NCBI GenBank assembly: GCA_903834765.1
Contig: CAILKE010000025.1
Coordinates: forward strand, 62,001-126,000
DNA length: 64,000 bases
Direction of reading: 5' to 3'
From: an uncultured Bacteroidota bacterium
GTDB taxonomy: Bacteria; Bacteroidota; Bacteroidia; B-17B0; Aurantibacillaceae
Both the position numbers and the translations under genes were made by a program. The notes below the pieces were generated by a model, which saw only the letters and a program-made list of their open reading frames with translations, was not told the origin of the DNA and made no database searches. Each line of letters starts with the position of its first letter. Position 1 is the stretch's first letter. Below are positions 1-64,000 of this stretch, one piece after another.

Positions 1-457
1 AAGGAAGAAGATTGAAAAAGTTTAACCCCATAAAAATCTCACCCAACATTTCTACTTTTTCATTCATATAATAATAGTTAAATATCAATAAACCTATACC
101 TATTAAAATACCCGGAACGGGTCCCGATAATATAACCACACTCATTTGACGTTGCGTAATTACACTTTTTTGTCCTGAATCAAATGAACCTAACATGGGT
201 AAAACAAATAATTTAGGATTAGAATAATTAAACGCTTTCATCGCAAAAAAATGTCCCAACTCATGAATTAATAAAACAATAAGCAATGCAGCACCATAGA
301 TTGGTTCCACTTTTAAAATTACCATAAAGATGAAGGCATAAATGGCAATACTAATAACCGATTTGCGCATCCAATTTTTTTTATCTTGCACAAAAACTGG
401 CTTAGGTAAAATACCCGATTGATTTGAATTTTTATATTCTTCTTCTAAGTTTTCCAC
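1..457 (-). CDS. Site-2 protease family (M50) metalloprotease, 3' end cut by window edge
   Basis: About 152 residues are visible, read leftward from a GTG at 457; the C-terminus lies outside the window. A hydrophobic helix leads into HELGH at residues 65-69, the zinc-binding motif of intramembrane M50 proteases, followed by further hydrophobic segments and a small-residue stretch (SGPVPGILIG) as in site-2 proteases. I chose GTG because no ATG precedes the conserved part in frame; an internal ATG at residue 30 is a less likely alternative. The substrate cannot be told from the sequence. The gene is divergent from the amino-acid permease at 578. Confidence 0.85.
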   Translation of the reverse strand, partial: MENLEEEYKNSNQSGILPKPVFVQDKKNWMRKSVISIAIYAFIFMVILKVEPIYGAALLIVLLIHELGHFFAMKAFNYSNPKLFVLPMLGSFDSGQKSVITQRQMSVVILSGPVPGILIGIGLLIFNYYYMNEKVEMLGEIFMGLNFFNLLP

Positions 458-526
458 GATGCTAAAGTAATAAATGTAATTTACAATGTATAGTATTTCA
501 ATTTTCGTTTATTCAATAAAATAATA

Positions 527-534
527 TATATTTG
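527..534 (+). promoter_or_regulatory. Bacteroidota -7 promoter element for the amino-acid permease
   Basis: TATATTTG matches the TAnnTTTG consensus of the phylum's primary sigma factor, 43 nt before the ATG at 578. No clear TTTG is seen at the usual -33 distance. Confidence 0.55.
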
Positions 535-577
535 AATGATACTATCAATTTAAAATATTATTTAAAAAGGAAAATTT

Positions 578-2044
578 ATGTCAATTTGGAGAATAAAACC
601 TGTATCAGCCTTTGAGGCAGATATGAAAAAAAGTGAGCTTAAAAGAGTTCTTGGTAAATGGAGTTTAACAGCCATTGGGATTGGAGCAATCATTGGTGGT
701 GGAATATTTGTATTAACGGGAACTGGAGCTTATTTTCATGCTGGTCCAGCCTTAGCGTTATCTTTCATAATTGCTGGAATTGCATGTGTATTTGCAGCAC
801 TTTGTTATAGTGAATTTGCGAGTATGATACCTGTTGAAGGTTCTGCTTACGCATATGCTTATGGTACCATCGGCGAAATGTTTGCATGGATTATTGGTTG
901 GGGCTTAGTGCTTGAATACGCAATGGGTTCAATGACGGTAGCCGTTAGTTGGAGTGGCTATTTTAATAAATTTTTAGGATTAATTCATTTGCATATTCCT
1001 GATTGGTTAACTCAGGATCCTGGTAGTTATGCAGGTTCTGGATTTTCTATGAATTTACCTGCAACAATAATTGTTTTATTAGTTACAGCATTATTAGTTA
1101 AAGGCACTAAAGAAGCAGCAAAAGCAAATAATGTGATTGTTATTATAAAAATTGCAGCTGTATTATTTGTAATTATAGTAGGTGCATTTTGTATTAATAC
1201 AGCTAACTGGGTTCCATTTATCCCTGATGAAACTACAATTTTAGATCATGGAGAAAGCCGCTTCGTTTATGGTTGGAATGGTATCATATCAGGAGCAGCT
1301 GCAATCTTTTTTGCATATGTTGGATTCGACGCCGTATCTACTCAAGCTGGAGAAGCTATTAACCCTAAGAAAGATGTTCCATTTGCTATCATTACATCAC
1401 TAATGGTTTGCACAGCATTATACATTTTAGTGTCATTGGTGCTAACAGGAATGATGAATTATAAGGATTTTGATCCAATGGGAAAATATCCTAATGCGAT
1501 TAAAGCACCGGTAGCTATGGCTTTTGAAATAGCGGGAATGCCTTGGGCAGTATTTCTTATTACTATTGCCGCAACTGTAGGTTTAATTTCAGTACTTATG
1601 GTAATGATGTTGGGGCAATCGCGCATATTTATGGGAATGTCAAAAGATGGTTTAATACCTAAATTCTTTTCTGAATTACATCCAGTAAATAAAACGCCAT
1701 ATAAAAATACAATATTTTTAGGCGTAATAATTGCAATGGTTGCTGGATTTACACCTATAAGTACATTAGCCGACATGACCAGTTTTGGTACATTATTCGC
1801 TTTTACAATGGTTTGTATCGCAGTATGGTTATTAAGAGTTAGACAGCCTAATTTGAAGCGAAACTTCAAAGTTCCTGCTCTTCCTGTAATTGCCGTTTGT
1901 GGTATTTTTATTAATACTTATTTAATGTATAAATTAGATAAAGATGCTCAATTATTTTCAATAGGTTGGTTAGGACTTGGATTAATCATTTACTTCCTTT
2001 ACAGCAAAAGAAATAGTAACCTTGAAAAACAAGGAATTGACTAA
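578..2044 (+). CDS. APC-superfamily amino acid permease
   Basis: This 488-residue integral membrane protein carries the APC signature GAIIGGGIFVLTG at residues 36-48, in the first membrane helix, and about twelve hydrophobic segments. The pattern is closest to the cationic amino acid transporter (CAT/YfnA) branch: the helix-1 glycine motif, the GSAYAYAY stretch in helix 3 and FFAYVGFDAVSTQAGE in helix 6. Such proteins move amino acids across the inner membrane by proton coupling or exchange; the substrate is not predictable here. It is monocistronic, with a promoter upstream and a hairpin terminator downstream. Confidence 0.9.
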   Translation: MSIWRIKPVSAFEADMKKSELKRVLGKWSLTAIGIGAIIGGGIFVLTGTGAYFHAGPALALSFIIAGIACVFAALCYSEFASMIPVEGSAYAYAYGTIGEMFAWIIGWGLVLEYAMGSMTVAVSWSGYFNKFLGLIHLHIPDWLTQDPGSYAGSGFSMNLPATIIVLLVTALLVKGTKEAAKANNVIVIIKIAAVLFVIIVGAFCINTANWVPFIPDETTILDHGESRFVYGWNGIISGAAAIFFAYVGFDAVSTQAGEAINPKKDVPFAIITSLMVCTALYILVSLVLTGMMNYKDFDPMGKYPNAIKAPVAMAFEIAGMPWAVFLITIAATVGLISVLMVMMLGQSRIFMGMSKDGLIPKFFSELHPVNKTPYKNTIFLGVIIAMVAGFTPISTLADMTSFGTLFAFTMVCIAVWLLRVRQPNLKRNFKVPALPVIAVCGIFINTYLMYKLDKDAQLFSIGWLGLGLIIYFLYSKRNSNLEKQGID

Positions 2045-2070
2045 AATTAAAAAATCATATTAAATAAAAT

Positions 2071-2093
2071 AAAGGGCGATATTTTCGCCTTTT
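2071..2093 (+). terminator. Rho-independent terminator after the permease
   Basis: AAAGGGCGA pairs with TCGCCTTTT across a 5-nt loop (9 bp with one G-T pair) and is followed by ATTTTG. It lies 26 nt after the permease stop. Confidence 0.75.
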
Positions 2094-2140
2094 ATTTTGT
2101 TATAGCTATTTCTTTAAAAAGTCTTTATACAAAAAAATAT

Positions 2141-2148
2141 TATATTTG
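2141..2148 (+). promoter_or_regulatory. -7 promoter element, almost abutting the GT2 start codon
   Basis: TATATTTG ends only 5 nt before the ATG at 2154, so the transcript would have no leader or a leader of a few nucleotides. No obvious TTTG is seen at -33. Confidence 0.5.
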
Positions 2149-2153
2149 CGCTT

Positions 2154-2867
2154 ATGTTATTATCTATTGTAATTCCTGCATATAACGAGGGCAGAACCAT
2201 TCATTTAATTTTAAATAAAATTAAGGCAGTTAAACTTCCCGAGGGAGTTGATAAGGAAATTATCATTGTAAACGATTGCTCAAAAGATAATACAGAAGAA
2301 GCTATTTTAAAATACCAATCTGAAAATTCTGATTTCAATATACAATACCGTAAACACGAGTTTAATAAAGGTAAAGGTGCTGCGCTTCATACTGGTATCA
2401 AGGAAGCAAGTGGTGATTATATCATCATTCAAGATGCCGACTTAGAATACGATCCCGAAGAATATATTATTTTACTCAAACCAATTTTAAATGGCTTTGC
2501 TGATGTAGTGTATGGCAGCCGTTTCATTGGCGGAAAACCTCATCGTATCTTATTCTTCTGGCATTCTATTGGCAATAAAATGCTCACAATGATGTCTAAC
2601 ATGTTTTCCAACCTCAACCTTACAGATATGGAAACCTGCTATAAATTATTTAGAGCTGACATTATCAAGGGTATAGCATTAAAAGAAAATCGTTTTGGAT
2701 TTGAGCCAGAAGTAACTGCAAAAATTTCACGTATCAAAGACCTTCATATATATGAAGTAGGTATTTCTTATTATGGAAGAACTTATGAAGAAGGAAAAAA
2801 AATAGGCTGGAAAGATGGATTTAGAGCCATTTTCTGTATTCTGAAATATGGCTTATTTAAAATGTAA
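2154..2867 (+). CDS. Family 2 glycosyltransferase (polyprenyl-phosphate sugar transferase type)
   Basis: The 237 residues form a single GT-A domain. [10 protein letters not shown] at residues 4-13 is the nucleotide-binding start, [12 protein letters not shown] follows at about 36-47, and DAD at 94-96 is the metal-binding motif. The short form without a membrane anchor resembles dolichol/undecaprenyl-phosphate mannose or glucose synthases (DPM1-like). The likely role is transfer of a sugar from a nucleotide donor to a lipid carrier on the cytoplasmic face; donor and acceptor are not determined. The nth-bcp fusion gene begins 11 nt downstream and is probably co-transcribed. Confidence 0.87.
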
Positions 2868-2878
2868 TACATCTTAAA

Positions 2879-4192
2879 ATGACAATAAAAGAACGTTACG
2901 TAGGAGTTATTAATTATTTTAAAACGAACGTTCCTGTTGCCGAAACAGAACTCCACTATAATAATCCATACGAGCTAATTGTAGCAGTTATTCTTTCTGC
3001 ACAGTGCACCGATGTTCGCATCAACAAAGTAACTCCAAAATTATTTAAAGATTATCCAAACGCTGAAGCCCTTGCGGCTGCTAGTCCTGATACTATTTTC
3101 AATTATATCAGAAGTGTAAGCTATCCAAATAATAAAGCCAAACATTTAGTGGGCATGGCTAATATGTTAATACATGATTTTAATGGAATTGTTCCAAGCG
3201 AAATTGATCAGTTAGTGAAACTACCGGGTGTTGGACGTAAAACAGCAAATGTAGTTGCCTCTGTCGTTTATAAAAAACCAGCCATGGCTGTTGATACACA
3301 TGTTTTTAGAGTATCAAATCGAATTGGTTTAACAAACGCCAAAACGCCCTTGCAAAGCGAAATGCAGTTAATTAAACATATTCCAAATGAACATGTTGCT
3401 ACAGCGCATCATTGGCTCATTTTACATGGGCGTTATACTTGTTTAGCACGTTCACCTAAATGTGAAATCTGCCCATTAACAGAATGGTGCCAGTATTTTA
3501 AAACAAATGTTCTAAACAAAAATAAATCTCAATCGTTACTTGAAAAAAAAGAAAATATGGCTAAGAAACAAATAATCACTAAAAAAGCAAGCAGTAAAAA
3601 AGTATCAAGCAAACCTTTAACAGAAAAGCTAACTAAGCCTAGTGTAAAAAAAATTACCTCGGATAAAAAGATAGATACTAAATCAATAACTAAAACTAAA
3701 GTAACAGAAAAAACTACCAAGTTTGTCGCACATCAAACCAAATTAAAAATAGGCGATAAAGCACCTGCATTTAAAGCAAAAGACCAGCATGGTAAAGTTA
3801 TTTCATCAGCCGATTTTAAAGGCAAAAATATAGTACTTTACTTTTATCCAAAGGATAATACGCCTGGTTGCACTATGGAAGCATGTAGTTTACGTGATGA
3901 GCATAACTATTTCACTAAACAAAATTATGTAGTAATAGGCGTAAGTGCTGATGATGAAAAAATGCACAAAAAATTCGCTGATAAATTTGAACTCCCTTTT
4001 TCCTTATTAGCAGATACAGATATGAAAATCATAAAAGATTATGACGTATGGGGAACCAAACAATTTTTGGGAAAAATTTATGATGGTATCATTCGTACAA
4101 CCTTTATTATCAATGAAAAAGCAATCATTAAGCATGTGATTACAGAGGTAAAAACAAAAGAACATGCTCAGCAAATTAAAGGATTAAAGTAA
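2879..4192 (+). CDS. Endonuclease III fused through a lysine-rich linker to a Bcp-type peroxiredoxin
   Basis: The 437-residue frame joins two enzymes. Residues 1-210 are endonuclease III: the helix-hairpin-helix LPGVGRKTANVV at 115-126 supplies catalytic Lys121, Asp139 lies in AVDTH, and Cys188, 195, 198 and 204 have the C-x6-C-x2-C-x5-C spacing of the 4Fe-4S loop. Residues 285-437 are a thiol peroxidase of the Bcp/PrxQ class, with peroxidatic Cys331 and resolving Cys336 in PGCTMEACSLRD. Residues about 211-284 form a Lys/Thr/Ser-rich linker. Both catalytic sets are intact. An internal ATG at 3557 (Met227) could also start a free peroxiredoxin with a basic tail. Roles: base excision of oxidised pyrimidines, and hydroperoxide reduction. 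Confidence 0.88.
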   Translation: MTIKERYVGVINYFKTNVPVAETELHYNNPYELIVAVILSAQCTDVRINKVTPKLFKDYPNAEALAAASPDTIFNYIRSVSYPNNKAKHLVGMANMLIHDFNGIVPSEIDQLVKLPGVGRKTANVVASVVYKKPAMAVDTHVFRVSNRIGLTNAKTPLQSEMQLIKHIPNEHVATAHHWLILHGRYTCLARSPKCEICPLTEWCQYFKTNVLNKNKSQSLLEKKENMAKKQIITKKASSKKVSSKPLTEKLTKPSVKKITSDKKIDTKSITKTKVTEKTTKFVAHQTKLKIGDKAPAFKAKDQHGKVISSADFKGKNIVLYFYPKDNTPGCTMEACSLRDEHNYFTKQNYVVIGVSADDEKMHKKFADKFELPFSLLADTDMKIIKDYDVWGTKQFLGKIYDGIIRTTFIINEKAIIKHVITEVKTKEHAQQIKGLK

Positions 4193-4216
4193 TAATCATT
4201 CAAAAATTAACACAAA

Positions 4217-4243
4217 TAAAAGGGAAGCAAATGCTTCCTTTTT
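4217..4243. terminator. Bidirectional terminator between the nth-bcp fusion and glyS
   Basis: A hairpin with 12-bp arms (AAAAGGGAAGCA against TGCTTCCTTTTT, one G-T pair) and a 2-nt gap, flanked by A and T tracts, lies between two convergent genes. Confidence 0.75.
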
Positions 4244-4263
4244 ATTATAATTAAACTATCAAC

Positions 4264-5808
4264 TTACAATGTCTTCAATAAACTTTGCAAACTTGTGTGT
4301 TGAGTTAAAAATGCGTGCAACGAATCAATACTTAAGCGCTCTTGCTTCATGGTGTCTCTGTTTCGAATAGTAACCATATTATCTTCTAAACTTTGATGAT
4401 CGATGGTAATGCAGAATGGCGTACCAATAGCATCTTGTCGTCTATAACGTTTTCCAACTGTATCTTTTTCATCATAAGCTACCATGAAATCAAACTTCAG
4501 ATCCTTCATAATTTTTTCTGCTAATTCAGGTAAGCCGTCTTTTTTTACTAATGGAAAAATAGCTGCTTTATAAGGTGCTAAAGCATAAGGTAAACTTAAT
4601 ACTGTTCTTGTATCACCTCCTTCTAATGCTTCTTCTTTTAATGCAGAAGATAAAATAGATAAAAACAAACGATCCAAACCAACCGAAGTTTCAACCACAT
4701 AAGGCACATACGATTCATTTAATTCGGGATCGAAGTATTGTAATTTTTTTCCTGAAAATTGTTCGTGTTGTTTTAAATCGAAATCTGTACGAGAGTGTAT
4801 CCCTTCTAATTCTTTAAATCCAAAAGGGAAATTATGTTCTATATCGCATGCTGCATTTGCATAATGAGCTAATTTTAAATGATCATGGAATCGATATTTG
4901 TCAGAGCCTAAGCCCAAAGATAAGTGCCAATTCAAACGTGCCTTTTTCCAATACTCATACCATTGCATTTCAGTTCCTGGACGAACAAAAAACTGCATTT
5001 CCATTTGTTCGAACTCACGCATACGGAAAATAAACTGACGAGCAACAATTTCATTCCTAAAGGCTTTACCTGTTTGCGCAATACCAAAAGGAATTTTCAT
5101 GCGGCCAGTTTTTTGTACATTCAAGTAATTTACAAAAATACCTTGAGCAGTTTCCGGACGTAAATAAATAATATTCGATTCATCAGTTACCGCACCCATA
5201 GAGGTACTAAACATTAAATTAAACTGTCGAACATCTGTCCAGTTTTTAGAGCCACTAATTGGGCAAACGATTTCAAGATCAACAATGATCTGCTTAACCT
5301 CTTCTAAATTATTATCGTTCAAGGCTGTTTTAAAACGTGCATTAATCTCATCTATTTTTTGTTGATACTCTACAACGCGCGTGTTTGTTGACTTGAACAT
5401 CGTCGCATCAAAATTTTCAAAACGCTTGGCAGCTTTTTCAACTTCTTTATTGATTTTATCTTCAATCTTAGCAACATGTTCCTCGATTAGTACATCGGCT
5501 CTGTAACGCTTCTTACTATCTTTATTATCAATCAATGGATCGTTAAAAGCATCTACGTGTCCACTAGCCTTCCAAGTAGTTGGATGCATAAATATCGAAG
5601 CATCTAAACCCACTATGTTCTCATGCATTTGCACCATTGCCTTCCACCAGTAATCTCGAACATTCTTTTTAAGCTCAACACCCATTTGCCCATAATCATA
5701 AACAGCGCTTAAGCCATCATAAATTTCGGAACTAGGGAAAATAAAGCCATACTCTTTACTGTGAGATATAACGTTTTTAAAAAAATCTTCGGGTTTAATA
5801 GTTGACAT
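4264..5808 (-). CDS. glyS: Glycyl-tRNA synthetase, dimeric class II type
   Basis: The 514-residue protein charges tRNA-Gly. Class II landmarks are clear: RPETAQGIF at about 217-225, motif 2 with FRNE at 250-253 and FEQMEMQFF at 266-274, and motif 3 with GLDR at 377-380. The C-terminal anticodon-binding domain contains DKDTVGKRYRRQDAIGTP-like conserved residues (here DEKDTVGKRYRRQDAIGTP). This is the eukaryote/archaeal-like alpha2 form, not the GlyQ/GlyS tetramer. panC ends 46 nt upstream on the same strand, so the two may form one transcript. Confidence 0.95.
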   Translation of the reverse strand: MSTIKPEDFFKNVISHSKEYGFIFPSSEIYDGLSAVYDYGQMGVELKKNVRDYWWKAMVQMHENIVGLDASIFMHPTTWKASGHVDAFNDPLIDNKDSKKRYRADVLIEEHVAKIEDKINKEVEKAAKRFENFDATMFKSTNTRVVEYQQKIDEINARFKTALNDNNLEEVKQIIVDLEIVCPISGSKNWTDVRQFNLMFSTSMGAVTDESNIIYLRPETAQGIFVNYLNVQKTGRMKIPFGIAQTGKAFRNEIVARQFIFRMREFEQMEMQFFVRPGTEMQWYEYWKKARLNWHLSLGLGSDKYRFHDHLKLAHYANAACDIEHNFPFGFKELEGIHSRTDFDLKQHEQFSGKKLQYFDPELNESYVPYVVETSVGLDRLFLSILSSALKEEALEGGDTRTVLSLPYALAPYKAAIFPLVKKDGLPELAEKIMKDLKFDFMVAYDEKDTVGKRYRRQDAIGTPFCITIDHQSLEDNMVTIRNRDTMKQERLSIDSLHAFLTQHTSLQSLLKTL

Positions 5809-5854
5809 AAGTTTTATAGGTTTGAAAAGTTCAAAAATAATATTTTAGTTGAAA

Positions 5855-6697
5855 CTAATCTATCATCCAATTATCAATTAATCGAATGTTACCAACAAAT
5901 ACGGCAATAAGAGAAATAGCTTGTTGAGTCGGCTTTAGAGCAGTTAAAGGTTCTAATGTATCAGCGTTACAAACTTCATAGTAATCTAATTTCATAATTG
6001 AAACTTTAGCAACCTCATTATGTATGTATGACTTTGCCGCACTAATACCATTTTTTTTGGCTATTTCCCTAGATTCTTCCATCATCTTTGGAACTAACTT
6101 CGCAATTTTTCTTTCTTCTAGTGTTAGAAGCATGTTTCTAGAACTCATCGCTAATCCATCATTTTCACGTAAAATGGGACAAGAAATAATTTCTACAGGA
6201 AGGTTTAATTGATCTACTAAAGATTTAACAACCATTACCTGCTGATAATCCTTACTTCCAAAAAAAGCTTTATCAGGTTCTATGCCTTTTAATAAAATAC
6301 TAACGACCTGCCCTACTCCATTATAATGTCCTGGGCGATGTTCAGCTTCTAAAATTGTATCTAAGTATCCAAAATTAAATTGTCGAGTATCCGTTGTAGG
6401 ATAAATATCCTTTACATCAGGCATGTACAAAACATCGCAACCTACTTGTTCTAATAGCTGTATGTCAAGTTCAGGCGTTCGAGGATAACGCGATAAATCA
6501 TTCGCATTATTAAATTGAGTAGGATTAACAAAGATGCTACATACGCTTATATCACACTCTTTTTTTGATTGGACAATCAGAGAAATATGTCCTTGATGCA
6601 GCGCTCCCATAGTTGGAACAAAGCCAATGGTCTTATCTTGTTGTTTTTGAGATAGGATATATGTTTTTACTTCACTAATTTGTTGAAATACCTGCAT
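5855..6697 (-). CDS. panC: Pantothenate synthetase
   Basis: The 280-residue enzyme condenses pantoate with beta-alanine using ATP, the last step to vitamin B5. Family motifs are present in order: PTMGALHQGH at 28-37 with the HxGH nucleotidyltransferase signature, the pantoate-binding NPTQF, RPGHYNGVGQVV, FGSKDYQQ and RENDGLAMSSRN. Length is normal. It lies upstream of glyS on the same strand and is divergent from the GT5-like gene at 6813. Confidence 0.96.
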   Translation of the reverse strand: MQVFQQISEVKTYILSQKQQDKTIGFVPTMGALHQGHISLIVQSKKECDISVCSIFVNPTQFNNANDLSRYPRTPELDIQLLEQVGCDVLYMPDVKDIYPTTDTRQFNFGYLDTILEAEHRPGHYNGVGQVVSILLKGIEPDKAFFGSKDYQQVMVVKSLVDQLNLPVEIISCPILRENDGLAMSSRNMLLTLEERKIAKLVPKMMEESREIAKKNGISAAKSYIHNEVAKVSIMKLDYYEVCNADTLEPLTALKPTQQAISLIAVFVGNIRLIDNWMID

Positions 6698-6742
6698 AAT
6701 TGAACTGTTTTGTAAATAAATCGCTCCAAAGCTAAATAATAC

Positions 6743-6774
6743 TTTGATATATGGCTTTTTTTTTATTACTTTTG
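6743..6774 (+). promoter_or_regulatory. Full Bacteroidota promoter for the GT5-like gene
   Basis: TTTG at 6743-6746, a 20-bp spacer and TACTTTTG at 6767-6774 match the consensus -33 and -7 elements. A start site near 6780 gives a leader of about 32 nt. Confidence 0.7.
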
Positions 6775-6812
6775 TATGTTCTTAATTTAATATTTACCTA
6801 ATCCTAAATTAT

Positions 6813-7643
6813 ATGAGAAAAGCTAGAGTTTTATTTGTGTCGCAAGAAATTACTCCTTATTTAGATGAAACCCACATTGGAAAAATAGCTCGAAGATTAC
6901 CTCAAGCTATACAAGAAAGAGGTAAAGAAATAAGAACTTTTATGCCTAAATATGGCAATATCAACGAAAGACGTCACCAATTGCATGAAGTTATTCGCTT
7001 ATCAGGAATGAATATTGTGATTAATAATGCCGATCATCCTTTAATTATTAAAGTTGCTTCTATTCCTACTGCTCGTATGCAGGTATATTTTATTGATAAT
7101 GATGACTATTTTCATCGTAAAGCTACATTAACTGATAAAGCTACTGGGAAATATTTTGATGATAACGATGAGCGATTAGTGTTTTTCAACCGTGGAGTTA
7201 TTGAAACAGTTAAGAAACTAGGCTGGTCTCCTGATATTATTCATTGCCAAGGATGGTTTACAGGGCTTACACCTTTATACGTAAAAAAGGCATTTATCGA
7301 AGATCCTTTGTTTGCAGAAGCTAAAGTTATCTTTACCATTTACGATGAAGAATATACCAAAGTTTTAAATAAAAAAATAATTGATAAGGCAATTATCGAC
7401 GGTGTTACTAAAAAAGATTTAAAACACATCGAGGAAGCTTCTTACATTAATTTAATGAAATTAGCAATCGACCATTCTGATGGCATTTCATTTGGTTGCG
7501 AAAAAATAAACGAAGAGTTAGTGAAATACGCTAAAAAATCAGGTAAGCCTGTATTAGAATTTAAAGGTGAAGCAGAATATGCTGATTCTTATAACGAATT
7601 TTACGACTTAGTTCTTGAAGATAGCACTGTATTAGCAGATTAA
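6813..7643 (+). CDS. Glycogen/starch synthase-like protein reduced to the N-terminal GT5 domain
   Basis: The 276 residues resemble only the N-terminal half of GT5 glycogen synthases: an opening beta-alpha unit (RVLFVSQEITPY), a central PDIIHCQGWFTGL corresponding to the PDvvHaHDWhtgl region, and then a stop. The C-terminal Rossmann domain, which supplies most ADP-glucose contacts, is missing. The KTGGL donor-binding loop near residue 20 is replaced by ETHIG. Polymerising activity is therefore unlikely and the role is unknown. It is divergent from panC and upstream of the DUF4270 lipoprotein, a neighbourhood I recall from other Bacteroidota. Confidence 0.75.
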   Translation: MRKARVLFVSQEITPYLDETHIGKIARRLPQAIQERGKEIRTFMPKYGNINERRHQLHEVIRLSGMNIVINNADHPLIIKVASIPTARMQVYFIDNDDYFHRKATLTDKATGKYFDDNDERLVFFNRGVIETVKKLGWSPDIIHCQGWFTGLTPLYVKKAFIEDPLFAEAKVIFTIYDEEYTKVLNKKIIDKAIIDGVTKKDLKHIEEASYINLMKLAIDHSDGISFGCEKINEELVKYAKKSGKPVLEFKGEAEYADSYNEFYDLVLEDSTVLAD

Positions 7644-7704
7644 AATTATCTCTGATTATCTTATTTAATCACGATTTAATTCTTTTTAATAATTTAACTA
7701 TTTT

Positions 7705-7734
7705 AAACGCATAATTTTAAGTAATTATGCGTTT
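7705..7734 (+). terminator. Hairpin between the GT5-like gene and the DUF4270 gene
   Basis: A perfect 12-bp stem (AAACGCATAATT with its complement) and 6-nt loop are followed by TTAAAT. It ends 12 nt before the next ATG, so it could terminate the GT5-like transcript or shape the DUF4270 leader. Confidence 0.65.
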
Positions 7735-7746
7735 TTAAATTTATAT

Positions 7747-9090
7747 ATGAATAAACTTATCTTAGGTATTTTAATTTCAGGATTTATACTTTTTTTTTCT
7801 TGTAAAAAACAAGATGACAATAGCATTTTAGGTTTGGATATTCAGCCTTCAAATGATTTATTAGGTGTAACTATTACAGACTCTACTTCACTATTTATGC
7901 ACACCCAAAAAGTAGACTATGTGCGAAGTTATAGCGATCAATATAAATTTTTAGGAAGCACTCAAGATCCAATCTTTGGGACAACAGAAGCTAGCATTTA
8001 TACTAATTTTTCAATAATTAATAATTTAACAAACGTCTCATTTGGCGTTAACCCAGTTTTAGACTCTGCTGAATTAATTATCCGTTTTGTTGGTCAATTT
8101 GCAGGCGATACCAATACTGCTTTAAATTTCAATGTTCAATTATTGAATGATAAGTTAAGCACCGACTCTTTATATCATACCAATTCTACTCTTTCAAAAT
8201 CTAACAGTAATATAAACTTTGGAGGGAAAATACTGGTTAGAAGCGGTGTATATTGCCTTGTACTCCCTCTCGATTACAACTTTGCTCAATATATTCTGCA
8301 AACAGAAGCCAATCTTACTAATAATACAGCCTTTCAAAATGCCTATAAAGGCTTTTATATTTCTGCTAAAAACCCTGTAGGAAGTGCAGGCAGTGGTTCC
8401 ATTCGCCGTTTTGATTTAGATGATGATTTATCTGGTGTAAAATTATATTACCATAACGGAACTTCAGCAAGCAGTAAAGGACAAACGGCTCTATTTACCT
8501 TTAGAGGAAGCGATGCATTGCGCTTTAATCATATTGAACACAACTATACTTCAGGTGCAACTCAAAACTTATATTCACAATTAAACGGCGATACTATAAA
8601 AGGAAATACTAATGTATTTTTAAATAGTTTTGGTGGCACTAGAGTAAGAGTGTATTTACCAACTATTCAAAACTTCGCAGACTCAGTAAATGTTTCCATT
8701 AACCGTGCTGAGCTTATTGTTAAAATGGATGATTCAAACATTAACACGTATTATGGAGTGCCTGCTGACTTAGCCTTAATTGCTTGTGCTTCCGATGGAA
8801 CCGAATTATTAGTCATAGATCAATTAGAAGCCAGTGATTTTGTGAAATACGGAGGTAATTACGATGCCACCAACAAACAGTATGTTTTTAATATTGCACG
8901 ACAAATGCAACAAATAATAACTAAAAAATTAGTGAATTATGGCTTTTACTTGGTAAATGCAACTCCTAGCCGATCTACTGTTATTAGACGCGATAACCGA
9001 TCTGAACGGATAATTATTGGCGGTAAAAACAATACAGCTTTCAAACCTTATTTTAAAGTAACGTACGTGAAGTATCCCTTCGATAAATAA
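7747..9090 (+). CDS. DUF4270 family lipoprotein
   Basis: The 447-residue protein has a lipoprotein signal peptide ending in FFSC, with Cys19 as the lipidated residue, then a Lys-rich start. The body is beta-rich, with the conserved pattern near residue 75 (GSTQDPIFGTTEASIYT) and a C-terminal IIGGKNNTAFKPYFKVTY segment, as in DUF4270, an uncharacterised outer-surface family of Bacteroidota. Attachment to the outer membrane is inferred. The GT4 gene starts 14 nt downstream, suggesting co-transcription and possibly a cell-envelope role. Confidence 0.8.
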   Translation: MNKLILGILISGFILFFSCKKQDDNSILGLDIQPSNDLLGVTITDSTSLFMHTQKVDYVRSYSDQYKFLGSTQDPIFGTTEASIYTNFSIINNLTNVSFGVNPVLDSAELIIRFVGQFAGDTNTALNFNVQLLNDKLSTDSLYHTNSTLSKSNSNINFGGKILVRSGVYCLVLPLDYNFAQYILQTEANLTNNTAFQNAYKGFYISAKNPVGSAGSGSIRRFDLDDDLSGVKLYYHNGTSASSKGQTALFTFRGSDALRFNHIEHNYTSGATQNLYSQLNGDTIKGNTNVFLNSFGGTRVRVYLPTIQNFADSVNVSINRAELIVKMDDSNINTYYGVPADLALIACASDGTELLVIDQLEASDFVKYGGNYDATNKQYVFNIARQMQQIITKKLVNYGFYLVNATPSRSTVIRRDNRSERIIIGGKNNTAFKPYFKVTYVKYPFDK

Positions 9091-9104
9091 TTTACTTAAT
9101 ATAA

Positions 9105-10247
9105 ATGCGAATTGCCTTAATAACCGATGGAATTTCACCTTACGTGATCGGAGGCATGCAAAAACATTCTTTTTACTTAGCTAAGTATTTTGCTAAACAT
9201 CAGATTCAGGTTGATTTAATTCATTACAATCATTCTGATTTCGATATCAAGCACTTAGAATTTTTTACTAATGAAGAGCAATCGTATATCAACTCCATTG
9301 TTATTCAATTTCCAACATCGGTTAAATTTCCTGGGCATTACATATACAATTCTTACAGATACTCTTGCTTGGCTTTTAAAATCATTAAATCGCAGCTATC
9401 GAGTTATGACTTCATTTATACTAAGGGCTTTAGTGGTTGGAAATTAATTTCCGAAAAACATAAAGGAACTATTAGCTGTTGCCCGGTTGGTGTTAATTTC
9501 CATGGCTACGAAATGTTTCAAATAGCGCCTGAAGTAAAAGCTAAATTGCAACAGTTGTTATTAAAATCATTTGTCAAGAAAATATCGCAACAAGCCGACG
9601 TTGTTTTTTCGTATGGAGGAAAAATCACTTCCATTATTCAAGCTATAGGAGTCAAACCAAAACAAATCATCGAAATACCATCAGGAGTAGAAGTTGATTT
9701 CATTAGTCCTACCATTGCCTCTCATAAAGAGCACTTTACCAAATTTGTTTTTTTGGGAAGAGCCGAAAGACGCAAAGGCATCGTTGAATTAAACAACGCC
9801 TTACAACAACTCATTTCTCAAAAACAAACCTTTCAATTTGATTTCATTGGGCCAATTCCGGAAGAACTTAAACTCAAACATCCTTCTATCATTTATCATG
9901 GTGAATTAAGAGACACCAAACACATCAAGCAGATCTTACAACAAGCTGATGTGTTAGTATGTCCTAGTTGGAGCGAAGGTTTCCCTAATGTTATTTTAGA
10001 AGCGATGGCTAGCGGATTAGCTATTATCGCTACAAACGTTGGAGCTATATCCTCTATGGTGAGTAATAAAAATGGTTGGCTGATAGAGCCTTTAAATCAA
10101 GAACAATTAAATATTGCAATAAGCGAAGCATTGACCTGCTCAACCTTGGCTTCAAAAAAACAAAGCTCCCTAGAGTTAGTTAAGACTCAATTTAATTGGG
10201 ATATTATTTCTTTAAAAACGATTGAAGCTATTAGTAAGATTAAATAG
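9105..10247 (+). CDS. Family 4 glycosyltransferase
   Basis: The 380 residues form a GT-B enzyme. The N-terminal domain starts ALITDGISPYVIGGMQKHSF with the Gly-rich acceptor loop. The C-terminal domain has the GT4 donor site: FVFLGRAERRKGI at about 207-219 and the EGFPNVILEAMASG stretch near 292-305 that carries the E-x7-E motif. Such enzymes retain anomeric configuration and transfer sugars from nucleotide donors to glycans or lipids. Substrates are not predictable. It follows the DUF4270 gene by 14 nt. Confidence 0.87.
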   Translation: MRIALITDGISPYVIGGMQKHSFYLAKYFAKHQIQVDLIHYNHSDFDIKHLEFFTNEEQSYINSIVIQFPTSVKFPGHYIYNSYRYSCLAFKIIKSQLSSYDFIYTKGFSGWKLISEKHKGTISCCPVGVNFHGYEMFQIAPEVKAKLQQLLLKSFVKKISQQADVVFSYGGKITSIIQAIGVKPKQIIEIPSGVEVDFISPTIASHKEHFTKFVFLGRAERRKGIVELNNALQQLISQKQTFQFDFIGPIPEELKLKHPSIIYHGELRDTKHIKQILQQADVLVCPSWSEGFPNVILEAMASGLAIIATNVGAISSMVSNKNGWLIEPLNQEQLNIAISEALTCSTLASKKQSSLELVKTQFNWDIISLKTIEAISKIK

Positions 10248-10293
10248 TCTCCAACTCTTATAAAAGTTATACTAAATACATTTATTAAATAGT

Positions 10294-10475
10294 CCAATGT
10301 CAGTTCGAGCGAAGTCGAGAACCAATTAGTACATCTCGACTTCGCTCGATAGCTATCGGGACGATGTGACAGATTACCGTCACCCTGAACTCGATTCAGG
10401 GTCTCAGTACTAAAAATGTTTTGGGGGCTGAGATGCTGAAACAAGTTCAGCATGACTTCGACAATTTAACTCTTC
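10294..10475. repeat. Cluster of palindromic intergenic repeats
   Basis: This gene-free stretch holds three inverted repeats: CGAGCGAAGTCGAGA at 10306-10320 against its complement at 10334-10348, CCCTGAA and TTCAGGG around CTCGA at 10383-10401, and GCTGAA and TTCAGC around ACAAG at 10435-10451. The first unit recurs at 25331-25402. The layout is that of a REP/BIME-like extragenic element. It could fold in the 3' end of the GT4 transcript. Confidence 0.7.
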
Positions 10476-10506
10476 GCTTGACAGCAAATAAAAAAATAGT
10501 TTATTC

Positions 10507-11001
10507 CTACTTCACCGTCACTGCGTCATAAAAACAAGCAGCTCCTTGTTTCACTAATTCCGAGTCTGCTTTAGGAATTACAAATTCCGAATTTTCGCAA
10601 AACACAATCGACGTTAAGCCATTATCCATCATCGTTTTCAGGTAATTTGAATTTATCTCCAATAAAAAATAGGCCGATGTTTTATCTATCGGCTGTAAGG
10701 TAATTGATTTAGTGTAATATTGTTTTTTAGTTGAATAAAGCATGAGCGAACACGTTCTTCCATAACCCAAATCATTTTTAATAATTAATTTCAAATACGT
10801 TGTTTTGTTGTGTTTAATAAACTGGACCTGATAATTATTTTTGATGACTATAGAAATTAATTCAACCAACTCTTTTTTATTAGAAAGTTGCAAAGCACAA
10901 GAGTCTGATTTTAAGGTCATAGTGCATTTTACTTGGCTGCTCATATTAAATCCTAAAAGCAAACATCCAAAAGTCAGCACAAACTTCATATACTTTTTCA
11001 T
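10507..11001 (-). CDS. Secreted hypothetical protein
   Basis: The protein is not recognised. From the ATG at 11001 it has 164 residues, starting MKKYMKF with a clean signal peptide up to about NMSSQ. An upstream in-frame ATG at 11028 would place nine extra residues before the signal and is less likely. The mature part is about 140 residues, beta-strand-like, with several cysteines (among them one in VKCTM, one in SDSCAL and one in YGRTCS). It stands alone, convergent with the GT4 gene across the repeat cluster. Periplasmic or outer-surface location is inferred. Confidence 0.6.
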   Translation of the reverse strand: MKKYMKFVLTFGCLLLGFNMSSQVKCTMTLKSDSCALQLSNKKELVELISIVIKNNYQVQFIKHNKTTYLKLIIKNDLGYGRTCSLMLYSTKKQYYTKSITLQPIDKTSAYFLLEINSNYLKTMMDNGLTSIVFCENSEFVIPKADSELVKQGAACFYDAVTVK

Positions 11002-11110
11002 AGAGTTAATAACAGTTAAATATATCAATTTTCTATATAATACTGATAGTCCATCTTTTAATTATGAAACAACATAATCCCTAACCCACTCATAATCAAC
11101 ACTAAATTAA

Positions 11111-11142
11111 TTTGCTTTATAAAAGGTATAAAGTTATATTTG
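11111..11142 (+). promoter_or_regulatory. Promoter of secDF, which fixes the gene start
   Basis: TTTG at 11111-11114, a 20-bp spacer and TATATTTG at 11135-11142 form a full consensus promoter. It overlaps an in-frame TTG at 11112, excluding that upstream start and supporting the ATG at 11175, with a leader of about 25 nt. Confidence 0.75.
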
Positions 11143-11174
11143 CAACCTTAATTTTTAGATATAATACCAATTTT

Positions 11175-14100
11175 ATGCAAAACAAAGGTGCCATCAAAAT
11201 TTTCGCTATTCTTTTAGCTTTAGCGTGTATTTTTTATTTATCATTCACTTGGATAACCCATAGTGTAGAAACAGACGCTAAAGACTACGCTGCTGGCGTT
11301 ACTGGTTCTGCTGGAGTTCAATCTGCCGCTACAAAATATGCTGGTGGAGATGCTACTAAACAAGCATCTTATATCGATTCAATTAGCTTGAAATTAGTTG
11401 ATAGATATTTAGATTCATTAAAAAAACAACCAGTTTACGATTTATTGATTGCAAGCTATACCTATGAAGAGTGTAAAAAACGCGAAATCAACTTAGGGTT
11501 GGATTTACGTGGTGGTATGAATGTTACCTTAGAAATTTCGGTAGCGGACATCGTTAAGAATTTATCAAACAACAATAGCGATGCAGCATTCAATGCATCA
11601 ATTATTGAAGCTCAAAAAAATATGGGTGTTGGTAATAACGATGACTTCTTAACCTTATTTGAAAAAACTTATCGTAAAAATGCACCTCAAGGTAAATTAG
11701 CACAATTATTTCAAACGATAGAGTTAAAAAATGCTGTTAACTTTAACGCTACTAACGAAGAAGTTATTGCTTTTATTAAAACCAAAGTTTCTGAGTCTAT
11801 TTCTAATTCCGAAAAAACTTTCCGTTCTCGTATTGACCGTTTTGGTGTGGCGCAACCTAATATTCAAAAATTAGGAAACACAGGTCGTATCTTAGTTGAA
11901 TTACCTGGTGTAAAAGATAAAGCCCGTGTTCGTGAATTATTACAAGGTACTGCTAACTTAGAGTTTTGGGAAACTTACGAAAACCAAGAAGTTGCTCCTT
12001 TCTTCGAAAAAGCAAATAACAAAATCAAATCTATTTTATATCCTGATTTTGAAACATCTAAAGATACAGCAGCTATAGCTGGTGATTCTTCTAAAGTAAA
12101 AGAAGCTACTGCTAATGGAGATTCTTCAAAAGTAAAAGACTCTATTGCTAAATTAGCAAACCTTTCCGCTAAACCAGCTTCAGCTAAACAAGATACGGCT
12201 TATGAAAACTTCATGAAACGTTTCCCTCTTTACTCCTTATATTCTCCATTAAAAGCAGCAGTATACCAAGATCAACAATCTAAAGGATATGCTTATATCC
12301 CAGGACCAACTGTTGGTTATGCGCTTAAACAAGATACTGCTAAAATTAACGAGTACTTACGTATGGATAAGGTTAAAGCGATCTTCCCATCTAAATTGAA
12401 ATTTATGTGGGGTGCTAAACCAGAATTACGTGGCGAAGCTCCAAACCAAGTGGAGACATTTGACTTATATGCGATCAGAATTACTGACCGTAGCGGTAAA
12501 GCAGCTATGTCTGGTGATATTATTTCTGATGCTCGTCCTGATTTTGATGCGCAAAGCGGTGGTCACCCATACATTAGTATGACCATGAAAGGTGAAGCTG
12601 CTGCTAACTGGGCTAAATTAACTAAAGCTAATTCACCTCAAGGTGATAAAAAAGGTCGTTCAATTGCTGTTGTAATGGATAACATGGTTTATTCAGCTCC
12701 AACAGTTAATGGAGAAATTAAAGGCGGTCAATCTCAAATCACTGGTAACTTTACTGTTGAAGAAGCTGGAACATTAGCAGCTGTGCTTAGTGCAGGTAAA
12801 TTACCAGCTCCAGCTCGTATCGTTGAAGAAAGTGTTGTTGGTCCTACCTTGGGTCAAGAAGCTATTGATTCAGGCTTAACCTCTTTTGGAATTGCGTTAT
12901 TAGTGATTTTAGTATTCATGTTCATGTACTACAATAAGGCAGGTATGGTTGCCAATATTGCTTTATTATTTAATATGTTCTTTATTATGGGTGTACTTAC
13001 ATCTATGAACGCGGTGTTAACTTTACCTGGTATTGCCGGTATCGTATTAACCATTGGTTTAGCGGTGGATGCCAACATCCTAATCTTTGAGCGTGTGCGT
13101 GAAGAACTCGCATTAGGTAAAAATACACAGTTAGCTATTAAAGAAGGTTTTAAACACGCAATGAGTTCTATTATTGACTCTAACGTAACTTTAGCAATCT
13201 TAGCTATTATCTTAATGGTGTTTGGTTCAGGACCGGTGCAAGGTTTTGCAACTACATTATTAATCGGTATTGGAGCTTCTTTATTCTCAGCTATATTAAT
13301 TACACGTGTTATTTTCGAATGGATGTTAGAGCGCAAAATGCCTGTACCATTTGATAACACATATACTCGTAGTGCTTTCAAAAACATCACCTTTGATTTT
13401 GTTGGTCGTCGTAAAGTATACTATGCTATATCTGCTGTTATCATTGCATTAGGTGTAGTATTCTATTTCAAAAACGGTGGCTTCAAATTAGGTGTTGACT
13501 TCAAAGGAGGTCGTACATACCAAGTTCAGTTTGATAAAGATATGAACACAGAAGACGTGAAAAAAGCCTTAGGTAATGTATTTAAAGACGCCAGTTTAGA
13601 AGTTAAGACTGTTGGTAGTGCTAACAAATTAAAAATCACAACTTCTTTCCGTGTAACTGATAACTCTGCAACAGTTGATACTGAAGTAGAAAAATCATTA
13701 GAAGACGGATTAAACACCTTGCCTGCTAAACACGAAATTGTAAGTCAGCAAAAAGTAGGACCAACCATTGCAACCGATATTTTATACGGCGCATATGGTG
13801 CCATCTTATTCTCTTGTTTAATTATGTTCGTTTACATTGTTGTACGTTTCAAAAAATGGCAATATGGTTTAGGTGCAGTTGTGGCTTTATTCCATGACGT
13901 GTTAGTGGTATTATCCTTCTACACAATTTTAGATGGCGTATTTGCTGGATTAAACTTAGAGATTGGGCAAGACTTTATCGCGGCTATCTTAACAGTTATG
14001 GGATATACCATGACTGAAACAGTTGTTGTATTTGACCGTATCCGTGAGCGTTTAGCTGACAGTGGTAAAGAAGATGCAGGTGGACAAGAACGTATAACCT

Positions 14101-14309
14101 TAATTAACTATGCATTAAATAGCACATTAAGTCGTACTATCTTAACATCGTTAACTGTATTCTTCGTATTATTAGTAATCTTCATCTTTGGAGGAGAAAG
14201 CATAAGAGGATTTATCTTCGCCTTATTAATAGGACGTATCATTGGTACTTACTCTTCATTATGTATCTCTACTCCTATCGTTGTAGATTTCGATAAGAAA
14301 CATAAATAA
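11175..14309 (+). CDS. secDF: Protein translocase subunit SecDF (fused SecD-SecF)
   Basis: The 1044-residue fusion of SecD and SecF is the usual Bacteroidota arrangement. It uses the proton-motive force to assist SecYEG export from the periplasmic side. The N-terminal helix (KIFAILLALACIFYLSF) is followed by the periplasmic P1 region with NLGLDLRGGMNVTLEIS, a long Ala/Lys/Asp insert, and the SecD membrane domain with GLAVDANILIFERVREE. The SecF half starts near KLGVDFKGGRTYQVQF and has a second six-helix domain with MTETVVVFDRIRER. The start is set by the promoter inside the longer frame. A strong terminator follows. Confidence 0.96.
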   Translation: MQNKGAIKIFAILLALACIFYLSFTWITHSVETDAKDYAAGVTGSAGVQSAATKYAGGDATKQASYIDSISLKLVDRYLDSLKKQPVYDLLIASYTYEECKKREINLGLDLRGGMNVTLEISVADIVKNLSNNNSDAAFNASIIEAQKNMGVGNNDDFLTLFEKTYRKNAPQGKLAQLFQTIELKNAVNFNATNEEVIAFIKTKVSESISNSEKTFRSRIDRFGVAQPNIQKLGNTGRILVELPGVKDKARVRELLQGTANLEFWETYENQEVAPFFEKANNKIKSILYPDFETSKDTAAIAGDSSKVKEATANGDSSKVKDSIAKLANLSAKPASAKQDTAYENFMKRFPLYSLYSPLKAAVYQDQQSKGYAYIPGPTVGYALKQDTAKINEYLRMDKVKAIFPSKLKFMWGAKPELRGEAPNQVETFDLYAIRITDRSGKAAMSGDIISDARPDFDAQSGGHPYISMTMKGEAAANWAKLTKANSPQGDKKGRSIAVVMDNMVYSAPTVNGEIKGGQSQITGNFTVEEAGTLAAVLSAGKLPAPARIVEESVVGPTLGQEAIDSGLTSFGIALLVILVFMFMYYNKAGMVANIALLFNMFFIMGVLTSMNAVLTLPGIAGIVLTIGLAVDANILIFERVREELALGKNTQLAIKEGFKHAMSSIIDSNVTLAILAIILMVFGSGPVQGFATTLLIGIGASLFSAILITRVIFEWMLERKMPVPFDNTYTRSAFKNITFDFVGRRKVYYAISAVIIALGVVFYFKNGGFKLGVDFKGGRTYQVQFDKDMNTEDVKKALGNVFKDASLEVKTVGSANKLKITTSFRVTDNSATVDTEVEKSLEDGLNTLPAKHEIVSQQKVGPTIATDILYGAYGAILFSCLIMFVYIVVRFKKWQYGLGAVVALFHDVLVVLSFYTILDGVFAGLNLEIGQDFIAAILTVMGYTMTETVVVFDRIRERLADSGKEDAGGQERITLINYALNSTLSRTILTSLTVFFVLLVIFIFGGESIRGFIFALLIGRIIGTYSSLCISTPIVVDFDKKHK

Positions 14310-14326
14310 GCCTTGAGCTTTTAATT

Positions 14327-14365
14327 AAAAAATAGGCTGTCTCAAATTGAGACAGCCTATTTTTT
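14327..14365 (+). terminator. Terminator of secDF
   Basis: A perfect 17-bp stem with core AATAGGCTGTCTC, a 5-nt loop and a run of seven T. The core AGGCTGTCT is shared with the terminator at 25293-25325. Confidence 0.9.
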
Positions 14366-14407
14366 TAGTTGGGTATCTATGTCCTAAAGTCGTTTAAGCA
14401 ATTCGAT

Positions 14408-14476
14408 GAATAAAAAAGATGATATTGCGCAGGCAAAAATCTGGCTGGAGTTAATTGAAGGAGTCTTTAAATAAAG
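14408..14476 (+). CDS. Possible 22-residue ORF between secDF and dus
   Basis: ATG at 14408 opens MNKKDDIAQAKIWLELIEGV and ends at TAA 14474-14476. The peptide is amphipathic and helix-like. No promoter or strong ribosome site was seen, and the frame may be chance or a relic. Confidence 0.2.
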
Positions 14477-14510
14477 TCTAGAGGCATTAGCAGGGAGATT
14501 TAATATTTAA

Positions 14511-14518
14511 TACCTTTG
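14511..14518 (+). promoter_or_regulatory. -7 element for the tRNA-dihydrouridine synthase gene
   Basis: TACCTTTG, followed by CA, is a textbook TAnnTTTG element. It ends 10 nt before the ATG at 14529, so the leader would be only a few nucleotides long. Confidence 0.6.
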
Positions 14519-14528
14519 CACCCTTGTT

Positions 14529-15515
14529 ATGGTAAAAATTGCAGACATAGAATTAGGAGATTTTCCTTTATTATTAGCTCCCATGGAAGATGTGAGTGAT
14601 CCTCCTTTCAGATACGTCTGTAAACAATATGGCGCCGATTTAATGTATACCGAATTTATTAGTAGCGAAGGACTTATCCGTGACGCCATCAAAAGCCGCA
14701 AAAAACTTGACATCTTTGATTACGAAAAACCAATTGGTATCCAAATATTTGGTGGCGATGAAGAAGCTATGGCTATGTCGGCAAAAATAGTTGACGCTAC
14801 TCAACCCGATATATTAGACATTAACTTTGGTTGCCCTGTAAAAAAAGTTGTTTGTAAAGGTGCCGGAGCTGGTGTTTTAAAAGATGTAGACTTAATGGTG
14901 CGCTTAACCAAAGCTGTTGTAAAATCAACTAACCTACCCGTTACCGTTAAAACACGCCTTGGTTGGGACGATAGCATGATTAATATTATGGAGGTGGCTG
15001 AGCGCTTGCAGGATGTTGGTATTAAAGCCCTTACTGTTCACGGTCGAACACGTGCTCAAATGTATAAAGGGTCTGCTAATTGGGAACCAATAGCTGCCGT
15101 AAAAAACAATCCACGCATGCACATTCCCATTTTTGGCAATGGCGATATTACAACTCCCGAAAAAGCATTAGAGTATAAAGACAAATATGGTTTAGATGGT
15201 ATGATGATTGGTCGTGCCAGTATTGGCTATCCTTGGATATTTAACGAGATCAAACATTATTTTAAAACAGGCGAACATTTAACAAAACCAACCATAGAAA
15301 ATCGTGTTGAAGTAGCCTTAGCTCATTTTGATAAATCGATCGAATGGAAAGGACCTAAATTAGGTGTTTTAGAGATGCGACCGCATTATACCAATTACTT
15401 TAAAGGGATTGAGCATTTTAAAGACACTCGCATGAAATTAGTAACGACAGATAACATCGAAGAGATCAGAGAGTTGCTACTTTCTATTCCGGAGAGGTAT
15501 AATCAAACAGTTTAA
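14529..15515 (+). CDS. dusB: tRNA-dihydrouridine synthase (DusB-like)
   Basis: The 328-residue FMN enzyme reduces specific uridines in tRNA. It has the Dus TIM-barrel hallmarks: LAPMEDVSD at 16-24, the TEFISSEGLI segment at 41-50, catalytic Cys102 in NFGCPVKK, GAGAGVLKD, HGRTRAQMYKG and GNGDITTPEKA near the FMN phosphate site. The family is clear, but assignment to the DusB subgroup rests on overall pattern. The last bases overlap by 4 nt with the end of the convergent FAD dehydrogenase gene, so there is no room for a terminator between them. Confidence 0.9.
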   Translation: MVKIADIELGDFPLLLAPMEDVSDPPFRYVCKQYGADLMYTEFISSEGLIRDAIKSRKKLDIFDYEKPIGIQIFGGDEEAMAMSAKIVDATQPDILDINFGCPVKKVVCKGAGAGVLKDVDLMVRLTKAVVKSTNLPVTVKTRLGWDDSMINIMEVAERLQDVGIKALTVHGRTRAQMYKGSANWEPIAAVKNNPRMHIPIFGNGDITTPEKALEYKDKYGLDGMMIGRASIGYPWIFNEIKHYFKTGEHLTKPTIENRVEVALAHFDKSIEWKGPKLGVLEMRPHYTNYFKGIEHFKDTRMKLVTTDNIEEIRELLLSIPERYNQTV

Positions 15516-18430
15516 ACCAAGGCTTCATATAAAATCTCCACCGGATGTTTTGCTTGCCTACCTGTGCCATCAGCTATTTGATGACGACAACTCGTGCCGG
15601 ATGCAGAAATAATGGTTGCCTGTTCTTCTTTCCTGATCGTTGGAAAAAGCACCAACTCCCCTATTTGCATAGAAATATCATAATGTTCTTTCTCGTAACC
15701 AAAAGATCCGGCCATACCACAACAACCACTCGGAATATTAAGCACGGTGTAGTTTTTAGGCAACATCAATATTTTCTTTAATGGCGTTAACGATGATAAA
15801 GACTTTTGAAAACAATGTCCATGCATTCGCACACGCTCCAACTTATCAGTAAACAGTGAGGCCTTGATTCTTCCTGCTTCTAACTCTTGAGCTAAAAATT
15901 CTTCGATCAAAAACGTTTTCTTAGTTAACTGTTGCGCAATCACTTTCAATTCTCCTCTGCATAGATCAGGATACTCATCTCTGAAACTTAAAATAGCCGA
16001 TGGTTCAATTCCTATTAATTGATGAGATGAAGTAGCAAAGTCTTTTAATAATGCAACGTTTGCTTCAGCCAATATTTGCGCCTGTTCTAACATGCCCTTC
16101 GATAAATACGTTCTACCACTTTCTTTTAATTCAGGCACTATGACTTTATATCCCAAACGGTTCAATAATAATACAGCCGTTTTACCAATCGCTACATCAT
16201 TGTAATTTAAAAACTCATCGTTATATAAATACACAGCTCCATTCTCATAAATACCTTCTTGCTTATGTTTCTTAAACCAACTCGAAAAAGTTTGATTGGC
16301 TAACTGTGGTAACTTTCGGTGTTTGGAGAAACCGCTCATTTGCTTGATCAATCCTCCGATAGGGCTTTTCATCACTCCATTATATAACCAAGGGGTATGG
16401 CTAAACAATTTATTTATTTTTGTGGTGTTACCAATAATTTTACTTCGTAAGGGAACGCCATTTACTTTATAATATTGATGAAGCGCTTCTGCTTTTAATT
16501 TCGCAACATCCACATTAGAGGGGCATTCCGACTTACAACCTTTGCAACTCAAACACAGATCCATAACCTCTAAAATTTGTTTATTGTCAAATGGATTTGC
16601 TTTTTGCGTATGCGTAATTGTTTCTCTCAATATATTAGCACGTGCACGTGTTGAATCTTTTTCATTACGTGTGGCCATATAACTCGGACACATCGTGCCT
16701 CCGCTAATTTCTGTCTTACGGCAATCACCAGAGCCATTGCACATTTCAGCTGCTCGCACAATTCCTTTATTGGAACTGAAGTCAAATAACGTTGATAATT
16801 CAGGAGTTAATTGCCCCGGTGTATATCTTAAAAAGGTATCCATCGGAGGCGTATTCACAATCTTACCCGGATTAAAAATATTCCATGGATCCCAAGTATG
16901 TTTTACGTCTTGAAACAATTTATAAATTTCATCGCCTAACATAAAAGGTATGAACTCCCCTCTTAATCGTCCATCGCCATGCTCACCACTCAACGAGCCT
17001 TTGTATTTTTTCACTAAGTGAGCAATGTCTGTTGCGATGGTTCTAAATAAAACGGTACCTTCTTTCGTTTTTAAATCAATGATCGGACGAAGGTGTAACT
17101 CGCCGGTAGCAGCATGCGCATAATGTACACAGTGTAAACCTCTTTGTTGCAATATTTTATTAAAGTCTTCAATGAAATCCGGAAGGTCATTTACATCAAC
17201 CGCTGTATCTTCAATCACAGCAACGGCTTTAGCATCTCCCGGGATGTTCGATAATAATCCCAATCCTGCTTTACGAAGGTTCCACACTTTACTTGTGTCT
17301 TCACCCAATACCACAGGATAATGAAACCCTAGATTTAATGTACGTAATTCTTCTTCTAATTTCTTAGCAGTTTCTAAAACTTCTTCTGCAGAATCTTTTA
17401 AAAACTCCACTACCAAAATAGCAGCAGGATCGCCTTGCACAAAAAATCTATTTTTACTTTGTTCAATATTTTCTTTGGTACATTCTAAAATATAATGATC
17501 AATTAACTCTACACTATCTGGTTTATATTTTAAAGCAATTAAATTTGCTTTCAATGATTCATTGATGCTATTGAAATGTATACAAACTAAACCAGCAAAC
17601 GGTTTTAAGGCAGGCACTAAGTTTAGTTTTATTTCCGTAGAAAAAAACAAGGTACCTTCAGAACCTGCAATGAGTTTGCAAAAATTAAATGTTTCTTTGC
17701 TATTTCCGAAAGGTTCAGTGTCAGCTAATAAATCCAAGGCATAACCTGTATTTCTACGAGGAATTGTTTTCTTAGGATAATGATCATCAAATAATTTTCT
17801 GTTCGCCGGATTTCCTAACACTATTTTTGCTTGCTGATAAATAGATTGTTCTAAAAAACCACTAACGTTTTTTCCAGCACATTTATCTTCAAATGCTTGT
17901 TCGGTTAAACTCCCAAACTCAACTTCATTACCATCAGCTAAAAAACCTTTAATAGAAATTAAGTGTTCTCGTGCCGAACCATACACCACTGATCGTGCGC
18001 CACAAGCGTTATTACCAACCATACCGCCAATCATACAACGGTTACTCGTAGATGTTTCTGGTCCGTAAAATAACCCAAACTGTTTTAAATGATGGTTTAA
18101 ATCATCGCGAATAACACCGGGTTCTACAATCACATAATGTGCTTCTTCATTAACCTCAACAATTTTAGTGAAGTTCTTCGAGATATCAACGATGATGCCG
18201 TTACCAACTACTTGCCCTGCTAAAGAAGTACCTGCTGCTCTTGGAATAATACTAATCTTTTGTTCTCTTGCAAAATTTATGATCTTACGAATATCTTCTT
18301 TCGTTTTTGGAATTGCTACCGCTAAAGGCATCTCACGATAAGCCGATGCATCCGTTGCATACAACGTTCTTAACGTTTGATCAGAATGCAGCGTTCCTTC
18401 TAATGAATTTTCTAATGGCGTAAGCATCAT
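15512..18430 (-). CDS. FAD-linked 2-hydroxyacid dehydrogenase fused to an Fe-S/CCG module
   Basis: This is a 972-residue multidomain protein. The N-terminus (about 1-540) has a PCMH-type FAD domain with IPRAAGTSLAGQVVGNGI and the matching GlcD/D-lactate dehydrogenase C-terminal domain with SLSGEHGDGRLRGEF. A ferredoxin region follows near 560-650 with CNGSGDCRK and CLSCKGCKSECP. The last third has CCG cysteine motifs (MHGHCFQK and IPSGCCGMAGSFG). The order matches E. coli YdiJ, a D-2-hydroxyglutarate dehydrogenase, but D-lactate or glycolate remain possible. The gene starts 41 nt after the SerB-SerA fusion. SerA enzymes can make 2-hydroxyglutarate as a by-product, which fits this placement. 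Confidence 0.85.
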   Translation of the reverse strand: MMLTPLENSLEGTLHSDQTLRTLYATDASAYREMPLAVAIPKTKEDIRKIINFAREQKISIIPRAAGTSLAGQVVGNGIIVDISKNFTKIVEVNEEAHYVIVEPGVIRDDLNHHLKQFGLFYGPETSTSNRCMIGGMVGNNACGARSVVYGSAREHLISIKGFLADGNEVEFGSLTEQAFEDKCAGKNVSGFLEQSIYQQAKIVLGNPANRKLFDDHYPKKTIPRRNTGYALDLLADTEPFGNSKETFNFCKLIAGSEGTLFFSTEIKLNLVPALKPFAGLVCIHFNSINESLKANLIALKYKPDSVELIDHYILECTKENIEQSKNRFFVQGDPAAILVVEFLKDSAEEVLETAKKLEEELRTLNLGFHYPVVLGEDTSKVWNLRKAGLGLLSNIPGDAKAVAVIEDTAVDVNDLPDFIEDFNKILQQRGLHCVHYAHAATGELHLRPIIDLKTKEGTVLFRTIATDIAHLVKKYKGSLSGEHGDGRLRGEFIPFMLGDEIYKLFQDVKHTWDPWNIFNPGKIVNTPPMDTFLRYTPGQLTPELSTLFDFSSNKGIVRAAEMCNGSGDCRKTEISGGTMCPSYMATRNEKDSTRARANILRETITHTQKANPFDNKQILEVMDLCLSCKGCKSECPSNVDVAKLKAEALHQYYKVNGVPLRSKIIGNTTKINKLFSHTPWLYNGVMKSPIGGLIKQMSGFSKHRKLPQLANQTFSSWFKKHKQEGIYENGAVYLYNDEFLNYNDVAIGKTAVLLLNRLGYKVIVPELKESGRTYLSKGMLEQAQILAEANVALLKDFATSSHQLIGIEPSAILSFRDEYPDLCRGELKVIAQQLTKKTFLIEEFLAQELEAGRIKASLFTDKLERVRMHGHCFQKSLSSLTPLKKILMLPKNYTVLNIPSGCCGMAGSFGYEKEHYDISMQIGELVLFPTIRKEEQATIISASGTSCRHQIADGTGRQAKHPVEILYEALV

Positions 18431-18471
18431 GTTACAAATTGATTATTGAGATTAAAAATATTTACCAAACA

Positions 18472-20364
18472 TTAATACAATATTCGGTAACGAATCGTAT
18501 TTGGAATATCTTTTAATCTCTTCTCTAAATCAGTGTTATGAAAATTATCAATATCTGTAATCACGTATCCCATGTTCTCGTTGGTTTTCAAATACTGACC
18601 AACAATGTTATTATCGTATTCTAATAAGATAGTATTGATCTGTGCTAAAATACCTTTCACATTTTCATGAATGTGCATGATGCGGTGTGCGCTTTGGAAT
18701 TCAGGTAATTGTATCTCCGGTAAGTTCACACTTCCGAATGTGCTACCCGTATTGATATATTGAATGATTTTACGAGCAACGTAATTACCAATATCTAATT
18801 GAGCTTCTTCTGTACTACCTCCAACATGAGGGGTTAGAATCACGTTTGGCAATCCGCATAATTCAGAAATAAATGGTTCGTCATTACTCGCAGGCTCTTC
18901 CGGAAATACATCTACTGCCGAACCTCTTACCTTTCCTGATTTAAGATTCTTAATTAAAGCGTTCAAATCAACTACGTGTCCACGAGACAGATTTAAAAAC
19001 ACAACGCCATCTTTCATTTGCTCAAAAGATGTTTCGTTAATTAAATTGGCATTCTCTTTTCTTCCATCCACGTGCAATGTAACAACATCTGACAATGCTA
19101 ATAACTCTTGCAGTGAAGAACATTTTTTAGCATTACCTAACGCCAATTTATCAATGACGTCATAAAAATATACTTTCATTCCCAATGCCTCAGCAATAAC
19201 TGAAAACTGAGCACCGATACTTCCGTAACCAACAATGCCTAATTTTTTTCCACGAATCTCTACACTGTTGTTAGCAGATTTATCCCAAATACCTTGATGC
19301 ATTTTAGTACTCTTCACAAAGGTATTACGAATGAGCATGATCATTTCTCCTAAAGCTAGTTCAACTACAGATCGCGTATTACTATAAGGCGCATTGAATA
19401 CTGCAATACCTCGCTTAGAACATTCATCTAAATTGACTTGATTCGTGCCAATACAAAACGTACCGATGGCATGTAATTTATTAGCGCAATCTAAAATACG
19501 AGGAGTGATTTGTGTTTTAGATCGAATACCCAAAATAGACACATCTTTGATGCGTTTACATAATTCATCTTCGCTTAATGAACCTTTAACGGTTTCAACA
19601 CTATAACCTTCCTGCTCAAAAATACGAACTGCATCTGGATGGATGTTTTCTAATAGTAAAACTGAGATTCTATTTTTAGGATAAGATACAGAAGCTTTGT
19701 ATGATAAATCATATAAGATTTCATCTAAGGAAGGCGCTAAGCGATCCGCTTTTTCTACAACTACGGCTCGACTCACATTTTCCGTAAATGCATAAAACTT
19801 AGTTGCTGCTCCACCTTGCATGGTTTCATAATCGGTATAACCATCGCCAATCATGATGACTTCACCTTTTAAGTTGAGTGATTTGATTTTTAAGACCTTT
19901 CCTTTGTTTTCACAAAGTTCATCTTTTTCATCAAAGCCAATTATTTTTCCGTTATGATCAAACCGAAATGTATTTGCCAACACATGTTCCGGTTTAATGC
20001 CATATTCTTGAACTATAGGAATAATGATTTCTTTGAATCCATTTGAAATAATATAAATATCGTCAGCATGTTGCTTAAAAAAGCTTCTGTTACGTATAAC
20101 TGAATTTGACACCTTATGGCGCAGAGCTTCAATCACAGAACCTAAATGATCACGGTTAGCCTGTAATAATTCTATACGTTGGGTTAAGGATTCTTTAAGC
20201 GATAATTTTCCTTCCATACCAAGGTTAGTAAGTCGTTGGATCTCGCTTAACACGTGTTGTCCGTTTGAATTGTTTTCGTAAATAATTTCACATAAAACAT
20301 CCAAGGCTTCTACTTGTATAAAAGTACTATCAAAATCAAAAATAAATGTTTCTGTGCTTTTCAT
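18472..20364 (-). CDS. Bifunctional phosphoserine phosphatase / 3-phosphoglycerate dehydrogenase (SerB-SerA fusion)
   Basis: The protein has 630 residues. Residues 1-220 are a HAD phosphatase of SerB type: DFDST at 10-14 (nucleophile Asp10, acid Asp12), Ser107 in ISNGF and GDGYTD at 173-178. Residues 230-545 are a D-isomer-specific dehydrogenase: GYGSIG at 379-384 binds NAD, with catalytic Arg461 (LSRG), a Glu in PEEP near 489 and His513 (TPHVGGST). The tail from about 565 is ACT-like (VKGILAQIN...) and could sense serine. The fusion joins the first and last steps of serine synthesis. The aminotransferase gene lies upstream on the same strand. Confidence 0.88.
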   Translation of the reverse strand: MKSTETFIFDFDSTFIQVEALDVLCEIIYENNSNGQHVLSEIQRLTNLGMEGKLSLKESLTQRIELLQANRDHLGSVIEALRHKVSNSVIRNRSFFKQHADDIYIISNGFKEIIIPIVQEYGIKPEHVLANTFRFDHNGKIIGFDEKDELCENKGKVLKIKSLNLKGEVIMIGDGYTDYETMQGGAATKFYAFTENVSRAVVVEKADRLAPSLDEILYDLSYKASVSYPKNRISVLLLENIHPDAVRIFEQEGYSVETVKGSLSEDELCKRIKDVSILGIRSKTQITPRILDCANKLHAIGTFCIGTNQVNLDECSKRGIAVFNAPYSNTRSVVELALGEMIMLIRNTFVKSTKMHQGIWDKSANNSVEIRGKKLGIVGYGSIGAQFSVIAEALGMKVYFYDVIDKLALGNAKKCSSLQELLALSDVVTLHVDGRKENANLINETSFEQMKDGVVFLNLSRGHVVDLNALIKNLKSGKVRGSAVDVFPEEPASNDEPFISELCGLPNVILTPHVGGSTEEAQLDIGNYVARKIIQYINTGSTFGSVNLPEIQLPEFQSAHRIMHIHENVKGILAQINTILLEYDNNIVGQYLKTNENMGYVITDIDNFHNTDLEKRLKDIPNTIRYRILY

Positions 20365-20509
20365 GAAATATGCTATTTATGGAATAAAAAAATGCAAAAA
20401 TAACAAAAGAAGCTCTAATTAAGCCCTCAACATAATAATACCTGCCCAATTAATATGAACTATTGAGGTATTGAAAACTATTTTTTACGTTTTATTTTGT
20501 AGAGTCAAT

Positions 20510-21709
20510 TTAATTAGTTTTTCCGGGATAAACCTTCAAGGCTTCTTTCAGGCAAGTAATGGCTTCTTTTAAATCTTCCTTATTCAATACATAGGCCAAA
20601 CGCACTTCGTTTATGCCAGCACCTGGTGTTGAGTAAAATCCAGTAGCAGGAGCCATCATGACTGTTTTATTATTAAAATTAAATTCTTCTAACAACCATT
20701 GGCAAAAGGCATCAGCATTATCAATTGGTAAACGAGCAATGCAATAAAAAGCGCCACTAGGTTTAGGACAAAACACACCGTCAATTTTATTGATCTCTTC
20801 TATCACAAAATCGCGTCGAGCAATGTATTCTGTTTTAACACCTTCAAAATATTCCTTAGGAGTATCTAAAGCGGCCTCTGCTCCAATTTGTCCGAAGCTT
20901 GGTGGCGATAAACGAGCTTGAGCAAATTTCATTGCTGCTGCCATTACTTCTTTATTTTTACTGATCATCGCTCCAATACGGGCTCCGCAAGCACTGTAGC
21001 GTTTAGAAATAGAATCTAATAAAACCACATTATTTTCGATACCATCTAAGTGCATCACTGAAACATATTCCTTTCCATCATAGCAAAACTCACGATACAC
21101 TTCGTCGCTTAATAAATATAAATCATATTTTTTCACTAAGTCGCGCAATGCTTCTAATTCTGCCTTGGTATATAAATAACCCGTTGGATTTCCTGGGTTA
21201 CAAATCATGATTCCTTTTGTTTTAGGTGTAATTACTTTTTCAAAATCACTAATGGGAGGTAAAGCAAAACCTGTTTCGATGTAACTTCTTACAGGCACAA
21301 CCTTTACACCTGCCGCAACAGAAAATCCATTATAATTTGCATAAAATGGCTCTGGAATAATCACTTCATCGCCTTCATTAAAGCAAGTCTTCATAGTGAT
21401 TTCAATAGCCTCTGAACCACCACAAGTAATAATAACCTCCGTAGGATCAATATTGATGTTATATGATTTGTAATAACCGCATAGTTTTTTACGATAGCTT
21501 TCATTACCTGCACTGTGGCTGTATTCCAATACTTTTATATCTGCATTTTTTACTGCATTTAAAAATGAAGCAGGTGTTTCAATATCAGGCTGACCAATAT
21601 TTAAATGATAAATTTTAGTTCCTCGTTTTTTGGCCGCTTCGGCAAATGGCACTAATTTACGGATTGGTGAAGAAGGCATTTCATGAGCCTTTACAGATAT
21701 TTTTGGCAT
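20510..21709 (-). CDS. Class I/II PLP-dependent aminotransferase
   Basis: The 399-residue fold-type I enzyme belongs to the aspartate aminotransferase I-gamma group. Visible features are LNIGQPDIETP at 36-46, CNPGNPTG at 170-177, Asp202 in SDEVY for the pyridine nitrogen, Lys236 in SISKRYSACGARIG as the Schiff-base lysine, and NEVRLAY near the C-terminus for the carboxylate-binding Arg. It is annotated elsewhere as aspartate or aromatic aminotransferase. The 145-nt gap to the SerB-SerA fusion on the same strand suggests it may supply the phosphoserine aminotransferase step, but that is inference. Confidence 0.85.
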   Translation of the reverse strand: MPKISVKAHEMPSSPIRKLVPFAEAAKKRGTKIYHLNIGQPDIETPASFLNAVKNADIKVLEYSHSAGNESYRKKLCGYYKSYNINIDPTEVIITCGGSEAIEITMKTCFNEGDEVIIPEPFYANYNGFSVAAGVKVVPVRSYIETGFALPPISDFEKVITPKTKGIMICNPGNPTGYLYTKAELEALRDLVKKYDLYLLSDEVYREFCYDGKEYVSVMHLDGIENNVVLLDSISKRYSACGARIGAMISKNKEVMAAAMKFAQARLSPPSFGQIGAEAALDTPKEYFEGVKTEYIARRDFVIEEINKIDGVFCPKPSGAFYCIARLPIDNADAFCQWLLEEFNFNNKTVMMAPATGFYSTPGAGINEVRLAYVLNKEDLKEAITCLKEALKVYPGKTN

Positions 21710-21814
21710 AAGGTAATTTTAAAATTGAGCGACAAAAATAAACATTTTAATGACATCTTTTTACTTTCTTACATGTTACCAAAAACACTAACTTTACCTT
21801 CTATTAAACACACT

Positions 21815-23047
21815 ATGATTCCTAATAAACGCAAAATAATTAACGATCCCATTTATGGTTTCGTAACGCTTCCCGACGATTTAGTATATGATTTGATCAA
21901 TCACCCATCGTTTCAGCGTTTGCGCAGAATTAAGCAATTAGGATTAACAAATTTAGTTTATCCTGGCGCTTTACATACGCGATTTCATCACGCAATAGGT
22001 GCTATGTACTTAATGACAGAAGCCTTACAAGTATTAAAATCGAAAGGTATCAAAATTACTGATGAAGAAACAAGAGGAGCCATCATCGCCATTTTATTGC
22101 ACGATATAGGTCATGGACCTTTTTCTCATGCCTTGGAACATACAATTGTTAAAGGCGTTCATCATGAAGATATCTCTCTATTATTGATGGATGATCTCAA
22201 TAAAACCTTTAAAGGTAAATTAAGCTTAGCTATTAAAATTTTCAAAGATCAACACCCTAAAAAATTCTTACATCAATTAGTATCTAGTCAATTAGATATG
22301 GATAGATTGGATTATTTAAATCGAGACAGCTTCTTTACGGGTGTTTCGGAGGGTGTTGTAAGTAGTGATCGTATTATTAAGATGCTAACTGTAGTTAATG
22401 GAGAAATAGTTGTAGAAGCAAAAGGTATTTATAGCGTTGAGAAATTTTTAATTGCTCGCCGTTTAATGTATTGGCAAGTGTATTTGCATAAAACGGTATT
22501 AAGTGCCGAAAAGTTATTGGTCAATATTTTAAAACGCGCTAAGGAATTATCACTCGCTGGAATTGATATATTTGCTACTCCAGCCTTGAGTCTATTTTTG
22601 AAAAACAATTTCAGTAAAAAAGATTTCATGAGTAAACCCGAATTACTACAACAATTTACTTTGTTAGATGATTATGACATTATGGCCTCTGTAAAAGTAT
22701 GGGCAAATCATTCAGATACAGTATTATCATTACTTTGTAAGAATATGCTTGATCGTCATTTGTTTAAAATAGAATTACAAAACAAAAAATTCAGCGCTGA
22801 TTACAAAGCTCAATGGCAAGAAAAGGTAATGAAGAAATATAAGCTAACGAAAAAAGAGGCAGATTATTTTGTGTTTTCTGAAAGTGTAAATAATAGCGCT
22901 TATAATTCAGGTATACATCATAAAATAAATATTTTGTTTAATAACAATGTTTTAGTAGATGTAGCAAAAGCTTCAGACCAACTAAATATTAAAATGCTTA
23001 GTAAGAAAGTAACAAAATATTTTATGTGTTACCCTAAAGGGATTTAA
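21815..23047 (+). CDS. HD-superfamily phosphohydrolase
   Basis: Taken from the ATG at 21815, this is a 410-residue protein. Longer in-frame starts at 21683 or 21773 lack similarity, and the first overlaps the divergent aminotransferase start. The conserved opening is IINDPIYGFV with FQRLRRIKQLG, then TRFHHAIG around 55-62 and the HD motif LLHDIGHGPFSHALEH with His96-Asp97, and later SQLDMDRLDYLNRD. These are the metal ligands of HD-domain dNTPase-like phosphohydrolases (YdhJ/SAMHD1-like branch). The substrate is probably a nucleotide; it is not shown by the sequence. Confidence 0.85.
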   Translation: MIPNKRKIINDPIYGFVTLPDDLVYDLINHPSFQRLRRIKQLGLTNLVYPGALHTRFHHAIGAMYLMTEALQVLKSKGIKITDEETRGAIIAILLHDIGHGPFSHALEHTIVKGVHHEDISLLLMDDLNKTFKGKLSLAIKIFKDQHPKKFLHQLVSSQLDMDRLDYLNRDSFFTGVSEGVVSSDRIIKMLTVVNGEIVVEAKGIYSVEKFLIARRLMYWQVYLHKTVLSAEKLLVNILKRAKELSLAGIDIFATPALSLFLKNNFSKKDFMSKPELLQQFTLLDDYDIMASVKVWANHSDTVLSLLCKNMLDRHLFKIELQNKKFSADYKAQWQEKVMKKYKLTKKEADYFVFSESVNNSAYNSGIHHKINILFNNNVLVDVAKASDQLNIKMLSKKVTKYFMCYPKGI

Positions 23048-23134
23048 TTTTATACTATTTTTTAAATAAATAGAAAATAAAAGAAAATTTTATTAACTTT
23101 ATCTTTAATATTAAGCTTTTTATCAAAATAATTA

Positions 23135-23518
23135 ATGATTTTGTCTAAATCTATAGTTTTTGAGAATTTTCAATTAACCGTTAACGGAAATGGGTTTTAC
23201 GAAGTTGAAGTATTTGATAATACCGATTTTTTAATACCTGATTTAAAATTATTAGTTAAGGCTCAACAAGAAAATTTTGGTATAAAATTACCTGTACTTG
23301 TTTTATGCAGAGAACATGCTAATACAAATATTGAGTTATTAAATGTTATAGCAAAAAACGAAAACAATCCCTATGCAAAAGCGGATGCATTCGTCATTAA
23401 ATCGATGTCGCAAAGAATTCTTGCTAATTTCTATGTCAAAATTCACAAGCCAGAAAGACCTACAAAATTCTTTAGCTCTAAAGAAGATGCAGTTGTTTGG
23501 TTAAACCAATATGTATAG
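23135..23518 (+). CDS. Small SpoIIAA/STAS-like protein
   Basis: The 127-residue protein has no signal peptide. Alternating strands and helices, a central LPVLVLCRE strand, the KADAFVIKSMSQRILANFY segment and a closing SKEDAVVWLNQYV resemble Bacteroidota proteins with a SpoIIAA-like (STAS/SEC14-like) fold. The call rests on pattern memory and is moderate. The function is unknown. It is followed closely by a beta-barrel gene; an upstream TTG frame of that gene would overlap this stop. Confidence 0.55.
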   Translation: MILSKSIVFENFQLTVNGNGFYEVEVFDNTDFLIPDLKLLVKAQQENFGIKLPVLVLCREHANTNIELLNVIAKNENNPYAKADAFVIKSMSQRILANFYVKIHKPERPTKFFSSKEDAVVWLNQYV

Positions 23519-23535
23519 AAATACCTATCTTTAGG

Positions 23536-24198
23536 GTGATTTTGAGAATTTACATCATCATATTTTGCTTATTACCTTTTTCTTTTTTTTGTCAAGAAAA
23601 AAAAGGTGCTTTTAATTTATTATTAACCTCTGGCGTTGTACCAGCTCAAGTTCATGGAGATGCCTTCAATGGATTTCATAAACTTGGCGCTATGGGTGGT
23701 ATTGGTGTTGAACATGTTTTTAGCGAGAAAGTAAGAATGAACTTATCATTTATTTTCATACAAAAAGGAGCAAAAAAAAATCAAAATATCGAAAAGAATG
23801 ATTTAACGGCCTATTATTTAAATTTGAATTATATAGAAATCCCACTTTTAGTAAATTATACATACAAAAAAGTGATGTTAGATATAGGTGTATCGGCAGC
23901 TTACTTAATTAATTACTACGAAGGAACAGAATTTGGAAATCAAACAGGTTTGTATCCTTTTCAAAAGTTCGATTATTCGGTTAAAATAGGATTAGGATAT
24001 AACATAAACCAAAATTGGTTTGTTAATTTAAGAAGTAGTAATTCTTTTATTACAACACGACCTAATTATATAAAACAATCGATATATTACAACAATATCT
24101 TAGCTCAAACGTTTAACAAAGGCTATTATAATAATATTTTAGAATTTACTTTAGGATACAGAATTAAACCTCATAAAAAAAGTGCAGCAAAAACATAA
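23536..24198 (+). CDS. Outer-membrane beta-barrel protein (PorT-like fold)
   Basis: From a GTG at 23536 the protein has 220 residues. It has a signal peptide (IIIFCLLPFSFFCQ), then alternating amphipathic strands such as NLLLTSGVVPAQ, GGIGVEHVFSEKVRMNLSFIF and YSVKIGLGYNINQNWFVNLR, typical of the small porin family of Bacteroidota. No ATG exists in the N-terminal region; a TTG at 23497 would overlap the preceding gene and add residues before the signal. The last 17 bases overlap the GTG start of the UbiX-like gene, implying translational coupling. Confidence 0.7.
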   Translation: MILRIYIIIFCLLPFSFFCQEKKGAFNLLLTSGVVPAQVHGDAFNGFHKLGAMGGIGVEHVFSEKVRMNLSFIFIQKGAKKNQNIEKNDLTAYYLNLNYIEIPLLVNYTYKKVMLDIGVSAAYLINYYEGTEFGNQTGLYPFQKFDYSVKIGLGYNINQNWFVNLRSSNSFITTRPNYIKQSIYYNNILAQTFNKGYYNNILEFTLGYRIKPHKKSAAKT

Positions 24199-24748
24199 AA
24201 TAATCGTTTCCATAACTGGAGCCAGTGGAAGTATTTATGCCAAAGTATTGCTAGATAAGCTAGCAGGTTTATCAGCTCAAATAGAGCAAGTAGGCATTGT
24301 GATGAGTCCCAATGCTAAAGATGTGTGGAAACATGAATTAGGTAATGAAGATTATAAGAATTATCCTTTTACCTTTTACGAACCAAGTAATTTTTATGCG
24401 CCCTTTGCATCGGGTTCTGCTAAATATAATGTAATGATTGTTTGCCCTTGCAGTATGGGAACTTTAGCGCGCATTGCCTCTGGTATTAGTAATGATTTAA
24501 CAACTCGCGCAGCTGATGTTATTTTAAAAGAACGACGCAAACTATTATTATTAGTGAGAGATACGCCATATAGTTTAATACATATTAATAATATGCAAAC
24601 GGTTACTCAGGCTGGAGCTATTGTTTGCCCAGCATCTCCATCGTTTTATAGCAATCCAAAAACATTTGAAGAGTTGGTCGCCACAGTTATTGACCGTGCA
24701 TTAGATTTAGCAGGCTTAGATATTAAAAGCTATCGTTGGTCGGAGTAA
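24182..24748 (+). CDS. ubiX: Flavin prenyltransferase (UbiX family)
   Basis: The 188-residue protein makes prenylated FMN, the cofactor of UbiD decarboxylases. It shows SITGASGS near 10-17, the CPCSMGTLARIASGISNDL segment, LLLVRDTPYSLIHINNM and a closing VIDRALDLAG. Translation starts at GTG, overlapping the previous stop by 17 nt. No UbiD partner is present in the window, so the pathway (ubiquinone/menaquinone or aromatic acid metabolism) is open. Confidence 0.9.
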   Translation: MQQKHKIIVSITGASGSIYAKVLLDKLAGLSAQIEQVGIVMSPNAKDVWKHELGNEDYKNYPFTFYEPSNFYAPFASGSAKYNVMIVCPCSMGTLARIASGISNDLTTRAADVILKERRKLLLLVRDTPYSLIHINNMQTVTQAGAIVCPASPSFYSNPKTFEELVATVIDRALDLAGLDIKSYRWSE

Positions 24749-24832
24749 AATAAAGCTGTTCAGTAGATTCTATAACTAAATTTCAAAATGATAAAAACTA
24801 CAATTATCTTTATCAAAAAATAAATAAACATT

Positions 24833-25273
24833 ATGGGAATAGAAGAAAAAATTAATGCAGATGTGAAAGCATCAATGTTAGCGAAAGATGCTAAACGTTT
24901 AGAAGCTGTTAGAGCAATTAAATCGGTGATTTTATATTTAAAAACATCTCCAGAGGGCTTAACAGAAGAAAGTGCAACGAAGGCTATTCAGAAAGAATTT
25001 AAAAAACGTAAAGAAACTGCTGAAATTTATATGCAACAAAATCGTCCTGATTTAGCGGAAGTAGAAACTGCACAAGCATTAATCATGGAAGAATATTTGC
25101 CAAAGCAATTATCTGAAGACGAAATTAAAACGATTATCAAATCTGCTATTAACGAAGTAGGTGCTAATAGTGCTGCCGATATGGGTAAAGTAATGGGGGC
25201 AGCTAATAAAGTAATTGCTGGAAGAGCTGATGGTAAATTAGTAGCTCAATTTGTAAAAGAGTTATTAGGATAG
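24833..25273 (+). CDS. GatB/YqeY domain protein
   Basis: The 146-residue helical protein matches the YqeY family: the opening EEKINADVKASMLAKDA, a central Lys/Glu-rich helix (IQKEFKKRKETAEIY) and a C-terminal domain with DMGKVMGAANKVIAGRADG, the tRNA-binding module shared with the tail of GatB. The exact role is unknown in bacteria; involvement with tRNA-dependent amidation or mischarged tRNA has been suggested. It ends in a strong terminator. Confidence 0.9.
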   Translation: MGIEEKINADVKASMLAKDAKRLEAVRAIKSVILYLKTSPEGLTEESATKAIQKEFKKRKETAEIYMQQNRPDLAEVETAQALIMEEYLPKQLSEDEIKTIIKSAINEVGANSAADMGKVMGAANKVIAGRADGKLVAQFVKELLG

Positions 25274-25292
25274 TAATCTTACGATTAACAAT

Positions 25293-25325
25293 AAAAGAGG
25301 CTGTCTAAAAAGGATAGTCTCTTTT
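25293..25325 (+). terminator. Terminator after the yqeY-like gene
   Basis: A 13-bp stem with two G-T pairs and a 7-nt loop is followed by ATTTTTG. Its AGGCTGTCT core equals that of the secDF terminator. Confidence 0.8.
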
Positions 25326-25330
25326 ATTTT

Positions 25331-25402
25331 TGTCACATCGAGCGAAGTCGAGATGCTTGATGATAAAGGATTTTAAGTTCTAGACTCCGCTCGAACTGAC
25401 AT
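25331..25402. repeat. Palindromic intergenic repeat, second copy of the unit at 10294-10375
   Basis: TGTCA and TGACA border the element. ATCGAGCGAAGTCGAGAT at 25337-25354 is partly complementary to the CTAGACTCCGCTCGA arm ending near 25395. The arm GAGCGAAGTCGAGA is identical to the copy near 10307. It lies between a terminator and a convergent gene. Confidence 0.7.
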
Positions 25403-25411
25403 AAAATTACA

Positions 25412-25855
25412 TTAAGATAATCTCATTTTAATGTGTTCAATATTGTCTTCTAAATACATTTCTCCTTCTTGTATAAAACCTAAAGAAGAATAAAATTTAT
25501 GAAGGTATAATTGTGCACCAATTAATATTTCTTGAGTATTCATTTTTTGACGAACCTCCGAAATGCTATATTCCATTAGCAATTTACCAAATCCAAGTTT
25601 TCTAACAGACGAATGCGTGACAACTCTTCCAATGGAAGCAATATCATAAATCGCATCTTTGGGAACTAAGCGTGTATAGGCTACCAATTGATTATTATAA
25701 AAACCCAATACATGATATGATGCTTCATCTTTATCATCCATATCCAAAAACACACAGTTTTGTTCTACTACAAAAACATCTGAACGTAATTGTAATAGTT
25801 GATACAACTCTTTATTAGTAAGCTCTTGAAAGGTCTTAGTGAGGAAGGTTATCAT
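25412..25855 (-). CDS. GNAT acetyltransferase, ElaA-like
   Basis: The 147-residue protein matches the ElaA branch of GNAT enzymes: LLQLRSDVFVVEQNC near 20-34, the acetyl-CoA loop in IGRVVTHSSVRKLGFGKLLM (R-x-x-G-x-G/A equivalent RKLGFG), and a final LGFIQEGEMYLEDNIEHIKM. It probably acetylates a small molecule or protein; the substrate is unknown. It is the last gene of a minus-strand operon, 6 nt after the CoA-binding gene. Confidence 0.85.
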   Translation of the reverse strand: MITFLTKTFQELTNKELYQLLQLRSDVFVVEQNCVFLDMDDKDEASYHVLGFYNNQLVAYTRLVPKDAIYDIASIGRVVTHSSVRKLGFGKLLMEYSISEVRQKMNTQEILIGAQLYLHKFYSSLGFIQEGEMYLEDNIEHIKMRLS

Positions 25856-25861
25856 AATGTA

Positions 25862-26230
25862 TTAATACTCTTTAATAGATAATAATACCAAAGTGCAAGC
25901 CTCCAATGCTTCAATGTTTTTACTTTTAGCTAAGGCTTCAAACTCAGGGTTTTCGGTGCCAGGATTAAAAATAATACGCTTTGGCTTTAATGAAAAAATA
26001 TAATCCATCCAGGGTCCTTGATTATCTGGGCCAACATAAAGCGTTACTGTATCTATATTTTCTAAGGAGGGTTTATCAACGATAATATCTAACTCATTGA
26101 TTTTACCGTTTCTAATGCCAATCGGATAAACCGTATGTTGATGTTTTTGTAAACTATCAGTTGCTTTGTAACTATATCTATCTGCATTTGGAGAAGCTCC
26201 AATGACAACGGTCGGTTTATTCTTCAACAT
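25862..26230 (-). CDS. CoA-binding domain protein (YccU-like)
   Basis: The 122-residue single-domain Rossmann protein opens with VVIGASPNADRYSYKA, the nucleotide/CoA-binding loop, and contains the conserved FNPGTENPEFEALAKS segment and a terminal EACTLVLL. The family binds CoA and has no settled function. Its start overlaps the MFS gene by 14 nt, so the two are translationally coupled. Confidence 0.85.
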   Translation of the reverse strand: MLKNKPTVVIGASPNADRYSYKATDSLQKHQHTVYPIGIRNGKINELDIIVDKPSLENIDTVTLYVGPDNQGPWMDYIFSLKPKRIIFNPGTENPEFEALAKSKNIEALEACTLVLLSIKEY

Positions 26231-27482
26231 AATTTAAATCTTTTCCAAAAGTTTCCTCTAATTTATACCAAGCCCAAATGCTTAATGAAAATACAATAAT
26301 ACCAACTATAATAGCAGCGCTGATATTATGCAATTCTAAGGTATTTGCTAAATATATAAATAAGGTGTTTATTAAAATGGTTCCACCGCGAACAAAATTT
26401 GGAACACTCGTAGTAACAGTGGCTCTTAGGTTTGTGCCAAATAATTCGGAAGCTGTAGATATAAATACTGCCCAATAACCTGTAGCAAAACCAATTAAAA
26501 CAACTACTGTATAAAACATAAACACTGAAGATTTTGCAAACGTAAAATAAAATATAGAAAACAAAATAGCTAATACTAAAAATAATATCAAGGATTTTTT
26601 TCGACTTTTAAAATGTTGGGATAATAGTCCGCTAACAACATCGCCAACTGTAATTCCAGCATAAGCTAATGTCATTGCTAATTTTGCATTTTTTGGAGAA
26701 TCAATCATGCCAAGGCTTTTCATTATTTCAGGACAAAGTGTTATTAATATAGCCATGACATACCATACGGGCAATGCTACTAGAATAATTGTAATGAATT
26801 TCATAAAGCGATGTTTGGTTTGAAATAAACTCAGAAAATTACCTTTTTTAATTTTACTTTCTTTTACTTGATTAAACATTCCCGATTCTAAAACACCAAT
26901 GCGAAGTAATAGTAAAAGCATTCCCATAACACCTCCGATGATATATGATGCGCGCCAATTATTTAATGTTAAACCTACTGTTCCGGCTACAACTGCTCCA
27001 AATAAACCAATAGATGCAATAATGGTAGCGCCGTTTCCACGTTTTTCTTTACTCATACTTTCACTAACTAAAGTAATTCCAGCGCCTAATTCTCCCGCTA
27101 ATCCGAAGCCTGAAATGAATCGAAGTAAAGCGTAAGTTGAAGTATCATGAACTAATCCATTTAAAATATTAGCTACTGAATACACAAAAATAGAACCGAA
27201 TAAAACGGATAAGCGTCCTTTCTTATCACCCAAAATGCCCCAAAAAATGCCACCAAGCAACATTCCAAACATTTGCCAATTCATTAAATTAATACCAATT
27301 GATTTTACCAAATCACCGATATTAGCTTGTTGATCAACGGGCAAGGTTTCTTTTAAAATTTCTGTAAGACTCGTTACTCGTTCCATGCCGAATAGCACCA
27401 AATCATATATATCAACAAAATAGCCTAATGCAGCTACGATGATTAATTTATTTAAGTTTTTAGATGCTGAAGTGTTTGGCAT
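26217..27482 (-). CDS. MFS transporter
   Basis: The 421-residue protein has about twelve membrane segments. The MFS motif between helices 2 and 3 reads GILGDKKGRLSVLFG, and RFISGFGLAGELGAGITLVSE fits helices 4-5 of the metabolite:H+ symporter type (sugar or carboxylate carriers). The N-terminal helix contains GYFVDIYDL, also typical of that branch. The substrate is not predictable. manC ends 12 nt upstream. Confidence 0.87.
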   Translation of the reverse strand: MPNTSASKNLNKLIIVAALGYFVDIYDLVLFGMERVTSLTEILKETLPVDQQANIGDLVKSIGINLMNWQMFGMLLGGIFWGILGDKKGRLSVLFGSIFVYSVANILNGLVHDTSTYALLRFISGFGLAGELGAGITLVSESMSKEKRGNGATIIASIGLFGAVVAGTVGLTLNNWRASYIIGGVMGMLLLLLRIGVLESGMFNQVKESKIKKGNFLSLFQTKHRFMKFITIILVALPVWYVMAILITLCPEIMKSLGMIDSPKNAKLAMTLAYAGITVGDVVSGLLSQHFKSRKKSLILFLVLAILFSIFYFTFAKSSVFMFYTVVVLIGFATGYWAVFISTASELFGTNLRATVTTSVPNFVRGGTILINTLFIYLANTLELHNISAAIIVGIIVFSLSIWAWYKLEETFGKDLNYVEE

Positions 27483-27494
27483 AGTATTGAGTTA

Positions 27495-28583
27495 TTAAAC
27501 AAACTTATCTCCCTTTTGAACCTTTACGTCATTCACAAAATTTCGAATTTGCTGTTCATCTTGCTTTTTACAGATCATTAAAACGCCATCAGATTCTACA
27601 ACAATATAATCTTCCAAACCTTGTATTACTACTAATTTATCCTTTGGCACATGAACAATACAGTCCTTACAATCATATTGGATAATATTTTTTCCAACCA
27701 AAGCATTATTTCCTTTATCATGTTTGATATGATTGAACAATGAACCATAGGTTCCTAAATCACTCCAACCAATTAGAGATGAACGTACATATACATTTTT
27801 AGCTTTTTCTAATAAAGAATAATCTATCGAAATATTTTTGCAAACATTATATGCCTTTTTTATAAAATCTTTTTCTTGAGGCGTATTATAAAACTCTTCT
27901 CCATCTTTAAAAACAGTGGCTAATTCTGGGTCATTTTGTTCTAAAGATTTAATCACGCTCTTAGTACTCCAAATAAAAATACCTGAATTCCATAAGAAAT
28001 CACCACTCTCCATAAAAAACTTAGCCATTTCGTGGTCAGGTTTTTCGGTAAAAGTTTTTACTTTATAAATACGTTTGTCTTTTTCAATACTAGGCTCATT
28101 CACAAATTGAATATATCCATACCCTGTATCAGGTCTTGTAGGCTTAATGCCAAGTGTGACCAAACAATCTTCTGATTTTGCTTTTGCGAAACAAGACTTA
28201 ATCGCTTTAATAAAAATATCTTTCTTAATTATTAAATGATCGGAAGGAGCTACAACAGTGATAGCATGAGGGTTTAATTTATGAATTTTGTAAGAGGCAT
28301 AAGCTACACAAGGAGCTGTATTTCTTCGGGTTGGTTCACTTAAAATATTAGCTTTAGGAATCAACGGTAATTGCTCTCCTACTAATGTTTCATAGATTTC
28401 ACTGGTTACAACGTATATATTTTCGGGTGGACAAAGATCTATAAACCGATCGAAAGTCTGTTGAATAAGGGTTCTGCCGGTACCTAAAATATCTAAAAAT
28501 TGTTTTGGATGCGATGTTGTGCTCATAGGCCAAAAACGAGTGCCTACACCACCAGCCATTATAATGCAATATTGATTCTTCAT
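27495..28583 (-). CDS. manC: Mannose-1-phosphate guanylyltransferase
   Basis: The 362-residue nucleotidyltransferase makes GDP-mannose from mannose-1-phosphate and GTP. The pyrophosphorylase signature MAGGVGTRFWPMS is at 9-21, SEPTRRNTAPCVAYA at about 82-96 and the sugar-binding FTEKPDHEMAKFF with GDFLWNSGIFIW near 178-207. No phosphomannose isomerase domain is attached. It leads an operon with the MFS, CoA-binding and GNAT genes. The product could feed the glycosyltransferases elsewhere in the window. Confidence 0.92.
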   Translation of the reverse strand: MKNQYCIIMAGGVGTRFWPMSTTSHPKQFLDILGTGRTLIQQTFDRFIDLCPPENIYVVTSEIYETLVGEQLPLIPKANILSEPTRRNTAPCVAYASYKIHKLNPHAITVVAPSDHLIIKKDIFIKAIKSCFAKAKSEDCLVTLGIKPTRPDTGYGYIQFVNEPSIEKDKRIYKVKTFTEKPDHEMAKFFMESGDFLWNSGIFIWSTKSVIKSLEQNDPELATVFKDGEEFYNTPQEKDFIKKAYNVCKNISIDYSLLEKAKNVYVRSSLIGWSDLGTYGSLFNHIKHDKGNNALVGKNIIQYDCKDCIVHVPKDKLVVIQGLEDYIVVESDGVLMICKKQDEQQIRNFVNDVKVQKGDKFV

Positions 28584-28633
28584 ATATGGATATAAAGCAC
28601 TAATTTACTAAAAATATTGGTTTGTAAAATACC

Positions 28634-30772
28634 CTAAAACTTTAATCGAGCCTGTAATTTCAACTCCGTTTTATGATTGGTATCTATCTGATTTAGACTG
28701 CCTTGTTGAAGTACTGTTTGATTATCGTATACACTTTGAGCTATTCTTACCCAAATTTCAAACTTACGTGTAATGTCCCAATTTATAATCAAATAGGCTC
28801 TTTGCCCCTTAAAATAAAGTGCAGGAACAGAATAAGAATACAACACATCGTTTTCATATACATACAATCTGCTGTCATAACCTTTGGTATCAAAAATGGC
28901 ATATCGTAGTGTTATCGAAAAGGGGAACTTCATTTTTTTATAAATAATATCCTGAACAAAGGCTACTCCGGTTTCATCAGCATTTGTGGCTTTATCAACG
29001 TATGTATATTCTATTCGTGATTTGAGTTTAATATCATTAGTAATTTGAGCAGATAAATTGTAACGGTAATTCGTTTGGATATAAGGAACGATATAATCAT
29101 ATACATTATCTATACTACTATTTTCAAATTTTGTGCGATGTCTAAAACGCACATACATATCTATTTTTTTTGTTGGAGTATAATTTAGTTGGGCAAAAAT
29201 GTCTCGTCCAGTAGAAGGTGCATTTTTACTGGATTGTAGCCACGGAAATTTAAACTGATCAATATAAGCAGATAAGGTAAGTGTTTTTAATAATTTTGCT
29301 TCCATACCAAGGTATAAACTTTGTTCATTTTGTGGCAACGTGTTTTCGCTAATTGCGTTACCATATAAATTTTGGAAATTGCGATTAAAATTTCGATAGT
29401 GTGCTGATAAGGTTAATTTAGGATCTAAAGCCACAATAACTCCCTGACAAAAAGCCTTGCCTCCATTGGCACTCATCGAATACTCTCCAAAAAAATTAGC
29501 ATTTTTTAATACAAGGCTATAATCAAATCCTCCCACAAAGTTATGTTTACCTTGGTAATCAAATTGATTATATAACGATGGCGTTTTACGTAATTCAGCA
29601 CTCAAATTCATGTTTTGAGCAGTTGCGCCAATATGCAAACTACGATTATTATAGGAGGCATTTCCTCCAAATATAGTTTGCGTAATAGTACCTTTATCCT
29701 GAACTAACGCATTTGTATTATGTAAACCACCTAATTCTAAACTACTTACGCCAACTACATCTATCTCGCCATTGCTTAATGTGTCAGCGTTTATAGCGTT
29801 AGCATCAATTTTTTTATAAGAAGCCAAACCTGTTAACTCCAAATTTTTAAGTTTAAATGTTCCTGCAACTCCTCTAAAAAAACGATTTTCATCAAAAGAA
29901 TAATAAGGCTTAATGCCCGCTCCAAATCGTTTAATGTTCATAGGGGATGATGATTTCCCAAAAGCAAATCCTTGCCATAAAGTTAAGCCTTGCCCAAACG
30001 TTGCTTGATAATCGCCAATGACAAGGGTTTTAATAGATTTAATATTCCTAATGGCTATATGTCCGCTGTAAAAATCAAAGCCATTTTTTTGAGATCCTTT
30101 AAACCATTCTTCACCCGAATCTTTTTCGCCACTAATGGCAACAGATACATTGTTATTATATTGAAAACGATAACGCGCAAATATTCTATTTGGGTCGCCT
30201 AAATAATAAGAGTTGGGTTTCTTTATTTTAGTAATACTATCTGGTATAAAATAACCAGCCTGATGTTCTAATACCCTCTGAAAACGAAAGACTAGCTCGT
30301 GTTGACCATCTTTAAGCATTTCTTTAGCAGAAAAATGAGCGGACGAAAAATAATCACTCACAAATACGAAGGGCAGAATTTTTTTAATTGTTGCTAAATC
30401 AAAACCATCTATACTTTGCAATTCGTAAATGGTGATCAAGTTTCCGTTTTTTGCGCGATGCTTTAATAAATTTGAGATTTGAATTTCACTTAATAATTGC
30501 AAATCCAACAATTCATCTTTCGAAGCTTTATTTAAGTTTATTGGATGCTTTTTATAATATTGCCAAGAGTCGGTAAGGCTTGATAAATCTCCTTCTTCGG
30601 ATTGTAATTGTTCCGAAATTAATTCTATGTTTTGATTAATTTGCTCATCAACTTGCTCACTGCTTTTATTAACGGTATCATTTTGTGCAGAGAGATTGCT
30701 TGTTATTAGCAAAAAAAACACAACAGAAATTCTATTTTTTTTACTTAAAATACAATTACTTACTGCATACAT
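28634..30772 (-). CDS. Outer-membrane protein with ComEA-like helix-hairpin-helix repeats and a predicted beta-barrel
   Basis: From ATG 30772 the protein has 712 residues: a signal peptide (SVVFFLLITSNLSAQ), a short Asp/Glu/Gln-rich stretch, then tandem HhH units (INLNKASKDELLDLQLLSE followed by YELQSIDGFDLATIKKILPF) as in the DNA-binding ComEA family, then about 560 residues of alternating strands ending in KLQARLKF, typical of a barrel C-terminus. The frame extends 60 codons further upstream, but that part lies in a palindromic repeat and reads as non-coding. The family is widespread in Bacteroidota with no settled function. A PorV-like gene lies directly upstream. Confidence 0.7.
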   Translation of the reverse strand: MYAVSNCILSKKNRISVVFFLLITSNLSAQNDTVNKSSEQVDEQINQNIELISEQLQSEEGDLSSLTDSWQYYKKHPINLNKASKDELLDLQLLSEIQISNLLKHRAKNGNLITIYELQSIDGFDLATIKKILPFVFVSDYFSSAHFSAKEMLKDGQHELVFRFQRVLEHQAGYFIPDSITKIKKPNSYYLGDPNRIFARYRFQYNNNVSVAISGEKDSGEEWFKGSQKNGFDFYSGHIAIRNIKSIKTLVIGDYQATFGQGLTLWQGFAFGKSSSPMNIKRFGAGIKPYYSFDENRFFRGVAGTFKLKNLELTGLASYKKIDANAINADTLSNGEIDVVGVSSLELGGLHNTNALVQDKGTITQTIFGGNASYNNRSLHIGATAQNMNLSAELRKTPSLYNQFDYQGKHNFVGGFDYSLVLKNANFFGEYSMSANGGKAFCQGVIVALDPKLTLSAHYRNFNRNFQNLYGNAISENTLPQNEQSLYLGMEAKLLKTLTLSAYIDQFKFPWLQSSKNAPSTGRDIFAQLNYTPTKKIDMYVRFRHRTKFENSSIDNVYDYIVPYIQTNYRYNLSAQITNDIKLKSRIEYTYVDKATNADETGVAFVQDIIYKKMKFPFSITLRYAIFDTKGYDSRLYVYENDVLYSYSVPALYFKGQRAYLIINWDITRKFEIWVRIAQSVYDNQTVLQQGSLNQIDTNHKTELKLQARLKF

Positions 30773-30793
30773 TGGTAATTGTGCGTTAGGCGT

Positions 30794-30911
30794 GAACGAA
30801 CGGTTTGAACTACGCTGTTTATAGCAAATAAAGCGCTGGCTTTTTGCACGGATAAACAGTGGAGTTGGGGTTCGTTCTTGATTTTTTGTATCTTTTTCAT
30901 CAAGGAAAAAG
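30794..30911. repeat. Nested palindromic element upstream of the HhH barrel gene
   Basis: Three nested arms pair around 30835: GAACGAAC (30794-30801) with GTTCGTTC (30870-30877), CTGTTTAT (30815-30822) with ATAAACAG (30852-30859), and AAAGC (30830-30834) with GCTTT (30839-30843). A separate hairpin, CTTTTTC/GAAAAAG, lies at 30892-30911. This looks like an extragenic repeat and not protein-coding sequence. Confidence 0.6.
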
Positions 30912-30961
30912 ATTATAAATAATATGAAAAAATAAAATAGAATCATCATCATTTATAAAAT

Positions 30962-31816
30962 CTATTTTGCTTCTGTTTCAGGAGTACTATTTATTTTAGT
31001 TTTTTCTTTACCAAGTGCGTAACTTAATCCTATTTGTGGCGAAAAACCTAAGATACTATGGTACATCGAACTCACATCAATTTTTAATCCTTGATAATTA
31101 ACACCTATGCCAAATGCCGCTTGTGTGGGATAAGTCGCCGCCCCTACTCTAATATAAATTAGGGATGATGGCAAATATTCGATACCGCCTTTAATGTTTA
31201 TTTTTTGAAAAGAAGTTTTTTCGGCTTCCAATAATAAACATACTTTTTTAGAAAAAATATATTGAGCTCCTAACTTAAAAATAGTTGGCACCGTTTCATT
31301 ATTGTAATTTGTTATTTTAGCTTTAAAGGGATTGTAAATGTGAGTCGAAAAAATGAGTTGCTTTGTTAACTTGGCCGTTATACCCACCGAACCGGTTACA
31401 GCATGTGCTTGACCATAAATATCAGCTATTTTGGTATTCAAATAATCAACGGCAACACCTAATCCTATGATCTCATTCAACTTAATACTATATGCTAAAC
31501 TCGCTTGAGATTCACGATACAATTTATAACCCAATGTTGAATACGTAATACCGAATGTTCCTTTTTTTATAGGCAATGCCATTGCAAATCCACTTTGAGA
31601 TAATTCTTTTACAAAGAATCGATTTTCGTAAAACGCACCTATTTCTGGTTTACGAACAAACGCTAAACTACCCTGGTTATTGCGAGCACTCCACACATCA
31701 AATAATGTAGAAGATGCATGTGCCAATGCAGAAGACCTTGCACCAATGGCTCCATCACCATTAGAAGCTAAAACGAGATTTGAAATCGTAATAAAGATTA
31801 GTAGCAATATCTTCAT
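30962..31816 (-). CDS. PorV/PorQ-like outer-membrane barrel protein
   Basis: From the ATG at 31816 the protein has 284 residues, with the signal peptide MKILLLIFITISNLVLAS. The mature start GDGAIGARSSALAHASSTLFD with WSARNNQGSLAF is the conserved N-terminus of the UPF0164/PorV-like family of Bacteroidota barrels. The rest alternates short strands and ends in IGLSYALGKE. Some family members are type IX secretion components; this one is assigned only to the fold. A six-residue longer start at 31834 exists but delays the signal. It is upstream of the HhH barrel gene. Confidence 0.68.
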   Translation of the reverse strand: MKILLLIFITISNLVLASNGDGAIGARSSALAHASSTLFDVWSARNNQGSLAFVRKPEIGAFYENRFFVKELSQSGFAMALPIKKGTFGITYSTLGYKLYRESQASLAYSIKLNEIIGLGVAVDYLNTKIADIYGQAHAVTGSVGITAKLTKQLIFSTHIYNPFKAKITNYNNETVPTIFKLGAQYIFSKKVCLLLEAEKTSFQKINIKGGIEYLPSSLIYIRVGAATYPTQAAFGIGVNYQGLKIDVSSMYHSILGFSPQIGLSYALGKEKTKINSTPETEAK

Positions 31817-31923
31817 GTTACTAAGATAATACATTAATTCAAATGGAAAAATTTGTAGATAAAAAATTATACGTAGTGATTAAACAATTACGCTTTATTT
31901 TAAAAAATTTCAGAATCTATTTG

Positions 31924-32577
31924 TTAACCCGGCATACGAGTAATTTGTTTCTCGAAGCTCTTAATTTGATTAACGACTTCTTCTGATTTAGGTTTTAAAT
32001 CTTTAGCTTTTTTAAAGTATTGCTTCGCCATTTTGTATTGGATTCGCCCTGCTTCAATAGAACTTAATTGCAAATAGACGGCCGCTAAGCTTTCTTTATC
32101 AGGAATACCAGCCTTTACAGCTTCTAATAAATGCAAACGCGCTTGTTTAGAATTTCCTTTTTTTAATTCAATAAACCCTAATTGCATTAAGTTAGTACCT
32201 TCCATATCACCAACAATTTTCGATTTTATTTTCAAGCTTTTTCTAATATTAGCTTCGGCTTTATCTAAATCGTTAGTAGCCATTGATAAGTTACTTTGCA
32301 ACATATAATATCCTGATCGGATTGGTTTGAATAATAAACGTGGGAATTTTATTTTTTCCATATATAAGATAGCTCTGTCTACATCGCCCTCTTGAACTGC
32401 TTCCTGCACAATACGCATCGTGCCCATCATAAAATAAAGTATGGTTGAAATTATTGCAAAGGTAAAACATAACCAAGCAGTTACTAAATCTAAAAAGAAG
32501 TAAGATAAAACACCTAATGCTAAAAGAGCTATAATGATTTGTAAACGGTATAAAATATAAAAACGTAAAATTTTCAT
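31924..32577 (-). CDS. Membrane-anchored TPR protein
   Basis: The 217-residue protein starts at ATG 32577. Two hydrophobic helices near residues 8-55 (LYRLQIIIALLALGVLSYFF and the following one) are followed by about four tetratricopeptide-like helical pairs, for example DLDKAEANIRKSLKIKSK and NSKQARLHLLEAVKAGIPDK. TPRs are protein-interaction scaffolds; no partner is suggested by neighbours. A consensus promoter at 32599-32606 lies inside the longer frame that begins at 32601, so the shorter start is chosen. Confidence 0.75.
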   Translation of the reverse strand: MKILRFYILYRLQIIIALLALGVLSYFFLDLVTAWLCFTFAIISTILYFMMGTMRIVQEAVQEGDVDRAILYMEKIKFPRLLFKPIRSGYYMLQSNLSMATNDLDKAEANIRKSLKIKSKIVGDMEGTNLMQLGFIELKKGNSKQARLHLLEAVKAGIPDKESLAAVYLQLSSIEAGRIQYKMAKQYFKKAKDLKPKSEEVVNQIKSFEKQITRMPG

Positions 32578-32598
32578 GATATTATTTTTTGTGAGGCG

Positions 32599-32606
32599 CA
32601 AAGATA
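32599..32606 (-). promoter_or_regulatory. -7 element for the TPR gene
   Basis: TATCTTTG on the minus strand matches TAnnTTTG, 21 nt before ATG 32577. It excludes the upstream start at 32601. Confidence 0.6.
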
Positions 32607-32651
32607 ACCGTTTTTATAATATAAAATTAAACAGATACTTATTAAATACCT

Positions 32652-32685
32652 TTTGGTTTAATGCTCTTTACTTTCAATAGATTTG
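32652..32685 (+). promoter_or_regulatory. Promoter of the choice-of-anchor-B gene
   Basis: TTTG at 32652-32655, a 22-bp spacer and TAGATTTG at 32678-32685; the leader would be about 30 nt. Confidence 0.6.
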
Positions 32686-32721
32686 TATATTCGTCATATC
32701 TAACATTAAAGATTCATTAAT

Positions 32722-34140
32722 ATGAAAAACATCCTATTACTTACCATACTAAGCCTATACATAGGAGCCCAAGCGCAAACCTACCCAAGTTTAAATATTA
32801 ATTTATTAGCTCATTTGGACCCTGAAAAAGACATTACAGGTAGTGATGGACGAAAGTATTCGGGCTGCTGGGGCTGGGTTCAACCAGTTACTCAAAACGA
32901 ATATGCCTTAGTAGGCACAAGTAATCATACTTATTTTATTGATGTCAGTAATCCTTCCGTTCCTGTTATTAGAGATTCTGTAAAAGGAAAACACCCAGGT
33001 TGCACTTGGCGTGAAATAAAAACCTACCAAAATTACTGTTATATAGTAAGTGATGATGCGACCCCAAATACCTTCCAAATTGTAGATATGCAATATTTAC
33101 CGGATTCGGTACATGTGGTATATGAAGGCACTAACTATTTTGAGCGCTGTCATACCTTATTTGTTGATAATGATAAATTATATTGCGGTGGCCCAACTCC
33201 TGTTGGCGGCGGAACTGAAAACATGCATGTTTATAGTTTAGCTACACCTTCTGTCCCTGTATTGATTCGTAAATTATTTCAAGATGTTCCAAGTATAACT
33301 TATGTGCATGATATGTATGTTCGTAATGATACTGTTTATGCTTCTTGTGGGCCACAAGGCATACAAATTATTCATTTAACTGCTAGCAACACGTTTTCAT
33401 TGTTGTCATCTTTCACAGGCTATCAATATAACGGATACAATCACAGCTCTTGGCTAACAGAAAATCGGAAAACGATGGTATTTGCTGATGAAGTCCCTGC
33501 GGGCTTACCAGCCAAAAGTATTGATGTATCAAATTTGAATAATATCGTATCACTCGATGTGTTTAAATCTCACACAGGAGCCACAGCTCATAACCCTTAT
33601 ATTGTTGGTAATAACTGGTGTTGGATGAGTACCTACCAAGATGGCTTATATTTGTATGATATTTCTAATCCAAGCATCGTATCGGTTTATGGTTTTTTTG
33701 ATACCAGCCCTTTATATGGCGTCAATGATAACTTCTCTACTTCAGCATACAGAGGCAATTGGGGCGCATATCCTTTTTTACCAAGTAAAATAGTGATAGC
33801 CCTAGATATGCAAAATGGCATTTTTATTTTAGATCCTGATAATAATTATAAAAACACTGTCAGTATAAATGAAACGAAATCCTCTGCATCTCTGTTTACA
33901 ACCTTTCCAAGTCCCGCAAAGGATGAACTGAAAATCACTATTATCAATCAATCCAATTCAAATATCCATTACACCATAGCAGATGTATTGGGTAAAGTCA
34001 TTGAGTCTAATACTATTGCAGTAAATGAAGCAGTTTTTAAAACATCTATTCATACCAATCAATTAATTGACGGTTGTTATTTCATCACACTTCAAGGAAC
34101 AAACTTTACAGAAACTCAAAAAATAATTATTCAACACTAA
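32722..34140 (+). CDS. Choice-of-anchor B family secreted protein with type IX sorting tail
   Basis: The 472-residue protein has a signal peptide (LLLTILSLYIGAQAQ) and repeated LVIVD-like propeller units such as YALVGTSNHTYFIDVSNPSVP and IQIIHLTASN. Conserved GCWGW and HPGCTWREIKTY segments mark the choice-of-anchor-B family. The C-terminal 80 residues (FTTFPSPAKDELKITI to QKIIIQH) are a type IX secretion sorting domain, so the protein is exported and surface-attached or released. Its ligand is unknown. It ends 10 nt before the hydroxyacyl-CoA dehydrogenase gene. Confidence 0.85.
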   Translation: MKNILLLTILSLYIGAQAQTYPSLNINLLAHLDPEKDITGSDGRKYSGCWGWVQPVTQNEYALVGTSNHTYFIDVSNPSVPVIRDSVKGKHPGCTWREIKTYQNYCYIVSDDATPNTFQIVDMQYLPDSVHVVYEGTNYFERCHTLFVDNDKLYCGGPTPVGGGTENMHVYSLATPSVPVLIRKLFQDVPSITYVHDMYVRNDTVYASCGPQGIQIIHLTASNTFSLLSSFTGYQYNGYNHSSWLTENRKTMVFADEVPAGLPAKSIDVSNLNNIVSLDVFKSHTGATAHNPYIVGNNWCWMSTYQDGLYLYDISNPSIVSVYGFFDTSPLYGVNDNFSTSAYRGNWGAYPFLPSKIVIALDMQNGIFILDPDNNYKNTVSINETKSSASLFTTFPSPAKDELKITIINQSNSNIHYTIADVLGKVIESNTIAVNEAVFKTSIHTNQLIDGCYFITLQGTNFTETQKIIIQH

Positions 34141-34150
34141 GTTCCCATCT

Positions 34151-35320
34151 ATGTTTACAAAAGATTCTATTATTGGTATTGTTGGCTCAGGCGCTATGGG
34201 CAGTGGAATAGCTCAAGTAGCAGCGACAGCCGAGCACCAAACCCTTATTTTCGATACAAATGCGGCTGCTTTAGAAAAAGCAAAAAACAACTTAAATACT
34301 TCTTTAGTTAAGTTAGTTGAAAAACAAAAAATAACACAAGACAAAGCAGATTCTATTTTGCGTTTAACCACATTTACCAGTCAAATTAATGATTTAAGTA
34401 AGTGCCATTTAATTATTGAAGCTATTATTGAAAACAGCGATGTCAAACAAAAAGTGTTTCAAGAATTAGAAAGTTTGGTTTCTAATACCTGTGTACTGGC
34501 ATCCAATACATCATCTTTATCCATTACTTCTATTGCTTCTGCTTGTAAAAATCCGGAACGAGTAATTGGCATCCATTTCTTTAATCCCGCCACTTTAATG
34601 CCTTTAGTGGAAATCATACCTGGCGTTGCTACTAACCCAGATATTACTATTGCTTGTAAAACAGTAATTGATAGTTGGAAAAAAGTAACAGTTATTGCAA
34701 AGGATACTCCGGGTTTTATTGTGAATCGTGTTGCTCGCCCCTTTTACAGTGAGGCTTTGCGTATTTATGATGAACAATTGGCGGATATCCCTACTATTGA
34801 TTGGGCTATGCGCGAAATTGGAGGCTTTAAAATGGGTCCTTTTGAATTAATGGATTTAATTGGACATGATGTAAATTACGTGGTAACAGAAACCGTTTGG
34901 ACACAATTTTATTACGACACTCGTTTTAAGCCATCCCTAAGTCAAAAGCGATTATTAGAAGCTAAGTTTTTAGGAAAAAAATCAGGAAGAGGTTTTTATG
35001 ATTACCGAGAAGGAGCAGTTAGCCCAGAACCAAATAAAGATGAGGCATTAGGGAAATATATTGTTAATCGCGTATTGTGTATGCTCATTAATGAAGCGGC
35101 AGACACTCATTATTTAGGAATAGCTTCGGTCAATGATATTGATTTAGCAATGACTAAAGGTGTTAATTATCCAAAGGGTTTATTAAAATGGGCTGATGAA
35201 ATAGGTTTAGCATTAGTTTTAGAAACATTAAATAAACTTTACAACGATTATCAAGAAGACAGATACCGAGCATGTATTTTACTAAAAAATAAAGTAAAAC
35301 AAAATAACAGCTTTTATTAA
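34151..35320 (+). CDS. 3-hydroxyacyl-CoA dehydrogenase
   Basis: The 389-residue NAD enzyme has the GxGxxG loop GIVGSGAMGSGIAQ at 9-22, LIIEAIIENSDVKQKVF, ASNTSSLSITSIA and HFFNPATLMPLVEII with the catalytic histidine, followed by GFIVNRVARPFYSEA and GPFELMDLIGHDVN of the dimerisation domain. A second, shorter C-terminal repeat is present (INEAADTHYLGIASVNDIDLAM). It acts in fatty-acid or short-chain (3-hydroxybutyryl-CoA) oxidation. The C-terminal repeat makes it closer to PaaH/PaaC-type enzymes. Confidence 0.9.
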   Translation: MFTKDSIIGIVGSGAMGSGIAQVAATAEHQTLIFDTNAAALEKAKNNLNTSLVKLVEKQKITQDKADSILRLTTFTSQINDLSKCHLIIEAIIENSDVKQKVFQELESLVSNTCVLASNTSSLSITSIASACKNPERVIGIHFFNPATLMPLVEIIPGVATNPDITIACKTVIDSWKKVTVIAKDTPGFIVNRVARPFYSEALRIYDEQLADIPTIDWAMREIGGFKMGPFELMDLIGHDVNYVVTETVWTQFYYDTRFKPSLSQKRLLEAKFLGKKSGRGFYDYREGAVSPEPNKDEALGKYIVNRVLCMLINEAADTHYLGIASVNDIDLAMTKGVNYPKGLLKWADEIGLALVLETLNKLYNDYQEDRYRACILLKNKVKQNNSFY

Positions 35321-35403
35321 CGAGTTAATGTGTTAAACAAATGAGTGTTACTGTTAGGTATTTTAAATTATAATTTATACATTTGGTTTACTAAAATCTA
35401 GAC

Positions 35404-35970
35404 ATGAAAAAAATTATTTTATCAGCTTTATCCATTATTGCCATTGGTAGCATTGTATTTATCTCTTGCGCCAAAAAAACAGATGATAATGCTATTGCGC
35501 CGCAGTATGCTGCAGATGGTTCTGGTACAGGAGCAAATCCTAATACTACCAACGTAACCACAACAGGCACTATAGCTACTACCTCAGTAGCCAATCAAAA
35601 TTCATCTATGACTGGTATTGGTACCAGTGGCGTTTGGAACACTGTTAACTGTACTTCCGTTACAAATTGTTTATCTAGCTCAAATAGTAGTTTAGGCACA
35701 AGTGTCTCCATTTGTGTTAATGGAACAGTAACTGCAGGAACTTATCAATTAGTTTCTAGTCCAACAGCTATTCCAGCAGGTAAAGCATGCTTAACTATTT
35801 CTAATCCTCCTCAACAACCAACTGGTACTACGTGGTATTCTTCAGGAGGAACAGTAACAATAACCGCAGTTGGCCCAATTTTTACTGCTGCTTTTAGCGG
35901 TGTAACTTGTTTTCAATCTGGATCAATTTTCCCAGCTGTTACTGTATCTGGCCAAGTAGGCTGTAATTAA
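35404..35970 (+). CDS. Thr/Ser/Asn-rich lipoprotein of unknown function
   Basis: The 188-residue protein has a lipoprotein signal ending FISC with Cys22 as the lipid site. The mature part is rich in Thr, Ser and Gly and has five cysteines that could form disulphides (NCTS, TNCLSS, ICVNG, ACLTI, TCFQ). No domain is recognised. It is anchored to a membrane by inference and stands alone with its own terminator. Confidence 0.6.
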   Translation: MKKIILSALSIIAIGSIVFISCAKKTDDNAIAPQYAADGSGTGANPNTTNVTTTGTIATTSVANQNSSMTGIGTSGVWNTVNCTSVTNCLSSSNSSLGTSVSICVNGTVTAGTYQLVSSPTAIPAGKACLTISNPPQQPTGTTWYSSGGTVTITAVGPIFTAAFSGVTCFQSGSIFPAVTVSGQVGCN

Positions 35971-35993
35971 ATATATTATTTAAAATACGACAG

Positions 35994-36020
35994 AAACACT
36001 CTTCATAATGAAGGGTGTTT
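35994..36020 (+). terminator. Terminator after the Thr-rich lipoprotein
   Basis: A hairpin, AACACTCTTCAT against ATGAAGGGTGTT with a G-T pair, is followed by eight T. Confidence 0.85.
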
Positions 36021-36206
36021 TTTTTATGATATTACTCAGCATCGTGAGCGTATTGGATTTTATTTTATTACTTTGGCTATTAAATAGTTGAAGATACTTT
36101 AGTGTGAACTTTAGCTATTATTTAAAAGCAGTTTACGAAAGCAATACATCACATAATTAATCAATTCAGGGTATCTTATACCTTAGATGTAAGAGCATTA
36201 TCTTTA

Positions 36207-37586
36207 ATGCGCATAGGCATTTCATTTATATTATTAACTGATTTATTTATTCGCTCACTTTCTATAAAAGCATTTTTCACGGATGAAGGAATCTTACCAC
36301 TATCTGTTTTGAAAAATTTTAATTGGAATCCTTATTATTTTTCATTTCATGCAATGCAAGGAGAGCTGTGGTGGGAAGTTTTATTATTTTGTTTAAATGC
36401 GCTCTGCATTATGTTATTATTGATAGGCTATAGAGCAAGGCTTTTTACCTTTATCTGCTGGGTATTTTTAGTCTCCATGCAAAACCGAAATCCATTTATC
36501 CTTCAAGGTGGCGACGAATTACTACGTATCATATTATTTTGGGGTGTATTTTTACCATGGGGCGAACGGTATTCAGTGCAAAAAACATCAACTTATCCTA
36601 ACGCATATTTTTCTTTAGCAAACATTGGATACATATTCTTAATAGGCTCTGTGTATTTTTTTTCCGCCTTGCTAAAAACATCTTCCGAATGGCAAAGTGA
36701 CGGAACAGCATTATATTTCGCTCTAAGTCTGGACCAAATGCGATTACCATTTGGTACCTTCCTTTATCAATTTCCCAATTTACTAACTTTTTTAACTCAC
36801 GCTGTATATTATATAGAACTGTTAGCTCCACTTTTATTGGCTTTACCTTTCATACCAAGTAAAGTAAGAGTTATTGGTATTATTAGCATAGCTATATTAC
36901 ACATAGGCTTTTTTCTTTCGTTATATGTTGGATTATTTTATATCATAGGCATTGTATCTCTTATAGGCTTATTACCAAGCAATTACATAGATTGGTTTGA
37001 ACATAAATTCTATAAAAATAAAGTACAGCTAATCAAAATAGATTCAAATCAACAAAGATCATCTGTTATTTTAGATATTTTATTTACACTTAAAACATGG
37101 TTTGTTGTATTTGTTATTAGTTATTGCTTGATGCTTAATTTAGGGAACGTCAAAACTTTTCCGTATGTGATGGAAAGTTATTTGGCTAAATACGGCACAA
37201 TATTGAGATTAGAACAAAATTGGGGAATGTTTGCACCTACTATACTTAAAGAAGATGGTTGGTTTGTTTATAGTGGCTATACAGCTGATGGGAAATTTAT
37301 CGATATCAAACATCAAATTGATACAGTATCATATCTAAAACCCAAACACGCTGTAACCGAATATGAGAGCGACCGCTGGCGAAAATACGGCGAAAATTAT
37401 GTGTTTAACAATAACAACCATATACGACCATTTTATTGCAAATACTTAATCAATAAATGGAATAAAGAACATCCTAACAAACATATTATTGACTTATCTA
37501 TATTTTTTATGAAGGAAGTTAGTTTACCAAACTATGAAACTAAACCAATAGAAAAGCTAGCGCTTTGTAATTGCCAAGATAAGTAA
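36207..37586 (+). CDS. HTTM-domain membrane protein (vitamin K-dependent carboxylase-like)
   Basis: From the first ATG there are 459 residues. The N-terminal 270 residues have several membrane helices with the HTTM hallmarks LTDLFIRSLSIKAFFTDEG, LQGGDELLRIILFWGVFLPWG and WQSDGTALYFAL; the C-terminal part is soluble (WGMFAPTILKEDGWFVY...). HTTM proteins are related to gamma-glutamyl carboxylase, but most bacterial members are uncharacterised. Coding similarity appears to begin before this ATG: the in-frame open stretch 36126-36206 reads DVRALSL just upstream, as in HTTM N-termini, yet offers no ATG, GTG or TTG. Confidence 0.8.
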   Translation: MRIGISFILLTDLFIRSLSIKAFFTDEGILPLSVLKNFNWNPYYFSFHAMQGELWWEVLLFCLNALCIMLLLIGYRARLFTFICWVFLVSMQNRNPFILQGGDELLRIILFWGVFLPWGERYSVQKTSTYPNAYFSLANIGYIFLIGSVYFFSALLKTSSEWQSDGTALYFALSLDQMRLPFGTFLYQFPNLLTFLTHAVYYIELLAPLLLALPFIPSKVRVIGIISIAILHIGFFLSLYVGLFYIIGIVSLIGLLPSNYIDWFEHKFYKNKVQLIKIDSNQQRSSVILDILFTLKTWFVVFVISYCLMLNLGNVKTFPYVMESYLAKYGTILRLEQNWGMFAPTILKEDGWFVYSGYTADGKFIDIKHQIDTVSYLKPKHAVTEYESDRWRKYGENYVFNNNNHIRPFYCKYLINKWNKEHPNKHIIDLSIFFMKEVSLPNYETKPIEKLALCNCQDK

Positions 37587-37691
37587 TAAGCTACTTGTAA
37601 AGTTAATGTTAATTATAAGTTTGTATTGCTAATTTTAATAAGCATTTAACTAAATTCTTTCGTAAATTCGTGTATACTAAATTTTAATTTT

Positions 37692-37880
37692 ATGAAAAAG
37701 GAAAGCAAAGAAATGTTAAGAACTATTATTAGCAATCAGGAATTAATTATGAAGGCTTTAAAAATCGAAATTCCTAAAAAAGCTGAGGCTAAGAATATTC
37801 CAGCAAAAACGGTTATTAAAAAGGCTGCTGTAAAAAAAATCGCTGCAAAATCACCAATAAAAAAAGCTACTTCTAAGTAA
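37692..37880 (+). CDS. Histone H1-like lysine/alanine-rich small protein
   Basis: The 62-residue protein starts MKKESKEMLRTIISNQELIM and continues as a very basic tail of AKK, KKA and AAK repeats with prolines, like the C-termini of eukaryotic H1 and bacterial Hc1/AlgP-type proteins. It likely binds DNA or RNA non-specifically. The N-terminal 20 residues form one helix. It lies about 1 kb before the deacetylase-like gene; its lysines would be plausible acetylation targets, which is inference only. Confidence 0.6.
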   Translation: MKKESKEMLRTIISNQELIMKALKIEIPKKAEAKNIPAKTVIKKAAVKKIAAKSPIKKATSK

Positions 37881-37938
37881 TTTTCCATATAGATTTTATA
37901 TTAAATTTTATAAGCTATAGTTCGAATTAAAAAAATAG

Positions 37939-37971
37939 ATCTACATATTTTTAAAATTAAAATATGTAGAT
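37939..37971. terminator. Perfect hairpin after the H1-like gene
   Basis: ATCTACATATTTT pairs with AAAATATGTAGAT (13 bp, 7-nt loop). An A-tract on its left gives a T-run on the minus strand; it may end leftward transcripts or, more weakly, the H1-like mRNA. Confidence 0.5.
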
Positions 37972-38556
37972 TTCACAATTAATTTATTTTTAATAAATTA
38001 GTTAAATGTAAAATAGTTTTAATTCTATTTTTAAATTTAGATACGTTTCTGTTTTTCTATTACAAACATATAATAGCCTTTTATTTAATTAGAGTTTAAT
38101 TACAATTGAGTATATATGATAGGGTTGCCTCTCAATTCCTTTCCAATCGTTAAATTCATTTTCAATAATCTGTTTTTACACTTCCATATTATAATGTTTT
38201 TTATATGGCATTAAAATTAAAGTGAAAATAGAATTTTAGTTTGGTAAATAGCTGATTGTTATTTCGCATTTTTTAAATCTTCCAATACTTTACCATTTGC
38301 TACCATTCATATACTTAGTTAACAGCTAGTACTCTTTTTATTAGTGCTAGGGAAATATAACTATGCGAGCTCTCAATAATCGTAAGCTTTCGGATAAGGA
38401 TTTTACATTTAAGACAAATCTTTCTGAGTGGTACATTACCGTCAATTTCTTTTAGCTGCTTTTTTTTTACTACAATAATATTAACAAACATTACTATTGA
38501 ACTAATTAGAAGATTTTCACAGCTAATCGTCTGCAATGCCTGCAGTGTGTAAAAAA

Positions 38557-38570
38557 TGACAAGCTTGTCA
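38557..38570. promoter_or_regulatory. Perfect 14-bp palindrome, candidate operator of the deacetylase operon
   Basis: TGACAAGCTTGTCA is two TGACAA half-sites with a 2-bp centre. It lies 28 bp before a -7-like CACCTTTG at 38598-38605 and 63 bp before the first small ORF. The same half-site architecture recurs at the fic promoter (40182-40203). Confidence 0.5.
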
Positions 38571-38632
38571 ACATGCCATTACCTTCCTAGTTCGTTGCAC
38601 CTTTGTATTGTTAAACTTAAAAACAAAACGAT

Positions 38633-38680
38633 ATGAAAACAACAAACCAACAACTAAAAAAGCACAATGAAGCCACATGA
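38633..38680 (+). CDS. Possible 15-residue leader ORF
   Basis: ATG 38633 opens MKTTNQQLKKHNEAT and stops at 38678-38680, in an ATGA overlap with the next ORF. It could couple translation of the downstream ORF. It has few features of its own and may be non-functional. Confidence 0.3.
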   Translation: MKTTNQQLKKHNEAT

Positions 38681-38826
38681 TTTTTTCTGTAATTCCATTT
38701 AAAGATTTCGAATATGAGTTACAGTTCATTAATCATGAAGGCATGGGCAATGTATACGAAATTCCATCAGCAAAAGATTTCAAAAACTCTCCTCCCAAAA
38801 TTTACGATGCATTTAATATTTACTAA
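38677..38826 (+). CDS. Unrecognised 49-residue ORF before the deacetylase gene
   Basis: The peptide starts MIFSVIPFKDFEYELQF, has HEGMGNVYEIPS in the middle and ends APPKIYDAFNIY-like (PPKIYDAFNIY). It has a globular-looking mix of aromatic and charged residues and uses no rare pattern, so it reads as coding. It overlaps the 15-residue ORF by ATGA and ends 53 nt before the deacetylase-like gene. No family is recognised; it may be a small partner protein or a truncated remnant of a larger one. Confidence 0.4.
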   Translation: MIFSVIPFKDFEYELQFINHEGMGNVYEIPSAKDFKNSPPKIYDAFNIY

Positions 38827-38879
38827 GTCGAGAATTAAGATAATGGCGATTATACTTCACGAAAAATAAAAAAATAAAC

Positions 38880-39803
38880 ATGAATAAAATAAAAACATTT
38901 TACACACCCAAACAAGTGTGCACCAACATGACTAACTCTTTTTCCAAAAGTCCGCTTAAACCGATGTTGTTAATGCAAAAGATTAAAGAAAAAGAATACA
39001 ACACGTTTTTTGATATTATTGATGATTTTGAACCTATTAAAAAATCAGATTTTTATTTAGCACATACAAAAAAGTATGTCGATAATGTATATAATAAAGA
39101 AGGTAATTATAATAGTAACTCTTTACCATGGAGTAAAGAATTGGTAAAGAGTTTACCTTATACTACAGGCTCTTTATTAGCTGCAAAAAGACATGCAATT
39201 CAAAATCCTGGAGAATTGTGTTTTGCTCCTATATCGGGTATGCACCATGCTTCACCAGGCTCAGGCTCAGGGTTCTGTACTTTTTCAGGACAAGTTATTT
39301 CAGCTATAAAAATTTATAAAGAATTTGGTTTATCAGGTGCATACTTTGATCTTGATGGGCATTACGGAAACAGTATTGATGATTCATATACTTTTAATAC
39401 ACTCCTTGAAAAAGCTATACCTCGGAAATGTAATGTTAATCCAAAAGGGTTAAATGAGAATTACATAAATGACTTTATACAGCAGTTAGATTATATTGAA
39501 GAGATGATTCTTGGTAATAAAGTACATTATGTAGTATTTGCTCACGGAGCCGATAGTCATAAAGACGACGATTTAGGTGGCCAGGTTAATACAGAATGTT
39601 GGATAAAAGCATCTGAAGTATTTGCTGAATGGGTAAATAAGGTATCAAAAAAATTAGGTAAACCTATACCAGTTGTCCTTTGCTTATTTGGTGGATACCG
39701 GGCCGACGATTACAACATCGTATTAGAGCTCCATTTAAAATCTTTATTGACATGTAATAGAATTATAAATTCAAAAGAACAAACTATTTCAAATGCAAAC
39801 TAA
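38880..39803 (+). CDS. Histone deacetylase-superfamily enzyme
   Basis: The 307-residue protein keeps the arginase/deacetylase active site. His122-His123 in MHHASPGSGSG are the charge-relay pair, Asp159 and His161 in FDLDGHYGN are zinc ligands, Asp230 in GADSHKDDDLGG is the third ligand, and Tyr273 in GGY is the transition-state tyrosine. The usual HHG after the first ligand reads HYG. Bacterial members remove acetyl or other acyl groups from lysines, polyamines or small molecules; the substrate here is unknown. It stands in the accessory segment next to fic and ssrA, with no homologous chromosomal neighbour. Confidence 0.8.
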   Translation: MNKIKTFYTPKQVCTNMTNSFSKSPLKPMLLMQKIKEKEYNTFFDIIDDFEPIKKSDFYLAHTKKYVDNVYNKEGNYNSNSLPWSKELVKSLPYTTGSLLAAKRHAIQNPGELCFAPISGMHHASPGSGSGFCTFSGQVISAIKIYKEFGLSGAYFDLDGHYGNSIDDSYTFNTLLEKAIPRKCNVNPKGLNENYINDFIQQLDYIEEMILGNKVHYVVFAHGADSHKDDDLGGQVNTECWIKASEVFAEWVNKVSKKLGKPIPVVLCLFGGYRADDYNIVLELHLKSLLTCNRIINSKEQTISNAN

Positions 39804-40017
39804 TAATAAAATGAAAAAATAATCTAAAAAAAATGAAAAATCAGTATCACTACATACTAGACTAAAGCGGATCAATGTCAGATTGCCTAAGAGCAACAAT
39901 AGAAGGAATCAACGTGCAAATTAATTCTCAGTGTTTACAGATTAAAAACTGATGATATTCCAAAGTATATAGTTTCTTGAAGATTTAAATAAAATCGCAT
40001 TGATTTTAAAATTAATA

Positions 40018-40056
40018 AAAATCTCAAATCCGCAATAAAAAGCGAATTTGAGATTT
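40018..40056. terminator. Long hairpin in the deacetylase-fic spacer
   Basis: AAATCTCAAAT plus CGC pairs with GCG plus ATTTGAGATTT around an A-rich loop. It may end the deacetylase transcript, though no T-run follows directly. Confidence 0.5.
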
Positions 40057-40165
40057 GTGGACTTTACCAATATTTTTTCGAACTCTTTTCTTGAAGATCT
40101 CAATAAAATGAGTGAGTTAAAGCAATATTTAAGCCTATAGTATTTTCTTTAAAAGGCGTATTTTC

Positions 40166-40188
40166 TCATGTATAAAAACTATACATGA
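40166..40188. promoter_or_regulatory. 9-bp inverted repeat overlapping the first fic operator
   Basis: TCATGTATA and TATACATGA are separated by 5 bp (AAAAC). The right arm forms the start of the dyad at 40182. Confidence 0.45.
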
Positions 40189-40263
40189 TAAACTTGTCAG
40201 GTATAAAATATTTAATTATCTTTACATGATAAGACCATCAGGTAAAAACGCTTTACATGACAA
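40182..40263 (+). promoter_or_regulatory. fic control region: three operator-like sites over a consensus-like promoter
   Basis: Site 1 (40182-40203) is TACATGATAA, 2 bp, TTGTCAGGTA. Site 2 (40223-40244) is TACATGATAA, 2 bp, CCATCAGGTA. A third half-site, TACATGACAA (40254-40263), covers the ATG at 40257. Site 1 contains CTTG at 40193-40196, 20 bp before the -7-like TATCTTTA at 40217-40224, whose end touches site 2. Binding would block initiation and the start codon, consistent with autorepression. Confidence 0.6.
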
Positions 40264-41363
40264 AAAGTAAAAAAAATATAGTTCCAGATAGTAAAATTGC
40301 ATTTAATAATCTGCCTTTTTTACCTCCTAATAAAGATAAAATTGAAACTGTAAAAGTCTTAAGGCAACTAGTAAAATCTTCAGTTGCATTGGCAGAATTA
40401 AAAGGAATAGTTCACATTTTACCAAATCCGGAAATTTTGCTTAATGCAGTTATTTTGAAAGAAGCTAGAGCTAGTTCGGAAATAGAAAATGTAATAACAA
40501 CACAAGACAAATTATACCAAGCCCTTTCTGCTAAAGGTATTCAAATAGATACAGCCACAAAGGAGGTTTTGCGATACCGCGAGGCAATGCTTTACGGAGT
40601 GAACTTTATAAAGAAGAAGTCATTTCTAACAACAAATGCAATTATTGAAATTCAAAAAATACTTGAAGAAAATAATGCAGGAATAAGAAAATTGCCAGGT
40701 ACTGCTCTTAGAAATGCATCTACAGGAAAAGTGATTTATACACCTCCTGACAATTTGGATGCTATAAATAGACTATTGAGAAACTACGAGCAATACATAA
40801 ATGAGGAAGATGATGTCCAACACCTAATAAAAATGGCTGTTCAACATTATCAATTTGAAAGCATCCATCCTTTTTATGATGGCAACGGGCGTACAGGTAG
40901 GATAATAAATATTTTGTGCTTAATTATGGGTGGACTGCTTGAAAACCCTGTTTTATTTTTAAGCGGTTATATAATAGATAACAAATCTGATTATTATAAA
41001 TTGTTACAAGAAGTTAGAACAAAAAAAAATTGGGAAACTTGGATTTTATTTATTTTGAAAGGAATAGAATCTACCGCAAATGAAACAATTTTTCAGGTTA
41101 ACCGAATAAACAAATTGTTTGATCAAACAAAAGGAGCGGTGCAAAAAATGATTCCTAAAATTTATAGTAAAGAATTGATTGAAATTTTGTTTGAGCAACC
41201 TTATTGTAAAAGCGAATATTTAGAAAATCGATTAGGTATTTCGCGAATTACAGCATCAAAATATCTTAAAGAGCTGGAAAAAATTGAAGTTTTAAAATCC
41301 AGAAAGGTTTGGAAAGAAACACTTTATATAAATACGGAATTATTTAACCTCCTGAAAAAATAA
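40257..41363 (+). CDS. Fic-family AMP-transferase with C-terminal winged helix
   Basis: The 368-residue protein has a Fic N-terminal domain and a Fic core with HPFYDGNGRTGR at 204-215, the complete catalytic motif with His204 and the Asp/Gly/Asn/Arg phosphate-binding set. Ser73-x3-Glu77-Asn78 matches the N-terminal inhibitory helix of class II Fic enzymes. Residues about 304-350 form a winged helix-turn-helix (LENRLGISRITASKYLKELE). Active members transfer AMP to hydroxyl side chains of proteins; class II are self-inhibited. The winged helix and the operators overlapping the start suggest autoregulation. No antitoxin gene is adjacent. Confidence 0.88.
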   Translation: MTKSKKNIVPDSKIAFNNLPFLPPNKDKIETVKVLRQLVKSSVALAELKGIVHILPNPEILLNAVILKEARASSEIENVITTQDKLYQALSAKGIQIDTATKEVLRYREAMLYGVNFIKKKSFLTTNAIIEIQKILEENNAGIRKLPGTALRNASTGKVIYTPPDNLDAINRLLRNYEQYINEEDDVQHLIKMAVQHYQFESIHPFYDGNGRTGRIINILCLIMGGLLENPVLFLSGYIIDNKSDYYKLLQEVRTKKNWETWILFILKGIESTANETIFQVNRINKLFDQTKGAVQKMIPKIYSKELIEILFEQPYCKSEYLENRLGISRITASKYLKELEKIEVLKSRKVWKETLYINTELFNLLKK

Positions 41364-41490
41364 ACTCAAAAGTTCGAATCCCTTTAAGATACTAGGCTAA
41401 AAAGGTCATTTTTTTAAATAGTTCGAACTCTACTTTTAAAAAACATAGTCTCTCGAACAACTAGTATTTACAGTTATTTCAGAGGAAATA

Positions 41491-41528
41491 AAAAAAGGGA
41501 CAAAACAAAAATATTGCTTTGTCCCTTT
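41491..41528 (-). terminator. Terminator of ssrA
   Basis: On the minus strand AAAGGGACAAA pairs with TTTGTCCCTTT and is followed by a run of T. It lies 4 nt beyond the tmRNA 3' end. Confidence 0.85.
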
Positions 41529-41531
41529 GGG

Positions 41532-41897
41532 TGGATCCGGAGAGATTCGAACTCTCGTCCAAACAAGGAATTAATAAGCTTTCTACAAAGTTTAGAACAT
41601 AATTGATTTTCGATTTAAGTCAGGCTTATATTCATACCAAAATTAAACTTAGATGCTAATATTGCTTTAGATAACATCATCTCTAAAACAAGTTGCTAAT
41701 TTATGATGCAATAATCTCGTCGCTAAGCAACAATGCTACGAGGATTGCAAAGGTTGGTTAGTCTTGGACTAAGCAGCCATAGCGTAAGAATTCTCTTCGC
41801 CGAATAAAAGTTTGAGAGTTGATTTTAAGGTGCCATATCCACAACGCACCACCTGCTTACTTATCAACCGCGCTCGCTGTCAAAACCGGTCGGACCC
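41532..41897 (-). ncRNA. ssrA: Transfer-messenger RNA (tmRNA)
   Basis: The RNA is about 366 nt, read leftward. Its 5' end GGGTCCG (41891-41897) pairs with CGGATCC (41533-41539) to form the acceptor stem, with discriminator A at 41532; CCA is not encoded. The 3' part contains a T-arm with GTTCGAATC. The tag frame at 41769-41801 (GGC GAA GAG AAT TCT TAC GCT ATG GCT GCT TAG) encodes GEENSYAMAA and a stop, close to Bacteroidota tags, with Met for the usual Leu. It rescues stalled ribosomes together with SmpB and tags products for proteolysis. It abuts the accessory segment at its 3' end. Confidence 0.95.
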
Positions 41898-41931
41898 ATA
41901 ATGTTAAAGAACTATTCAGTTGTTTATACTA

Positions 41932-41939
41932 CAAATATA
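41932..41939 (-). promoter_or_regulatory. -7 promoter element of ssrA
   Basis: TATATTTG on the minus strand lies about 35 nt before the mature tmRNA 5' end, implying a short 5' trailer removed by processing. Confidence 0.6.
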
Positions 41940-42047
41940 GGGCATTTAATAACCGAAACTACATTAATTAGTATAATTATTTTCAATATTAAACAATTTT
42001 AGTGTTATGTAAAACAAAATCCCCTATATTTAAATTCGTATTCTATT

Positions 42048-43295
42048 ATGGCAACAGTTATTCCGTTTAAGGCAATTCGTCCACAAAATGACAAAGTTCA
42101 TTTGGTCGCGTCTCGATCTGTAGATGGCTATAACCCTTCCGAATTAAGAGATAAACTTTCAGGAAACCCCTTCTCTTTTTTGCATGTCATCAATCCTGAT
42201 TTTGAAGACGGAATAAGAACTAAACCAGGATCAAAAGAAAGATTAATAAAAGTAAAAAAACATTTCAAAAAATTTCTTCAAGAAAAAGTTTTTTTAAGAG
42301 ACAAAAACCCTTGCTATTATTTATACCGCCAAATAAAAGATGGTAATGAATTTATAGGCATTATTGCTTGCACTAGCATTGATGATTACATGAATGGAGT
42401 TATTAAAATTCACGAGCAAACACTAACGCATCGTGAAGAAAAATTAAAAGATTATTTAGACGTTTGTGAATTTAATGCAGAACCTGTTTTGTTTTGCTAC
42501 CCTAATGATTCTGTTATTGATAATCTTTCCGATGAAATATCTACCACACGTCCTGATTATGATTTTACAACTGCTGACAAAGTACGACATACCTTGTGGG
42601 TAATCCATCATCAAAAGAATGTTAACTTGCTAAGGGAACGTTTTGCAGCTATACCATATATATATATTGCAGACGGACATCATCGCTCTGCGTCAGCCAC
42701 TCTTCTTGGTAAATTACGAAGGAGCAATAGAAAATCATATACTGGGGAAGAGGCTTTTAATTATTACCTAGGAATATTTTTTCCTGAAACACATTTAAAA
42801 ATTTATGATTATAACCGCGTTATACGAGATTTAAATGGGCTTTCGGTAAATGAAATTAAAAAACAATTACAAACTCATTTTATAATTACTGAAATATCTG
42901 CAAACGATTTTAAGCCTTTTAAAAAACATCAACTATCCATGTATGTTGATAATACATGGTATTCTTTGGACGCAAAAGAATCTATTTACAATCCGAAAGA
43001 TCCTATTGATAGCCTAGATTCTGCTATATTAACAAAATATATTTTATCACCTATTTTAAATATTAGTGATTTAAGAACTGATAAACGCATTGGATTTGTA
43101 CCTGGTGTTTACGGTAGTTTAGAATTAAAAAAACAGGTTGACGAAGGAAAGGCTGCAATTGCTTTTGGCTTATTTCCTGTAACTATGGAGCACATTAAAT
43201 GGATAGCTGATACAAATAATATTATGCCACCAAAAACAACTTGGGTAGAGCCTAAAATGAGAAGTGGATTAGTAATATATAGTTTAGAAGAATAA
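42048..43295 (+). CDS. DUF1015 family protein
   Basis: The 415-residue cytosolic protein has the conserved opening IPFKAIRP, the ASRSVDGYNP segment, NPDFED, HEQTLTHREEKLKDYLD and the central ADGHHRSASA motif of DUF1015. The histidine cluster suggests a metal or nucleotide site; the function is unknown, although genes of this family are often near serine biosynthesis genes. It is divergent from ssrA. Confidence 0.85.
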   Translation: MATVIPFKAIRPQNDKVHLVASRSVDGYNPSELRDKLSGNPFSFLHVINPDFEDGIRTKPGSKERLIKVKKHFKKFLQEKVFLRDKNPCYYLYRQIKDGNEFIGIIACTSIDDYMNGVIKIHEQTLTHREEKLKDYLDVCEFNAEPVLFCYPNDSVIDNLSDEISTTRPDYDFTTADKVRHTLWVIHHQKNVNLLRERFAAIPYIYIADGHHRSASATLLGKLRRSNRKSYTGEEAFNYYLGIFFPETHLKIYDYNRVIRDLNGLSVNEIKKQLQTHFIITEISANDFKPFKKHQLSMYVDNTWYSLDAKESIYNPKDPIDSLDSAILTKYILSPILNISDLRTDKRIGFVPGVYGSLELKKQVDEGKAAIAFGLFPVTMEHIKWIADTNNIMPPKTTWVEPKMRSGLVIYSLEE

Positions 43296-43296
43296 A

Positions 43297-43773
43297 CTAT
43301 TCTTGTTTAAATTCCGTTTGATGTGCGTCATTTGTTTTATATACATCATCAACATCATCTTCTTGTTCATTTAATTCATATTGTTTTTCATTATTAATAT
43401 TGATATTAATAATAACTGGAGGCGGAGCGGTATTTGTTATCCAAACGTTTCCATTACGATACACATAACAATTTCTCCAATTATCCCAATAAAAATTATA
43501 CCGAGGAAAATAAACCCACCGACGGTTATAATTTCTTTTCATACCCCAGTATGGATGATAAACAACTATTTTATGAGGACGATATACGCTTCTAACTATA
43601 ACACGATTTGAATGACGATTATTTTGAATAACTACTCCTCCCCTGTTTCGATGATTACCTGCTTGTCCTCTACCCCGGCCACCATTACCACCTCGATGTT
43701 GCGCAAAGCTATTTAATGAACTACATATTAATACTAATAAAATTAATGTAAAACTCTTTTTTAAATTTTTCAT
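43297..43773 (-). CDS. Secreted Gly/Arg-rich protein with aromatic-rich core
   Basis: The 158-residue protein has a signal peptide (TLILLVLICSSLNSFAQ), an RGG-like stretch (GGNGGRGRGQAGNHRNRGG), then a Tyr/Trp/Arg-rich segment (NRRWVYFPRYNFYWDNW) and an acidic end. It resembles small periplasmic Bacteroidota proteins of the DUF6515 type; no function is known. Its last bases abut the DUF1015 stop on the other strand. Confidence 0.5.
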   Translation of the reverse strand: MKNLKKSFTLILLVLICSSLNSFAQHRGGNGGRGRGQAGNHRNRGGVVIQNNRHSNRVIVRSVYRPHKIVVYHPYWGMKRNYNRRWVYFPRYNFYWDNWRNCYVYRNGNVWITNTAPPPVIINININNEKQYELNEQEDDVDDVYKTNDAHQTEFKQE

Positions 43774-43855
43774 AACGATAATTTTTTAAGTTAGTATTTC
43801 GACTTATACTTCATATAAAAGTTTAATTTACTAAAGGTAATTTTTAAATAATTGC

Positions 43856-44284
43856 TTACCAAGCTTCACTTGTTCTATAAACCGTTCCCTTAAATAAAGC
43901 TACTAAAGATGTATCAGAGGCTTTGTAAAGTTTAATGGTATAAATTCCAATTTTATTAGAACAACTTTCTTCCTTAGCTTCGCCTATAATGATGTCATTT
44001 TCTACCAAAGGTTTTATATGAGAAATGGAAGTTTCAACTGATACAGATTTTTGTCCGCGAGAATTGGATGCAAAACCCAGAGCGCTATCTGCAAATGAAT
44101 AAGTAATCCCTCCATGCGCTGTTCCATGCCCATTAAGCATTTCCTTACTAACAGTCATTTTTAATTTACAAGAACCTTTTTTTATTTCTAAAATTTCTAC
44201 CCCTAACCATTGACTAAAATAATCTTTAGCCATCATTATATCAACTATTTCTTTAGGAGATTGCATTACATGCGAGGCTTCCAA
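43856..44284 (-). CDS. Hotdog-fold thioesterase, PaaI-like
   Basis: The 142-residue protein has the family motif NGHGTAHGGITYSFADSALG near residues 51-70, including the HGG loop and the catalytic Asp/Glu region, and ends in a typical FKGTVYRT strand. PaaI enzymes hydrolyse acyl- or aryl-CoA thioesters. Its start overlaps the cobalamin adenosyltransferase gene by 19 nt, so they are translationally coupled. Confidence 0.87.
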   Translation of the reverse strand: MEASHVMQSPKEIVDIMMAKDYFSQWLGVEILEIKKGSCKLKMTVSKEMLNGHGTAHGGITYSFADSALGFASNSRGQKSVSVETSISHIKPLVENDIIIGEAKEESCSNKIGIYTIKLYKASDTSLVALFKGTVYRTSEAW

Positions 44285-44820
44285 GGCGTTTCAATAGCAT
44301 TATGATCTATCACTAATTTTCTTGACAATACAAATAAATAATCTGATAAGCGATTTAGGTACTTGTATGTTAATTCATTTACAGGATGCTCTTCATTTAA
44401 ACGTAACACACATCTTTCCGCTCTACGACAAACACAACGCGCTATATGGCAAAAAGAAACAGTTGTATGTCCGCCTGGTAATACAAAAGATTTCATTTCA
44501 GGTAAATGCTCATTCATTTCATCAATTTCTTTTTCTAACAACTCTATATCTTTTTCGGAAATTTGAGGAAGAACCATTTTGTTTTTTTCAGGATCGGCCG
44601 CTAATAAGGAACCAATCGTAAATAAACGGTCTTGAATTTCAATTAACACTTCGCGGGATTTTTCATCAATATCTTGATCTCTCATTAAACCAATATGAGA
44701 ATTTAATTCATCCACAGTTCCATAAGCTTCAATACGAATGTCAAATTTAGGTATACGTGTACCGCCTATTAACCCCGTTAATCCTTTATCTCCTGTTTTA
44801 GTATAAATTTTAAAAGCCAT
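44266..44820 (-). CDS. Corrinoid adenosyltransferase, PduO type
   Basis: The 184-residue enzyme transfers adenosyl from ATP to cob(I)alamin. It has the N-terminal YTKTGDKGLTGLIGGTR ATP-binding segment, EAYGTVDELNSHIGL and the CRRAERCVL helix near 130 that lines the active site. It indicates use of adenosylcobalamin-dependent enzymes such as methylmalonyl-CoA mutase, none of which lie in the window. It follows the TonB receptor gene by 10 nt, which suggests the receptor could import a corrinoid, but that is only inferred. Confidence 0.92.
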   Translation of the reverse strand: MAFKIYTKTGDKGLTGLIGGTRIPKFDIRIEAYGTVDELNSHIGLMRDQDIDEKSREVLIEIQDRLFTIGSLLAADPEKNKMVLPQISEKDIELLEKEIDEMNEHLPEMKSFVLPGGHTTVSFCHIARCVCRRAERCVLRLNEEHPVNELTYKYLNRLSDYLFVLSRKLVIDHNAIETPWKPRM

Positions 44821-44830
44821 TGTTAGTTTA

Positions 44831-47227
44831 TTAAAACTTAATACTCAAATTAATATTTGGCAAAATAGGTAATTGATTTACGCGTTTATTTTTGATACGA
44901 TCGTAGTAAAAAATATTTTCTCGATTATATACGTTTGTTGCCCCAATGTTTACTTCAAAACGAGTATGTGTGTTTATATCATAAAACCACTTAATGCTAA
45001 TATCCATGCGGTGATAATCGGGTAAACGTTGAGAGTTGTAATCGCCTGGCACGTATCCTAAAGTAGCATTAGTGCTAGTGTAATTTGATGTAAATTGATT
45101 ATTAAAATCGATTTGTGGATAGTATCCTTGAGTTGGTGTGAAAGGAAAACCTGAACCAAAATTCCAACGGATACTTAAATCTAAATTACGTTTTTTACCA
45201 AATGTATAAGTTCCTACTAAGTTCACATTATGCCTTCTGTCATAAATTGGAGCATATTCAAATACATCTCCACTTACTGTATTACCTGTGTATCTTTTAT
45301 TAAATGTTAAAGAGTAGACAGCCCAAAAATAGAATCGCTTTTTTTCATATTTAGCAGTCAAATCTAAGCCTGTAGCCTTACCAGTTTCCATCACAAATGT
45401 TTTTTTCTGAGCGTCTGGTTTATCAGCATTTGCTTGTGTATCATCATAAATTTTATTCTGATTAACAGCGGCCATTTGTGTAAAGTTTTTTTGATATCCT
45501 TCAATCTGAATTTCTAAATGTTTAAATAAATCAATTTCCATTCCTCCTACTACATGCCATGCTTTTTGAATAAGACTGTTATTAGTATTTACAGTATTGT
45601 TATTTTGGTCTTTATAAGTTTGCGGCAATCCATCGGGTCCGTTAATAAATCCATAAAATAAATTCACAACATCCTTATTAGAGCTAGCGCTCATTAAACT
45701 TTGACTATACATACCAGCAGCTCCTTTAAAACGAACAGCTTTCAAAACATGGTAAACGGCGTTTGTAAATCCGCCTCTGTCTTTGTCTTTAAATAACTGA
45801 CCAGGACTAAACTTAACGCTAACACGAGGCTCTGGCGATAATTGTCCAAATGTAGCATAGTATTGTAAACGGAAACTAGGCTCAATTACAAAAAACTTCT
45901 TTTTCTCTAAAAAGCGATATTTTAGAAATCCCGCTATCTCCATAGAGTTCTTGGCATAGCTAATTTGAGACAACAATGGTGTTTGGATATCATAAGTGGT
46001 ATTGGTTCCTACTAACTCAAAACCATATTTCAATTCATTACGACCAAAATATTTTAAGAAATTAAAACCACCATTAAATCCACCTACAGAACTTGATTTT
46101 TTATCAGTTTCAGTTGCACCCTGAAAATTTATTTTATATTGAGAGTATGCAAAATTCCCTTCTACTAATAATGAGGAGTTTTGAGGAATTAAGATAAAAT
46201 TACTACCAGCGCCATAAGAAGTCCATTTAAATGAAGCTAAACCATCGTAAACCACTTTATCGTTAAAATTGTAACCGAATAAATTTACCTTACTACCATT
46301 ATTTCCATTAAAAGATACTTTTCCGTATAAATCTGTATAATAAAACGGTAAACCATCTTTATTAGCATAAGGATATAATACTTTAGATGTTTGAGGTAAA
46401 TAAGATGTTTTTCCTGATAATAAGAAAGAAGAACTTCCTTTTCCATTTTCTTTTAATTTTTTTAAAGGGCCTTCTAGTGTTAATTTGGCGCCAAACGTTG
46501 ATGCTGAGACTTTTCCCGAAACACGTTTTTTATTACCATCACGAGTTGTAATGTCCATAATGGAAGATGTTCGTCCTCCATATTCAGCACCAAATCCAGC
46601 ACTATAAACATCCGCGCTACGCATGATATCATTATCAAATACAGAGAATAACCCTATAGAGTGAAAAGGATTGTAAATTACCATTCCATCTAATATTACT
46701 TTATTTTGAATTGGTAAACCACCTCTGATATATAGCTGTCCACCCTGATCTCCAGTAAAAACAACACCTGGTAATACCTGTAAATACTGTGCTAAATCTG
46801 GCTCTCCTACACTTGGTAACTTATTAATTGCAACGGGATCAATTTTTTGTAAACCTACGTTTGGATTCTCCACTTTTTCAGTAGTTTGAGCTGAAACCTC
46901 TACTTCTCCAGTTGTTATACCTCCCTTGAAGGCATAGAATTTTTTACTTACAATTTCACCAGCTTTTATTGTAATACTTTCTGAAATAGTATCAAATTCG
47001 AGATTGGTTACCATCAATGTATAAGAACCCGGTTTCACTTTATTAACAGAGAAATAACCATTGATGTCAGAAGAAGCACCAGTAGTAGTTCCTTTGAGGT
47101 ATACATTAGAAAAAGCAACTGGTTCGCCATTATCTTTATTATATATAAAACCCCTGATGGTAGCAAATTGCGAAAAACCAAGCGTCGTCATTAAAAAAAG
47201 GCAACAAGTATATAATATTTTATTCAT
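44831..47227 (-). CDS. TonB-dependent receptor with carboxypeptidase-like regulatory domain
   Basis: The 798-residue outer-membrane transporter has a signal peptide (LYTCCLFLMTTLGFSQ), a CarbopepD-type domain (TIRGFIYNKDNGEPVAFSNV to VTNLEFDT) at about 20-90, a plug with LAQYLQVLPGVVFTGDQGG and LYIRGGLPIQNKVILDGM, and a 22-strand barrel ending in INLSIKF, with the terminal aromatic needed for outer-membrane insertion. The ligand is not predictable; the neighbouring adenosyltransferase makes a corrinoid a reasonable guess. Confidence 0.9.
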   Translation of the reverse strand: MNKILYTCCLFLMTTLGFSQFATIRGFIYNKDNGEPVAFSNVYLKGTTTGASSDINGYFSVNKVKPGSYTLMVTNLEFDTISESITIKAGEIVSKKFYAFKGGITTGEVEVSAQTTEKVENPNVGLQKIDPVAINKLPSVGEPDLAQYLQVLPGVVFTGDQGGQLYIRGGLPIQNKVILDGMVIYNPFHSIGLFSVFDNDIMRSADVYSAGFGAEYGGRTSSIMDITTRDGNKKRVSGKVSASTFGAKLTLEGPLKKLKENGKGSSSFLLSGKTSYLPQTSKVLYPYANKDGLPFYYTDLYGKVSFNGNNGSKVNLFGYNFNDKVVYDGLASFKWTSYGAGSNFILIPQNSSLLVEGNFAYSQYKINFQGATETDKKSSSVGGFNGGFNFLKYFGRNELKYGFELVGTNTTYDIQTPLLSQISYAKNSMEIAGFLKYRFLEKKKFFVIEPSFRLQYYATFGQLSPEPRVSVKFSPGQLFKDKDRGGFTNAVYHVLKAVRFKGAAGMYSQSLMSASSNKDVVNLFYGFINGPDGLPQTYKDQNNNTVNTNNSLIQKAWHVVGGMEIDLFKHLEIQIEGYQKNFTQMAAVNQNKIYDDTQANADKPDAQKKTFVMETGKATGLDLTAKYEKKRFYFWAVYSLTFNKRYTGNTVSGDVFEYAPIYDRRHNVNLVGTYTFGKKRNLDLSIRWNFGSGFPFTPTQGYYPQIDFNNQFTSNYTSTNATLGYVPGDYNSQRLPDYHRMDISIKWFYDINTHTRFEVNIGATNVYNRENIFYYDRIKNKRVNQLPILPNINLSIKF

Positions 47228-47245
47228 AGGTAGTTTTTAGTGGGT

Positions 47246-47253
47246 CAAATTTA
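47246..47253 (-). promoter_or_regulatory. -7 element for the TonB receptor operon
   Basis: TAAATTTG on the minus strand matches TAnnTTTG, 18 nt before ATG 47227. Confidence 0.5.
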
Positions 47254-47356
47254 ATAATTAAAGTGGTTAAAAAAAGGGATTATTTTTGTATGATAATAAC
47301 TATATAAATGGAATCCTGTTGGATTTCATTTATATAAATAAAAAAGTTATTGGTTA

Positions 47357-49921
47357 TTAAAGCACCAACTCTTTCTTCTTAGAAGCAAAGTAAAAACTAG
47401 CGATAACACTTGCTAATAATAATATAGAACCAAATAAAGCAATGGTATTTCCAACTTTATAAGAACTAGGCTCAAATTTAAATTCTATTTTATGTTTTCC
47501 TGCTGGGATTTCCATGCCTCGTAAAATATAATTAACACAAGTATGAGGCGTTAAAGCGCCATCTATATAGGCATTCCATCCTTTAGGATAATATATTTCT
47601 GCAAATACTGCAAAACCTTTGTCTTTAGCATCAGATTCATAAACCAAATCATTCGCTTTATAAGATACCATTTTTATGCTTCCGGTCTTATCATAAGAAT
47701 TTGCAATTGGAGCCAAGGATTTGTTTTTTTCTTGAATAATAACACCAGTTTTAGTGTTTACTTTTCTTAACCCAAGGATTTCTTCATCAGAATTCGCTAC
47801 TGTTTTAACATCTCTAATAAACCAAGCATTACCATTTGCCTGAGGATTTTTAAATGGAATTGGTTCAGATTTGGTAGGTAAAATGATGTATTTTGTATTT
47901 AACATATTTAATACACCTAATTGAGAGGTTAATACATTAGTTAACGAATCGTTACCAGCAGCGGTTTGTATGCCATTGTAAAAAGTTTGAATTTCATTAT
48001 CTAATTGAAAATCGACAATTTCTTGATATTTTCTCAATTTAGCACCATGATAGCCTCCTATAGATTTATGATAATAAGATGTGGTAGCATCTTGGAATGG
48101 GCTTGACGTTAAATTTAATACACGGTAATCTAGGGTTTTATCTAATAAAATTTGTTCATCCGCCGTCGTTTTTACTGGAGCATCATAAGGATTGGATTTA
48201 GAGAAATTTTTCTCATTTAAATATCTGCTAGCTACAGGCCATAAATCTGCTAATATAAAAACACCTAATACAACTAAAAATAATTCTAGTTTTAATTTTT
48301 TAGTCATGTATAAGAATAAAAAGATTGACGCTAAGCCTATAAATATCAATGAACGACGAGCATCGCTTGCAGCTATATGTTCACGGGCTATTGCCATGTT
48401 TTTAAATAAATCAGGGACAACCTCGGATATTTGAGCATCAGTGGCGCCTTGCTGTTTGTATGCTTTTATGAGTTGAGCTTCTTCGCCGTCAGGTATGAAA
48501 GAATTTGTGATTGAAGGAATAAATGCACTGATAAAACAAAAACCACCAACGACGGCTATAGAAATGATTAATACTTTTTTTAATTCTAATTGCTTATTTA
48601 TAAATGGTAAGTTTATTAAATGATTAGTTAAAGCTGTTGTTTTAATAAACTTGTCTAAAGCCAAAACAGCCAACAATGGAATGGTTAATTCGGCTATTAC
48701 CAATATCATCGATACTGCTCTGAACTTATTATACATAGGCACATAATCCATAAACAGATTTGTTAAAGGCATGAAATTTTTGCCCCAAGCTAACATTACA
48801 GATAATAAAGTAGCAATAAATAATGGCCATTTTAAAGGATGATCAATAATTAAAAAGCCTAAAAAAGCTAATAACATCACTATAGAGCCAATATAAACTG
48901 GTCCACTTGTAAAAGGTTGGTCTCCAAAATAAGCTGAGCTTTGAGCAACCTGCTCTCTCATTTGTCCATCCACTTTTTTCAAAGCATCTTTATCTACATT
49001 TCCAATAGCACCAGAGGCACCTCCTTTAAAATTAGGAATCAACATTGTAAAGGTTTCGCCAACGCCATAACTCCACTGGGTAGCATAATCTTTATCTAAA
49101 CCAGATGTTTTATTTTCTGCATTACTTTTTTGATCGGCGGCAATCGTTAAATCTGATTTAGCTCGAATCGTATAATTACCATACTCATAAGTGCACCATA
49201 AACTTCCAGCATTTGGTAATAAACCTACAATGGTGGCGCCGATAAATAAGGCTATTCCAATAAAGAATGGTTTGACATTTTTTTGTTTCAAAGCAGAAAT
49301 AAAATAACTCAACATCACCATACCAAACAACATAAAGCCATAATAAGAAATTTGAGGATGGTTCGCATTCAACTCCATCGCCATAAATAAAGCTGTGACG
49401 GCAAATCCCAACCAATATTTACCTCGCATCAATAATATGATACCACCCAAAAGTGGCGCTAAATAACCTATAGCATTGGCTTTTGAGTTATGACCTGCTT
49501 CGAGTATAATAAAAAAATAGGAAGAAAACCCATAAGCTAAAGCTCCAACTAAGGCTAACCATGGGCTAATTTCTAAACATAATAAAAGGATAAAAAAACC
49601 AACAAAGCATAAGAAAATATATCCACTAGGGTGAGGTAAAAAACCGTGGAATACTTTATCTATTGATCCTAACCAATTACCAGGATATGCTGTAGATATT
49701 TGATAAGCAGGCATTCCTCCAAACATCGAGTTTGTCCATAAGGGCTCTTCTCCTGGGTAAACTTTTCTGAAATCCTTAATTTCTTGACTCATGGCTGCTG
49801 CTCTAGAAATATCACCTTGTTCAAGCGATTTACCAGAATATAAAGGGCTAAACTGAATGATTGTGATGATAGCAAAAATGATAATCGCTACTAAATGAGG
49901 AAGGTATTTCTTGAAATTCAT
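47357..49921 (-). CDS. YfhO-like integral membrane protein
   Basis: From ATG 49921 the protein has 854 residues. It has about a dozen membrane helices, a large extracytoplasmic loop with YGVGETFTMLIPNFKGGA and RAVSMILVIAELTIPLLA, and a C-terminal periplasmic part ending in FYFASKKKELVL after YYPKGWNAYIDG. This pattern fits the YfhO family, GT-C-like proteins linked to glycosylation of teichoic acids in Gram-positives; the Bacteroidota role is unknown. A start at 49948 is excluded because a promoter element lies within it. Confidence 0.82.
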   Translation of the reverse strand: MNFKKYLPHLVAIIIFAIITIIQFSPLYSGKSLEQGDISRAAAMSQEIKDFRKVYPGEEPLWTNSMFGGMPAYQISTAYPGNWLGSIDKVFHGFLPHPSGYIFLCFVGFFILLLCLEISPWLALVGALAYGFSSYFFIILEAGHNSKANAIGYLAPLLGGIILLMRGKYWLGFAVTALFMAMELNANHPQISYYGFMLFGMVMLSYFISALKQKNVKPFFIGIALFIGATIVGLLPNAGSLWCTYEYGNYTIRAKSDLTIAADQKSNAENKTSGLDKDYATQWSYGVGETFTMLIPNFKGGASGAIGNVDKDALKKVDGQMREQVAQSSAYFGDQPFTSGPVYIGSIVMLLAFLGFLIIDHPLKWPLFIATLLSVMLAWGKNFMPLTNLFMDYVPMYNKFRAVSMILVIAELTIPLLAVLALDKFIKTTALTNHLINLPFINKQLELKKVLIISIAVVGGFCFISAFIPSITNSFIPDGEEAQLIKAYKQQGATDAQISEVVPDLFKNMAIAREHIAASDARRSLIFIGLASIFLFLYMTKKLKLELFLVVLGVFILADLWPVASRYLNEKNFSKSNPYDAPVKTTADEQILLDKTLDYRVLNLTSSPFQDATTSYYHKSIGGYHGAKLRKYQEIVDFQLDNEIQTFYNGIQTAAGNDSLTNVLTSQLGVLNMLNTKYIILPTKSEPIPFKNPQANGNAWFIRDVKTVANSDEEILGLRKVNTKTGVIIQEKNKSLAPIANSYDKTGSIKMVSYKANDLVYESDAKDKGFAVFAEIYYPKGWNAYIDGALTPHTCVNYILRGMEIPAGKHKIEFKFEPSSYKVGNTIALFGSILLLASVIASFYFASKKKELVL

Positions 49922-49936
49922 ATTTATTATTTTAAG

Positions 49937-49944
49937 CAAATATA
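49937..49944 (-). promoter_or_regulatory. -7 element for the YfhO-like gene
   Basis: TATATTTG on the minus strand, 15 nt before ATG 49921; it rules out the longer frame start at 49948. Confidence 0.6.
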
Positions 49945-50013
49945 ACAAATGGTTTAATTTTAAGAAGCTTAAAAAGCATTATTTATTCGTATTTTAGCAC
50001 GCTTAATAATTTT

Positions 50014-51864
50014 ATGAAGAAACTATTTTCGGTACTTAAATACACCAAAAATTATAAATCACAAACTCGGCTGAATATTTTATTTAATATTCTATTCGCA
50101 GTATTTTCTATTTTTTCTATTTCCTTATCTATTCCCTTTTTAAAGTTAATTTTCGATAATGAGTCTAGTGCTTTTTATAAGGATATAATTGCTAAAGGCT
50201 TACCTGCATTTTCATATACTGGAAGTTATGTTAATAGTTGGGCAAACTTTAAAATGTCGGAAATCATTATTACTCAAGGAAAGCCGCAAGCGCTAATTAT
50301 TATTTGCCTTGTAGTTTTTATTGCCACCTTATTCAAAAACTTCTTTCGATATATGGCTATGTATTTTTTAGCACCCATCCGAAATGGGGTTGTTATGGAT
50401 CTTAGAAATAAAATGATTAAAAAATCTTTAGAATTACCCTTGTCTTATTTTAGCGAAGAACGTAAAGGAGATATGATGAGTCGTATGACCACAGACGTTA
50501 TTGAAATAGAATGGTCTATCATGCAAACTTTAGAAAGTATTTTCAGGGAACCAGTTCTTATTATCATTTCATTAGTAATGCTTATTGCGTTAAGTCCATA
50601 TTTAACCTTATATGTATTTTTACTTTTACCTGTTGCTGCAGGAGTTGTAGCCATTGTAAGCAAAAGTTTAAAAAATCGTTCCACTAAAAGCAAAGAAGTA
50701 TTTGCCCACTTATTTAATATTATGGAAGAAACCTTGGGTGCTCTTAAAATTATTAAAGCATTTACAGGTGAGAAAAGCGTGCAACAAAAATTCGAAAAAA
50801 CAAACGAAGAGTATAATAGATTATCGGTGAGTTTATACCGAAGAGCTGATTTAACATCTCCCATCAGTGAAACGGTAGTGCTTGGCGTTTTACTATTAAT
50901 ATTATTTATTGGTGGCTGCATGGTTTTTAATGGAACTGGTGGGCTATCTGGAGCTTCATTTTTAGGTTATTTTGCTATTGCTTCTCAAATTGTTCCACCG
51001 ATTAAACAATTAACCATTTCCTACAATAATATCCAAAAGGGGTTAGCTTCTGAAGAACGTATCGAGAAAATATTACATGCTGAAAACACCATCACAAATG
51101 CTTCAGACGCGATAACAATGCCTCCATTTAAGACTTCCATACAATTTAATCATGTATCATTTTCTTACAAAAAAGGAGATGAAGGATACGTCTTAAGAAA
51201 CATTAATCTTGCTATTAGTAAAGGTAAAACCATAGCTTTGGTTGGACAAAGTGGTAGTGGGAAAACAACGTTGGCTGATATGATTCCTCGTTTTTATGAT
51301 ACAGATTTGGGAGAAATAACGATTGACGGTAAACCAATTAAACACATTCATGTCGAAAGTTTACGCAAACAAATTGGAGTTGTAACGCAAGAAAGCGTGC
51401 TGTTTAATGATACGATTGAAAACAATATTGCATTTGGATTAGACCATATAGATCAATCAAAAATAGTTGAGGCAGCTAAAATTGCTAATGCACATGAATT
51501 TATTTTACAACAACCTAATGGCTATCAAACTAATATTGGCGACAGAGGCGGAAAGTTGAGCGGAGGGCAACGCCAACGAATTAGTATTGCTCGCGCTATT
51601 TTAAAGAATCCACCTATCTTAATTTTAGATGAAGCAACCAGTGCGTTGGATACCGAAAGCGAACGCTTAGTACAAGATGCCTTAACTAATTTAATGAAAA
51701 ACAGAACTAGTATTGTGATTGCTCATCGCTTAAGCACAATTATCAATGCCGATGAAATCGTTGTGATTGACAAAGGGATTATTGCCGAAAAAGGCTCTCA
51801 CCAAGAACTTTTAGATAAAAATGGTATCTATAAAAAATTATTTGAAATGCAGAATTTTAAGTAA
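50014..51864 (+). CDS. ABC exporter, MsbA-like half transporter
   Basis: The 616-residue protein fuses a six-helix membrane domain (1-330) to an ATPase. The coupling stretch LSYFSEERKGDMMSRMTTDV is typical. The ATPase has Walker A GQSGSGKTT near 415, signature LSGGQRQR near 520 and Walker B ILILDEATSALD with the following switch histidine in VIAHRLSTI. It probably flips lipids or lipid A precursors, or exports a drug; it functions as a dimer. It is divergent from the YfhO-like gene and convergent with the subtilase. Confidence 0.92.
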   Translation: MKKLFSVLKYTKNYKSQTRLNILFNILFAVFSIFSISLSIPFLKLIFDNESSAFYKDIIAKGLPAFSYTGSYVNSWANFKMSEIIITQGKPQALIIICLVVFIATLFKNFFRYMAMYFLAPIRNGVVMDLRNKMIKKSLELPLSYFSEERKGDMMSRMTTDVIEIEWSIMQTLESIFREPVLIIISLVMLIALSPYLTLYVFLLLPVAAGVVAIVSKSLKNRSTKSKEVFAHLFNIMEETLGALKIIKAFTGEKSVQQKFEKTNEEYNRLSVSLYRRADLTSPISETVVLGVLLLILFIGGCMVFNGTGGLSGASFLGYFAIASQIVPPIKQLTISYNNIQKGLASEERIEKILHAENTITNASDAITMPPFKTSIQFNHVSFSYKKGDEGYVLRNINLAISKGKTIALVGQSGSGKTTLADMIPRFYDTDLGEITIDGKPIKHIHVESLRKQIGVVTQESVLFNDTIENNIAFGLDHIDQSKIVEAAKIANAHEFILQQPNGYQTNIGDRGGKLSGGQRQRISIARAILKNPPILILDEATSALDTESERLVQDALTNLMKNRTSIVIAHRLSTIINADEIVVIDKGIIAEKGSHQELLDKNGIYKKLFEMQNFK

Positions 51865-51905
51865 AAAGACTTACCATCTACATTTGAAATTTAAAAAATA
51901 TTAAA

Positions 51906-51922
51906 CGCTACGATTATTAATT
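51906..51922 (+). repeat. 17-bp direct repeat, copy 1
   Basis: CGCTACGATTATTAATT lies at the 3' end of the subtilase gene, overlapping its stop codon; the identical copy is at 54342-54358 on the other side of the gene. Confidence 0.5.
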
Positions 51923-54181
51923 TTTAATAATTACTGTTTTTAAAATCGAACTCGAATTTACAGTTGAAACTGTTGTGAAATAAATTCCTGATGATAATTC
52001 CGGAAGTATAATTTCTAATTGATTTTGATTATTCAATGATACATTGTTTTTAGAGAAAACAATTACTCCTGCCGTATTACGCACTTCTACTGTTATTGGA
52101 TCAGTAGTGATACCAATTTTTTCAATTATAAAATGTCCGTTATTAGGGTTAGGGTACATCTCTAAATTTGAATTTACACTAAGCGATCTATCATTGATTC
52201 CGGTTTGAATTAAAGCTTCCTTTACTGCTTGATAGGCATTTATTTTTCCTGCACCCCAAATAGTTGCATTAGGCGTTACGGTTGTGTAGATATCTTTAAT
52301 TGCTGTTTGTGCTAAAATATTTTTTATTTGTTGTGGTGTAAAAGATGGATTTACCTGTAATAATAAAGCAACGATACCTGTTGCCATAGGCGAAGACATG
52401 GACGTGCCACTCATTTCACCATAATAATAATTCTTACCATTTAATGGATTTGTAAATGTTCTAACAACATTTGTTTTAGATGAACCAGTTGCCGAATATG
52501 CTGTATCAAAAGAACTAACAGAAGAAGCAATCGTTAAACCAGGCGCAGTAATTTCTGGTTTTGTTCTATTATCTGTTGTAGGACCATGGCTAGAAAATGG
52601 AACGATTTTATTGACGTTTACATAGGTATTATAACTCCAAGAGCTTCCTGCAAGGTCAACATAACTTACTTTAGAAGCATAAGCACCAATGGTTATAGCG
52701 GATTTTGTACATGCCATTTCACCAATAGTGTATTCTACATCTCCTGCTATTGCTCCTGGAATACCAGCAGCTGAAAAGGATCCATAATAACCACTTGATT
52801 GTTTAACATAACCTTCCCATGCATGAACTCTTCCATTTTTTGCTTTAATAGTTAAGCATAAATTATTAGCGGTTTTACTATAAACATCTAATAATACATG
52901 TGGCTTCAGATTGTAATCAGAAGCAATTGCTGTTAGTTTAAAATAACAGGTATCATTTGCCGCTCCAACGATAAAGGTATCTAGGGTTGAATTATTTAAT
53001 GTAAATAATCTTGTTTCATTGATCAATGTCGATGTATTATACAGTGCAAGTTTTACTTCAAAAGTTTTAGAAACATCCCCCCAAATATCTAACCATGTTT
53101 TCTTTTCAGGAAGGTAAGTACTAAAATTAACAACTGTTTTAAGGAGAGAATCTGTTAACGTAAAATCTTTTTTTATATGTACGTTATTTGTGCCATTGTT
53201 ACCTGCTGATAAAACAAATAATTTTCCTGGACCTGTTAAGTTATCACAGGCTTGACTAAACAAAGAAGTTCCATCATGAGGGCCAACAGTGCAACCCCAA
53301 CTTAAATTTACAACTGCAGGTTTACCAACAGATGCAGCGTATGTATAAACATAATTAATTCCATCTATTATATCAGACATACCTGCACTAGTCCATTGAG
53401 ATGATTGAGGTGTAATACCAACCATCACAATATCACTTTCAAAGGCTACGCCTCTGTATTTACCTGAAGTTGCGCTGCCATATCCAGAACCAGCCACAAT
53501 GCCTGCAACATGCGTTCCGTGTGTTTGTAAAGCATTATCAGTGCTATCAGTAACTATACTTAGAGAATCAGTTAATTCTTTTCCATAAGAAAAGCCTGAT
53601 GGAGGCGTACCTGTACTTTTTTGTTCCCAAACTCTTTTTATTCTGTATTTGTTCCCAAGTGTATCATAAAAAGCAGGATGCGTATAATCAAGCCCAACAT
53701 CTAGTATACCAACAACCACATTTTTTCCGGTATAAGGAATAGGTAAAGAAATTCCTTTGTGAACAGAATCAACTCGAGTAGTTTTACGGGCCATATCTAA
53801 ATTTGGATGAATCGCTTCGTCTAATTGTATATACTCTATTCCGTTGATTGCTATAAAATCATTGAACTTATTTTCAGGAATTTGTACAGTCCAAATATTT
53901 CCGGCTTTTGTGCCAACCTTCACATTCAATGCTACAAATTGAGAATCATTGATAGTAGAAGTAACTTTAATTAATGCACTTAAAAAAACAGTGTTTTCAA
54001 TTTTTTTATAAACAGCTGAATTGCTCTTTGTTTTATAGGCAGAAGCGATATTAGCATTATGTATAAATTGCTGAGTAAATGCCGATAATTTTGCATTAGA
54101 TGTATGTTGTGCATTCATAGTAATACTATGCATTGTAATAATAATTGCACTTAAATTAATTAAAGAATAAATATTTTTCAT
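51917..54181 (-). CDS. Subtilisin-family (S8) serine protease with type IX sorting tail
   Basis: The 754-residue protein has a signal peptide, a prodomain-like region, and the S8 catalytic triad: Asp161 in VVGILDVGLDYTHPAF, His221 in HGTHVAG and Ser594 in GTSMSSPMA, with Asn328-type oxyanion residue in LSAGNNG. A long insert with immunoglobulin-like strands separates His and Ser. The C-terminus (LEMYPNPNNGHFIIEKIG to ILKTVIIKN) is a type IX sorting domain, so the protease is exported. It probably degrades external protein. A 17-bp direct repeat flanks the gene. Confidence 0.9.
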   Translation of the reverse strand: MKNIYSLINLSAIIITMHSITMNAQHTSNAKLSAFTQQFIHNANIASAYKTKSNSAVYKKIENTVFLSALIKVTSTINDSQFVALNVKVGTKAGNIWTVQIPENKFNDFIAINGIEYIQLDEAIHPNLDMARKTTRVDSVHKGISLPIPYTGKNVVVGILDVGLDYTHPAFYDTLGNKYRIKRVWEQKSTGTPPSGFSYGKELTDSLSIVTDSTDNALQTHGTHVAGIVAGSGYGSATSGKYRGVAFESDIVMVGITPQSSQWTSAGMSDIIDGINYVYTYAASVGKPAVVNLSWGCTVGPHDGTSLFSQACDNLTGPGKLFVLSAGNNGTNNVHIKKDFTLTDSLLKTVVNFSTYLPEKKTWLDIWGDVSKTFEVKLALYNTSTLINETRLFTLNNSTLDTFIVGAANDTCYFKLTAIASDYNLKPHVLLDVYSKTANNLCLTIKAKNGRVHAWEGYVKQSSGYYGSFSAAGIPGAIAGDVEYTIGEMACTKSAITIGAYASKVSYVDLAGSSWSYNTYVNVNKIVPFSSHGPTTDNRTKPEITAPGLTIASSVSSFDTAYSATGSSKTNVVRTFTNPLNGKNYYYGEMSGTSMSSPMATGIVALLLQVNPSFTPQQIKNILAQTAIKDIYTTVTPNATIWGAGKINAYQAVKEALIQTGINDRSLSVNSNLEMYPNPNNGHFIIEKIGITTDPITVEVRNTAGVIVFSKNNVSLNNQNQLEIILPELSSGIYFTTVSTVNSSSILKTVIIKN

Positions 54182-54341
54182 GTGTTGTAGGGTCTTTATT
54201 TTTATAGATTATATATAACCAAATTAATTGAATACTACTTCTCGTTTCAACTATTCTAGCTTAACAAATATAAAATATTTTGGCGATTACAGCATTTATG
54301 AGCGCACAATTTTTCTATAATAATTGCCTCTAAAAATGTAT

Positions 54342-54358
54342 CGCTACGATTATTAATT
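54342..54358 (+). repeat. 17-bp direct repeat, copy 2
   Basis: CGCTACGATTATTAATT is identical to 51906-51922. Confidence 0.5.
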
Positions 54359-54427
54359 ATACTTTACTTCTTTTAAAAGAACTTTTGTTTGAAAATAAAA
54401 ATTCACTTGCAATACTTACATAGCTTA

Positions 54428-54468
54428 AAATAATAGGAGTTTACATTTCGCTAATGATTATTTTTAAG
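54428..54468 (+). repeat. 41-bp dispersed repeat, copy 1
   Basis: It runs from AAATAATAGGAGTTT through TTTCGC and AATGA to ATTTTTAAG; 35 of 41 positions match the copy at 56302-56342. It lies upstream of the C45-like gene. Confidence 0.55.
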
Positions 54469-54544
54469 GCGATTATAAAAATGAAAAAGACAATTTGTAT
54501 ACAATTTCGTACATTCATACCGAATTTACATTCATTAAATAAGC

Positions 54545-56248
54545 ATGCTCGAAAGAATAATAAAAATAGTTCTTAAAACACTCATCGTTTTATTAATACT
54601 CATTATAGGATTATTCGTCTATGGTTACTTTGCAATCAGAATAGAAGTTCCTGTAATTAAAGCGGGTAACACTCAAAATTGGCAACGGGAAACAATCAGT
54701 GAAAATTTTTATGCTGTAAAAAACAACTGGTTAAAAAAACATCCTAGTGGTTTATGGGAATTATACGTAGAGGGAAATCCTTATGAACGCGGTATTGCCA
54801 ATGGTATGCTGACTAAAGAATTACATGCATTTCAGGAAGATGCGTTCATTCGTCAAATAAAAATATTAGTACCGAATGATGCCTATTTAAATTTTTTAAA
54901 ATATTTTGTTGGTTATTTTAATAGGCATTTACCCAATCATATTATTCCAGAATACAAAGAAGAAATTTTAGGTATCTCAAAATTTGCAAGCGATAAGTAT
55001 GACTTCATTGCTCCTAAATACCATCGGATTCTTAATTACCACGGCGCCCACGATATCGGTCATGCCATTCAAGATAAAAATATGGTAGTTGGTTGCACCT
55101 CGTTTTCGGTGTGGGACAAAAAAAGTGAAGATGGTAAATTATTAGTAGGGCGTAATTTTGATTTTTACAGCGGAGATGATTTTGCTAAAAATAAAATCGT
55201 TCAATTTACCAATCCAACAACTGGATATCAATTTGCAACCGTTACATGGAGTGGATTTATAGGTGCTTGTAGCGGCATGAATGTAAAAGGCTTAACGGTT
55301 ACTATTAATGCGGCTAAGAGTTCTATACCAACAGATGTGGCAACACCCATTGCGTTATTAGCGAGAGAAATTTTACAATACGCTAAAAATATTGATGAAG
55401 CTATTGCTATTGCGAAAAAACGAACTGTATTTGTATCAGAAAGTATTTTAATAGGAAGTGCCGAAGACAATAGAACAGTAAGCATTGAAAAAGCTCCTGA
55501 AAAAATGGACGTTTACGAAGTTCCTAACTCCAATCAAATTATTTGCCCAAACCATTACCAAGGTGCTGATTTCAAAAACGATTTACCAAACTTAACTAAT
55601 ATCATTGAAAGTTCATCGCTATACAGAAACGTTCGCTTAAAGCAACTATTGGGCAATACAGAGACTATCAATTACACGCAGGCTGCTGCTATTTTGCGTA
55701 ATCAAAAAGGATTGAATGATAAAAATATAGGTTTAACCAATGAAAAAAGTTTGAATCAATTAATTGCACATCATGCCGTTATTTTTAAGCCTCAAGATAA
55801 ATTGATGTGGGTAAGTAGTAATCCGTTTCAGTGTGGGCAATTTATATGTTATAATTTAGATTCAGTCTTTGCAAAAGCGAAACATTTAAAAACAGACATC
55901 GCTGTTAATGAGCCTCAATTAACCATTTCAGAAGATCCATTTTTAAAAACATATGGCTATCAAAACTTTATTCACTTTAAACATCTGAAAAATTACATAC
56001 AATTTATTACAAAAAAATCACCGCTTAATACATTAACTCCACAATTAGAAAATGCCTTTATTCGATCTAATCAAGAAAGCTATTATATGTATCAATTGTT
56101 AGGCGATTATTATGTATCGCGTTCCAATAAAGAAAAAGCCATTGAATACTATAACTTAGCGTTAACGAAAGTAATAGCTACTTTAAAAGAAGAAAAACAA
56201 ATTAAAGAAAATTTAAAAAAACTAATTAGTATTAACAAGAAAATATAG
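54545..56248 (+). CDS. Membrane-anchored C45-family acyltransferase/amidase-like hydrolase
   Basis: The 567-residue protein has an N-terminal helix (LIVLLILIIGLFVYGYFA) and an NTN-hydrolase domain. Cys184 in VVGCTSFSV and the following GRNFDFY at 202-208 match the acyl-CoA:6-aminopenicillanate acyltransferase (C45) family, where self-cleavage exposes the nucleophilic cysteine. The C-terminal 80 residues resemble a TPR-like helical pair (EKAIEYYNLALTKVI). Substrates may be N-acyl amino acids or lipids; unknown. The gene is bracketed by copies of a 41-bp repeat. Confidence 0.78.
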   Translation: MLERIIKIVLKTLIVLLILIIGLFVYGYFAIRIEVPVIKAGNTQNWQRETISENFYAVKNNWLKKHPSGLWELYVEGNPYERGIANGMLTKELHAFQEDAFIRQIKILVPNDAYLNFLKYFVGYFNRHLPNHIIPEYKEEILGISKFASDKYDFIAPKYHRILNYHGAHDIGHAIQDKNMVVGCTSFSVWDKKSEDGKLLVGRNFDFYSGDDFAKNKIVQFTNPTTGYQFATVTWSGFIGACSGMNVKGLTVTINAAKSSIPTDVATPIALLAREILQYAKNIDEAIAIAKKRTVFVSESILIGSAEDNRTVSIEKAPEKMDVYEVPNSNQIICPNHYQGADFKNDLPNLTNIIESSSLYRNVRLKQLLGNTETINYTQAAAILRNQKGLNDKNIGLTNEKSLNQLIAHHAVIFKPQDKLMWVSSNPFQCGQFICYNLDSVFAKAKHLKTDIAVNEPQLTISEDPFLKTYGYQNFIHFKHLKNYIQFITKKSPLNTLTPQLENAFIRSNQESYYMYQLLGDYYVSRSNKEKAIEYYNLALTKVIATLKEEKQIKENLKKLISINKKI

Positions 56249-56301
56249 AGTCGGATAAGAAAGCTACAAGTTCGAGGCTTGCGATACCGCTACAGCGATA
56301 T

Positions 56302-56342
56302 AAATAATGGGAGTTTGCTTTTCGCAAATGACCATTTTTAAG
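56302..56342 (+). repeat. 41-bp dispersed repeat, copy 2
   Basis: It matches 54428-54468 at 35 of 41 positions, in the same orientation, downstream of the C45-like gene and before ruvX. Confidence 0.55.
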
Positions 56343-56407
56343 ACAAGCGTAACGAAGAAATTGGAGTTTTCTTGCCGACAGTAACCAACTAATTCAAATC
56401 ATACAAG

Positions 56408-56824
56408 ATGGCAAGAATCATGGCAATAGATTATGGGAGTAAGCGCGTAGGCATTGCAGTTACCGATTCGTTACAAATTATTGCCTCTGGTTTAACAACA
56501 GTGCATAGTAAAGATTTGATACAATACATTGAAGACTATTTAAAAAAAGAAGCGGTAGAATGTATCGTGGTTGGTGAGCCAAAAACCTTACAAAACGAAG
56601 CATCAGATAGCGCTCGCTTCATTGATCCATTTGTTACTCATCTCACTCGTAAATTTCCACAAATTAAAATTGCTCGTTATGATGAGCGATTTACCTCAGC
56701 ATTAGCGCATCAAACCATGCTGATGGGAGGATTAAAAAAGAAAGCTCGAGCTAATAAAGATACAGTAGACATGGTAAGCGCAACTATTATCTTACAAGAC
56801 TATATGTCTTCTATAGGGAAGTAA
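56408..56824 (+). CDS. ruvX: Putative pre-16S rRNA / Holliday junction nuclease YqgF (RuvX)
   Basis: The 138-residue RNase H-fold protein begins ARIMAIDYGSKRVGIAV with catalytic Asp8, continues with VGEPKTLQNEASDSA and ends with YDERFTSALAHQTM carrying a catalytic Glu; a final Asp lies in KDTVDMVSATIIL. The family is implicated in 16S rRNA 5'-end processing and was first proposed as a Holliday junction resolvase. Its end is 2 nt from that of the convergent saccharopine reductase gene. Confidence 0.92.
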   Translation: MARIMAIDYGSKRVGIAVTDSLQIIASGLTTVHSKDLIQYIEDYLKKEAVECIVVGEPKTLQNEASDSARFIDPFVTHLTRKFPQIKIARYDERFTSALAHQTMLMGGLKKKARANKDTVDMVSATIILQDYMSSIGK

Positions 56825-56826
56825 TT

Positions 56827-58155
56827 TTAAACTTCCTTCTCAATAAACACAACTCCCACTTTTTCTAACTCTTCTAACATAGGTACGTATATTTCCTTAA
56901 CAATAGGAATTTGCACACCATATAATTTAAACTGACCTGTTAAAAAATTCTTAACAGAAATTGCTAAAGGTAAACCTACAGTCTTTGCCATAGCCGTATG
57001 TAATTCATCATCACCTATCACAACTAAAGATGAATTTAATTTATGTGACTTTCCATTCAATTCATATTCGAATTGATGTTGCATCACAATCATATCTTTA
57101 TCGCCTGGTTTCAATAACCATTTTTCTTCTAAGAGATGCTGCAATAACTCAGCGGGTGAACCTTCTTTAAGTGTAATCGGTTTATTAGAAAACAGTTCTA
57201 AATAATCTAATTTAGTCATAACCTCAGCATCCATTTCTGAACCCATGAATGCTGTTAATTTTTCTTTCACCGTTTGTTTTCCTGCCGGTAAAAATGAATG
57301 AATCAGATCAGTGTATGTTAATCTATTCGCTTGTTTAATTTTATAAGAATCATCGGTTAATCCCAATTTCACAAATACATTCCAAGCTTTACAATATCCG
57401 GGCATACGCAAAGTACCACGCAACATATCATGTGCATCGTTCAAGCCATAAGGCTCTTTGTAACCAATACTGTCGCGATTTGCGTACGCATCAAACTGTC
57501 CGTATCCATCAACATCAATTTTGCATATTTGAGTATACAAGCGATTGTATGGAATAAATTTCAAATGTCCGTCTTCTATAAATTGCGCAGTGCCTTGTCC
57601 TGCCAATATCACATTACGAGGATTCCAACTGAATTTATAGCCCCACGGATTATCATTGCTTTCAGGAGCAACTAATCCTCCACAAAACGATTTAAAGCTG
57701 GTGATTATCCCTCCTTTTGATTTGATCTCATCAATGACCTTCATCGCAGAAGCATGATCAATCCCCGGATCTAAGCCACACTCATTTAATAACAATATCT
57801 GTTTTTGTTTCGCTTCAGCATCTAATTCTTTCATCACATCACTTACATAACTAGCCGTAGCAAGGTGTTTGCCAAGTCTAACACAATCGCGCGCTACATC
57901 ACCATGCATAAAGGCAGGTAACATCGATATAACGAAATCTGATTCAGAGATCAAAGACGCTCTTAATGCTTCATTAGTTACATCAAAAGAAACTGCTTTC
58001 GCACTATTTTTATAATTTTCTATTTTAGATTCTACCGCTGCTTTATTAGCATCTGCAATGATTACATGCCATTGGTTTGCTTCGGCATTAGATAATAAAT
58101 AACTGATTAAACTTGATGATGAGCGCCCGGCTCCTATAATTAATATTCTAGTCAT
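56827..58155 (-). CDS. Saccharopine dehydrogenase (glutamate-forming, Lys9-like)
   Basis: From ATG 58155 the protein has 442 residues. The Rossmann start RILIIGAGRSSSSLISYLL binds NAD(P), CGLDPGIDHASAMKVID and FKSFCGGLVAPESNDNPWGYKFSW mark the saccharopine reductase fold, and MLRGTLRMPGYCKAWNVFVKLGL is the typical mid-domain segment. It interconverts saccharopine and aminoadipate semialdehyde in lysine breakdown or synthesis. A six-residue longer start at 58173 is possible. No lysine-ketoglutarate reductase partner lies nearby. Confidence 0.87.
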   Translation of the reverse strand: MTRILIIGAGRSSSSLISYLLSNAEANQWHVIIADANKAAVESKIENYKNSAKAVSFDVTNEALRASLISESDFVISMLPAFMHGDVARDCVRLGKHLATASYVSDVMKELDAEAKQKQILLLNECGLDPGIDHASAMKVIDEIKSKGGIITSFKSFCGGLVAPESNDNPWGYKFSWNPRNVILAGQGTAQFIEDGHLKFIPYNRLYTQICKIDVDGYGQFDAYANRDSIGYKEPYGLNDAHDMLRGTLRMPGYCKAWNVFVKLGLTDDSYKIKQANRLTYTDLIHSFLPAGKQTVKEKLTAFMGSEMDAEVMTKLDYLELFSNKPITLKEGSPAELLQHLLEEKWLLKPGDKDMIVMQHQFEYELNGKSHKLNSSLVVIGDDELHTAMAKTVGLPLAISVKNFLTGQFKLYGVQIPIVKEIYVPMLEELEKVGVVFIEKEV

Positions 58156-58231
58156 AATATAAGTTGTACGCAAAAATAACCTTAAATTCGTAAGAGTATG
58201 TTTAAATTTATATTGTAATAATTGTTATCAT

Positions 58232-58316
58232 GTATTTTTGAGCGAAAAGAGGCAAATTTTGCAGAGATAGTAGGTTACTATCTCGAAAAATTTAACAAAT
58301 TTGCAGCCAAAAATAC
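58232..58316. repeat. Nested palindromic element between saccharopine reductase and the DUF4476 operon
   Basis: Three arms pair around 58274: GTATTTTTG (58232-58240) with CAAAAATAC (58308-58316), GCAAATTT (58252-58259) with AAATTTGC (58297-58304), and GAGATAGTA with TACTATCTC (58264-58284, 3-bp centre). It is a cruciform-capable intergenic element in a divergent promoter region. Confidence 0.65.
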
Positions 58317-58369
58317 CTATAACAAAATTATTAGATAAATTTTAAATAAGCTCAAAAATAATATTAATT

Positions 58370-59470
58370 ATGTTTCGAAAAATAGGATTAGTTAGTATAC
58401 TCACGTTTTTTATGATAAGCTTAAGTGCCCAACATAATTCGTTAGTGATATTTAGTGCCAATGGAAATCCTTTTTATTTATCTGTCAATCATGAATCTAT
58501 TAATAAAACGGCTCAATCCAATTTAAAAGTATTTGATATAACTGCAGGATGGAATTTGATAGAGATTAAAATACCAAGTATTATCAAGGAACTCAACTTT
58601 AAAGATTCTATTTTATTAAAAAACAATACTAAATTTTCGAATAAAGAATTTACTTACAGTTTGATCGAAAAAGGCGGAAAGCTGCAACTTAAATTTCAAT
58701 CTGTATCAGAACTCTCTGGTCCTGAAAAGCCTACTATTCCTGAAGCTCCAAAAGAAGTTGCTCCTGTAGTAGATAATAATTTATATGGTCATTTATATAG
58801 GTCAAAAATAAATGTACCATTATTTTTTAATCACTACAACAACGCAACTTTAACTTGCGACACAATTTTATCTGATGCGGATTTGAAACATACTATTAAT
58901 TTACTAAGCAAATGTGATGATGAAGAATCTCAAAGCCGATATCTAAATCAAATTATAGAAAACAATTGTTTAACAATTTCCCAGTTAAATCAGCTATTAA
59001 CGATCTTACCTATAGACATGGATCGATTAGCATCTTCAAAATTAGCGTATCTCCATATCATTGATAAAGAGAATAGTAAATCTGTATTAGCGGTATTGAA
59101 ATATCCAACCATGAAAGAATCCTATACTGATTTTATTAATGAACAAGAAAACAAAGCCAAACAAAAAAGCTTAAAATGCTCAGAGCCATTACCAGAAGCT
59201 AAATTCAACGAACTAGTTTCCAAACTAAAAAATACAACTTACGAAAACGATAAATATAAATTGGCCAAAAGATTAATAATTGATGTATGTTTATCTACTA
59301 ATCAGATCAAACAATTAACGCCTATCTTTTCTCATGATAGGGAAAAATTAGATTTTTTATTAAGTGCTTATAATATCTTAACCGATAAAGAACATGCAAA
59401 ATTATTAGTAAGCGAATTTCAATCAAGTCAAGCTCAAGAAGAATATCTCCAATTAATATCAAAACAATGA
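58370..59470 (+). CDS. DUF4476-domain secreted protein
   Basis: The 366-residue protein has a signal peptide (SILTFFMISLSAQHNS), a beta-rich N-terminal half and two C-terminal helical units of about 90 residues. The first starts LLSKCDDEESQSRYLNQIIE and the second LVSKLKNTTYENDKYKLAKR, the DUF4476 repeat. Function unknown; periplasmic or surface by inference. Its TGA overlaps the next ATG (ATGA), so it is coupled to the DUF423 gene. Confidence 0.78.
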   Translation: MFRKIGLVSILTFFMISLSAQHNSLVIFSANGNPFYLSVNHESINKTAQSNLKVFDITAGWNLIEIKIPSIIKELNFKDSILLKNNTKFSNKEFTYSLIEKGGKLQLKFQSVSELSGPEKPTIPEAPKEVAPVVDNNLYGHLYRSKINVPLFFNHYNNATLTCDTILSDADLKHTINLLSKCDDEESQSRYLNQIIENNCLTISQLNQLLTILPIDMDRLASSKLAYLHIIDKENSKSVLAVLKYPTMKESYTDFINEQENKAKQKSLKCSEPLPEAKFNELVSKLKNTTYENDKYKLAKRLIIDVCLSTNQIKQLTPIFSHDREKLDFLLSAYNILTDKEHAKLLVSEFQSSQAQEEYLQLISKQ

Positions 59471-59880
59471 ACGATAAAAAATTAATAACAATAGGCTTTT
59501 TAGGAGCCATAGCCGTGGCATTTGGAGCGTTAGGTGCTCATTTTTTAAAATCAAAAGTTGAATTAGGAATAATGACAACTGATCAACTAAATGGATTTGA
59601 CACGGGCGTTAAATATCAAATGTATCATACCATTATGCTCTTTGTATTATTTATATTAGCCAAACATTACAACCACAAATTTATTAATTGGGCTTATTAC
59701 TGCTTTATTATTGGCATTGGTATGTTTTCGGGCTCACTATATTTATTATGTACAAGAACATTATTTCATACCGAATGGTTAACCTTTTTAGGCCCTGTTA
59801 CTCCTTTAGGAGGATTATTTTTTATAGCTGGATGGATATTACTAGCGATATTAGGCCTTCAAAAAAAAATATCTAAATAA
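59467..59880 (+). CDS. DUF423 (YgdD-like) membrane protein
   Basis: The 137-residue protein has four membrane helices and the family N-terminus LGAIAVAFGALGAHFLKSK, with GVKYQMYHTIMLF and a C-terminal TPLGGLFFIAGWILLAI. Function is unknown. ATGA overlap with the gene before and TAATG overlap with the gene after show a tightly coupled operon. Confidence 0.87.
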   Translation: MNDKKLITIGFLGAIAVAFGALGAHFLKSKVELGIMTTDQLNGFDTGVKYQMYHTIMLFVLFILAKHYNHKFINWAYYCFIIGIGMFSGSLYLLCTRTLFHTEWLTFLGPVTPLGGLFFIAGWILLAILGLQKKISK

Positions 59881-60815
59881 TGAATTTAAGCGGAGAATTA
59901 ATTGCCGTATTAACCACTCTATGTTGGAGTTTAGGTATTTTCCCATTTACTGAAGCCGCCAAACGCATTGGTACTGCTCCTCTTAATCAATACCGTTTAT
60001 TACTAGCATGGATTATTATCTCCATTATTTTATTTTTCTCTGATGATTTAAATATTATTCAATTATTTACAACACCTCAACCCTACCATTATATTTTTCT
60101 AGGACTGTCAGGTATCATTGGTTTTTCAATCGGAGATTATTGTAGCTTTACATCGTTTAAATTATTAGGACCAAAATTAGGGAGCTTATATACAACGTTT
60201 GCCCCTGGTGCAGCTCTCATCATAGGCTACATCGCTTTAAATGAAACTATCAATTTCATTGGAATCATTGGCATTTTAATTACTATCGGGGGCGTTATCT
60301 GGCTAACGTTTTCAAAAAAAGATGCCTACGAAGCTTCTAAAATTGGTTACAAAAGAGATCAAAAAGGAATTATTTATGGGGTTATTGGCGCTTTGTGCCA
60401 AGGAACAGGTTTAGTACTATCTAAATATGGTATGGATTTTTATTCCGAAAAATTACCAACTATGCATGCTGTTTGGATCCGTTTGCTATTTGCTTTTGCT
60501 GGAGCTTTTATAGTTTCAATTCTATTAGGAAAGTTGAAGTCAAATAGTAAACCCATTTTTACAAACGAAAAAAATAATTTACCATTTTTGTTTTTAGGAA
60601 CACTTTTAGGACCAGTGATGGGTGTTACTCTTTCTTTATTAGCAATTCAACAATTAGAAGTGGCAGTAGCACAAACTATTTTTGCCTTATTACCATTATT
60701 TGTTTTACCAATAAGCTTGATTGTTTATAAAGAAAAAATAACCTTACAGTCAGTATTTGCTTGTTTTATTGCTTTAACAGGAGTTTTAATGTTAATTTGG
60801 AGAAACAGATTTTAG
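59880..60815 (+). CDS. EamA-family (DMT) transporter
   Basis: The 311-residue protein has ten membrane helices in two EamA repeats of about 140 residues each. The first contains GFSIGDYCSFTSFKLLGPKLGSL and the second GVTLSLLAIQQLEVAVAQTIFALLP. The repeats are separated by a short cytoplasmic linker (SKKDAYEASKIGYKRDQKG). It is a drug/metabolite exporter; substrate unknown. It is third in the DUF4476 operon. Confidence 0.88.
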   Translation: MNLSGELIAVLTTLCWSLGIFPFTEAAKRIGTAPLNQYRLLLAWIIISIILFFSDDLNIIQLFTTPQPYHYIFLGLSGIIGFSIGDYCSFTSFKLLGPKLGSLYTTFAPGAALIIGYIALNETINFIGIIGILITIGGVIWLTFSKKDAYEASKIGYKRDQKGIIYGVIGALCQGTGLVLSKYGMDFYSEKLPTMHAVWIRLLFAFAGAFIVSILLGKLKSNSKPIFTNEKNNLPFLFLGTLLGPVMGVTLSLLAIQQLEVAVAQTIFALLPLFVLPISLIVYKEKITLQSVFACFIALTGVLMLIWRNRF

Positions 60816-60825
60816 ATAGTTTGAC

Positions 60826-62076
60826 ATGAACAAAAAAAATATCATACTTTATTTTTTGATCACGTATAGTGTATGTTGTTACCTAGCTTTAAATCGACAT
60901 TCAAGAACTTCTACCGGCACATATCACAGCGAGATATGGGCAGATAAAGCGGGATATAATGTGTATTTACCTGCTTTATTTATTTATGATTTTGATGCTA
61001 CTAAATTTCCAGAAGGCACCGAAAAACACATTGGTTATGGCTTTTCATTAGATTCTGTTTCAAATAAAGTCATTACAAAATACCCATACGGCGTAGCATT
61101 TATGCAAAGTCCGTTTTGGTTAATAGCGCATATTACATCGCCTCAAAAAGATGGTTTTTCAATGTATTATCAAAAAGCAATTGATTTTGCTGGCAGTTTT
61201 TATTTAACACTTGGCTTGTTTTTTTTATTACTTACAATCAATCGCTATCGTAATGTCTCAATATCAATTATGCTTTCAATACTCATTGCGCTGAGTACGG
61301 GAATTTTTTATTACGGCATTTACGAAACAGGCATGTCGCACATTTATTCTTTTTGTTGTATGAGTATCATTTTGTTTTTAGGATTAAATCCTAAAAAAAC
61401 AACTACGCATTTTTTGGTAATGGTTCTCATTTCAGCGTTATATATAGTTATTAGACCATTGAATGCTGTGTTTTTAATCCCTTTTATTTTAATGATATAT
61501 TTGGATGGAAAGCTTATTGTATTGAAAGAAGTTTTTAAATTCTATTCCCCTAAAACGCTCATCATGAGTGTTTTAATAATCAGTTTATTATTACTGCCTC
61601 AACTACTTTATTACCATTATGCTTATGGCAGTTTTGTTGCTAATTCGTATCAAAAAGAACCGTTCTTTTTCCCTTCTATATCAAGGGTTATAGAACTATT
61701 ATTTTCTCCTAACAATGGGTTATTCATTTACTATCCCATTTTATTGATTGTATTAATTCACAGTATTTTTATTAAAAGTAATTACAATAAACTCTCATTG
61801 TTTTTAATAACATCCTATATTCTCATTTATGCATCTTGGTGGAGTTTGTCGCTAGGATGTAGTTTTGGTCATCGAGCAATTAATGATATTCTTATTCTGT
61901 TTTTTATACCACTCATTGTTTCTAAAAAACGACTATCAAAATTCGTACTAATAGCCTTGATTATTTGTTCTTTAATTAATTTAAAATTCATTTTCAGCTA
62001 CGATACCTGCCTACATACCTCAATGAATTGGGATTTCGCCGAATATAAAGCTATACTTTTTGGAGAATTTAAGTAA
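60826..62076 (+). CDS. Polytopic membrane protein with GT-C-like features
   Basis: The 416-residue protein has about ten hydrophobic segments and an N-terminal loop with EIWADKAGYNVYLPALFIYDF, an aspartate-containing first loop as found in GT-C glycosyltransferases and related membrane proteins. Later segments include KYPYGVAFMQSPFWLIAH and YASWWSLSLGCSFGHRAINDI. I do not recognise a named family; a lipid-linked sugar transfer role is possible. It is fourth in the operon, 10 nt after the EamA gene. Confidence 0.6.
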   Translation: MNKKNIILYFLITYSVCCYLALNRHSRTSTGTYHSEIWADKAGYNVYLPALFIYDFDATKFPEGTEKHIGYGFSLDSVSNKVITKYPYGVAFMQSPFWLIAHITSPQKDGFSMYYQKAIDFAGSFYLTLGLFFLLLTINRYRNVSISIMLSILIALSTGIFYYGIYETGMSHIYSFCCMSIILFLGLNPKKTTTHFLVMVLISALYIVIRPLNAVFLIPFILMIYLDGKLIVLKEVFKFYSPKTLIMSVLIISLLLLPQLLYYHYAYGSFVANSYQKEPFFFPSISRVIELLFSPNNGLFIYYPILLIVLIHSIFIKSNYNKLSLFLITSYILIYASWWSLSLGCSFGHRAINDILILFFIPLIVSKKRLSKFVLIALIICSLINLKFIFSYDTCLHTSMNWDFAEYKAILFGEFK

Positions 62077-62101
62077 ATTTTAGTTTAAAGGCTGATTTTA
62101 T

Positions 62102-62109
62102 TATATTTG
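62102..62109 (+). promoter_or_regulatory. -7 element for the glycine-rich surface protein gene
   Basis: TATATTTG matches TAnnTTTG, 24 nt before ATG 62134. Confidence 0.55.
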
Positions 62110-62133
62110 GCTAGAATATACAATTACAACAAC

Positions 62134-64000
62134 ATGCTCAGATTTAGTCTCCTTACATTATTTATAACGATTTTGTCGTGTTCAAATTCGTTTTCTCAAA
62201 AAGGAAAAGATGCTGCTAAAACAGTTAGTGTAGCAAATACAAAAATTAATGAATTCACGGCGCTAACAGCAAATGCTTCTGCTGGAAATACAACTTTAAC
62301 TGTTGCTGCAAGTTCATTAAATACCAATACCCGATTTGCTACAACACTTGCAGCTGGTGATTTAATCATGATTATACAAATGCAAGGAGCATTAATTAAA
62401 TTATCTCCCGTTCCAGTTTGGGCACCAGATAGCACTTATGGTCAAGTTTATAGCTATGGAAGTTGTGGTAATTACGAATTTGCAGAAGTTAAATCAATTG
62501 TTTCAGCTACACAAATAGAAATCAATTGTGGCCTAACGCTTAATTATTCAAGTGCTGGCAAAACACAAATAGTAAGAGTTCCAAGGTATAGTTCTTTAAA
62601 TATTGCAGCTACAGGAACATTAACCACCGATGCTTGGAATGGCACAATTGGCGGTGTTTTAGTAGCAGAAGTAGATGGTAACACAACTATTAATTCAGGA
62701 GGCTTAATAACAACTAGTGGTTTAGGCTTTAGAGGTGGCACAGCTGTTGGAGATCCTGGTTCTGGTAATGGAAACTACGCCACTCTCAGTCCCAATAATG
62801 GTGCCGCTAAAGGAGAAGGTATAGGGAGTGATCGAATTACTAATTTAGTAAATGATACTTTAGGGAAAAACTGCTTTGGCGCTCCAGCTAATGGAGGCGG
62901 TGGTGGTAACGCCAATAACTGCGGTGGAGGCGGTGGTGGAAATGCTGGCAATATTTTAGGGTGGAATGGTTATGGTTTGGCGAATACAACGTATAGCGCA
63001 ACTTTTAATTTAGAATATCCTGGAAGAGGCGCTGTTGTTTCTAGTGGCGGTGGTAAAGGTGGGTACGGCACATCAACAACATTTACAACTAATGTTACAA
63101 CTTTAGGCCCAAATACAACTGCGTGGGGAAGTTTTAGTAGACCAAACAAAGGTGGATTTGGTGGCAGGCCTTTAGATTACTCAACAGGAAAACTATTTTT
63201 AGGCGGCGGCGGCGGCGCAGGCCATATGAGTACAGGACAATCCAATGGTGCGAATGCCTGTTCAGGAGGTGCTGGTGGAGGGCTGGTGTATTTATTAAAT
63301 TATGGAACTGTTTCTGGCACCGGAACTATTGCGGCAAACGGAGCTAATGGCAATAATGCTTTCGGTGCAGCCTCTTTTGCATATCCAAGTCAGGGTATTG
63401 ATGGCGCAGGTGGAGCAGGAGCAGGTGGTACGATTGTATTAAATTGTAATGGAACTATATCATCTATTATAACAAATGCTAACGGTGGCTCTGGTGGAAA
63501 TCAAAACAAATCAGGTACAGCAAGTAATGAAACGCAGGGCCCTGGCGGAGGTGGCGGTGGCGGATACATTGCAGGAAACGGTAGTGTATTTACTCAGAAT
63601 GTGAATGGAGGAATTTATGGTACAACCAATTCAGCAGGTACCTTCTCTTTGTTCCCTATGAATGGCGCCACATCTGGTAACTCAGGAATTAGTGGCCAAG
63701 TTATAACACCGTCTTTTTCATTAACCGCATCTGCTAACCAAACTTTATGCACTGGTCAAGCGGCAACTTTTACTGTAACTTCCAATAATCCTGCAGCTAC
63801 TGTTTTATGGTATAATAGTGCCGCTGGCGGAAACTCAATTGCCTCAGGTACCGTTTACACATCACCTACTTATACTGCTGCTGGAACATATACAATCTAT
63901 GCTGGTTCTTGTCCTGGTATTTATAGGATTCCGATTACCATTACCATAAATGCAGGCTTAAGTATTTCTATTAATAGTCCAACTATCTGCGCAACTCAAG
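62134..64000 (+). CDS. Glycine-rich secreted protein with Ig-like domain, 3' end cut by window edge
   Basis: About 622 residues are visible with no stop. The start at ATG 62134 gives a signal peptide (LLTLFITILSCSNSFSQ). A beta-helix-like region follows, with many Gly-rich turns (NGGGGGNANNCGGGGGG, and later GGGGGAG and GGGGGGYI-type runs) and repeated GGT/NGA strands. From about residue 530 an Ig-like domain appears (LCTGQAATFTVTSNNPAA to YTIYAGSC), as in large Bacteroidota adhesins with type IX tails. The tail is outside the window. Likely surface adhesin or matrix protein; unproven. Confidence 0.72.
   Translation, partial: MLRFSLLTLFITILSCSNSFSQKGKDAAKTVSVANTKINEFTALTANASAGNTTLTVAASSLNTNTRFATTLAAGDLIMIIQMQGALIKLSPVPVWAPDSTYGQVYSYGSCGNYEFAEVKSIVSATQIEINCGLTLNYSSAGKTQIVRVPRYSSLNIAATGTLTTDAWNGTIGGVLVAEVDGNTTINSGGLITTSGLGFRGGTAVGDPGSGNGNYATLSPNNGAAKGEGIGSDRITNLVNDTLGKNCFGAPANGGGGGNANNCGGGGGGNAGNILGWNGYGLANTTYSATFNLEYPGRGAVVSSGGGKGGYGTSTTFTTNVTTLGPNTTAWGSFSRPNKGGFGGRPLDYSTGKLFLGGGGGAGHMSTGQSNGANACSGGAGGGLVYLLNYGTVSGTGTIAANGANGNNAFGAASFAYPSQGIDGAGGAGAGGTIVLNCNGTISSIITNANGGSGGNQNKSGTASNETQGPGGGGGGGYIAGNGSVFTQNVNGGIYGTTNSAGTFSLFPMNGATSGNSGISGQVITPSFSLTASANQTLCTGQAATFTVTSNNPAATVLWYNSAAGGNSIASGTVYTSPTYTAAGTYTIYAGSCPGIYRIPITITINAGLSISINSPTICATQ

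Follow-up and report, generated by a model that had tools for sequence, protein, structure and literature searches.

A candidate self-directed operator array at the promoter of a SoFic AMP-transferase gene in an uncultured Bacteroidota bacterium

The fic gene in a 64,000-nucleotide stretch of DNA from an uncultured Bacteroidota bacterium (hereafter the window) is preceded by an array of six alternating half-sites. Judging from sequence comparison, its product, a SoFic, is very probably an anti-phage AMPylation toxin whose gene has a self-directed operator: the winged helix of the protein would bind the array and repress its own promoter. Such autoregulation is strongly supported computationally, by the layout of the array and by the co-divergence of its half-sites with the recognition helix of the protein.

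The SoFic gene and its product

The gene, the codons of its DNA-binding domain and the flanking RNA gene are as follows.

40257..41363, + strand: SoFic gene (fic), 368 aa, with Fic_N, Fic (HPFYDGNGRTGR) and a SoFic-like C-terminal winged helix
41115..41342, + strand: segment encoding the SoFic-like C-terminal winged-helix domain (residues 287-362; PF21248, 4e-26), modelled as three helices and a two-strand wing
41244..41282, + strand: segment encoding the recognition helix (residues 330-342, RITASKYLKELEK), a helix in the model and the best half-site co-divergence of all 13-residue windows
41530..41897, - strand: ssrA (tmRNA), tail-to-tail with fic

The gene encodes a SoFic, a class II Fic AMP-transferase from a known single-gene phage defence family. 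Its product combines Fic_N, the HPFxDGNGRxGR catalytic motif and the SoFic-like C-terminal domain (PF13784, PF02661 and PF21248, all above cut-off), and both the N-terminal inhibitory motif SSEIEN and the Fic motif are intact. It matches the PADLOC SoFic model at 3e-114 and scores 425 bits with NCBIfam NF046030 (SoFic), under the curated 550-bit cut-off; it is thus a divergent member of the SoFic family that falls short of NCBI's criterion for an equivalog. The AlphaFold model (mean pLDDT 89) is closest to the Shewanella SoFic 3zcn/3eqx (TM 0.93, about 44% identity) and places the helices of the winged helix at residues 305-311, 319-326 and 330-342, and its strands at 347-351 and 354-358. Anti-phage activity by AMPylation of host targets is known for E. 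coli SoFic (PMC12249575). The catalytic residues are present in the window's SoFic, and anti-phage AMPylation is putative here. No match to the fic region was found in phage records.

The 3' end of ssrA lies tail-to-tail with SoFic genes in six genomes (window 41363-41530; L028, L029, L049, L051 and L052). These SoFics belong to two distant subclades, 95% and about 41% identical to the SoFic of the window. Other SoFic genes adjoin tRNA genes, and the ssrA/tRNA flank is a recurrent insertion spot for SoFic genes. In E. coli S10 (L214, 1141-2216), the SoFic gene is annotated as frameshifted and lies directly 5' of a second Fic family gene.

The half-site array and its co-variation with the recognition helix

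The half-sites and the promoter among them are listed below; all six half-sites were scored with a matrix trained on orthologs.

40166..40175, + strand: candidate operator half-site 1, TCATGTATAA, rank 2 of 127,982
40179..40188, - strand: candidate operator half-site 2, CTATACATGA, template fit
40197..40206, + strand: candidate operator half-site 3, TCAGGTATAA, template fit, adjoining the -33 TTG
40220..40229, - strand: candidate operator half-site 4, CTTTACATGA, template fit, overlapping the -7 element
40238..40247, + strand: candidate operator half-site 5, TCAGGTAAAA, template fit
40251..40260, - strand: candidate operator half-site 6, CTTTACATGA, template fit, overlapping the fic ATG (40257-40259)
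40194..40224, + strand: Bacteroidota-type promoter, TTG (40194)-N20-TATCTTTA (40217-40224), mid-array

The six 10-bp half-sites (TCATGTAWAA/TTWTACATGA) alternate in orientation (+-+-+-) at offsets 0, 13, 31, 54, 72 and 85, forming a two-fold symmetric 95-bp array with same-orientation spacings of 31 and 41 bp. The array covers the -33/-7 promoter, which we take to lie at 40194-40224 from the Bacteroidota consensus, and ends on the ATG. The original prediction had described a dyad at the fic promoter, a weaker copy of it and a half-site across the ATG. All three are in place, the dyad (TGATAAACTTGTCA) exactly as described at 40186-40199, the weaker copy at 40227-40240 and the half-site at 40251-40260, and the dyads are parts of the larger six-half-site array. 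Although the proposed TGAYAA dyad is indeed present at fic, the conserved unit there is the longer half-site TCATGTAWAA, with six copies in 40166-40260.

The matrix was trained on orthologs from other genomes with the window left out, and with it the six fic half-sites took ranks 2-7 of 127,982 window positions. Further, the pair form WTACMTGAY-N6-RTCAKGTAW has just two exact matches in the genome, and both lie at fic. Matches to it with at most three mismatches numbered 81, against 50 for the control, which gives no clear sign of a further SoFic regulon in the genome.

The array is common to 45 orthologous upstream regions set side by side. For statistics, we used 131 SoFic loci, comprising 42 close orthologs (≥64% protein identity) and 89 more distant ones. 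Among the close orthologs, same-strand repeats peaked only at 31, 41 and 72 bp (36, 34 and 30 loci; null 1-2), and among the other 89 at 30, 40, 41 and 70 bp (25, 38, 22 and 19 loci; null 2-3). Of the 131 SoFic promoters, 78 fitted the six-half-site template at z≥3.5, compared with 2 of 140 promoters taken from adjacent genes. As a single template was fitted, SoFic promoters of other spacing were missed; 42 of the 131 failed to beat all nulls, some having differently spaced arrays and some none. Half-site columns are 86% conserved versus 63% for spacer columns. Of 36 close orthologs, all have TAnnTTTR 4 bp beyond the centre of the array, part of this string being half-site 4 itself, and 20 have TTG at -20 from the centre.

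About 40 close orthologs keep the layout; distant SoFics up to Proteobacteria, including E. coli, have it in a 30/40-bp form with a different half-site sequence (the gammaproteobacterial sample consisted of plasmid and E. coli records). SoFics of E. coli, Salmonella plasmids and alphaproteobacteria have related arrays built on a different word, ATATGTCGAT; the 30/40 spacing is evident in those of E. coli and Agrobacterium. In E. coli SoFic promoters, these half-sites, counted together with the TTAAACATAT variant, lie at -171, -131, -101, -61 and -31 on one strand and at -148, -118, -78, -48 and -8 on the other, with 40/30 spacing here too. The array of E. coli DA33135 (L215, 790-1130) is much expanded, with 40/30-bp alternation running at least to about -329. 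Across SoFic clades the half-site word differs while the register stays the same (TCATGTATAA, ACATGTCGAA, ACGAGGGCAA and ACAAGGGTAA).

The recognition helices vary in parallel with these words (e.g., SRITASKYL, KRQTAAEYL and NLKTVGNYL). The SRITA helix of the Bacteroidota SoFics goes with TCATGTATAA, and E. coli SoFic, with ATATGTCGAT, has an RRQTA helix. We quantified the co-divergence with partial Mantel tests on 13-residue protein windows, in which half-site distance was corrected for catalytic-domain distance; such tests reduce phylogenetic confounding and do not remove it, so kinship is only partly controlled in the values given here. Residues 323-337, at the start of the recognition helix, explained half-site distance best (partial r = 0.49 for 46 sequences at an 85% identity filter, and 0.57 for 17 sequences at a 65% filter), and 0 of 2000 permutations were as high. 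A signal at residues 51-63 was discarded as spurious, arising partly from the truncated sequence L150, without which the recognition helix ranked top. Where catalytic identity was under 50%, pairs that share their half-sites and pairs that differ in them were equal in catalytic identity (0.468 and 0.471), and the recognition-helix window differed most of all windows between the two sets. Furthermore, TGTCGA half-sites accompany an Arg-Gln helix in 10 of 10 loci and were found in 0 of 67 loci lacking that helix.

The fic promoter thus has inverted repeats that track the DNA-binding domain of its own product, as would be expected of a Fic-HTH autorepressor. The winged helix of SoFic, which had been named as the candidate regulator of fic, therefore appears a likely one, given the family-wide array and its co-divergence with the recognition helix. 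The array might instead be read by an unlinked host regulator or nucleoid protein. DNA binding by SoFic was stated in 2023 as not shown (PMC10628234), and because half-sites overlap promoter elements, some of the conservation could be sigma-factor constraint. However, the array accompanies the gene in both Bacteroidota and Proteobacteria, the half-sites vary between SoFic clades in step with the SoFic recognition helix, and no conserved regulator gene adjoins SoFic in the inspected loci. We thus consider an unlinked reader decidedly improbable.

The deacetylase gene and the DUF6717 element

Upstream of fic, three features bear on the proposal that a deacetylase-superfamily gene shares its regulator.

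38557-38570, no strand: palindrome TGACAAGCTTGTCA, apparently a separate promoter element of the decayed DUF6717 gene, not a SoFic site
38633..38826, + strand: decayed DUF6717 gene, intact (147 aa) in the relative G076
38880..39803, + strand: histone-deacetylase-superfamily gene, 307 aa (PF00850, 5e-21)

The original prediction was that one regulator, most obviously the Fic protein itself, would govern both enzymes through a common TGAYAA dyad. The palindrome is exactly where it was described, and it and the fic dyad, both exact, are 1.6 kb apart. The motif is also rare: pattern searches of the 3.63-Mb genome gave 11 exact matches to TGAYAANNTTRTCA versus 4 for a reversed control pattern, so that it is uncommon elsewhere, though not unique to this locus. 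Two such sites at this distance are unusual, but the pairing is post hoc, and at up to two mismatches the whole window holds fewer TGAYAANNTTRTCA-type sites than its shuffles, with no enrichment. Both dyads exist, yet they are two unrelated elements rather than one operator. They share only TGA-N8-TCA and a TTGTCA, and they resemble each other because the fic copy of TTGTCA falls on the -33 TTG of the promoter. With the same ortholog-trained SoFic half-site matrix, the arms of the palindrome rank 2,399 and 66,778 of 127,982 window positions, i.e., at background.

Nor is the deacetylase gene the first of its operon: the decayed DUF6717 gene, which starts 62 nt after the palindrome, lies between. 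Across the 87 genomes of the order, the 15-mer TTGACAAGCTTGTCA has four exact copies (window 38557-38633; L193, L199 and L202), and 4 of 4 stand 61-63 nt before a DUF6717 gene, the window's decayed one included. A fifth DUF6717 gene (L200) carries the 15-mer with one change. By this distribution the palindrome is a different element, one that belongs to putative DUF6717 promoters. No mention of DUF6717 was found in the open-licence literature searched.

Deacetylase-Fic neighbours were sought in relatives, and the two genes do not co-occur. G076 keeps the palindrome and a 96%-identical deacetylase, the closest relative of the window's, yet has no SoFic, and genomes with an 80-95%-identical SoFic have no deacetylase; a two-enzyme regulon is therefore rejected. 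Relatives accordingly offer no case of the same operator conserved at both genes. In view of the matrix ranks, the confinement of TTGACAAGCTTGTCA to DUF6717 promoters within the 87 genomes and the absence of co-occurrence in relatives, the shared operator was rejected, a single regulator for both genes is hardly credible, and the link of fic to the neighbouring deacetylase is coincidence.

In G076 (L114, G076:C8, 2656-5768), the intact DUF6717 gene, the deacetylase gene and a Sir2 gene stand in a row adjoining an AbiEii-type pair; the Sir2 gene is missing in the window. This set looks like a small defence-type island, of which the window has a truncated, decaying copy. In other deacetylase relatives (L118, 5214-7233; L120, 7259-9324), two conserved small genes of about 140 and 200 aa follow, with no Fic nearby.

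Proposed autoregulation and known systems

Since the half-sites track the recognition helix and the array covers the promoter, we propose that SoFic binds and represses its own promoter. SoFic dimers would probably bind pairs of half-sites through the C-terminal winged helix, and their occupancy of the -33/-7 promoter and of the start codon would block transcription. Such autorepression might keep the toxic enzyme scarce, with repression possibly released upon phage infection. We infer binding, repression and release, and the sign of regulation from promoter overlap only.

The array might mainly activate, or store or sense SoFic protein, instead of repressing. DNA binding alters the enzymatic activity of CbFic2 (PMC10628234), the position of the C-terminal domain governs SoFic toxicity (PMC12249575), and E. 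coli arrays reach as far upstream as about -329. On the other hand, overlap with the -33 and -7 elements and the ATG fits repression, and the related CccR represses, so we regard activation or storage as unlikely. As toxicity depends on where the C-terminal domain is positioned, the array might also act as a leash, in which promoter-held SoFic is AMPylation-inactive and is freed when phage damages, unwinds or takes over host DNA. This reading is rather improbable; if true, release would activate the enzyme and derepress the gene at once, and the cell's own DNA would serve as both antitoxin and infection sensor.

SoFic is a widespread one-gene phage defence. If it is autoregulated as proposed, the DNA bound by each SoFic, that of E. 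coli included, can be predicted from the conserved array, with its fixed 30-31/40-41 bp layout and its clade-specific word, and SoFic arrays provide a natural data set on evolutionary change of winged-helix recognition.

The characterized SoFics (Shewanella oneidensis SO_4266 and E. coli H397) have the same domain order and fold as the window's fic product. E. coli SoFic has the AS1 antitoxin downstream, whereas no ORF of more than 22 aa starts in the fic-ssrA gap of the window. The open-licence literature searched describes neither an operator nor DNA binding for known SoFics, in contrast to the candidate array found here. The 2013 structure paper does not mention the winged helix or an operator (PMC3667792), and that of 2025 assigns the C-terminal domain a role in toxicity, with no mention of DNA binding (PMC12249575). 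Among open-licence papers, the SoFic operator array thus appears undescribed; recent PDB entries (9tb0, 9tc4, 9tch and 9tcl) indicate that SoFic is under active study. CbFic2 of Coxiella burnetii is likewise a class II Fic with a DNA-binding winged HTH, but it has no known operator; random DNA was used, and it acts on histone H3 (PMC10628234).

CccR of Yersinia pseudotuberculosis, a class II Fic with a C-terminal HTH, is both an autorepressor and a T6SS effector; repression of its promoter depends on a single pair of inverted 10-bp repeats, AGATAATCAT-N26-ATGATAATCT (PMC9755527). It resembles the window's SoFic in joining Fic to a C-terminal HTH and in having inverted 10-bp repeats in its own promoter. 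The layouts differ: the fic array does not have the single inverted pair with a 26-bp spacer found for CccR, but six alternating half-sites of a different sequence at 31/41-bp same-orientation spacing. Moreover, the CccR-like structure 7xux is only 19% identical to the window's SoFic and differs in domain arrangement. The principle that a Fic-HTH protein represses itself is already known from CccR, and by analogy it may extend to SoFic.

In toxin-antitoxin modules, the product of the toxin gene keeps that gene repressed at tandem operators, through conditional cooperativity or multi-operator autoregulation. SoFic differs from these modules in that toxin and DNA-binding domain form one polypeptide, which would need no antitoxin partner for DNA recognition.
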